Part shown: positions 1 through 27,314 of the stretch, piece by piece
How positions within the stretch are numbered: the first letter of the stretch is position 1
How the letters are laid out: the number at the start of each line of letters is the position of its first letter
IMG/VR virus record: IMGVR_UViG_3300044635_001885
Location: 1 to 27,314 of that record
Reading direction: 5' to 3' (one strand)
Length of the DNA: 27,314 nt
DNA from: a virus
Program-made: the position numbers and the translations under genes
The notes under the pieces: model-generated
The model's input: the letters and a program-made list of their open reading frames with translations, nothing else
What the model was told of the DNA's origin: nothing
Databases searched by the model: none

Positions 1-1
1 C

Positions 2-556
2 AAGACCGTGCGTCGGTGCCTCGAGGCCGTCCTGCGGTGCGACGAGATTGTCCTGCTCCCAGGCTGGGAGAACAGCCAGGGGGCTCTCGCCGAGCTTGCC
101 ATAGCTGCCTGGATGGGCAAGCGAGTCTGGCAAGGCTACAACGACGAACAGGGCAGTCCGTCGATAAAGTTTTGTTTTATGGACAACAGGGGCCTCGCCT
201 TTTCCCTGTCCGAGGCCTTTTGGCCTAATGCTGTCGTGTCCCACGAGACGCAGAAATTTATCTCGCACTTCGACGACAACCACAAAGACGACGAAGACAT
301 CCTGGCCGAAGCATTCCGGATCACGCGGGGCAGTCGCCAAGCTCAATACGGGCCACCCGATCAGGACTTCCGCCGGACCGCTGGCATGTGGTCGGCGTTG
401 TTCCTTTCCAAGCTCAAAGACGGCGTGACATTCGAGCCCCGAGACGTCGCACTGGCGATGATCTTGCTCAAGACCTCACGCGAGACGCACCAACGCAAGC
501 GGGACAACTGGGTCGACATCGCTGGGTACGCGAGCTGCGGGAGTCGGTGCAACTGA
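2..556 (+). CDS. DUF4406-DUF6378-like fusion protein (5' end outside window)
   Basis: The reading frame is open to the left edge, so the true start lies before the window; the GTG at 8 is only an internal codon. The visible N-terminal part (C-D-E-I-V-L-L-P-G-W-E-N-S-Q-G-A followed by A-E-L-A) matches the C-terminal half of DUF4406, a nucleoside 2-deoxyribosyltransferase-like fold common in phages. The C-terminal part from about residue 95, with R-G-S-R-Q-A-Q-Y-G-P-P-D-Q-D-F and R-D-N-W-V-D-I-A-G-Y-A, matches DUF6378, another phage domain of unknown role. A function in nucleotide or base metabolism is inference. The stop overlaps the next start as TGATG, so translation is probably coupled. Family recognition is from memory of motifs. 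Confidence 0.8.
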   Translation, partial: KTVRRCLEAVLRCDEIVLLPGWENSQGALAELAIAAWMGKRVWQGYNDEQGSPSIKFCFMDNRGLAFSLSEAFWPNAVVSHETQKFISHFDDNHKDDEDILAEAFRITRGSRQAQYGPPDQDFRRTAGMWSALFLSKLKDGVTFEPRDVALAMILLKTSRETHQRKRDNWVDIAGYASCGSRCN

Positions 557-645
557 TGGACCTAATCATTGCTGTTTGTGTCGTAGTGTTTTTCTGCGTC
601 ATCATTGCGCTCGGCGACGACGACTTTCGAGGGCCCTCGTTATGA
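556..645 (+). CDS. 29-residue single-pass membrane peptide
   Basis: This tiny frame begins at an ATG overlapping the previous stop (TGATG) and ends in a TGA overlapping the next ATG (ATGA at 642-645). Residues 3-19 are an unbroken hydrophobic stretch (L-I-I-A-V-C-V-V-V-F-F-C-V-I-I-A-L), followed by G-D-D-D and a short polar tail, as expected for one transmembrane helix. Being held between two coupled junctions is the best argument that it is translated. No homologue recognised. Roles such as a holin-type or host-envelope effector are possible but unsupported. Confidence 0.6.
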   Translation: MDLIIAVCVVVFFCVIIALGDDDFRGPSL

Positions 646-977
646 GCACCGACCACGACAATCCATTGAGCGTCGATGAGGCGATGGCCCTCATCGGCAA
701 ATGGGAGACGCATCCCGGTCTCCTGCTGGCGGTGTTCGACGCAGCCAGAAAGCTTCGCGACGAAGTCGAGGTGCTGCGTGACGAAGTCAAGCTACTGCGT
801 GACGCTAACAATCACATGCAGAAAAGCCAAGACGATCTGATTCGGATCATCGCGCAGCATGTCAGGGACAAGAAAGCCTTACAAACCGAGCTCGACCAGC
901 TCCGGGCCGTCGTGGCCCAGAACAACCAGAGCATCGCAGCCATCCTTTCGAGATGGATCAAACCTAGCACGAACTGA
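642..977 (+). CDS. 111-aa coiled-coil protein, unknown function
   Basis: I start it at the ATG at 642 because it overlaps the preceding stop by four bases; an upstream in-frame start at 576 would bury the whole 29-residue gene. From about residue 35 to 95 the protein is a continuous heptad-like helix with repeated L-R-D-E-V and L-L-R-D segments, consistent with a dimeric or higher coiled coil. No enzymatic motif is visible. It is probably cytoplasmic. The next gene begins 13 bases after its stop, in the same operon. Confidence 0.7.
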   Translation: MSTDHDNPLSVDEAMALIGKWETHPGLLLAVFDAARKLRDEVEVLRDEVKLLRDANNHMQKSQDDLIRIIAQHVRDKKALQTELDQLRAVVAQNNQSIAAILSRWIKPSTN

Positions 978-990
978 GGGCATTTAAACC

Positions 991-1236
991 ATGATGCTAT
1001 TTCGAGAACTACCAACCTTCCGACGGACCCGGCCCAGAGAAGCGGTCGGCAAAATTGTCGTCGAGCTTGGTTTCACGCGAGACTACTCTGCTGGCCCCGG
1101 ATGGAGAAGTCTTTCCTTCGGGATCTTTCGGATCAACCGGATTGCGGAGCCCGGAAGTTTCTTTTTTCGCGGAGACCACATCAGCGGATTCCGTCGACAG
1201 TATTGCGTTTGGCTTCCCGTCTACAGGGATCTTTAA
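991..1236 (+). CDS. Hypothetical basic protein, 81 aa
   Basis: The frame opens with ATGATG at 991, 13 bases after the coiled-coil gene, and closes three bases before the next start, so its packing matches the operon. The product is rich in Arg, Phe and aromatic residues (for example R-R-T-R-P-R-E and G-S-F-F-F-R-G-D) and has no motif I recognise. A competing frame at 1055-1252 overlaps it and would also overlap the next gene, which makes it the poorer choice. Confidence 0.5.
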   Translation: MMLFRELPTFRRTRPREAVGKIVVELGFTRDYSAGPGWRSLSFGIFRINRIAEPGSFFFRGDHISGFRRQYCVWLPVYRDL

Positions 1237-1239
1237 CCC

Positions 1240-1404
1240 ATGTTCAAACTAATCGGCATGCTGCTCGGCGGTGGAGCGATCCCCCGCGAAGCAGCTCGGG
1301 CCCGGAGCAACAACGGATGCTGGCCGGAGTTGCTTCAAATTTTCATCAGTATCATGGTGGGCGTGCTTGTGGCGCTCGCTGTACTGGCTTGTGGGGGGAT
1401 GTGA
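1240..1404 (+). CDS. 54-residue membrane peptide
   Basis: It starts three bases after the previous stop and ends in a TGA overlapping the HNH start (TGATG at 1402-1406). The N-terminus is M-F-K-L-I-G-M-L-L-G-G-G, the middle is polar and basic, and the C-terminal segment from about residue 31 (L-L-Q-I-F-I-S-I-M-V-G-V-L-V-A-L-A-V-L-A) is a clear transmembrane helix. Together with the 29-residue peptide this makes two membrane miniproteins in one short operon. Function unknown. Confidence 0.6.
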   Translation: MFKLIGMLLGGGAIPREAARARSNNGCWPELLQIFISIMVGVLVALAVLACGGM

Positions 1405-1697
1405 TGCCAATGAATCGCGACAAGTACCCAGCGGACTGGGAGCAGATCGCCACAGACCTCAAGGACCAAGTGGGCTGGAAGTGTGAGGGCTGCCGAAAGC
1501 AATGTCGCAAGCCGGGCGAACCGTTTGACACGCACCGACGGACTTTAACCGTGGCCCACATCAACCATGTCGAATCCGACTGCGATCTGGGTAACTTGGT
1601 CGCACTCTGCGCACCGTGCCACCTTGCCTATGATGCCCCAATGAAACGATTTCGACGCGTCGCAAGCAAACGAAAAACCAACGTTAGCGAGTCTTAG
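1404..1697 (+). CDS. HNH endonuclease
   Basis: This 97-residue protein carries a classic small HNH domain: an early Cys pair (W-K-C-E-G-C), the catalytic H-I-N-H after a short strand, then N-L-V-A-L-C-A-P-C-H with the second zinc-binding Cys pair and final His. Such nucleases cut double-stranded DNA. In many tailed phages a small HNH protein works with the terminase at the packaging site, but here the terminase is convergent and about 1 kb away, so that partnership is inference. I chose the ATG at 1404 because it overlaps the previous stop; GTG at 1401 is an alternative. The C-terminus is basic (R-F-R-R-V-A-S-K-R-K). Confidence 0.88.
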   Translation: MPMNRDKYPADWEQIATDLKDQVGWKCEGCRKQCRKPGEPFDTHRRTLTVAHINHVESDCDLGNLVALCAPCHLAYDAPMKRFRRVASKRKTNVSES

Positions 1698-1740
1698 CAA
1701 GACTCGCACAAGCCAGAAAAAACCAAAGGATTTTCCGTCC

Positions 1741-1765
1741 GTGGTCCTAGTTGTGGTCCTGGGTT
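1741..1765. repeat. 12-bp tandem direct repeat in intergenic gap
   Basis: The gap at 1698-1800 between the HNH gene and the next gene contains two copies of gtggtcctagtt-type sequence back to back (1741-1752 and 1753-1764), differing by one base at the ninth position. It could be a protein-binding site or a promoter-proximal element for the two following genes. No convincing -10/-35 pair was found around it. Confidence 0.4.
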
Positions 1766-1780
1766 ATCCGTAGACTACAA

Positions 1781-1803
1781 GCAGCAAACAGGGGGAAACC
1801 ATG
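1781..1803 (+). promoter_or_regulatory. Translation-initiation region repeated upstream of two genes
   Basis: gcagcaaacaggggg followed by aaaccATG provides a purine-rich ribosome-binding site for the gene at 1801. Almost the same string (gcagcaaacagtggag plus aaaccATG, 2145-2168) precedes the next gene at 2166. The match covers roughly 21 of 24 positions with one gap, so the initiation region seems to have been duplicated. Confidence 0.6.
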
Positions 1804-2169
1804 GCAGCGTTTGATCACGACAAGATCCAGCAGATGCGAACGATGGAGAACTGGTCCGAACTCCAGGAGGACGACCATCATCGACAAATGCGGATCGCTA
1901 AATTCATTTTGAGCCTAGCGCGAGTTGCCAACGATCTACAGGCATTGCGACACTCGTATTCGATAATTCATAGCGCGCGAGCATCCACCCAAGCCCAAGT
2001 GCAAGGTTCGTTTAACGCTCGGCAAGCGATGGATGAGTTGGAATTCATGATCCGACAGCACTCCATTCAAACATTTGGCAAAGACATCTTCTTGCCTGGA
2101 GACCCTACGGAACTCAGATCACCCACTCTTCCGCCTGAGGGCCCGCAGCAAACAGTGGAGAAACCATGA
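1801..2169 (+). CDS. Hypothetical helical protein, 122 aa, with S-P-T-L-P-P-E-G-P tail
   Basis: A purine-rich ribosome-binding site (aggggga) lies just before the ATG. The first 100 residues look mostly helical and charged (M-R-T-M-E-N-W-S-E-L-Q-E-D-D, R-Q-A-M-D-E-L-E-F-M-I-R-Q), with no recognised domain. The last 20 residues come from a 32-bp DNA repeat that also occurs at the terminase 3' end (see repeat entries) and encodes S-P-T-L-P-P-E-G-P-Q here. The stop overlaps the next start as ATGA. Function unknown. Confidence 0.75.
   Translation: MAAFDHDKIQQMRTMENWSELQEDDHHRQMRIAKFILSLARVANDLQALRHSYSIIHSARASTQAQVQGSFNARQAMDELEFMIRQHSIQTFGKDIFLPGDPTELRSPTLPPEGPQQTVEKP
2118..2149. repeat. 32-bp repeat, copy 1
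   Basis: This copy (atcacccactcttccgcctg followed by agggcccgcagc) is identical to copy 3 at 2597-2628. It lies in the 3' end of the gene at 1801-2169 and encodes S-P-T-L-P-P-E-G-P-Q. On the opposite strand the same bases spell the terminal residues of the terminase, L-R-A-L-R-R-K-S-G and stop. Confidence 0.9.
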
Positions 2170-2636
2170 CACATCCGGACAAGTTAATTGGAGTCACTGA
2201 GGTCAACGGCATTGGCACTAGGCACATGTCATTCCGTACACAGATGACGAAAGATCAGTTTTTTGAAGCCATGAACGAACAGGGCAGGGTGTTCAAGCTT
2301 GAGATGCGTAGCTGGGACGCAGAGACGGGTGAAGCGGAAATTACCCTCGTGCCTGAAAACGGACTGATGGCGTGGTACGAGGGGCACAACCCGCCGATCG
2401 AAGACGAATCACCCACTCTTCCGCCTGAGGACCCTCATCTGGCGAGGAGCAATCTAGGATGCTTCATCAAAACGTACTTTCCAAAAGCGGAATTCGGAAT
2501 GGACATCGCGGCGTTCGCTGCTCGCACTCGAGCCGACCGGAACAATCACTTCCTCGACTCGACGAGCCTAGCCGAATTGGTACTAAAAAAAGACCCATCA
2601 CCCACTCTTCCGCCTGAGGGCCCGCAGCTCGGCTAG
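2166..2636 (+). CDS. Hypothetical 156-aa protein with terminase-derived segments
   Basis: The start overlaps the previous stop (ATGA), preceded by gtggag. Three parts are visible: an N-terminal domain of about 80 residues (D-K-L-I-G-V-T-E-V-N-G ... E-I-T-L-V-P-E-N-G) with alternating strands and a helix; a linker containing S-P-T-L-P-P-E-D-P from repeat copy 2; and a second segment with R-N-N-H-F-L-D-S-T-S-L-A that copies the terminase motif R-D-N-H-F-L-D-A-T-I-L-A, ending in S-P-T-L-P-P-E-G-P from repeat copy 3. Its last 39 bases overlap the 3' end of the convergent terminase gene. Possibly a patchwork gene built partly by copying terminase DNA. A role as a terminase mimic or regulator is speculation. 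Confidence 0.7.
   Translation: MTHPDKLIGVTEVNGIGTRHMSFRTQMTKDQFFEAMNEQGRVFKLEMRSWDAETGEAEITLVPENGLMAWYEGHNPPIEDESPTLPPEDPHLARSNLGCFIKTYFPKAEFGMDIAAFAARTRADRNNHFLDSTSLAELVLKKDPSPTLPPEGPQLG
2408..2439. repeat. 32-bp repeat, copy 2 (diverged end)
   Basis: The first 23 bases (2408-2430) match copies 1 and 3 exactly; the last nine (accctcatc versus gcccgcagc) differ at three positions. It is in the same reading frame as the other copies, giving S-P-T-L-P-P-E-D-P-H inside the 156-aa protein. Confidence 0.85.
2538..2574. repeat. Inverted copy of terminase nuclease-motif DNA (partner 2834-2870)
   Basis: The plus strand at 2538-2574 matches the minus strand of 2870-2834 at 33 of 37 positions. Both are read in the same codon frame in their own genes: R-N-N-H-F-L-D-S-T-S-L-A in the 156-aa protein and R-D-N-H-F-L-D-A-T-I-L-A in the terminase. 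Three of the four differences change the amino acid. Confidence 0.85.
2597..2628. repeat. 32-bp repeat, copy 3 (in terminase 3' end)
   Basis: Identical to copy 1. It lies in the overlap of the two convergent genes: on the minus strand it supplies the last codons and stop of the terminase, on the plus strand the S-P-T-L-P-P-E-G-P tail of the 156-aa protein. It is therefore the likely source of copies 1 and 2. Confidence 0.9.
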
Positions 2637-4859
2637 CGTCATCTTGCCATCGTTGGGCCGCTTGGCGATCTTCTCGACGGCTTCGACTCGCTGCTCGACG
2701 GGGGACGGATCTCGGGATTGATCCTGCTCGGGTCGATCCTGTCCGGATCGGTCGGACATGGAAATCTTGCGTCGGCGTACCACTCGATCGGACTCGCCAG
2801 GGACCTTCACCCCCAGGATCGATGCACCTACAGCGGCTAGGATCGTCGCGTCAAGGAAGTGATTGTCCCGTCCTGGCCTGCATCCCCACTCAAACAGCTC
2901 TCTGCCTTGCCCCTGAGTCTTCGTGGGGTATTCTGCAGAAAGGTTGTCAGCGATCATGCGGTGACGCAGCGGGGCAGCTCTGTAGAGCCACCAAGCACCA
3001 GGCTCCCCGGCATCGGTAGTCCAGCGTTCCATCATGGCCGTCTTCCAACTGTTGGTGTCTACGAGGCAGTACCTCGGAGCTCGGGTCCCTCGGGTCGGTG
3101 GCATGCGCCAGCCAAACCCCATACGCTCCCCGGCTTTCTTTTTTTCTTGGTTCCAGGGGCGTTGTCTGGCAGTGACTCCCTTACCATGGCTCGGAACCAC
3201 GTGCTGATGCATTTGAGAGAATCGATAGACGACTTCGCTTTGAAACCCTGCATCCACGACCATGATCTCAGGCCGGAACTGCGTCCCGTCGTCGCGCGTG
3301 TAAATCACCGCTTGTCGCTCGTCTCGGAGCTTGCCGAGCGCGACCAATAGCGACTCGGTAGAGGACCTAATTCCGGTGGCTCGTATGATAGTCCGATCGA
3401 TGTCGGCGAGGGTGACATAATCGATTCCAGGGTCGGGCCAGATACCATAATCGACGACGAGGCCGGAGAAGTCGGCTCCGACACCGGCAATGACCCACCA
3501 CAGCGAGGATCCTTGAACGTCGACCCCCAGGGTGATGTGCTCGACCCAGTCGGGGATTTCCCCGCGGCGGTGGGTCGGGAGTATCCGCAAGCAGAACTCG
3601 TCGGAGGTCAGGCAGCGGATGCCATCGACGGCAACAATCGATTTCTTGGGTTCATTCTGATACTCTGCGTCAAAGGTGTCCGGATTATCGAAGCGCAGAT
3701 TCTCGGCGTGCTGGATCGCCGAAATCTCGTGAGGAAACTTGCGATGTGCCCAGCCCACCCGGGACCCTGCGTCCATCGCTTCGCGGTTGGCCTTGTAAAA
3801 CTTGTTGCCCTTGGGATGCTCGTCGTTTCCTTCGGCGATCTCTTCGGCGCGGATGTCGAAGTACTTTGTCCACAATTCCCGGTTTGTCGGCCACTCATAG
3901 ACCAGCCGGCATCGATCGCCGTGCCATTTGGGCATGAGCTTGTGGTTTAGCATCCGGTCAGCTACGTCGCCCTCTCGGATCACGGTGACGGCCGCAAAGC
4001 CTGCGATTCGTTTCCCAGGCCCACCAAGGCCTAGGATTGCGCCCCCGATCACCTTTTCCCGCTTGGCACATTCCGCGTCGGACAGTGCCGAAGTGTCGGT
4101 CTGTGGGTCGTTGACGAGCACGAAACTAGGTCGAATTGTCTTGCCGTCGGCGAGTACCTTCTGCATGCCTCGGACTCGCCCAAGGATTCCGGTGCAGCGA
4201 ATAATTGCCCCAGCCGCCTGCGATCCCTCTATCGTCGGAAACACGAGCTCTTTCCGACGCCATCCAATCAGCGTTCGCTTGCCCTGGGTCGTCTGCGCGT
4301 TGCCTCGCTGGGTGATTCCCTCGAGGCATCGGATCGGAAAAGCGATCTCAGGAAAATCCTCCAGGAGCAGTGGATTGGTTTCCCACTCCATTTTGATCAC
4401 ATCGAGCGATTCCTCGGCAGCACCTTCGTCGGCTTCGACTAGGACTCCGAATCGCTGATGTCCATAGGACAGCACCCAGAGCAGGGCTCGCAACAGGACA
4501 GTTGTCTTGCCACTCCCTCGCGGCATGGCGATGCACTTCAAGCTTCCGTTGATCGCTCGCTCTTCGATTTCCTTGAGGATCCGCTCATGGTCCTCACTGA
4601 ACGGCAGCGGGAAGGACTCTTTGAAGTACGTCAGAAGGTACTTCTTGAGATTGAGCCGACAGGACTCTCGTCGCTTAGGATTGACGATCGCCGGAATCGG
4701 CCCGATGTCTCTGGCCTCGGTCGATTCCTCTTTGGCTTTGGAGGCCTGGCGTTTGCGGTGCTTGGCGTAAGAGTCCTTGGGACGCTCCGAGCCAGACTCG
4801 TTGTCGTCGTCCTCGGGATCCTCGGGAGCTGCTGCGGCTGGCGGTCGCTTCTTTGCCAT
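2598..4859 (-). CDS. Terminase large subunit, lambda gpA type
   Basis: The packaging motor and nuclease translocates phage DNA into the prohead and cuts it. The 753-residue protein has an acidic/basic low-complexity N-terminus (about residues 1-55), then an ATPase domain with Walker A P-R-G-S-G-K-T-T at 113-120 and a Walker B-like F-V-L-V-N-D-P-Q at 246-253. The C-terminal nuclease domain has T-L-G-V-D-V-Q-G, I-M-V-V-D-A-G-F and D-N-H-F-L-D (665-670), the expected acidic strand ends of the gpA family. The last 60 residues are charged. I chose the ATG at 4859 because it overlaps the upstream stop (TGATG); the frame runs on to 4982 but that would overlap the zinc-ribbon gene. It is the last gene of the late operon, an unusual place for a terminase. 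No small subunit was recognised. Confidence 0.95.
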   Translation of the reverse strand: MAKKRPPAAAAPEDPEDDDNESGSERPKDSYAKHRKRQASKAKEESTEARDIGPIPAIVNPKRRESCRLNLKKYLLTYFKESFPLPFSEDHERILKEIEERAINGSLKCIAMPRGSGKTTVLLRALLWVLSYGHQRFGVLVEADEGAAEESLDVIKMEWETNPLLLEDFPEIAFPIRCLEGITQRGNAQTTQGKRTLIGWRRKELVFPTIEGSQAAGAIIRCTGILGRVRGMQKVLADGKTIRPSFVLVNDPQTDTSALSDAECAKREKVIGGAILGLGGPGKRIAGFAAVTVIREGDVADRMLNHKLMPKWHGDRCRLVYEWPTNRELWTKYFDIRAEEIAEGNDEHPKGNKFYKANREAMDAGSRVGWAHRKFPHEISAIQHAENLRFDNPDTFDAEYQNEPKKSIVAVDGIRCLTSDEFCLRILPTHRRGEIPDWVEHITLGVDVQGSSLWWVIAGVGADFSGLVVDYGIWPDPGIDYVTLADIDRTIIRATGIRSSTESLLVALGKLRDERQAVIYTRDDGTQFRPEIMVVDAGFQSEVVYRFSQMHQHVVPSHGKGVTARQRPWNQEKKKAGERMGFGWRMPPTRGTRAPRYCLVDTNSWKTAMMERWTTDAGEPGAWWLYRAAPLRHRMIADNLSAEYPTKTQGQGRELFEWGCRPGRDNHFLDATILAAVGASILGVKVPGESDRVVRRRKISMSDRSGQDRPEQDQSRDPSPVEQRVEAVEKIAKRPNDGKMTLAELRALRRKSG

Positions 4860-5086
4860 CAGTATCGGCTCGGCCTTTGGCGTGGAATACCATGCTTGGG
4901 GGCACAGTTGCATTGACGGTAGTACCAAGTGATCCGCTCTCGAGTGGAGGCGGCTTTGTACTTGGCTCCACAGCAGGGGCATGTGGGCGCTGTGCCTCTA
5001 GCCTGCCTGCGGTATCGTCCGTGTGGACTGGAATTGTGGGGCATGAGATGTTGCATCTCAGCATTCAGTTCGGCGAATACGACCAT
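4859..5086 (-). CDS. Small zinc-ribbon protein upstream of terminase
   Basis: This 75-residue protein has a C-P-C-C-G motif (about residue 36) and a second cluster Q-C-N-C about 20 residues later, typical of a zinc ribbon. An AGGAGG sequence sits ten bases before the ATG at 5086, one of the few good Shine-Dalgarno sites here, which supports this start despite a 22-base overlap with the upstream gene. The stop overlaps the terminase start. Its position suggests a DNA- or terminase-binding helper, possibly in place of a classical small subunit, but this is inference. Confidence 0.7.
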   Translation of the reverse strand: MVVFAELNAEMQHLMPHNSSPHGRYRRQARGTAPTCPCCGAKYKAASTRERITWYYRQCNCAPKHGIPRQRPSRY

Positions 5087-5562
5087 AGTCCTGAGTCCTC
5101 CTGGCTAGTGCGAATCGAAGTCCCATCAAATAGCGACGCTCCGTCTTTTGGTTGCTCTTTGGTTGCCACTCCGAGCTCGACCAGCCTTTGGGAAAGCGTC
5201 TGGTGCTCGCTGATCCACAGGTGGCCTGGTTGCTTGGATTTGGGCCGGAGGTTGCGAAACCACTCTCGGTCATGCTGCGGGGTGGGGATGAGCACTCGAG
5301 TCCACAAGGGGCACTTCTCGAGGATTCCGACCGTTGCACGGTAGGCCGCGACTCCGGCAGGATTTGGTTCCTCCTTGTCGTGCTTCTCGTCAGTGCCCAT
5401 GCGTTTATGCTCGATCTTTCGCGACATGGGCGGCGTGAAGCAGTCGATCAGCACCAGTTCGATCTCGCTGTCGTCAGGGAGCATGATGCGGATCACGTTG
5501 GGGGACAATGCGAACATGATCTTCGCGCGAGTCATCAGGCCTAGCAATCGTGGGCAACGCAT
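5065..5562 (-). CDS. SNase-like protein, probably inactive, unknown role
   Basis: The 165-residue protein has a pattern reminiscent of staphylococcal-nuclease folds: strands in N-V-I-R-I-M-L-P-D-D-S-E-I-E-L-V-L-I-D-C followed by P-P-M, a helix A-A-Y-R-A-T-V-G-I-L-E-K-C, a strand V-L-I-P-T-P, and a C-terminal G-H-L-W-I ... L-S-Q-R-L-V-E-L-G-V-A-T. The Arg/Asp/Glu catalytic set of real SNases is not clearly present, so I would expect a binding role if the fold is right. The ATG at 5562 lies five bases after the glycosyltransferase stop; a later ATG at 5535 is an alternative. The fold call is tentative. Confidence 0.55.
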   Translation of the reverse strand: MRCPRLLGLMTRAKIMFALSPNVIRIMLPDDSEIELVLIDCFTPPMSRKIEHKRMGTDEKHDKEEPNPAGVAAYRATVGILEKCPLWTRVLIPTPQHDREWFRNLRPKSKQPGHLWISEHQTLSQRLVELGVATKEQPKDGASLFDGTSIRTSQEDSGLWSYSPN

Positions 5563-5567
5563 GGGCG

Positions 5568-6734
5568 TCAATCCTTTGGGGTGAGTGTGAGCGCAGGGTT
5601 TCCTACCAAGCGGAGCTGCTCGACGAGCGATCGGAGCAATTCGGTTTTCTTTGGCTCGCCGGAAGCATGGACGAAATGGGCGTCGGGCAAAATCCGGTTG
5701 AATTCTTGGTTCCAGACCTGACAGTTCTTTTGAGGCGACAGCATTCGCTTCGCGACTTGCATTCGATGAAAGTTGATCCCGACCAAGGTTTGCTCGGAGA
5801 CATGGCCAGTGGGGATCGGCAGCGTCGGAGGCTTCCACACATCCGCACCGTGCTGCTTGCAATGAACGACTCCCGAATTCAGGGATTGAATGAAAAGCCT
5901 AGAGACTGGCCGGTAGTCGATGCAGCTCGAAACCGACTTGACCGACGCCTCGACCCAAGATGTCGCAGGCAGGTAATTAAACTCGTCGTGAATCGAAACG
6001 CTCGCTTGTGTATGGAAAATCGATTCGTCGGCCGATTCGGTGACTAGCACATCAGCGTCTAGGTAAAGCGTTTCCTCGTACTGTTTCGCGAATGCATGGA
6101 CCCGGAACTTCTCGAGGCCCCACCAGCCCTGGGTGGTATTCTTCAAGGCGACAAAATCCGCACCGCAGGCCTCGGCGTAGGCTCGCATCGGTCCCTCGGT
6201 GAACCGCAGCCACTCACGAGCTTTGCCGGTTGCGACGGTGATCACAAGACGCCGACCGCCCTTGATGGTATCATTCACAGGGCGAAACCAAGCCACTTGC
6301 CCGGCCGCAGCAATCCTCGACCAGATCTCGCGAGCGCGGGCAAGTGGCACTTGGGGGTGCGAGTGATCGACATCGATCCTCTCGTTGATAGCGTTGTGCA
6401 GTTCGACCCCCCAATAGAAAAATGAATCGGGATCCGTGAGCATTTCGTCGAACAGTGGAACGGCTTCCAAGGTTGCCTGGATGTGGACAGCACAAGAGCA
6501 CCCCGGAGGAAGACTCCAGTGCAGCCACTCGGCAAACCAGGATTTGGCCTTGGCCGGGTCCCAGTCGTTGGCATGCCGAAACGAGTACAGGTGGAGTGCT
6601 GGCCAACCGATGTCCCGTTGCTCCGGCTCGAGGTACAGATCTTCGCCAAACTCGTGCGTGACACCACTGATGCCATCGACGGTCTGTGCGATGAATGAAC
6701 CTTCTCGGATTGGATGACCGAACATGTCTTGCAT
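5568..6734 (-). CDS. GT-A fold glycosyltransferase
   Basis: The C-terminal two thirds (from about residue 160 of 388) follow the GT8-like plan: R-R-L-V-I-T-V-A-T-G-K for the first nucleotide-binding strand, F-V-A-L-K-N-T-T-Q-G-W-W-G-L-E-K-F-R, then Y-L-D-A-D-V-L-V with the metal-binding D-x-D at 226-228 followed by E-S-I-F. The family transfers sugars from nucleotide-sugar donors. The N-terminal 130 residues are a separate domain I cannot name. I start at 6734 since GGAG lies eight bases upstream and the ATG overlaps the previous stop (TGATG); 6755 is also in frame. Between tail genes and terminase it may glycosylate a virion protein or host surface glycan, possibly blocking superinfection; the acceptor is unknown. 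Confidence 0.8.
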   Translation of the reverse strand: MQDMFGHPIREGSFIAQTVDGISGVTHEFGEDLYLEPEQRDIGWPALHLYSFRHANDWDPAKAKSWFAEWLHWSLPPGCSCAVHIQATLEAVPLFDEMLTDPDSFFYWGVELHNAINERIDVDHSHPQVPLARAREIWSRIAAAGQVAWFRPVNDTIKGGRRLVITVATGKAREWLRFTEGPMRAYAEACGADFVALKNTTQGWWGLEKFRVHAFAKQYEETLYLDADVLVTESADESIFHTQASVSIHDEFNYLPATSWVEASVKSVSSCIDYRPVSRLFIQSLNSGVVHCKQHGADVWKPPTLPIPTGHVSEQTLVGINFHRMQVAKRMLSPQKNCQVWNQEFNRILPDAHFVHASGEPKKTELLRSLVEQLRLVGNPALTLTPKD

Positions 6735-7828
6735 CAGGAAAGCTCCACAGTCCATTCGGTCGGGAATGCAGTCGGGGGCAGAGAGCCAGGCGTGACGACT
6801 CCTGAGTCTGTTGATCCGGTCAGTGTTTGTTCAAAACCACTTGAGACATTGACGAAATTCGGAGGATCGCAAAACGGATCGTCGCAGTCGGTCGGAGTGC
6901 AAATACTGTTTTCTGCATCTTCAAGACCTCCAGTGTCAGTCGGCAATTCATCGAAGGCATTGCAAACAAACGCAGGAGGATCGGCAAAGGTAGGAGTGAT
7001 CGCCGAGATGCTGGCTGCACACTGCGGGCCGCAGCTCAGGCCCACAGCGTTGGCTGTGTTGAAGACCATCGGGAACTCGAGAGTGGCGGCCGAGCGACGC
7101 AACACGAGACGAAACGGGTGCAGCGTGACGGACAACAGGGATGGGTTGAACGGCGGCGGTGATCCAACAGGCCAGAATTCGCTACTCCCGGATTCGCAAG
7201 TGGTACTCAGCGGGAAGTCGCAAAAAGGCGAGGACGATACAACCGTGGTTTGTGATCCTTGGGTGTATTGCGTCCCCCAGGTCACACCGATTTGTCCATC
7301 GATCACCAGTGCCAAGCGATAGCGACACTCGTCCGGTTCGTCGCATCCATAGCCAGGCTGAGTGCGGCTGACGTACAGTCGTGCTGTCGTGATCCCCGCG
7401 CGGAGACGCCAACCCTGTGCGCATCCGAAAGCCTCTTGATTGTTGGTTCGGCATGTCTCGGTTGGACCGATAATCTTGCAAGTCCCAGGGAGGCTGGGAT
7501 TGGTGCAAATCGCCCAGTGTTTCTGGACAGATGTAAAATTCCGCTGATAGCGTCGCCATCGGTACAGACCGTTGATGTCACTCAGATCGTTCGGAGCAGC
7601 TCTCGGGAAAGCGGTGATACTCGAGCAGCATCCGTTGACGGTCGCAAAGCTGGCATCGTACACCACGGCAAAGGGAAGCAGTCCATTGTTCCCAGTCACC
7701 TGCATGCTGTAGAGACGGTCGTTGAGCCGTGGTTGCCTGCATGCGTCTCGGCAGCGGTAGCACTTCTTTTGCGATCCGTTGGCATCGCACCAAGCACAGG
7801 TCAGTCCCTCGATGATCGTCGATGTCAT
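6734..7828 (-). CDS. Cysteine-rich probable virion/tail protein, 364 aa
   Basis: I count 21 cysteines in 364 residues, many in close pairs (C-A-W-C, C-Y-R-C, C-C, C-D-E-P-D-E-C, C-G-P-Q-C, C-T-P-T-D-C-D-D-P-F-C). The N-terminus resembles a zinc-finger-like cluster; the rest looks like beta-rich virion material with many Thr, Ser and Pro. There is no signal peptide. Its place after other tail genes suggests a tail-tip or fibre component. Whether the cysteines bind metal or form disulfides cannot be told from sequence. No family recognised. Confidence 0.75.
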   Translation of the reverse strand: MTSTIIEGLTCAWCDANGSQKKCYRCRDACRQPRLNDRLYSMQVTGNNGLLPFAVVYDASFATVNGCCSSITAFPRAAPNDLSDINGLYRWRRYQRNFTSVQKHWAICTNPSLPGTCKIIGPTETCRTNNQEAFGCAQGWRLRAGITTARLYVSRTQPGYGCDEPDECRYRLALVIDGQIGVTWGTQYTQGSQTTVVSSSPFCDFPLSTTCESGSSEFWPVGSPPPFNPSLLSVTLHPFRLVLRRSAATLEFPMVFNTANAVGLSCGPQCAASISAITPTFADPPAFVCNAFDELPTDTGGLEDAENSICTPTDCDDPFCDPPNFVNVSSGFEQTLTGSTDSGVVTPGSLPPTAFPTEWTVELS

Positions 7829-7831
7829 GGC

Positions 7832-8560
7832 TTAGCTCCCCACACACCAAGGATTGATTACTCGCCAAAATCCAGTGTCGTAAATCGCCCAGCCTTTGTC
7901 CCCGTTGACCTGCCAGGTGGCAATGTTGAACGAATCCAGGATCTGCGTCGAGTAGCCTGCGATTGTCGCTGTGGCGGAGCCAGCAGCCCAATTGGTCGTG
8001 AGTGTGTAACTGGCTTGCATGGCTCGGCAAGACAGATCCCAAATTCCAAAGCCAGCACCCCCGGAGAGTCCAGAAGTGTTGGCGACGATCTTTGCCAAGC
8101 CGAATGCACTACCGACTACCGATCCGGCGATCGGCATCACGAATCCGCTCGCGATCGAGTAGTCCGCCACCGCCAGTCCAGCGATCGCAACCCGACCGAA
8201 TTTGCCTTCTGGTATTGGCTCGATCGTCACAGCCATTGATTCAAAATGAGGAGTGGCCCCACTGATCAGAGGCGTCAAGGCCTTGAGGGTGTAGTACCCC
8301 TTTTGGTAACTCGGATCTTTGCGGGGGCTGGCCTCCTGGCTCGATACTCCAGGAGGGTTTCCAGCCTGGGGGATCAAAGCAGCCTTGCCGATTGCCAGAT
8401 TCGCACCGGTTTCATTCTTGGCGATGACATGTCCAGGCCCGAGGCCATCGAGGCCAGGCACCCCGAACGACGCAGCATTGCCACGCGCAGCTTCGATGAG
8501 CTTCGTGATCTCTCTTTCACGGCTTGCCGATGGTCGGAATTTGTCGCCTGGAAATGTCAT
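7832..8560 (-). CDS. Probable virion/tail protein, 242 aa
   Basis: The gene sits four bases from the cysteine-rich gene and about ten from its upstream neighbour. The N-terminal 40 residues are charged and helical (R-E-R-E-I-T-K-L-I-E-A-A-R-G), followed by a beta- and Gly/Ala-rich body typical of phage structural proteins (V-A-I-A-G-L-A-V-A-D-Y, S-A-T-A-T-I-A-G-Y). No conserved family recognised; the structural role comes from context. Confidence 0.65.
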   Translation of the reverse strand: MTFPGDKFRPSASREREITKLIEAARGNAASFGVPGLDGLGPGHVIAKNETGANLAIGKAALIPQAGNPPGVSSQEASPRKDPSYQKGYYTLKALTPLISGATPHFESMAVTIEPIPEGKFGRVAIAGLAVADYSIASGFVMPIAGSVVGSAFGLAKIVANTSGLSGGAGFGIWDLSCRAMQASYTLTTNWAAGSATATIAGYSTQILDSFNIATWQVNGDKGWAIYDTGFWRVINPWCVGS

Positions 8561-8570
8561 GATTAAGGGG

Positions 8571-9392
8571 TTAGATTCCTAGCAAGGCAAAATTGCCCTC
8601 TTCGTACACTCGCTCGACGTACACTCCGCGAGGACGCCTGATGACAAAGCCACCAGACTCCCAAGCTTCATAGTCGATCCATAGGTACTCGTGCCCCTTC
8701 TTGGCAACGCCGGTAATTGTACCAAACGACAGCCCAGTTCGATTTGGCGAAGCGGAAAATTTGAAAACAACTGTCGTTTCGCCGTTGCTAGATTGACGGA
8801 ACTCCGCGCCGGTAAAAAGCAGTTCACCCTGGGCGAAATCTCGAAAAGCTGCGTTGTTGGTTTTGTACGTCAAATTCACAAGGGTCAACACATACGCAAA
8901 ACTTAGTACGCCCTTTGCCATCGTCTTTTCGATCGAAAATTCTAGGCCAGGAATCCCGATCTCGACGCCCTTGACTCCGTTCTGATCGACGTTGATCGCC
9001 GATCCATAATTCGCAGCGCCCGAACCGTAGATCGTTGTCCCATACGACTGGGTGATTGTCTGGCTCTTGCCCTGGCTCGTGCCACTGTAGGTGAACAGCT
9101 CGATCGCACGAGATTCGTACCCAAAGACAATTTCCCATGCGTTTGGCGCAAGCGGCTTCGCCTTAGCAGTGACCATCTGCATCGCGGGAAGTACTCCACT
9201 GGCCGCAATGGTCAATGGGAATGGAGTACTGGGCAAGTCGATGGCCGCTTGTGCAGCATCCTCCGCCTGGGTGTATCCGGTGACGATAGCAATGCGGTTG
9301 AAGCTTTTACGTCCACCAATGAGATCGAAGTCCGTTTCGCGAGACTCTGCGGTTTCATCAATGAAGATCGGCAAATGCGTCCATGCACTCAT
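8571..9392 (-). CDS. Probable tail protein downstream of tape measure, 273 aa
   Basis: The first gene after the tape measure (seven-base gap) usually encodes a distal-tail or tail-tip protein. The product is beta-rich with no membrane segment; repeated Gly/Ser/Thr stretches (Y-S-G-T-S-Q-G-K-S-Q-T, G-S-G-A-A-N-Y-G-S) and W-I-D-Y-E-A-W near the end fit a structural protein. I cannot match it to a named distal-tail family, so the assignment is positional. Confidence 0.65.
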   Translation of the reverse strand: MSAWTHLPIFIDETAESRETDFDLIGGRKSFNRIAIVTGYTQAEDAAQAAIDLPSTPFPLTIAASGVLPAMQMVTAKAKPLAPNAWEIVFGYESRAIELFTYSGTSQGKSQTITQSYGTTIYGSGAANYGSAINVDQNGVKGVEIGIPGLEFSIEKTMAKGVLSFAYVLTLVNLTYKTNNAAFRDFAQGELLFTGAEFRQSSNGETTVVFKFSASPNRTGLSFGTITGVAKKGHEYLWIDYEAWESGGFVIRRPRGVYVERVYEEGNFALLGI

Positions 9393-9399
9393 GATTTAT

Positions 9400-11499
9400 T
9401 TAGGTCCCATAAGTAGGCGATGGTGATTGGGCGGTGTTCTTGGCGATCTGCGAGAGCAAGTCGTTCGACTTGGCTGACTGATCCGCCATACGATCGAGGG
9501 CCGATGTAGTGCCCCCCATCATGCCAGCAGCAAAGCCGGAGAACGTTCCTCCGACTTGAGTGGCGGTAGTCGCCTTGACCTGTTCAACGGTGGGGATTTT
9601 CCTGCTTGTCGGAGCGGATAGCGTCTTGGCTGTGTCGACCACGGCTTCAACGGCTTGCCCCAAAGGACCAAGGAAGGAAAGGAATCCTTTTCCTGGTGCG
9701 TTTTTGTCGATCTCCGCCGTTTGTGTTTTCAACGATGCTCGGAGATCAGAAATCGATTTGTCAAATACACCAAGGGATTGAGCGTTGCGTCCCTCGCGAT
9801 CGCTCTTGGTTTGATTCGCCTGGGCAGTGATCCCCTGCGTCATTTGATTGGCCAATTGCAAGCGTCCAGTATTGCCAGTCTGTAGCTCCTGGTCTCGCTT
9901 CTGGTTGGCAGTGTCTAGCGATTTCTGACGCGCATCGGCTCGCTTGGCAGCATCCTTGTCCATCTGCATCGCTGCTTTTTCGTAGTCAACCGAACGGTCG
10001 ATTAGCGAATAGATGTACAGCAATTTCTTGGCGATGAAGTTGACCGTTTCGTCGAACGCACCCTGCAACCAAGTGACTGCCGTTGCGAATCCTTTGGCCA
10101 GTTGGGTTGGGATCCCGGCCAGGGTGTTCACGATACCGACGACCATTTCAATCGCACCAATGGAAACCATGGCAGACAGATCCGTCCAAGCGTTCTGGAG
10201 CTTGGTGATCATCGAAAGCCACCCCGCATACATTTCCCGAGTCGCGACCCGGAAGACCAATTGCAGGCCGGTCATGGCGACTTGGCCAGCGGCTTGCCAT
10301 TGTCCGGACATCAAAGCGGTCTTGATGGCGTCGAACACTGGCAGCACAATCGATTTGAGCTCGTTGAACTTGGCGACCAGATAGCCGACCATCTCACCCC
10401 CCACTCCCGAGAAGTAGAGGAATGCTCCAGTGGCTGCGGTGACTCCGACGATCACCAGCCCGATCGGGGAAACCATGGCGGTGATCAATCCGACGATCAT
10501 GCCGAACACCGCGGCGATCGCTCCACCGATCGCAGCTAGGCCGGTCATAGCCACCGAGGCGACGGCCGCAGCTCCACCGAGGGCAAATAGTCCAGCGAGC
10601 AGGCCAGCTCCGACCGCAGTCCATTTGGCGATCGTGACAATCAGCTCTTGGTTCTCGCCGATGAACTTGCTGACGTTCGAGACCACGCTGATGATCCGTT
10701 CGCCGACTGCGGTCAGCAGCGGCGCGAGGGCCGAACCGATTCGGGTTTGCAGGCCACCGATAACGCCGAACAGCCTGTCGAACACATCGCCGAGTTTAGC
10801 GGCAGCGGCGGCATCCTCGCCGGACATGGTTTGCCCAAGGTCTGCTGCATCCTGTTGGAGCTTGCGAATTTCCTCAGCCCCTCCGGAAAGCATGGGGACC
10901 AGGTCCGCACCGGCTTTGCCGAAGTACTCCATGGCGGCAGCACTTTTGAGGGCTGGATCCTGGATCAGTGACAGCTTGTCGGCGATCGCGATGAATTGCT
11001 CGTCGGGAGACATCTTCTGCAGATCGGCGACACTCAAGCCCAGAGCGGTGAACTTATCCACGGCACCAGGCACGCCGGCTGCTGCATCGGCGATGCCCAT
11101 TTGCATCTTGCGGACACCCTTTTCAAGCGTTCCGATGTCCGTTCCGGAGAGCTTTGCAGCATAGCCGAGCGAGGACACCGCTTCGGCACTCATGCCGGTT
11201 CTCTGGGCCATGTCGTCGACTGCACCGCCAGCGTCGGCGAAATTCTTCGCCAGTGCGACCAAGCCAGTCACAGCGACCGAGCCAGCGATCGCAGCAGGGA
11301 GGCTGAGTACGCTCTTGGAAAAGCCGGACAATGCACCATGGGCACCGGTGAAACCTTTTGCGATTCCGGTGCCCATGGTCGTCGCGACGCCTTTGAGCCG
11401 TGCCATTGCAGCCTGGACTTGGGCCATTCCTTTATCGAACGAGCCCTGTTTGGTCGCGATCTCGACGTAAGCTTGACCGGCCTTGATGTTACTCGCCAT
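9400..11499 (-). CDS. Tail tape measure protein
   Basis: At 699 residues this is the longest tail gene. It has the usual pattern: a helical N-terminus (K-G-M-A-Q-V-Q-A-A-M-A-R-L-K), a segment like the TIGR01541/PhageMin_Tail family (M-A-Q-R-T-G-M-S-A-E-A-V-S-S-L-G-Y-A), a long hydrophobic Ala/Gly/Val-rich middle near residues 295-370 able to span membranes, and a Gln/Lys-rich coiled C-terminus. It sets tail length and may help DNA entry; by the rule of about 0.15 nm per residue the tail would be near 100 nm. Its presence together with a tube protein and no sheath gene indicates a siphovirus. Confidence 0.94.
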   Translation of the reverse strand: MASNIKAGQAYVEIATKQGSFDKGMAQVQAAMARLKGVATTMGTGIAKGFTGAHGALSGFSKSVLSLPAAIAGSVAVTGLVALAKNFADAGGAVDDMAQRTGMSAEAVSSLGYAAKLSGTDIGTLEKGVRKMQMGIADAAAGVPGAVDKFTALGLSVADLQKMSPDEQFIAIADKLSLIQDPALKSAAAMEYFGKAGADLVPMLSGGAEEIRKLQQDAADLGQTMSGEDAAAAAKLGDVFDRLFGVIGGLQTRIGSALAPLLTAVGERIISVVSNVSKFIGENQELIVTIAKWTAVGAGLLAGLFALGGAAAVASVAMTGLAAIGGAIAAVFGMIVGLITAMVSPIGLVIVGVTAATGAFLYFSGVGGEMVGYLVAKFNELKSIVLPVFDAIKTALMSGQWQAAGQVAMTGLQLVFRVATREMYAGWLSMITKLQNAWTDLSAMVSIGAIEMVVGIVNTLAGIPTQLAKGFATAVTWLQGAFDETVNFIAKKLLYIYSLIDRSVDYEKAAMQMDKDAAKRADARQKSLDTANQKRDQELQTGNTGRLQLANQMTQGITAQANQTKSDREGRNAQSLGVFDKSISDLRASLKTQTAEIDKNAPGKGFLSFLGPLGQAVEAVVDTAKTLSAPTSRKIPTVEQVKATTATQVGGTFSGFAAGMMGGTTSALDRMADQSAKSNDLLSQIAKNTAQSPSPTYGT

Positions 11500-11503
11500 G
11501 GTA

Positions 11504-12064
11504 CTACCTCACCGCTGCGATCGAGTTCTTGAACAGCTCGGGGAAATTGGGGGCTTCGGCCTCGAGCGCAGGACGCATGAAGGGCCGCTTGGGGTACCGA
11601 GCTCGGCGACGGCGAGTTTCGAATCGATACCCAGGACGCTCGTCATACCTTCGACGGCCGTCGACCCGTCGCCAGTTGGCAGGCTCGCCCTCTCCCTCGA
11701 TGGAAGCGTATCGGTACTCGCGAATGATCGCAGTCTCGCCCCGCTCATGGAGACCGGCCACGGTGCTCGTGACAGATTCGATCGTGAAGTTGACTTGGTT
11801 CAACTGCACTGGGCCTACGATCGTCGATTCGCTTTGGGGCTGATAGGCGAACAGGATCGTCTTGAGCGAGTGCGTGTTGGGCGAGTGAGCCGACGGTGGA
11901 GAGCCAGGTGCCGAAGCGGACTTTCGCCGACGCATCGACGAGCGAGCTCGCTTGCGCACAAACGCACCGGCTTTGCTCAAGACTTTGCGTTTCGCTTTTT
12001 TCAGCGAGGCAATCACCTTGGGCCGATCAAAGAAAGCTTCGCGGACTTTGAAGGTCACGTTCAT
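11504..12064 (-). CDS. HK97 gp10-like / tail completion candidate, 186 aa
   Basis: The start overlaps the upstream stop (ATGA), so I use the ATG at 12064. The N-terminus has K-K-A-K-R-K-V-L-S-K-A-G-A-F-V-R-K-R-A-R-S-S-M-R-R-R, then P-G-S-P-P-S-A-H, resembling the basic helix and P-G-x-P-P loop of HK97 gp10-like minor head-tail proteins. The C-terminus P-F-M-R-P-A-L-E-A-E-A is also typical of that family. It is very basic. It lies directly before the tape measure, away from the other connector genes, which is unusual for gp10, so the family call is moderate. Confidence 0.6.
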   Translation of the reverse strand: MNVTFKVREAFFDRPKVIASLKKAKRKVLSKAGAFVRKRARSSMRRRKSASAPGSPPSAHSPNTHSLKTILFAYQPQSESTIVGPVQLNQVNFTIESVTSTVAGLHERGETAIIREYRYASIEGEGEPANWRRVDGRRRYDERPGYRFETRRRRARYPKRPFMRPALEAEAPNFPELFKNSIAAVR

Positions 12065-12756
12065 GGGGTGAACTTCTCCACAGCAACGAACGGATCCTCG
12101 TAGTACACTCGAGTCAATTCGACGCCGGCAGCATTGTGGACAGCCACCGAGTACCGGTACTCTCCGGGCACCAGTCCGCCCGAGGTCGCTCGAGGCATCT
12201 CGCACGTGAGCGACCATTTCCCCGATCCGATGTCCGCAGCGGTGCCAGTGACGGCGAATGGGTTGGTCCCGTTGGTTCCACCGAAGTGGACCGTGACAGC
12301 ACCGGCCGACATGCCTGGGATCGCGGAGATCGTCCAGACGAATGCGGTACCATGGGCCACAAGGTAATCATCGCCGATGACGATCTGGTCGACCGTGCCT
12401 TTGGCGGTGACTGGGCCAGCATAAGAGACCTTGCCCGATTGAATCGTGTTGGTTTTGGCGGCAATCACATTCTCGAGCGACAGGTAGCGAGAATGCTCGA
12501 CTGGAATCACTTGGACGCCAGATGTTGCGGACTCGGGAAAAAAGTCTGCTGTGGTGCCGTTGGTTTCGCCTGCGGTGACATCAAAAAGGTAGTAGCCGTC
12601 CTCCATCTCGGTCGGATTGGTATCGGCGAGCGCAGCACGAGCACCGCCGTCGAGCGAGACTCGGCAAGTGATCTGCGCAGCACCGCCAGTCACCGGAGCA
12701 TTGGTTGTCCGGTTAAAAGCGAAGACCTTGAGTGTTCCGGCAGTGTTTCGGTACAT
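12061..12756 (-). CDS. Virion/tail-associated protein, 231 aa
   Basis: Starts at the ATG at 12756, two bases past the previous stop. The N-terminal half (Y-R-N-T-A-G-T-L-K-V-F-A-F-N-R-T-T-N-A-P, then Y-Y-L-F-D-V-T-A-G-E-T-N) is a pattern I have seen in siphovirus tail-region proteins of unknown role. The C-terminal half looks like an Ig-like domain (G-E-Y-R-Y-S-V-A-V-H-N-A-A-G-V-E). Likely on the virion; a receptor-binding or adhesin-like role is inference. Confidence 0.65.
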   Translation of the reverse strand: MYRNTAGTLKVFAFNRTTNAPVTGGAAQITCRVSLDGGARAALADTNPTEMEDGYYLFDVTAGETNGTTADFFPESATSGVQVIPVEHSRYLSLENVIAAKTNTIQSGKVSYAGPVTAKGTVDQIVIGDDYLVAHGTAFVWTISAIPGMSAGAVTVHFGGTNGTNPFAVTGTAADIGSGKWSLTCEMPRATSGGLVPGEYRYSVAVHNAAGVELTRVYYEDPFVAVEKFTP

Positions 12757-12758
12757 AA

Positions 12759-13175
12759 TTAGGTGAGGGTCAGGAGTCCATTGACTTGGTCGAAGTCGAG
12801 CGTGATTGCTTCGCCAGCAAGCAGGGTGATTGAGTCTCCACGGTCGTACCATCCGATCAACGGCTTGGCTGGGCTGGTCTGCGTGTCGTCGTAGACAGCG
12901 ACGTAACGGAACGGGCCGACAGATCCTCCCGAAGCGGTGATCACCAGGTCAGCCACGGTGAGCTTGTACACTCCACCGGTCTGAGTGCTGCTGCTGGTCG
13001 TCAGATTGCGAGTGCTGGCGTTGGTGTAACTGATCTGCGTTAGATCGGCCAAAACCGCATTGGTAGCGACAGGAGCGACGTTGGTCAGTGCGACGGCGAG
13101 CTGATCCGATGCAAGGTTAATCTTGCCTTCGGCGACATTTTTGGCGAACGATTGGAACTTGTTGGCTTCGGCCAT
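12759..13175 (-). CDS. Small virion protein, 138 aa
   Basis: The pattern A-L-T-N-V-A-P-V-A-T-N-A-V-L-A-D-L-T-Q-I followed by S-S-S-T-Q-T-G-G-V-Y-K-L, S-G-G-S-V-G-P-F-R-Y-V and P-L-I-G-W-Y-D-R-G-D-S-I-T-L is common to a family of small phage structural proteins with a beta-sandwich appearance. Adjacent to the LamG gene with no gap. Probably a tail-fibre or capsid-decoration component; no precise role known to me. Confidence 0.7.
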   Translation of the reverse strand: MAEANKFQSFAKNVAEGKINLASDQLAVALTNVAPVATNAVLADLTQISYTNASTRNLTTSSSTQTGGVYKLTVADLVITASGGSVGPFRYVAVYDDTQTSPAKPLIGWYDRGDSITLLAGEAITLDFDQVNGLLTLT

Positions 13176-14405
13176 TTACTGAGGTCCTCGCATCATAAAC
13201 AGGTAGTAGTAGGGGGCGACTCCAGACGCAGAGTCGCCGAGGTTTGCATCGGAGACGACTAGGATGTACTGGGCACCGTCGGCGGAGATCTTGCGATCGG
13301 CTAACAGCGACGCGGCAAAGTTGTCGAGTTGCAGTGCCATCGAGCCAGCATTGAGCTTGAGCGATCGCAGCAGCTCGGCATTGTTGCCAGCCAGGAAACA
13401 GACCGCTTGGTCCGCCGTAAGCTTTCGATTCGCGATCAGTCCAGCATCAGTGCCAGTTAGAGCGTAAGCCGCAGCTCCGCTGTCGAGCAGCCTCGCGCAG
13501 ATCGTCGCAGCATCGTTTCCGGTTGCGGTGTAGGAGTCCGGATCGACCGAGAGCAGGCGGCTTGCGGTAATGTTGGCCGCGTTGCCGGAGAGTATGTATT
13601 GAGCTTGATCGGCAGCAAGCAATCGACTCGCAAACAAGCCTGCTGCTTGACCCGTCAGACTGTAGTTGCCTGTCTCGCAAGCAAGCACCAAAGCGGCGAT
13701 GACCGCAGCGACACTGCGTCGTCTAGGTGGTTGCATGAGCAGTCCACCGCCACGGCCTTGCTCGTAGATGAACCGAACTTCGTTGGCGGTTAAACCTGCG
13801 TTCCAAACTGTGACGTCGTCGATCACGCCGGGAAAAGGAAAGGCATTAGAGAGATAGCCGTCCCCGATCGAATTGAGCGTAAAAGTCCCCGCCGCTAGCG
13901 TGAACGCACCAATCGAAACCCCGTCGACAAAAAGGTTGATTGTTGAAATTGCGGCAGTGCTAGGTGTTGAAAAAATGCAATAGTGTCTAAATGTCGTGAA
14001 TGTCGTAAGGTTAAACTCGACGTTCCCGATCGGCGTTTGAAAACGCAGATAGTTTCCCGATCGAAACCAAATATAGCTGTTCGCGGTTGTGCTATTTCCG
14101 ATCGGCATCCCAATCGCCCCCGCACCCCTTTGTTGGGCCCAAAACGATATGGCAAAATCGAGGGTGTTTAGGTTCAAGGTGTTGACTGCGACACGATCAT
14201 TAACACCGTCAAAATTCAAAGCGGTTCGATCTTGGACTGCGACATACGCATCGTTGCCGTTGTTCGCAAAGTTGGTTAGGGTGCCATGATTCCGGCCCAC
14301 TGTGTCCGGCAATTGCAACCCAGTGTTGCCCGAAAAAGACGGACACCACCGACCGACGATTCGGCTTTGCAGACTTTCCCATTCCGGCCCGTAGTATGCG
14401 AGCAT
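13176..14405 (-). CDS. LamG-like lectin domain protein with 22-residue repeats
   Basis: The 409-residue protein has a concanavalin-like (LamG/laminin G-type) domain at about residues 20-220: A-L-N-F-D-G-V-N-D-R-V-A-V, F-A-I-S-F-W-A-Q, L-F-V-D-G-V-S-I-G and F-P-G-V-I-D-D-V-T-V-W-N-A are its hallmark strands. From about residue 250 there are six and a half repeats of 22 residues with the consensus Y-x-L-T-G-x-x-A-x-L-x-A-x-R-x-L, degenerate toward the end. LamG domains bind glycans, so a receptor-recognition fibre is likely. The start at 14405 makes a TAATG overlap with the upstream gene. Confidence 0.85.
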   Translation of the reverse strand: MLAYYGPEWESLQSRIVGRWCPSFSGNTGLQLPDTVGRNHGTLTNFANNGNDAYVAVQDRTALNFDGVNDRVAVNTLNLNTLDFAISFWAQQRGAGAIGMPIGNSTTANSYIWFRSGNYLRFQTPIGNVEFNLTTFTTFRHYCIFSTPSTAAISTINLFVDGVSIGAFTLAAGTFTLNSIGDGYLSNAFPFPGVIDDVTVWNAGLTANEVRFIYEQGRGGGLLMQPPRRRSVAAVIAALVLACETGNYSLTGQAAGLFASRLLAADQAQYILSGNAANITASRLLSVDPDSYTATGNDAATICARLLDSGAAAYALTGTDAGLIANRKLTADQAVCFLAGNNAELLRSLKLNAGSMALQLDNFAASLLADRKISADGAQYILVVSDANLGDSASGVAPYYYLFMMRGPQ

Positions 14406-15010
14406 TAGGTGATGGTCTCTCCCTTGTCGACGATGGCCAAAAGTTGCACGACGTAAGGAATCGACGAGAAGTTGACGAAGCGACACTCGTAAATGTCACC
14501 GCCAGGGATCCAGACTCGGCGGACATCGGCGAGGTTAGTCACCGAGTTGGTATTGAGATTAAGAACGCGGTGATTTCTCTCCATCGTCCAGGAGGTTGTC
14601 GCACCCGAGGCGATGCGGTTCCACTGGATCAGCGTTCCGCCGGAGTTGAAAATGCAGACGGTGTCACCGATGGCAAAGTTAGTCGAGGCGATGGCGATTG
14701 TATTTTGCGAAGTGGACACATCAGCAGTGAGTGCCCCAAGCAAAGCGGCCGTCGTTGGGCCTTGGCCGACCATGTCGAAAATTGTCGTGGGGACGATGTC
14801 TGTGTTGTTGTCCGTCGGTCTGATCGCGAAGTATCCGGCGCGGGTCGGGGTGCCATTGCTTCCACGGCCCATAAAACCGACGACCCAAGCCCCTGGCACG
14901 TTTCGCAAATCGAGCGTGGTGGATGCGAGTTCGATGTTTCCCGTCGCGACAATTTTCGGCGAGATCAGCGTGGTGTAGTCGGGCGTGGTTTTCGTTACCA
15001 GGGATGGCAT
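14405..15010 (-). CDS. Virion-associated hypothetical protein, 201 aa
   Basis: A beta-rich, Thr/Ser/Asn-rich protein (S-T-T-L-D-L-R-N-V-P-G-A-W-V-V-G-F-M-G-R-G-S-N-G, W-I-P-G-G-D-I-Y-E-C-R-F-V) without membrane segments. It lies between the tail-chaperone region and the LamG protein in the structural operon, and its stop overlaps the next start by one base. Probably a virion protein; no family recognised. Confidence 0.65.
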   Translation of the reverse strand: MPSLVTKTTPDYTTLISPKIVATGNIELASTTLDLRNVPGAWVVGFMGRGSNGTPTRAGYFAIRPTDNNTDIVPTTIFDMVGQGPTTAALLGALTADVSTSQNTIAIASTNFAIGDTVCIFNSGGTLIQWNRIASGATTSWTMERNHRVLNLNTNSVTNLADVRRVWIPGGDIYECRFVNFSSIPYVVQLLAIVDKGETIT

Positions 15011-15013
15011 TAC

Positions 15014-15463
15014 TTAGATTTCCTCGCTAGCTAGAAGCTCGATGTCTCGTCCTGTGATTGTGTCGGGCTGCTGGCCAGCGGCTAGCAGCGGAGCAGCTTG
15101 CTGAGGTGTGAGTCCCAGTCCATGCGGTTGCGGTGCCGTGAGAGCAGCACGGATGCTCGGGTCGCCAAAATCTGGCCGGGCATCCACGGCGGCTTCGCGG
15201 GTCATAAACGAGACCATGAGCCCGATGATTGGATTGACGTAAGCGACCGTGTTCAGCGCTGCAATGACCTCTCCGCCAAGTTGCAGATTGTCGCGATAGA
15301 CAGCGATGATCCCCATGAAGGACAGCGGCAGCGATCGCGGGACTCGCGGCGCGATCTCGCAACACCGAATTGCGCAGTCCCCGTACCGGCCCTCGGCCAG
15401 AGCTGCGGCAGCATGCTGGTCGTTGGCGATCAATTGTCGAAGGGTCGGTTGGTCAATTTGCAT
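15014..15463 (-). CDS. Hypothetical tail-region protein, 149 aa
   Basis: The ATG at 15463 overlaps the end of the frameshift extension by 11 bases. The protein is Ala-rich and helical: L-R-Q-L-I-A-N-D-Q-H-A-A-A-A-L-A-E-G-R-Y-G-D, then a mildly hydrophobic middle (P-I-I-G-L-M-V-S-F-M), then Pro/Ala-rich G-L-G-L-T-P-Q-Q-A-A-P-L-L-A-A-G. It resembles small proteins of unknown role in siphovirus tail modules. No enzymatic motif. Confidence 0.6.
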   Translation of the reverse strand: MQIDQPTLRQLIANDQHAAAALAEGRYGDCAIRCCEIAPRVPRSLPLSFMGIIAVYRDNLQLGGEVIAALNTVAYVNPIIGLMVSFMTREAAVDARPDFGDPSIRAALTAPQPHGLGLTPQQAAPLLAAGQQPDTITGRDIELLASEEI

Positions 15464-15779
15464 CGGTTTTTGGTAGCGTCACATAGTGGACCGGGAGCCC
15501 GTCTCGCAAATTGTGCAGCTCGGCGCGGCTAATGCTCGGCGGCGGACTGTTGGTGCGGTACGGATGAAAATCAGTGCGTCTGTATGGGCGAGCTCGCTTC
15601 GGACTGTGGATGTTGGCTAGCAGGGTCATCAGGTCACTGGTGCGATCCCAGCGGTCTTTATTGATCTCGTCGGACATCCACATCAGCTCTCGCAGTGTGT
15701 AGGGCCCTGGCTCGATCCCGATTCTCGCTGCTAGTCGGAGGATGGTTGGCCAGTACTCGGCGCGCTCTTCTGCATCGCT
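15453..15779 (-). CDS. Tail chaperone frameshift extension (gpT-like region)
   Basis: This frame continues the chaperone in the -1 frame. Its conserved start (A-E-Y-W-P-T-I-L-R-L-A-A-R-I-G-I-E-P-G-P-Y-T), followed by L-R-E-L-M-W-M and R-W-D-R-T, then F-H-P-Y, matches the downstream half of siphovirus tail-assembly chaperone pairs. No start codon precedes A-E-Y-W, so it needs slippage near gaa-aaa at 15779-15784, after which reading continues from 15779; the fusion would be about 259 residues. An internal ATG at 15683 could give only the last 76 residues. The slip site is not a perfect X-XXY-YYZ heptamer. Confidence 0.7.
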   Translation of the reverse strand, partial: SDAEERAEYWPTILRLAARIGIEPGPYTLRELMWMSDEINKDRWDRTSDLMTLLANIHSPKRARPYRRTDFHPYRTNSPPPSISRAELHNLRDGLPVHYVTLPKTDAN

Positions 15780-16231
15780 TTTTCGATCATCTGATCCAGA
15801 CTCGTCAGTTGCTCCTGGATCCCCTTCTCGAGCAGTCCCTTGTCCATCGCGGTGGTGATCCGAAGTGCCGTCTGGGTCTGGAGTGCCTTTCCTGCCTCGA
15901 GGATTCGCCGAGCTGTGGCTCGGCGATTGGACTCCGGGAGGAATTCCACCAGCGCCTCTTCGAATGCGGTGACAGCCTGGCCGAGAGCATCGCCAGCGAG
16001 TGACCGTCCGAACAGCTCGGCGGTGACTCCGATTTTCTCAGCGACGGGTCGGCAGATCTCGTAGATCACGTCGATAGTAAACACGATGTCGGAAGTGAGC
16101 CGGTCGATCGTTTCGGGGTCCGCCAGTGCCCTGGCAAGATCGATCGAAAATACAGTGCGGACGCGACGGATGACGTCGACGTCAATGCGAAGATCCCACG
16201 AGCGGGATTCGCAATCCTTAAAACTGGGCAT
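15731..16231 (-). CDS. Tail assembly chaperone (gpG-like)
   Basis: It lies between the tail tube and tape measure genes, where siphoviruses encode chaperones that hold the tape measure during tail assembly. The 166-residue product begins M-P-S-F-K-D-C-E-S-R-S-W-D-L-R-I-D-V, with R-R-V-R-T-V-F-S-I-D-L-A and V-I-Y-E-I-C-R-P-V-A following, which fits a phage chaperone family with this layout. The start at 16231 has aaggcaa before it; the frame stays open to 16378 but that would overlap the upstream gene heavily. The short form ends at 15731 and the long form enters the -1 frame. Confidence 0.75.
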   Translation of the reverse strand: MPSFKDCESRSWDLRIDVDVIRRVRTVFSIDLARALADPETIDRLTSDIVFTIDVIYEICRPVAEKIGVTAELFGRSLAGDALGQAVTAFEEALVEFLPESNRRATARRILEAGKALQTQTALRITTAMDKGLLEKGIQEQLTSLDQMIEKAMQKSAPSTGQPSSD

Positions 16232-16259
16232 GGTCGAGTTGCCTTCGTTGGGATTGGAG

Positions 16260-16505
16260 TTATCGAAGAAAACGGATCGTTCGGATTGCACCCCGAACGA
16301 TCGTGAATTGAGTGACGTTGTAATCGTCGTGTTTGAATCGCTTCGATGGATCTGAGTAGACCCAGGAAGCGACCACAATGTTGTTCTTGTCCTGAAAAAT
16401 CACACGGCCGTAGACCGTGAATTCCAAAGGCCCTTGCGACGATTCCCCATGGTCCAGGAAATCAATCGCGACTTCGTTGCCTTTGCGGACTCGTGGAAGT
16501 GGCAT
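16260..16505 (-). CDS. Hypothetical small beta-rich protein, 81 aa
   Basis: It lies between the tail tube gene (42-base gap) and the chaperone (28-base gap). The sequence alternates strands (E-F-T-V-Y-G-R-V-I-F-Q-D-K-N-N-I-V-V-A-S-W-V-Y) with basic ends, like a small SH3-like barrel. No family recognised; a tail assembly role is only positional. Confidence 0.6.
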   Translation of the reverse strand: MPLPRVRKGNEVAIDFLDHGESSQGPLEFTVYGRVIFQDKNNIVVASWVYSDPSKRFKHDDYNVTQFTIVRGAIRTIRFLR

Positions 16506-16547
16506 GGCCGACTCCGCTTGGGTGGAACGATCAGTGATTCAAACGGA

Positions 16548-17048
16548 CTAAGCCGACGGTGCGACAATCAACCAAGCTGGATCGATTAGCGCGGCTGGCG
16601 AACCGATCTTGATCCTGGACAGTGCGACGACGATGTTGACCACCATGCCGTCTTCGAGGGGCTGATCGATTGGGAATTCCATGATCTCTCCGGGCATGGT
16701 CAATCCTTGCGTGCCAGACGGACCAGGGGTCGCGATGGTGTTGTCCAATACGGCCCAGTGCCAAATCGTGTTGTTCAAAAACGCTTGACGCATCGCGGTG
16801 AAAACTGCGTCGTCTGGGTCGCCGTTGTATTGGTAACCAAAACTGATTTCGGCGGTTTTGAGTCCGGAGATCTGGGCTTTCCACTGGCTCGCTCGACTGG
16901 AAATGTCGATGCGCGTCTTGTTAAGCGTTACATTGAGGTCTTTGACCTCCGTCACAAGCGTCGGAGCGGTGACATTGAAAGTGGCCGCTGGAGTGACCTG
17001 GTAGTACAGCTTGCACTCGATGCCTGCGCGTGGTCCCTTGTTCGGCAT
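16548..17048 (-). CDS. Major tail tube protein
   Basis: At 166 residues the length is normal for a siphovirus tube protein. The segment K-T-R-I-D-I-S-S-R-A-S-Q-W-K-A-Q-I-S-G-L-K-T plus I-S-F-G-Y-Q-Y-N-G-D-P-D-D-A-V-F and P-G-E-I-M-E-F-P-I-D-Q-P-L-E-D-G is the usual tail-tube pattern (beta sandwich; helix between the two sheets). It polymerises into the tube through which DNA passes. Neighbours agree: tail terminator candidate upstream, chaperone and tape measure downstream. Confidence 0.87.
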   Translation of the reverse strand: MPNKGPRAGIECKLYYQVTPAATFNVTAPTLVTEVKDLNVTLNKTRIDISSRASQWKAQISGLKTAEISFGYQYNGDPDDAVFTAMRQAFLNNTIWHWAVLDNTIATPGPSGTQGLTMPGEIMEFPIDQPLEDGMVVNIVVALSRIKIGSPAALIDPAWLIVAPSA

Positions 17049-17063
17049 GATTCTCTCTTTCGG

Positions 17064-17501
17064 TTAGGATCGGTTCTTGAAGTACGCGGTGATCACGCTG
17101 CGGAAAGCACCGTGTCGCTCCAGTGCGTCGATGTCGTACAAACTGACTTCGGACCTCGACCACACTCCCCCGTCGATCGTGGCCGTGGCCAGCGCTTCGT
17201 CGAGCTCGTGAGTCAGGTCCAACAGTTGTGCGAATCGCTCGGAGTCTTTGGCCGCTGTCTGGATGACGGCGATTTGGACTCCGAATTCAAACTCCCGGGA
17301 TGAACGGGAAATCTTTGTCGAAGTGTTTTGCCTCGGTGCGACAACGATCCGTAGATCCTTCAGGTCTGCGACTTCGAACCTTGGCAAATAATCGACTTTG
17401 AACGTATCGCCATCGATCGCGGAATTGGTTTCCGGATCGACGACTGCGGCGGCTGCGAGTGCTTCGACAACGTCGGCGAGTAGTTGACGAATCGGGCTCA
17501 T
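17064..17501 (-). CDS. Tail terminator/completion candidate, 145 aa
   Basis: The start overlaps the upstream stop (ATGA). It begins with a helix S-P-I-R-Q-L-L-A-D-V-V-E-A-L, then strands F-K-V-D-Y-L-P-R-F and L-R-I-V-V-A-P-R, then F-G-V-Q-I-A-V-I-Q and a helix R-F-A-Q-L-L-D-L-T-H-E-L-D-E-A-L, matching the fold order of tail-completion proteins that cap the tube. The position right before the tube gene supports this. No sequence signature is strong enough alone. Confidence 0.6.
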   Translation of the reverse strand: MSPIRQLLADVVEALAAAAVVDPETNSAIDGDTFKVDYLPRFEVADLKDLRIVVAPRQNTSTKISRSSREFEFGVQIAVIQTAAKDSERFAQLLDLTHELDEALATATIDGGVWSRSEVSLYDIDALERHGAFRSVITAYFKNRS

Positions 17502-17842
17502 TGCTGCTTGGTGTGGATCCGCATTATGTTTTCGCCAGGGTCGGCAAATCGCCAGACTGGCTGGCCAGTCATCGATCGAACGATGTAGGTCTTGCCAGCG
17601 TCGGTGATTCGGTCCCCGTCTTCTGGGTCGTCATCGAAGGGCCATTCGGTCTTGGCTACTAGGTAGTCTCGACTAACGGTCCGATGGATGATCCCCTCGG
17701 TGTCTGAGGCTTCGAAGGGAGTCGATCCCCGCGTGGCCTTGATTGGTTTTTGGATCTTGCGTTTGATGTACAGGACATCAACCGCAGTGTGTTTTGTCAT
17801 CGAGTCAGCGAGGTGAGCGGTCCCAGTCTCGAGCATCCCCAT
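17498..17842 (-). CDS. Head closure / head-tail connector candidate, 114 aa
   Basis: The C-terminal half has R-D-Y-L-V-A-K-T-E-W-P-F, P-E-D-G-D-R-I-T-D-A-G-K-T-Y-I-V, then Q-P-V-W-R-F-A-D-P-G and R-I-H-T-K. This is the pattern of small connector-region proteins that follow capsid genes, with G-D-R-I and W-R-x-x-D-P as conserved points. It would plug or extend the portal vertex. Neighbouring tail-terminator and decoration genes agree. Overlaps the next gene by four bases. Confidence 0.55.
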   Translation of the reverse strand: MGMLETGTAHLADSMTKHTAVDVLYIKRKIQKPIKATRGSTPFEASDTEGIIHRTVSRDYLVAKTEWPFDDDPEDGDRITDAGKTYIVRSMTGQPVWRFADPGENIMRIHTKQQ

Positions 17843-17845
17843 GGG

Positions 17846-18178
17846 CTATTCCTTTGGGGACTTGGGTGGCTTGGGTGGAACCAACACGAACACTTTGACT
17901 GATGTCTGGGCGGCTGCGTCTTTGAGCTTCTGAACTGCCTCATCGCCCATTGCCTTGAGGTACTCTTTGGCCCAACTGACGGAAGCTTTCCCAGGTTGCA
18001 GAGCGAGAGTGAACCCGCTCCGCGTGATTTTCGTTTTGCCGGACTTGCGAAGCTCGGCTTCGAGTTGTTCTTCTATCTGGCCTTGCCGATCCTTGATGGT
18101 CGTGAGTTCTCGCTGCATGGCGGATCGCCTTGCTTCGAGATCGGACCATTCTTTAAGATCGGCTTCTTTGATGGCCAT
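17846..18178 (-). CDS. Coiled-coil head-region protein, 110 aa
   Basis: The first 50 residues form a charged coiled coil (E-W-S-D-L-E-A-R-R-S-A-M-Q-R-E-L-T-T-I-K-D-R-Q-G). The second half, with G-F-T-L-A-L, S-V-S-W-A-K-E-Y-L-K-A-M-G and K-V-F-V-L-V-P-P, looks like a small alpha/beta module seen in other phage proteins of unknown function. A Pro/Lys tail ends it. Role unknown. Confidence 0.6.
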   Translation of the reverse strand: MAIKEADLKEWSDLEARRSAMQRELTTIKDRQGQIEEQLEAELRKSGKTKITRSGFTLALQPGKASVSWAKEYLKAMGDEAVQKLKDAAAQTSVKVFVLVPPKPPKSPKE

Positions 18179-18184
18179 GGTTGG

Positions 18185-18541
18185 TTAGACTGCGGCTCGG
18201 TTCAGGTCGATGTCCACCGTCAGTGCTCCGTCCGCACCAGCGGCAGCGGTGCGACCTAGCAGGATGTTGCCCGAATCAGCAGCGCCCGACGCCTTTGCGG
18301 TGACGAGCTGCGTTGCAGTGGCGATCTGAACTCGGGCTCCAGCAGCGAGCACGGTGCCCGATGCCTTGTCGCAAGTCACGATTCCAACGACGCGAGCGTT
18401 GCCAACCTTGCCGGACTTCACGCCGGCTAGGCCTTCGACGATCCCGGCCAGGCCGTCAGCGGTCTGGACGATGGCTCCGTTGGCAGTGTCAGCACTGGCG
18501 GTGAATCGGCGAAAGTCGGTTTCTTGCTTGAAAGTTGCCAT
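18185..18541 (-). CDS. DUF2190-like capsid decoration/stabilisation protein
   Basis: The 118-residue protein is Ala/Gly/Val-rich with short beta strands: N-G-A-I-V-Q-T-A-D-G-L-A-G-I-V-E-G, G-N-A-R-V-V-G-I-V-T, G-A-R-V-Q-I-A-T and G-N-I-L-L-G-R-T-A-A-A. This resembles DUF2190 proteins, which are capsid decoration or stabilising proteins encoded near the major capsid gene. Its place shortly after the capsid gene fits. No good ribosome-binding site precedes the ATG. Confidence 0.65.
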   Translation of the reverse strand: MATFKQETDFRRFTASADTANGAIVQTADGLAGIVEGLAGVKSGKVGNARVVGIVTCDKASGTVLAAGARVQIATATQLVTAKASGAADSGNILLGRTAAAGADGALTVDIDLNRAAV

Positions 18542-18582
18542 GGTTTCTTTTGTGTGGGGAGGAAAGTGCGGTTAATGAGGAC

Positions 18583-18909
18583 TTAGCTCTGGGAGCGACT
18601 TGCTCGTCGAGCGGGTTTGGTCGGCTTGGGTGGCGCTTCGACCACGACAGGCTGCTCGGCTGGTTGCTCCGATGGCTGCTCGTCTTGTGGTTCGTCCGAT
18701 TCATCGGATTCGTCTTGGTCCGGATCTTCGCTAGGAGGATCAGACTCGACAGGCTCTTGGGATGCCTTGGAAGGCTTGGACGATTTAACCTCTACGCCCC
18801 AGCCTCGCTGGATGATCGACTCGGCACTGATGGCCGTGCCGTTGGTTTCGATCTTGCCTTCGAGCGTCTTGCCGTCAAAAACTACAGGCTGGAAAAGTTT
18901 GATTCGCAT
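18583..18909 (-). CDS. Small head-region protein with acidic, Pro-rich tail
   Basis: The first 42 residues (K-L-F-Q-P-V-V-F-D-G-K-T-L-E-G, then I-I-Q-R-G-W-G-V-E-V) fit a class of small phage proteins near capsid genes with a conserved D-G-K and a terminal G. The rest is very low complexity: an acidic Asp/Glu/Ser/Pro run of about 40 residues followed by Pro/Lys/Arg. It follows the capsid gene after a terminator-like hairpin. Function unknown. Confidence 0.65.
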   Translation of the reverse strand: MRIKLFQPVVFDGKTLEGKIETNGTAISAESIIQRGWGVEVKSSKPSKASQEPVESDPPSEDPDQDESDESDEPQDEQPSEQPAEQPVVVEAPPKPTKPARRASRSQS

Positions 18910-18941
18910 TGGTTTGGTCGAGAGTTGAGGGAGGTAAACAA

Positions 18942-18963
18942 CGGCAGAGCCGAAACTCTGCCG
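18942..18963 (-). terminator. Terminator-like hairpin after the capsid gene
   Basis: Perfect 8-bp arms cggcagag (18942-18949) and ctctgccg (18956-18963) enclose a six-base loop. Read on the minus strand the stem is followed by ttgttt, a short U-rich run. It sits in the 93-base gap after the capsid stop and would partly end transcription there, favouring abundant capsid mRNA. Confidence 0.6.
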
Positions 18964-19002
18964 AAAGGAATCGATGACTAGCCCATGGTCGGGCCACTAA
19001 GA

Positions 19003-21291
19003 CTAGGCCGCGAAGCGTTGCATCGCTCGGAAGTCGAGCGCGTTGACTCCGATGTAGTGCTTCACATCGATGACCACACCGAACTCACCGCCGGTCAGGG
19101 TCTCGGTTCGGACCACAGGAACTCGGCCAGCACCTTGGAGGTAGTTGACTTCGATCGTGCGTCCGTCTTTGGAGATGCCGTAGTACGTGGTGTCCGAACC
19201 GGCGATCGCTTGCTCGGTGACTGGGTGAACCAATCCATTCGAGAACCGAGCGTCGGTCACAGGGGTGATGCCGTACTTCTTGATCGGGTTGAGCTCACCG
19301 GACCCGCTGTCGTTCGACAGGTTGGCCGAGTAGCAAAGTTGGATCGCCAAGTCCATCAGATCAGGAGGCACAACCAAGTGCGTCATCTTGAGGTTGAGCG
19401 TAGCGTCGCCGTCTTTGACCTTGAGCAAACGTGCGATCATTTCACTCAGGGTCGCACGAGCCAAGGCCTTACCCGTCGCGGCGTTCCCGTCTGTGCTGTT
19501 GAACAAAGCGCGAGCGGTCTGCGTGAGGGTCGGGTTGCTCATGAGCAAGGCGGCGACGAGGTCAGGACGCAAGCGTCCAGCAGCGCGGCCGAAATCTTGC
19601 GGCGTGTCTTTGAGCTTCTGGAAGTTGTCGCCGAACATGTCCGCTTCGTCGATCTTCAATTGCTCGCTAAATCGGCCGACTTGAGCCTTCTCAGTCAACA
19701 CTCGGCGGTTGCCATGGCTGGCTTTCCCACCGACTGGGTGGTGCTTCAAATTCGGAGCGGCTTGCATCCGGTTGTTGTTGTGCTCCTCAAGGTCAGGACG
19801 CTCGCTTTCGCTGCAAATCCCTTGCGAGAAGTCATCGACTTCGGCGTAGCTTTCGAGCATTTTCGCACCGAGGGTCGCACCGAACAGAACCGCGACAGTC
19901 CCGGAGGAAAAGGACGCTTGGACCATGTCGATCCGGTTGGACGGGACATCGATCCCGCGAGCTTGGAGACCGAGCTTACAGGTCTCCACGAGAGTCAAGT
20001 CTCGGTACTGATGGGCAAGGTCGCTGGTGCGTGCGCGAACTGGGTCGTTTGCACCGGCTTGCAGCCATCCAGGAAGCTTGGCTCGGACATCGCGATTCTC
20101 AAAACTGGACGAATCAAGCCGCATTCCAGCACGCAACATGACTCCACCCTGGATTGCTCCGAGGTCGATCGACGTCTGGCTAGCTCGCGAGTGGATCGCG
20201 GGGCCTCGTGGGCGAGAATCCCGGGAGGCTTCGAGGTCTTGATGGCGTCGAGCAAGCAGCTCGGTCTGATCGCCGGTGAGGCCGTTCTCGATGGCGTGTG
20301 CAGCCAGGTCGACATTCTTGCCACCGACCATGACGGTCGGATTGCCGAACTTGGCACAGAGCGTGGTGACTTCGCCGACTCGCTTGGTCTCAGCGGCCAT
20401 CTGCGATCGGTAGGCGGCCAAATCCAAGGTGCTACCAGCGGTCAGATCGGGCGAAGCGGAAGAAGCAGCAGCGGTCGCAGGCTTGGCCATGTGTGGCTCC
20501 ATTGGTTTGTTGGGGTCGGCGGCAGAAGCGTCAGGAGGTTGCGAACCCGCACCAGCGTCCGTGCTGGCAGGGTCCGCAGAGGAATCGAGGCTCTCGGCGT
20601 AGGAGACTTTCAGAGCGTTGACGGCCTCGGGAGTAAGAGTCGCAGGATCGAGTCCGAGGGTCTGGCAATAGTCTTCGAAGGTTGGCATGTTTGATGTGGC
20701 CGAAGCGGCAATAGAGACAGAGGATTCTGGGTCGCCTGGAATCGTTACCAAGGAGACCTCTTTAAGCTGCGATCGCTTGACGACGAGGACAGGACCATCG
20801 AAAGTGCGTCCATTGCACTGGAGGGTCTGACCCTGCGGAATCGTGGAGTAAGTGAGGATCTTCACGCCGACCGATGGTCGCCAAGGAAATCCGTTTCTCG
20901 CTCCCGATACAATCTCCTGCTGATCGATCGAGGGGACCGAGAACACTCCGGTGACAGAGAGCTTGGTACCATCGTTGGCCACAGCAGTCAGATGGCCGAC
21001 AGGCCTGGATTCGTCGTGGTCTCGATGCACTGGTCCGACCGGTGCGTCGAGGCCTGCTAGGTCAATCACCACCGGACCATTCCACTGGATTGCAAGCTTG
21101 GGATGCATCACACCCCCGGTATAGGCGATCCCACTAAAACTGGGCAGCGCGTCGGGGGTGTTGGGATCTGCGGCTTGCAAGGCGATGGAGTCGCCACTGG
21201 TGCGCAGTTCCAAGTTGCTCTTGGACGATGCGACAATGACACTGGGGTCTCGTCGCTTGCGTTTCGTGGTTGCCCGGATCGATTTGCTCAT
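19003..21291 (-). CDS. Prohead protease / major capsid protein fusion
   Basis: The 762-residue protein joins two functions usually found in separate genes. The N-terminal part (about residues 30-200) resembles a prohead serine protease: V-H-R-D-H-D-E-S-R-P-V-G (catalytic His candidate), F-P-W-R-P-S-V-G-V-K (catalytic Ser candidate) and L-K-E-V-S-L-V-T-I-P-G-D. A scaffold-like Ala/Pro/Ser linker (about 210-330) follows, then an HK97/Mu gpT-like capsid shell (about 390-762) with V-V-P-P-D-L-M-D-L-A and I-D-V-K-H-Y-I-G-V-N-A-L-D-F-R. The same arrangement is a known phage annotation class. The frame opens at TTG 21333; I prefer the ATG at 21291, but neither has a good ribosome-binding site. Confidence 0.85.
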   Translation of the reverse strand: MSKSIRATTKRKRRDPSVIVASSKSNLELRTSGDSIALQAADPNTPDALPSFSGIAYTGGVMHPKLAIQWNGPVVIDLAGLDAPVGPVHRDHDESRPVGHLTAVANDGTKLSVTGVFSVPSIDQQEIVSGARNGFPWRPSVGVKILTYSTIPQGQTLQCNGRTFDGPVLVVKRSQLKEVSLVTIPGDPESSVSIAASATSNMPTFEDYCQTLGLDPATLTPEAVNALKVSYAESLDSSADPASTDAGAGSQPPDASAADPNKPMEPHMAKPATAAASSASPDLTAGSTLDLAAYRSQMAAETKRVGEVTTLCAKFGNPTVMVGGKNVDLAAHAIENGLTGDQTELLARRHQDLEASRDSRPRGPAIHSRASQTSIDLGAIQGGVMLRAGMRLDSSSFENRDVRAKLPGWLQAGANDPVRARTSDLAHQYRDLTLVETCKLGLQARGIDVPSNRIDMVQASFSSGTVAVLFGATLGAKMLESYAEVDDFSQGICSESERPDLEEHNNNRMQAAPNLKHHPVGGKASHGNRRVLTEKAQVGRFSEQLKIDEADMFGDNFQKLKDTPQDFGRAAGRLRPDLVAALLMSNPTLTQTARALFNSTDGNAATGKALARATLSEMIARLLKVKDGDATLNLKMTHLVVPPDLMDLAIQLCYSANLSNDSGSGELNPIKKYGITPVTDARFSNGLVHPVTEQAIAGSDTTYYGISKDGRTIEVNYLQGAGRVPVVRTETLTGGEFGVVIDVKHYIGVNALDFRAMQRFAA

Positions 21292-21336
21292 GGGGACGAG
21301 ACTACCACTCGACCCCAAAAAACCGTCCAACAAGAG

Positions 21337-22380
21337 TTACAAATCAGCCTTCGCCCAGTCCGAGTCCGGAATGATCGCATAACTGGTCATCGCGACTTTT
21401 TCCGAGTTGCCGATCCACTTCGAAGCGGTCGCAAGTCCGAAGGCAGTGATCAGTTCCGTCTCTCGAGTGGCTCGCATCGAATGCCAAGGCACCGGCCATG
21501 GATCGAGTCCTGCCTTGCGAACAACCTCGAGAAATCGCTGTGTGATCCCCGAGTGCGAGAGGCTTGCGATCGTCGGCAGCAGCTCGACGCCTGGTGCGGG
21601 GAGCTCGGCAGCGATCTCACGGAATAGCGGGATCTCTCGGACCATCCCTCGCTTGGTGTCTGTGATCTTGATCCGTTTTAAGCCCCGGTCGATCGATGCT
21701 TGCGTGAAGTCGCGAATCTCGCTGGAAATCCGCAGGCCTCCGAATCGAGACAGCACAATCACAAGCCGCAGCTCAGGATCGTCGCAGGCCTGGAGGACTC
21801 GCTCGATGGTCTCCACCGAAACGAATCGTTTCTCTCGCACTGAGACCGTGGTCTTGAGTCGCTTGGCCGGATTGGCAACGATCCACCGATTGTCCTCGCA
21901 CCAGCGAAAGAAAGCTTTCCAATCCTTGGCGATTTTTCCCCGAGTGGACGCACCTTGCTCGAGCGCATCATAGACGGTGGCAATTTCCTCCGGGGACACT
22001 CCATCGATTCGCCGATCACCGCAGGCATCGGACAGATGGGCCAGAGATCGACCAACCGATTCGGCGGTCGATGTGGCAAGCAGATCTCGCTTGGCGTTGA
22101 GATACTCGTCGATCGCAGTCCGGACGGTGCGGATGGATCCGGTGATGCAAGTGAGCTTGGATTTGATTTCCTGGTCCAGACGATCGAGCCAAAGGGCTGT
22201 TTGCCTTGGGATGGGTAGGTCTGCGGTCTGGGCGGCGATGATCTCGTCGACATGTCGCTGGATGGCGATCGCTTCGGGCTCGGTGATGCGTCCGAGCCAG
22301 ATCGAGCGACGTCCGGCAGCGGTGTAGACTCGAAGGCGATAGCCTTGACGAGTCTTTGCCTCGTGCGTCAGCGAGCTCAC
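21337..22380 (-). CDS. Tyrosine recombinase (phage integrase family)
   Basis: The 347-residue protein has an N-terminal arm/core-binding region (about 1-175) and a C-terminal catalytic domain with Arg I in G-G-L-R-I (R217), Lys in T-D-T-K-R-G (K243), H-S-M-R-A-T (H300, R303) and Tyr in T-S-Y-A-I-I (Y334). The usual His/Trp before Tyr is Asn in W-I-G-N-S (N325), as I recall for many planctomycete recombinases. It starts with a GTG overlapping the portal stop (GTGA) and ends just before the capsid gene, so it is co-expressed with head genes. That placement is atypical for an integrase. It probably integrates or excises the genome, or resolves multimers; no att pair was found in the window. Confidence 0.92.
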   Translation of the reverse strand: MSSLTHEAKTRQGYRLRVYTAAGRRSIWLGRITEPEAIAIQRHVDEIIAAQTADLPIPRQTALWLDRLDQEIKSKLTCITGSIRTVRTAIDEYLNAKRDLLATSTAESVGRSLAHLSDACGDRRIDGVSPEEIATVYDALEQGASTRGKIAKDWKAFFRWCEDNRWIVANPAKRLKTTVSVREKRFVSVETIERVLQACDDPELRLVIVLSRFGGLRISSEIRDFTQASIDRGLKRIKITDTKRGMVREIPLFREIAAELPAPGVELLPTIASLSHSGITQRFLEVVRKAGLDPWPVPWHSMRATRETELITAFGLATASKWIGNSEKVAMTSYAIIPDSDWAKADL

Positions 22381-24083
22381 GCTGGTTGCTCTTCGTACTC
22401 GGACACAAGATTGTTGATCGTGCTTTCCTTGAGTCCAAGCGACCCCAGGAACACTCTCGCTCGAGACGTCGTCCAGATTCCTTCCTCGATCTTACCGAGG
22501 GTGTCCTCGATCGCTCGCCAGTTGCGGGTGAGTTGCAAACGGGACATGTTCGCAAATTCCCCGGTTGGAGCGGGTTGGCTAGGATCTGGCTCGGCAGCGC
22601 CTGTACTTTGGGCCGCAGCTCCGGGCGCACCAGAAGCACTAGGAGCACCAGGTGCGGCGCCTGCAGGAGCGGGTGGCCTGTCAGGATTTACCCAGCCTTC
22701 CTCGACGAGCTGCTGCGCGTGAGCTTCGGGGTCGATGTTCTGCTCGATTAGGTATTGTTGACGAGTCTTAAGACCGGCCCGGATCAGTTCGATGTTGACG
22801 TCTGCGATTTCCGCAGGATTCACATCTCGCTGTGGTGGCCATCGCCAAACCTTGGGAATCTCATCGGTCGGTTCGATCGCTGGCAAGTAGCCGTCCATAA
22901 GCAAGGCTTCATCGAGCCACCAACCGAAGATCCGGTCGAGGGCTTCGATTTCCCACCACTGGGATCGCTCAATGGCAACTGATTCGTGATAGGTCTGGTG
23001 GTCCAACCGGCCTGAGGAATAGTTGTACCCGCTTGAATCCGCGAGGACTTTGTTTTTAGGCATGTGTACGCAACGTGCAATCTCGCCAAGGATCGCATTG
23101 CGGAATTCGGTATAGGTCGTCACTGGTTGCTTCGGATCGAACTGGACCATCTCCCAGCCTTTGGGCAGGCTTGTCATCAGTCCTCGATCGATCTGCACGA
23201 AGTCAAACGGGTCGATGTCGTCAATCCCGTCGGACGCAGAATCGAAGGCATTGGACTGAGTCTTGAGAATCGCCGAGAAGTCCGCAGCATTTTCGGCAGC
23301 AGTGATCACCGCCAGGGTGTATCGACGCAGCATGGCGAACAGCGGCAAGGCAGGTGTCAGCTCGGGAATTCCGCGCATCTGTCCAGGTCGCTCGGCGCGG
23401 AATAGGTGGATAATGTCGTCGGGGTCGACATCCTCTTTTTCGAATGCATCCAGCGGCCATCGGTCGCCAGGGTGTCCTTTAAGGATGTGGTAGACCGTTG
23501 GATTTCCAAAGTCGTCGAACTCAATACCGTCTACTTTGTTTGGCAGTCCGTCGGCGAAGTAAGGCGTCGCAAGTTGGTCGCACTCGATGACTCGTAGATC
23601 CAGCTTTACATCGTTCTTTGATCGCGGGTTGTTGCCTTTGAGTATGACGGTCTCACCATCGATAACCTTAGCGATCCGGGCAGTGCGAAGCTTGCTCGCC
23701 AGCCGCACGTCCTTTGCCCATTTGCGCCACTTTGCCTCGATCATGCGAGAGGCAGTAGTGTCAGGGAGCATCACCTGTAGACTTGGCCCGGTCGAGATGC
23801 AATCGTTGGCCAGGGTCAGAACTACCCCCTTCGCGAAGCTATTGTTTTCCATGCATTCGTAGCGAGATCGCTCGCGCAGTGTCTTGCGCACCGAGACCGA
23901 GTTGGCCGCAGCAGCGGAGAGATTGTCGGCGTATCGCCAGTGCTTCGATGTCTCTGCGGTGTTGGCCGCAGCATCGTAAGAGGCCGACAGCGAGTCCATT
24001 CGCTTGGCTCGATCCTGGACCCGACGAGCGGCAGCCAGGGCCTTGGTGTCGATCGGCTTTCCGTATTGATCTAGCAGCATCAT
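22377..24083 (-). CDS. Portal protein, lambda gpB type
   Basis: The dodecameric portal forms the DNA channel at one capsid vertex. The 568-residue product has the family pattern: E-N-N-S-F-A-K-G-V-V near the N-terminus, I-P-E-L-T-P-A-L-P-L-F-A-M-L-R-R-Y-T in the middle, then A-E-N-A-A-D, P-K-G-W-E-M-V-Q-F-D-P-K-Q-P and S-S-G-Y-N-Y-S-S-G-R-L. The C-terminus carries an extra Pro/Ala/Gly-rich stretch (about residues 470-515) and a helical tail, longer than in lambda. ATG ATG at 24083/24080 gives two possible starts. gpW-like gene upstream and protease/capsid downstream complete a lambda-like head module. Confidence 0.92.
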   Translation of the reverse strand: MMLLDQYGKPIDTKALAAARRVQDRAKRMDSLSASYDAAANTAETSKHWRYADNLSAAAANSVSVRKTLRERSRYECMENNSFAKGVVLTLANDCISTGPSLQVMLPDTTASRMIEAKWRKWAKDVRLASKLRTARIAKVIDGETVILKGNNPRSKNDVKLDLRVIECDQLATPYFADGLPNKVDGIEFDDFGNPTVYHILKGHPGDRWPLDAFEKEDVDPDDIIHLFRAERPGQMRGIPELTPALPLFAMLRRYTLAVITAAENAADFSAILKTQSNAFDSASDGIDDIDPFDFVQIDRGLMTSLPKGWEMVQFDPKQPVTTYTEFRNAILGEIARCVHMPKNKVLADSSGYNYSSGRLDHQTYHESVAIERSQWWEIEALDRIFGWWLDEALLMDGYLPAIEPTDEIPKVWRWPPQRDVNPAEIADVNIELIRAGLKTRQQYLIEQNIDPEAHAQQLVEEGWVNPDRPPAPAGAAPGAPSASGAPGAAAQSTGAAEPDPSQPAPTGEFANMSRLQLTRNWRAIEDTLGKIEEGIWTTSRARVFLGSLGLKESTINNLVSEYEEQPA

Positions 24084-24087
24084 AAGA

Positions 24088-24282
24088 CTAGCTCTTTGGC
24101 TGAGGATTCATGAACAGAAAGAAAACCACGGCCCCACCGAGGATGAGAGTGGCCATCGAATTGAAGATCAGGCCAGCTAGCAGGAGGAACCAGCCAGCCC
24201 CAAAAAACAGATGGCGCGACGAGGCCGTGGTAAGGGCTCGAAGGATCGATGTTATCAGTACGGTGACCCAGCCAGGCATCAT
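24088..24282 (-). CDS. 64-residue two-helix membrane protein
   Basis: Two hydrophobic segments (about residues 28-40 and 44-57: F-F-G-A-G-W-F-L-L-L-A-G-L-I-F and M-A-T-L-I-L-G-G-A-V-V-F-F-L-F) flank a short turn, and the N-terminal segment is amphipathic. The start overlaps the gpW-like stop (ATGA). The size and topology would suit a holin, though a structural head gene context is odd for lysis. Function not established. Confidence 0.65.
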   Translation of the reverse strand: MMPGWVTVLITSILRALTTASSRHLFFGAGWFLLLAGLIFNSMATLILGGAVVFFLFMNPQPKS

Positions 24283-24488
24283 TGCCCCCTTGCCGACCCA
24301 GGAATCATCTTGGCGAACAGGACACCGCGTCGTGGCTTGGAGGCGTTCTGATTGCTGGCCAGTTCCTCACGAGCCTCCCGCATGTCGGCCATGCTGCGAT
24401 TCGTCACGGTCACGCCGTCAGCCGAGACGCTCTGTGGGGCGGCGGCAGCGTCGGCGATCTGTTGATCAGTGATTGCTGGAGTGGTCAT
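24279..24488 (-). CDS. gpW-like head-tail joining protein candidate
   Basis: Just upstream of the portal, as in lambda (W then B). The 69-residue protein has S-V-S-A-D-G-V-T-V-T-N-R-S-M-A-D-M-R-E-A-R-E-E-L: a beta hairpin followed by a helix, as expected for gpW, which fills the portal vertex. The remainder is basic (K-P-R-R-G). Four-base overlaps (ATGA) on both sides. The assignment rests on position plus this short pattern. Confidence 0.6.
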   Translation of the reverse strand: MTTPAITDQQIADAAAAPQSVSADGVTVTNRSMADMREAREELASNQNASKPRRGVLFAKMIPGSARGQ

Positions 24489-24760
24489 TTGGTTTTCTTG
24501 CTGGAGGCCTGGAGGGATGCGAGTCGATCGAGAGCTGCGGCGCGGCGGCGGTCGGCTTCGTCTTGTCGGATCACCGAGACGATCTCGGCGATCTCGGACT
24601 CAAGGACGGAATCGCGATCGGTCGCCACCGCACCAGAGGGGGCCAGTGCGGTAAAGATCGAGGGCTGCGAGACGGCTCCCTTTGGTGGTCGCTTGGGGTT
24701 CCACCAAATTGCAGCCAGGAGCAGAAAGACAAGCACGATGAGAAGAAAGAACAGGGTCAT
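24485..24760 (-). CDS. 91-residue single-pass membrane protein
   Basis: Starting at 24760, where the ATG overlaps the preceding stop (ATGA), the protein opens with a strong membrane helix (T-L-F-F-L-L-I-V-L-V-F-L-L-L-A-A-I), then a basic/Pro patch and a cytosolic-looking helical tail rich in Glu, Asp, Arg and Ala. No family recognised. Part of the membrane-protein cluster that begins the late operon. Confidence 0.7.
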   Translation of the reverse strand: MTLFFLLIVLVFLLLAAIWWNPKRPPKGAVSQPSIFTALAPSGAVATDRDSVLESEIAEIVSVIRQDEADRRRAAALDRLASLQASSKKTK

Positions 24761-25743
24761 GAGCGGATTACCTTGAGTGCGACTACGAACAGAAGAACTA
24801 GGAAAGCGATCGCACAGAGGCCTGCGAGGATTGCTTCGCCGGGATTCCAGATCCAATACAGGAGGGATTGGATTGGGTCTTGGTCTTTGGGTCGCAGATT
24901 GGGGAAAAGCTTTTCTCGCTCCGGATTCAGGAGAGGCACGCGGCTAGGTGGGCAATTGCCGTCAGGACAAGCCGGATCAAACTCTTGAGCCATCGGAGGG
25001 CTAGGGTCTTGAGCTGGTTGAGTAGCTTGCTGTTGAATCTGCGTTGATTCTTTGAGGGCTGCATACAGGCCGGACGCAGACGAGGGGAGCGACGAGGATC
25101 CCGCAACGTAGACATGTCCGCCACGGGCATCGGTGAAAACGACCGCCGGAAATTGGTCGGTGGGTACAACGCCACCAAACCGTTCTCTGTACAGCGGATT
25201 GTCTTTGGTGTAGGCCTGGAAATTGACGTTCTTGCGCAGGTCGGACAACTGCGGATCACGATTGACCCAGTCGAGCAATCTCTGTGACGCCTGGTCCGTG
25301 CCAACGAAGATCGCCAGCGAGTACTTATTGGCCCAAGGCGTGGAAGTGACTGTGACCTGGCTCCTTGCTGGCTGCGAGGGCGAAGCTCCGGCCTGCGCGA
25401 ACGGCAGCAAGTACACTGGATTGCGAGTGAATCCAGGCGTCTTGATCTGATCGCAAGGTGGACAGTAGACGTCTTGTCGCTTGATTTCCCGAGCTGCACT
25501 CTCGTTGACTGGGACGCTGTTGAGCGGTGCGTTTCGCAGCTCGTCGTAGCTCACTCCCCCGGGTGCAAAAGATCGCTCGACTGGTTGATCGATCCCGAGG
25601 GATTGTTCAATTCGCGGAGCAACTCGCTGGCCCACGACAACGCACAGAGCGCTAAACAGAGCCAGAGCCACCAAACCGAACGAAAGCACGATTTTGACAC
25701 GTTGTCCCCCACCAGGGCATTCTTGGCAACTTACCATTTCCAT
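24757..25743 (-). CDS. Membrane-anchored thioredoxin-like protein, 328 aa
   Basis: One membrane helix lies near the N-terminus (about residues 17-38) and a second at the C-terminus (about 305-325). Between them a thioredoxin-like domain (about 138-235) is suggested by Y-S-L-A-I-F-V-G-T-D, the helix A-S-Q-R-L-L-D-W-V, and the likely cis-Pro in D-Q-F-P-A-V-V-F-T-D (P199). A separate C-P-P-C motif (94-97) and an N-terminal C-Q-E-C (6-9) could be redox or zinc sites, although the C-P-P-C is outside the expected active-site place. Overlaps its upstream neighbour by 13 bases. It may act on disulfides at the membrane; substrate unknown. Confidence 0.65.
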   Translation of the reverse strand: MEMVSCQECPGGGQRVKIVLSFGLVALALFSALCVVVGQRVAPRIEQSLGIDQPVERSFAPGGVSYDELRNAPLNSVPVNESAAREIKRQDVYCPPCDQIKTPGFTRNPVYLLPFAQAGASPSQPARSQVTVTSTPWANKYSLAIFVGTDQASQRLLDWVNRDPQLSDLRKNVNFQAYTKDNPLYRERFGGVVPTDQFPAVVFTDARGGHVYVAGSSSLPSSASGLYAALKESTQIQQQATQPAQDPSPPMAQEFDPACPDGNCPPSRVPLLNPEREKLFPNLRPKDQDPIQSLLYWIWNPGEAILAGLCAIAFLVLLFVVALKVIRS

Positions 25744-26345
25744 TGATCCTCGACCGCTTTGTACGACTGAAAAACAGGAGGGCTCGGAGGGTCATACAGC
25801 GTGGTCAGCGCGAAACCTCCGTAGCCAGCCCAAGCCTTGTGAAACTGCGATCGCTCGACGAACTCATAACGATCGGTCTGGTTGTTGTCCAAGATGCAAG
25901 CGTAAACCTTGCCGTCAGTCCCCTTGGCCCACCCGACGAAGGTGCAGCAGTGCGACGGCTTCCACCAGAGAAGAGCTCCACGCCGAGCGTTGTGCGCATC
26001 GTCGAGCAGTTGGAGGTTGGCTCGTTCGGTGTAGGCATAAGGGATTTTTGCTGCATCGAGTCGCCGTCTAAGCTGGTCGGTCCACTCACCGCCCGAGTAC
26101 TGCGATCGCCACCACTTGGCCAGCTCGATTTTGTTCTGCCAATGGAGCATCGAGGACAGCGAGGCATGAACGCAGCTCCCCTCGTTGGCTCGACTCAGCC
26201 AGTTTTTCTGGCGGAGTGACATCGGTGGGTTGATCGCCGGGGTTTCTGCCCTCGGAGCAGGGAGCGAAACATAAGACGGAGCAGGGGCGCACCCCATGGC
26301 CAGAAGCAGCCAAAGCAAAATGACGGTCACATGATTCTTCGCCAT
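25731..26345 (-). CDS. Lipoprotein with C39/papain-like cysteine peptidase domain
   Basis: I start at 26345 because the N-terminus is then a textbook lipoprotein signal (residues 1-18) with L-A-M-G-C lipobox, Cys19 being the lipidated residue. The mature part has G-S-C-V-H-A-S (Cys58), P-S-H-C-C-T-F-V (His132) and L-D-N-N (153-155), in the Cys-His-Asp/Asn order of C39-like peptidases. I recall similar proteins from planctomycetes. It leads the late operon, so it may be an envelope enzyme for entry, exclusion or lysis. An in-frame start at 26390 exists and would spoil the signal peptide. Confidence 0.7.
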   Translation of the reverse strand: MAKNHVTVILLWLLLAMGCAPAPSYVSLPAPRAETPAINPPMSLRQKNWLSRANEGSCVHASLSSMLHWQNKIELAKWWRSQYSGGEWTDQLRRRLDAAKIPYAYTERANLQLLDDAHNARRGALLWWKPSHCCTFVGWAKGTDGKVYACILDNNQTDRYEFVERSQFHKAWAGYGGFALTTLYDPPSPPVFQSYKAVEDQWKW

Positions 26346-26663
26346 GTTTGAGACAATTGAGTAGTAGGTCCGAGCAGATAACAGGACCACCGTACCGCAA
26401 AAGCCTCAAAAATCGCCAAACGGAGGTTACAAAAAGAAAGTGTGTCTAATCTCCCGATTGTTCCCATTGGAGGCGGGAAGGGGGGACCTCTGAGAGGGAC
26501 CCGCGAAATTTTGGGCTCAAAACTTTTTTGCGCTCAAATCCCCGAAAACTTTTCGGGCCCGCGCAGAAAAACGCTATAAAGCCTGGAGATTCAGCAGATT
26601 TGGATTATCGCCGGCGGCGCTTGGGTGCATCGATTTGTTAATCGTCCGCCTCGAGCGCAGGCC
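26346..26663. other. 318-bp gene-free region, possible packaging (cos) or control region
   Basis: No convincing gene in either strand. It contains a G/C-run block at about 26471-26510 (gcgggaaggggggacctctg, then agagggacccgcgaaatttt) followed by A/T-rich sequence and two nested inverted repeats near 26524-26571. G-run/C-run blocks of this kind followed by aaatttt occur near packaging starts of lambda-like phages, and the region sits at the beginning of the late operon, but no terminase small subunit borders it. The role is inference. Confidence 0.35.
26541..26557. repeat. 17-bp palindrome with outer arms
   Basis: cccgaaaacttttcggg is a perfect inverted repeat around a central c. It is enclosed by outer arms ttttttgcgc (26524-26533) and gcgcagaaaaa (26561-26571), so the whole can fold into a long cruciform or two-step hairpin. 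There is no poly-T tail next to the inner stem; a protein site is as likely as a terminator. Confidence 0.6.
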
Positions 26664-26882
26664 CTAGAACCACTGCTGGTCTTTCCTGTACCCGCTTCCG
26701 TTGCAGTTCGGGCACGTTCCAGGGCCGTCGTCATCCCAGCCGTATCTACCTGACTCCCCGGCCACTGAGTCGACAACCCCTTCGCCAGCGCAGCTTAAGC
26801 AAGGTGGCTCGGGACCGTCGTCATAGCTCAGGTCCTCCAGGTCAGAATCGGCAACAGGTTGTTGATCGATTGGTTGGGTCAT
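26664..26882 (-). CDS. Small DnaJ-type zinc-binding protein, 72 aa
   Basis: Two C-x-x-C-x-G-x-G-like motifs (C-L-S-C-A-G-E-G and C-P-N-C-N-G-S-G-Y) are separated by about 29 residues, as in half of a DnaJ cysteine-rich zinc domain. The N-terminus is acidic. An aagagg sequence precedes the ATG, and the gene begins three bases after its upstream neighbour's stop. Such small proteins occur in phages; function unknown. Confidence 0.8.
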   Translation of the reverse strand: MTQPIDQQPVADSDLEDLSYDDGPEPPCLSCAGEGVVDSVAGESGRYGWDDDGPGTCPNCNGSGYRKDQQWF

Positions 26883-26884
26883 GG

Positions 26885-27124
26885 TTAAGCCTCTTGCTTT
26901 AAAAACTGCGACGCATGCAAAACCGCTTCAACGCAGGCTTGGCAGGTTACGGCTCGCCTAGTTCCGTAGACAATCCCCGTATCCGCATCGTCTGCTAATC
27001 CACACATTGTTGCGTAGGTGTCCGGACCGTGGATGCAAACCTTGCTTTCGATAGGGTCAATCACCCGCATGCTTGGAGGGATCGATAGCTTTTCCAGTCC
27101 TTCAATTTTCTTGCCTTTAGTCAT
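26885..27124 (-). CDS. Small probable zinc-finger protein, 79 aa
   Basis: The C-terminal half holds V-C-I-H-G-P-D-T-Y-A-T-M-C-G and V-T-C-Q-A-C-V-E, giving four cysteines and a His in the spacing of small phage zinc-finger proteins. Preceded by a strong purine box (agaagaggaa) six bases before the ATG. It is the first gene downstream of the right-end control region and is probably transcribed with the 72-residue gene; whether the transcript continues into the late operon is uncertain. Confidence 0.8.
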   Translation of the reverse strand: MTKGKKIEGLEKLSIPPSMRVIDPIESKVCIHGPDTYATMCGLADDADTGIVYGTRRAVTCQACVEAVLHASQFLKQEA

Positions 27125-27206
27125 TTGTTCCTCTTCTCGTTGTAGCTGCGTACCAAGCGCCGTACTGTCTCGGCAAACCGACTAAAAAACCAAGCTTTTA
27201 CATTCT

Positions 27207-27235
27207 ATGTTAGACCCCTTGCAGGGGTACTTAAA
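27207..27235 (-). promoter_or_regulatory. Candidate promoter with operator-like inverted repeat in its spacer
   Basis: On the minus strand TTTAAG (27235-27230) and TAACAT (27212-27207) are separated by 17 bases. The spacer contains the inverted repeat acccct-tgc-aggggt (27214-27228, plus-strand reading), so a repressor or a twisting activator bound there would control it. The hexamers are only 3/6 and 4/6 matches to the sigma-70 consensus. It is the best promoter candidate for the rightmost minus-strand genes. Confidence 0.4.
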
Positions 27236-27243
27236 CACTTCAT

Positions 27244-27269
27244 AAACCCTGGTTTTCCAGGGTTTTTTT
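27244..27269 (+). terminator. Rho-independent terminator, plus direction
   Basis: Arms aaaccctgg (27244-27252) and ccagggttt (27257-27265) with a tttt loop, followed by more T residues, form a strong intrinsic terminator for plus-strand transcription. There is no plus-strand gene just before it, so it may end a short RNA or shield the control region. Confidence 0.75.
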
Positions 27270-27280
27270 ACGTACCGAGA

Positions 27281-27314
27281 CACGCTCGGACACGCTCGAA
27301 CACGCTCGGACCCG
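27281..27314. repeat. 10-bp tandem repeats at the window edge
   Basis: cacgctcgga occurs three times in a row (27281, 27291, 27301; the second copy has one change) and is then cut by the window end after cccg. These could be iterons, repressor or terminase-binding sites; the array may continue beyond the window. Confidence 0.7.

Follow-up and report, generated by a model that had tools for sequence, protein, structure and literature searches.

In a phage clade, the terminase 3' end forms the fixed right edge of a hypervariable accessory operon

In the phages related to the window, a 27,314-base IMG/VR virus contig, a hypervariable accessory operon has the 3' end of the terminase gene as its fixed right edge. 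A terminase search gave 46 loci, and comparison of related loci (labelled L) showed that short recurring sequences were used repeatedly as joins, that the region between a hairpin and the terminase stop codon was refilled with different small genes, and that genes or blocks of genes were exchanged among lineages. The recurring joins are the terminase end (22–31 bp), a leader before start codons (approximately 15–20 bp) and, probably, the hairpin. Short-homology recombination at these conserved boundary sequences is the best mechanism that we infer, and a likely one. The following features were identified in this part of the window:

1687–1707, plus strand: hairpin GCGAGTCTTAGCAAGACTCGC, the single-copy left border of the cassette operon
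1783–1803, plus strand: leader AGCAAACAGGGGGAAACC-ATG (from the junction list), the second recurring boundary and the ribosome-binding-site region before cassette genes
1801–2169, plus strand: cassette gene A, 122 aa, no known family, with homologues in L022, L012, L046 and L048
2118–2149, plus strand: boundary copy 1, identical to ATCACCCACTCTTCCGCCTGAGGGCCCGCAGC in 32 of 32 bases
2150–2165, plus strand: leader AAACAGTGGAGAAACC, joined to copy 1 at the common GCAGC
2166–2636, plus strand: ORF of 156 aa, in which gene B (2166–2408) is fused in frame via copy 2 to module C and via copy 3 to the stop
2408–2439, plus strand: boundary copy 2, 29 of 32 bases shared with ATCACCCACTCTTCCGCCTGAGGGCCCGCAGC (three changes)
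2431–2597, plus strand: module C, a 167-bp insert also present in L040 between different neighbours (166/167 identity)
2597–2628, plus strand: boundary copy 3, ATCACCCACTCTTCCGCCTGAGGGCCCGCAGC, the reverse complement of the terminase 3' end
2598–4859, minus strand: terminase large subunit gene, GpA type (PF20454, E 7e-19)

Copy 3 starts one base past the TGA stop codon of the terminase, which occupies positions 2598–2600. A repeat search of the window grouped the three copies as one family. Their 22-bp core is exact in all three (2119–2140, 2409–2430 and 2598–2619), the number expected by chance being 0.00. The preliminary description had reported the 32-mer as recurring in the same frame, identically at copy 1 and with 29 of 32 bases at copy 2; this was borne out, far above chance, and the reported spacing of 158–259 bp between copies matches the sequence. 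Copies 2 and 3, however, are not the ends of separate genes: ORF 2166–2636 runs through copy 2 into module C and on through copy 3. Gene A extends across copy 1 and ends in an ATGA, where its stop codon and the start codon of gene B overlap. All three copies are used in the SPTLPPE phase by plus-strand ORFs. Arrays with three copies were also found in contigs of other samples (L054 and L055). The repeats thus come from several independent assemblies, which speaks against an artefact of assembly. The search of window positions 1–5000 against Rfam gave no match; a known RNA element is not supported.

All terminases of the closest clade end in LRALRRKSG and share the same core; L035 is one base off in the stop codon, and L035 and L012 also differ just past the core. 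Across 15 distinct terminases, the six final sense codons, LRRKSG, show no nucleotide change at all; this run is longer than any other of its kind among the last 440 codons, the next having four, and 71% of the codons with an invariant amino acid vary synonymously. The unchanged LRRKSG codons can come from homogenisation by recombination, from the overlap with the tails of neighbouring genes, or from both.

The 22-bp core has no exact match in the 84,980 species genomes of the GTDB collection. It was detected in 26 stretches of viral contigs, all from one phage clade, with one to four copies each. A dispersed repeat of the host chromosome, named in the preliminary description as the outcome that would refute its reading, was thus looked for and not found; it is ruled out by the lack of core matches in genome contigs. 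The copies sit only on the array side, between the single-copy hairpin and the terminase. Four copies were counted in L040, three in the window, L054 and L055, two in L034, L036 and L022, and one in the rest. More distant sister clades, whose terminase ends are different, showed no complete repeat of their own end; L048 keeps a ten-base piece of its terminase end before gene D. Among GenBank phages, no close relatives were found at the DNA level. A Planctomycetota MAG contig encoding a terminase with 41% identity is the sole host lead and is too weak to name the host.

Searches of Pfam, PHROGs and NCBIfam gave no usable match for A, B, B', D, F, H and C; family G weakly resembles a small DNA-binding regulator. 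The predicted structures of B' (pLDDT 49) and of A (pLDDT 67, with long helices) did not reach a quality that would permit a fold search. Distant homology links A and D (E 1.4e-4), and B and B' are homologues (35%), which reduces the number of independent joins to the terminase end from ten to about seven. Module C contains a piece of 33–37 nt that resembles the C-terminal coding sequence of the terminase in inverted orientation (arms 2538–2574 and 2834–2870, matching at 33 of 37 bases), and its stretch RADRNNHFLDSTSLA resembles the C-terminal motif of the terminase in 13 of 32 residues. Module C is possibly a gutted terminase fragment. A piece similar to the N-terminal part of the terminase is possibly also present besides the C-terminal-like one.

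The distance from the hairpin to the terminase stop varied from 112 to 1738 bp among relatives. Thirty-five loci yielded 20 distinct sequences and about 17 gene orders, some sequences having the same order. The small cassette genes always point at the terminase, and the same families recur in many orders, as listed below (hp, hairpin; s, exact or nearly exact core copy; T, terminase):

Window: hp-A-s-B-s-C-s-T
L014: hp-J-B-s-T
L058: hp-(three small genes)-G-B-s-T
L022: hp-E-A-s-B'-s-T
L012: hp-A-B'-s-T
L008: hp-M-G-E-B'-s-T
L031: hp-J-E-B'-s-T
L034: hp-G-J-K-s-B'-s-T
L040: hp-H-s-c3-s-C-s-D-s-T
L020: J-E-D-s-T (contig starts inside J)
L025: hp-N-G-s-T
L004: hp-F-s-T
L035: remnant of c3-s-T
L048: hp-A-D-T
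L046: hp-J-A-T
L042: hp-G-T
L045: G-F-T
L044: nearly empty

Contigs of the same cluster carry identical or near-identical arrays, so the turnover is not fast enough to produce differences inside a cluster. The last bases of one 39.6-kb contig, 3300042555_002174 (L074, L075; L005, L010), are exactly those of the boundary core, and this end overlaps with the start of the contig. The contig probably represents a complete circular map that was broken within the array, and the break possibly reflects several arrays coexisting in the sample.

Individual units are much more similar between phages than the terminases next to them. Module C of the window is 99.4% identical to that of L040, while the terminases share 86.9% identity. 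The corresponding values are 98.1% and 87.3% for unit A (window and L022), and 97.9% and 87.7% for unit B (window and L014). Units that are 97.9–99.4% identical beside terminases that are only 87–88% identical indicate that units move between lineages. Conversely, L008 and L031 have terminases with 99.0% identity and different arrays (M-G-E-B' versus J-E-B'), in which the E genes are only 91.6% identical. The exchanged segments thus show a history unlike that of their flanks. In L014, gene B meets the terminase end directly, without C; in the window, C lies exactly between two copies. The same short sequence therefore flanks the exchanged segment and is single in a relative lacking this segment.

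On its left side the repeat has a sharp edge, with unrelated families ending at A/TCA (the slash marks the joint; TCA is the terminase stop) or six bases earlier (GACCCA); in most families the repeat begins exactly at A/TCA, and the reading phase is constant in the read-through families. In L012, B' is 30 bases shorter and has the same stop-codon edge. The right edge is variable between arrays. The copy is joined to the leader as GCCCGCAGC/AAACAG in the window and in L040, as GCCCGGAGC/AAGGAGAC, that is GGAGC/AAGGAGAC, also in L040, and as GCCCGGAGCTCGG/AGAAGC, also given as GGAGCTCGG/AGAAGC, in L034. In L008, the own CCGCCCAAGG of gene E runs straight into GGGCCCGCAGCTCGG (GGGCCCGCAGC). Partial repeat copies occur in L008 and L048, and further joints lie in the leader AGCAAACAGGGGGAAACC right before start codons.

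The hairpin was present in one copy in each of 35 stretches and folds strongly (z -4.9). In the window, it encodes the in-frame tail NVSES* of an upstream HNH-like gene. The tail (A)KPNxSES, encoded by the hairpin and in frame, is common to several unrelated upstream genes, including the HNH-like gene of the window, a frame of approximately 163 codons (L033 and L046), a frame of approximately 175–190 codons (L042 and L048), and others. The hairpin is a second shared-tail boundary and probably acts as an exchange border. In our reading, this phage group generally exchanges material at short conserved borders, and the behaviour is not peculiar to one site. Between hairpin and leader, at approximately 1740–1765 of the window, a GTGGTCCTAGTTGTGGTCCT motif is repeated and is conserved in most relatives; it looks like a putative operator. 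A putative small regulator (family G) is present in the operon of some relatives.

Because the site is open in the SPTLPPE phase, adjacent units can be read as one protein. In L040, an ORF of 271 aa (12549–13364, minus strand) fuses H, c3 and C via three SPTLPPE linkers; its frame stays open because the sequence is one base shorter than its homologue at the start of gene A. Frameshift decay in the third unit of L040 was considered and rejected, since this ORF stays open. Two of six internal unit lengths are multiples of three, as chance predicts, so that fusion need not be selected.

The arrays would arise as follows if short-homology recombination is responsible. In phages replicating in one cell, recombination or annealing between short repeats may swap segments, and shorter microhomology, such as the GCAGC common to the terminase end and the leader, could assist. 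The final codons of the terminase have to be preserved, and every gene that joins at this point would therefore gain their antisense as a C-terminal tail. A donor segment already ending in the terminase end may join inside the recipient's terminase end, which would duplicate the repeat and stack genes; recombination between copies would delete the stacked genes again. These exchange events are reconstructed from comparison of contigs. A RecT/Erf-type annealing protein was not detected among the scanned ORFs of the near-complete 39.6-kb relative G004. The sharp left edge and the constant phase are a counterpoint to short-homology exchange, as a precise enzyme, too, would produce them.

Of the two origins that the preliminary description offered for the repeat, the addition of cassettes at a recombination site agrees with the one to four copies, the different and mostly unrelated genes between them and the mobility of units; local duplication does not. 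Repeated tandem duplication of the terminase end inside one lineage could account for the closeness and near-identity of the window copies and for the further terminase-like fragment within module C. However, the sequences between copies are mutually unrelated and occur singly in other phages, some internal copies in L034 and L040 mismatch their own terminase end (GCCCGG versus GCCCGC), and unit identities exceed genome identities, all of which make this origin very improbable. The term "recombination site" is best understood here as a boundary of short shared sequence rather than as a demonstrated recombinase target. The repeat may also be kept mainly for a useful C-terminal tail or inter-domain linker, SPTLPPEGP, exchange being incidental. 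This would agree with the single reading phase in all read-through families, with the three modules linked by SPTLPPE in the 271-aa ORF, and with the six last sense codons that are unchanged in 15 distinct terminases where 71% of comparable codons vary. The peptide is dispensable, however, because A, D, F and G of the sister clades end differently where the terminase end differs; moreover, this clade makes no use of the other low-cost phase (THSSA*), but a comparable phase is used in L045. We therefore regard selection for the peptide as quite unlikely.

Phages integrate into the 3' ends of genes, and this provides a model in which the terminase end is an attachment site. A tyrosine recombinase would insert circular cassettes at the terminase 3' end in an integron-like or XerCD-like manner, the attachment site being rebuilt each time. 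A conserved gene whose 3' end is exactly repeated, the presence of one gene per unit and the exact movement of module C from copy to copy fit such an enzyme, and near-complete relatives possess two tyrosine recombinases, one of them oddly placed between portal and capsid genes. In the window, this portal-side gene is located at 21337–22380 on the minus strand; its product is 75–97% identical in four relatives. The second recombinase, encoded elsewhere in the near-complete relatives, is approximately 30% identical to the first and matched only general phage integrase families. Against this model, the right-hand joins do not fall at a single base, L008 and L048 carry partial copies, the leader and hairpin junctions behave alike without the site, and the site lacks a fold. 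The window recombinase scored 13.1 bits with the integron integrase model TIGR02249 (cut-off 265), the portal-side recombinase is also present in G005 and G006, which have different terminase ends and no repeats, and both recombinases are possibly plain prophage integrases. Cassette insertion of this type is unlikely in our judgement. A related proposal, in which the terminase 3' end is a true attachment site where a phage tyrosine recombinase inserts, stacks and removes single-gene cassettes in a system that is integron-like but unrelated to integrons, and in which cassettes can also be read as a modular protein via the site-encoded SPTLPPE linker, is likewise unlikely. A dedicated site-specific recombinase, the main rival to short-homology recombination, is possible but unsupported. 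True integron attC sites were rejected, there being no motif, fold or integron integrase: the 32-mer contains neither GTT nor AAC and thus lacks the R''/R' boxes of attC (GTTRRRY), and neither strand gives a stable fold.

The arrays at the terminase end provide a clear natural series of phage module exchanges, with one to four copies and about 17 gene orders, dated by terminase divergence. The exchanges are traceable at one defined base position, while module joints of phages are usually untraceable. The end of an essential gene can serve as a hard edge for gene gain and loss, and its antisense can lend a tail or linker to neighbours that are unrelated, by which fused proteins can arise in a simple way. 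The arrays would represent a new cassette-capture system if a recombinase were responsible after all.

This kind of exchange is already known from mycobacteriophages. LRRHood, compared with Cali, contains an additional segment of 1.35 kb that is flanked by a 29-bp repeat from the extreme 3' end of a gene, and in Island3 two neighbouring genes have a common 3' end of 60 bp that is single in Brujita; both cases were ascribed to recombination at short shared sequences, with general recombination proposed as the process (PMC3029335). The arrays described here are similar in that a short 3'-end sequence flanks an extra segment and is single in relatives, and in that neighbours have a common 3' end. 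The mycobacteriophage cases comprise two copies and one event each, whereas up to four copies and many events at one spot occur here, and the repeat, which corresponds to the antisense end of a convergent core gene, supplies coding tails and linkers. In lambdoid phages, as cited in PMC3029335, short conserved sequences at module joints are thought to guide homologous recombination. Unlike those boundaries, the ones described here are partly coding, the terminase end and the hairpin lending C-terminal tails to neighbours. Promoter-stem-loop (PeSL) cassettes of T4-like phages are short recurring elements that shuffle small genes in a hyperplastic region, according to the account cited in PMC4503421, where gene gain and loss beside the packaging cut site is also discussed. 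The terminase-end repeat, in contrast, is neither a promoter nor a stem-loop, having no fold, and the lone hairpin is single copy. True attC sites and clusters of them, as in integrons, were reported in phages (PMC9892861). Arrays of single-gene units separated by a repeated site are shared with integrons, but attC structure and motif and an integron integrase are lacking here and the joins are variable. The start-associated sequences of cluster K mycobacteriophages are a short repeat directly before the start codons of small genes. The leader resembles them by position, and they are not known to be linked to the terminase. Less usual in the present phages is that a core gene contributes its 3' end in antisense, that arrays reach four copies, that unrelated proteins carry in-frame tails, and that three modules make up the 271-aa ORF.

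Follow-up and report, generated by a model that had tools for sequence, protein, structure and literature searches.

A mosaic cassette junction at the 3' end of a phage terminase gene carries an inverted copy of the terminase nuclease motif, probably as a neutral extension of a small accessory protein

The window analysed here is a 27,314-nt stretch of DNA (IMG/VR record IMGVR_UViG_3300044635_001885, positions 1-27,314), which we compared with about 30 IMG/VR contigs (L numbers below) carrying a close relative of its terminase. The features of the region are collected in Table 1. The long minus-strand gene encodes a lambda gpA-type terminase large subunit, its product having both the nuclease domain (Pfam GpA_nuclease PF20454, E 7.4e-19, above the cut-off) and a terminase profile (PHROG terminase large subunit phrog_15, E 5e-22). 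As modelled, its nuclease domain is similar to RNase H folds of the RuvC type (best E 1.7e-3), and in this model the nuclease motif opens a helix at residues 264-278, starting with H264. The R, N, H and D of R-x-N-H-x-x-D are invariant across 14 terminases, and, going by what this type of fold usually does, H-x-x-D is probably catalytic. Searching solved structures with the terminase sequence returned chance matches only, and the terminases of known phages that were searched proved distant. The single genome match, at 41% identity, was a contig of a Planctomycetota metagenome-assembled genome, which at best weakly suggests a host in that phylum.

Table 1. Features at the convergent junction between the cassette genes and the terminase gene (window coordinates).
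Feature	Position	Strand	Remarks
Cassette gene A, 122 aa	1801..2169	+	Ends in scar 1; also in L053 (98% DNA identity)
Scar 1, copy of the terminase 3' end	2119..2150	+	Closes gene A
156-aa ORF	2166..2636	+	Gene B followed by a scar, the unit and a tail antisense to the terminase
Body of cassette gene B, 81 aa	2166..2408	+	Uninserted version is a 93-aa ORF in L039, 98% identical DNA
Scar-bounded 189-bp unit (63 codons)	2409..2597	+	Not in L039, L040, L041 or L045; in L054 with other context
Scar 2 (SPTLPPEDPHL), a terminase 3' end copy that has diverged	2409..2440	+	Same variant in L054
Left part of the unit, no assigned origin	2441..2537	+	Identical copies in the L036, L037 and L054 contigs alone
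Inverted 37-bp motif copy, in-frame reading RNNHFLDSTSLA	2538..2574	+	Inverted repeat, alignment, shuffles
Homologue of the gene C 3' end	2568..2597	+	23/30 in L014, 22/30 in L047; overlaps right edge of motif copy
Antisense of terminase 3' end, reference 32-bp repeat	2598..2629	+	Read by the convergent ORF as part of SPTLPPEGPQLG
Terminase large subunit, lambda gpA type, 754 aa	2598..4862	-	Convergent with the cassette genes; profile matches
Nuclease motif RDNHFLDATILA, terminase residues 665-676	2834..2870	-	Source type of the copy; inverted repeat, alignment

Small genes on the plus strand converge on the terminase, and among them lie three 32-bp repeats (starting at 2119, 2409 and 2598) that are copies of one sequence, where none would be expected by chance. 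The rightmost is the antisense of the last terminase codons, with the stop codon appearing as TCA at 2598-2600; we call the others scars. Most relatives have a single copy, the terminase end itself. Three copies occur in the window and in two near-identical contigs, four in L054 (at reverse-complement coordinates 4199, 4463, 4652 and 4998), and two each in L047/L057 and L053. When whole contigs of ten relatives were searched, the 32-bp sequence was confined to the surroundings of the junction or, in one contig starting inside gene B, to the contig ends. That contig (L008/L010, IMGVR_UViG_3300042555_002174, 39639 bp) ends with gene B and 31 bases of the scar, which reflects either a circular genome cut at this place or an assembly break at the repeat.

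Across the relatives, nine gene bodies (A-H and J) abut the terminase end or its scar: gene A in the window and L053; gene B in the window, the L039 group and L056; gene C in L038, L014, L042, L047, L053 and L018; gene D in L054 and L055; gene E in L050 and L062; gene F in L052 and L054; gene G in L031; gene H in L047; and gene J in L054. In all nine the joint falls on one and the same base, in the stop codon of the terminase (ATCACCC; ATTACCC in mutated copies). The phase is fixed as well. In the 20 scars examined, the preceding gene enters in the SPTLPPEG frame, so that the resident gene ends in SPTLPPEGPQLG; gene H alone has its own stop two codons earlier, in the same frame. Different upstream proteins thereby acquire a shared proline-rich tail. 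The relatedness of genes B and C means that these two joints need not have arisen independently. Genes B, C and D and the 189-bp unit are each found flanked by scars on both sides, and the left edges of the cassettes vary: they begin with a leader of the type GCAGCAAACAGG or GGAGAAGC, or the scar is absent (L038, L039, L055). Searches of Pfam and PHROG with gene A, gene B and the unit found no matching family.

The modules of this junction differ in divergence and in neighbours from one relative to another, as mosaic recombination predicts, and the repeated gene end lies at their borders, as it would if recombination took place at the mosaic boundaries. Gene A is 98% identical to its counterpart in L053, whose terminase is 85-89% identical, and gene B is 98% identical to that of L039, with a terminase at 85-93%. 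Since the identity of gene A, gene B and the unit exceeds that of the adjacent terminase, the modules have had separate histories.

The 156-aa ORF is a lengthened gene B. In L039, L040, L041 and L045, gene B is joined straight to the terminase end and encodes an intact 93-aa protein; L056 has the same join, cut by the contig edge. The window differs from the L039 group by exactly 189 bp between two scars, which remove the stop and extend the protein from 93 to 156 residues. Besides the lineage of the window, the unit is known from one other, L054, where it is 99.4% identical and carries the same diverged left scar. There gene F precedes it and gene D follows, and it forms part of a fused ORF of 242 aa. 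Because the terminase beside it is only 85.8-90.2% identical in DNA and its neighbours in L054 are different, we conclude that the unit moved recently, as a module.

Within the unit lies the stretch that had first drawn attention to the locus. The first-pass annotation had reported a 33/37 inverted match that keeps the codon frame, and a repeat search together with a shuffle-tested alignment bears this out. The arms at 2538-2574 and 2834-2870 (37 nt, 89% complementary) are separated by 259 nt. When 2401-2597 is aligned locally with the terminase, the best score is 29; 500 dinucleotide shuffles reach at most 19. The match is far beyond chance. As a short tract matching inverted nearby sequence between flanks unrelated to the source, it has the form of an inverted patch. 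The closest source type is the L039 terminase: against the terminases of L039, L040, L041 and L045 the copy has just three mismatches and a 24-nt exact run. The residues were also as annotated, RNNHFLDSTSLA against RDNHFLDATILA, with three of the four base differences non-synonymous. The Ala-to-Ser change (TCG) occurs naturally among terminases, several relatives having RDNHFLDSTILA, and the Ile-to-Ser change, a T-to-G producing an AGC codon, has the base of gene C at the joint. Asp-to-Asn, a single base, is the one residue difference left unexplained. With two of three thus accounted for by terminase variation and the joint, the changes that look like divergence are in large part explained. 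The description of the junction as a patchwork copied from the terminase likewise held, in that it comprises three copies of the terminase 3' end and one inverted internal fragment.

The unit is thus a chimera, which reads, in order, as a scar, an unassigned piece, the terminase tract, the tail of gene C and a second scar. Its match to the gene C tail (23/30) compares with a random mean of 7.3, and the two tracts share the stretch GACGA.CC.AGCCG, in which the candidate sources hardly differ. Taken alone, the pre-existing similarity between the gene C tail and the motif falls short of significance (p 0.03-0.7). Outside the 37 bp, the rest of the unit has no detectable terminase derivation in DNA on either strand, and we rejected an origin of the whole unit from the terminase on this ground. 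A second terminase-like piece, resembling the N-terminal TYFP helix (RSNLGCFIKTYFPKA and RLNLKKYLLTYFPEA, 8/15 in protein), is suggestive only; it gave p<0.002 in one shuffle test but an E of about 1 in a wider search, with at most 26/45 in DNA. The left part, 2441-2537, matched no phage or family and no relative beyond the copies listed in Table 1. Homologues of the unit, sought in phages and in 392 genomes of the phylum, yielded none that was convincing, and no ancestral form of the unit lacking the motif copy turned up among the relatives searched.

By codon usage the unit may be translated. It scores +0.125 per codon in the frame of the ORF and negative in every other, and gene B behaves alike, positive in frame and negative in the other frames. 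A 52-aa frame at 2459, with AGGAG before its ATG, was rejected because its codon usage is less favourable than that of the main frame. The unit of the window and that of L054 show one synonymous difference (2585). As the 12-codon segment is known from two lineages only, nearly identical to each other, selection on it is not measurable. The AlphaFold prediction for the 156-aa ORF has a pLDDT of 42; its N-terminal half forms a weak beta-beta-alpha-beta-beta arrangement, in which residues 19-62 reach only 50-70, and residues 63-145, the motif included, stay below 50.

Might the 156-aa protein nevertheless imitate the catalytic helix of the terminase and so bind or titrate some factor of packaging? 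In favour of this, the in-frame copy has N-H-F-L-D intact, and the codon usage of the unit is coding-like. The first-pass annotation had accordingly proposed a decoy or regulator of the packaging motor, or else just debris, and had named beforehand, as one refutation of its reading, homologues that lack the segment and show no conservation. Such homologues of gene B exist in L039, L040, L041 and L045, so the segment is not conserved among them; where it does occur, in the two lineages, L054 reads through it within an unrelated fused ORF. The changed residues are explained largely by terminase variation and the joint, and the region around the motif has no confident predicted structure. In the terminase the motif belongs to a helix of the nuclease domain, and judging from the model a 12-residue piece in isolation would offer no obvious binding surface. 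No fold, family or conservation speaks for a decoy or regulator, which we regard as very improbable, and debris emerged from the comparison of relatives as the best-supported option. A role of the copy as regulatory DNA or RNA, with the 37-bp inverted repeat pairing the convergent transcripts or forming a terminator, is very improbable as well: the repeat does span the convergent junction, but its arms are far apart, a promoter and terminator scan of 1500-3100 found neither, and the repeat is missing from most relatives with the same convergent arrangement. The chance that the array is an assembly chimera is similarly slight. The window is a metagenomic contig with repeats at the junction, yet the same array recurs in L036 and L037, with single-base differences at most in the region, and the unit is found again in L054 in other surroundings, which makes an artefact of assembly unlikely.

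We consider it probable that the junction is a mosaic, cassette-like one in which a module insertion and an inverted template-switch patch have left a likely neutral extension. Small accessory genes would be exchanged beside the terminase by recombination anchored on its conserved 3' end, and where a new cassette entered while the old one stayed, a copy of the terminase end would be kept as a scar. The 93-aa gene B was lengthened by a scar-bounded unit of 63 codons that travels between lineages. Inside that unit, tens of bases of the terminase sense strand may have been copied by an inverted template switch or illegitimate joint and joined to the gene C 3' end at the microhomology; such an event would be the simplest cause of the motif copy. 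The outcome would be a C-terminal extension, most likely neutral and without a role in packaging. What counts against this explanation, besides the failure to find an ancestral unit lacking the motif copy, the non-significant similarity of the gene C tail to the motif and the codon usage that would allow translation, is the single joining base and phase of nine genes, a uniformity beyond what joints made at random would show. Two processes narrow the choice: the need for an intact terminase holds one side in place by selection, and a given joint can be passed on when exchange by homology recurs at old scars. Neither accounts for the founding joints of the nine genes. The shared base and phase would suit a site-specific system in which the 32-bp terminase end is a recombination site and a recombinase inserts one-gene cassettes, as in integrons. 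Scars flank genes B, C and D and the unit on both sides, the repeats are confined to the junction, and these phages encode tyrosine recombinases. The left edges, however, are variable and in places scar-less instead of being fixed like the right ones, homologous recombination within a conserved gene end of 30-60 bp gives an equal pattern, and the integrase gene of the window is unlinked to the junction; we therefore hold such a system to be unlikely. There is also an outside chance that the terminase 3' end doubles as a dedicated docking site, where one-gene modules enter at a fixed base and phase. Each resident accessory protein would then gain a common C-terminal tag, SPTLPPEGPQLG, that overprints the terminase, with selection acting on this tag or on the docking site.

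The closest precedent we found for the mosaic junction is gene 68 of mycobacteriophage Island3, which has its C-terminal 18 residues in common with gene 67 through repeats of about 50 bp (PMC3029335). There too a small gene of unassigned function carries its neighbour's gene end as a direct repeat of tens of bp, and recombination between repeats has been invoked; here, by contrast, the repeated end is the antisense of a convergent terminase, the scars stack, and many genes share the repeat. PMC2327257 and PMC3945230 report relaxed homologous recombination by Rad52-like and Red proteins in temperate phages, which by analogy would be a candidate mechanism for exchange where homology is short or diverged. 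In E. coli and phage T4, imperfect inverted repeats are known sites of template switching (PMC7202029), and in yeast this switching produces multi-base non-synonymous changes without selection that can mimic adaptive protein change (PMC8604942). Like such quasipalindrome events, our patch is a short inverted tract that copies a nearby arm almost perfectly and brings several non-synonymous changes together; it differs in the distance between the arms (259 nt), in being part of a chimeric unit, and in that the parental sequence was not found. With integron cassettes the junction shares one gene and one short repeated site per unit, in arrays at a fixed locus, but its repeat is simply a coding gene end and the left cassette edges vary. 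The junction is thus a fresh example of known processes. The apparent mimic seen in a single sequence, however striking, dissolves once relatives are compared, and what is left is an unusually legible record of phage mosaicism, with stacked scars, separate module histories and an inverted tract at a microhomology. The fixed base and phase of the nine genes is the one feature meriting further attention.

Several further elements of the window were also observed. Upstream of gene A, a non-coding block (about 1679-1802, plus strand) is kept in most relatives, at 96-98% identity in close ones; it contains a hairpin, GCGAGTCTTAGCAAGACTCGC, the repeated sequence GTGGTCCT and, as leader, GCAGCAAACAGGGGGAAACC, which is found again in front of several cassette genes. 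An HNH endonuclease gene (1407-1697, plus strand; PHROG HNH, E 1e-15), present also in L052, lies some 0.9 kb away from the 3' end of the terminase gene; in other phages the terminase can be assisted by proteins of the HNH type. The tyrosine recombinase/integrase gene (21337-22380, minus strand) is situated inside the structural operon, between the portal (22377-24083) and a prohead protease-capsid fusion (19003-21333). In three relatives it adjoins the portal, conserved at 75-97%, and relatives also carry a second, distant integrase (28-31% identical) elsewhere.
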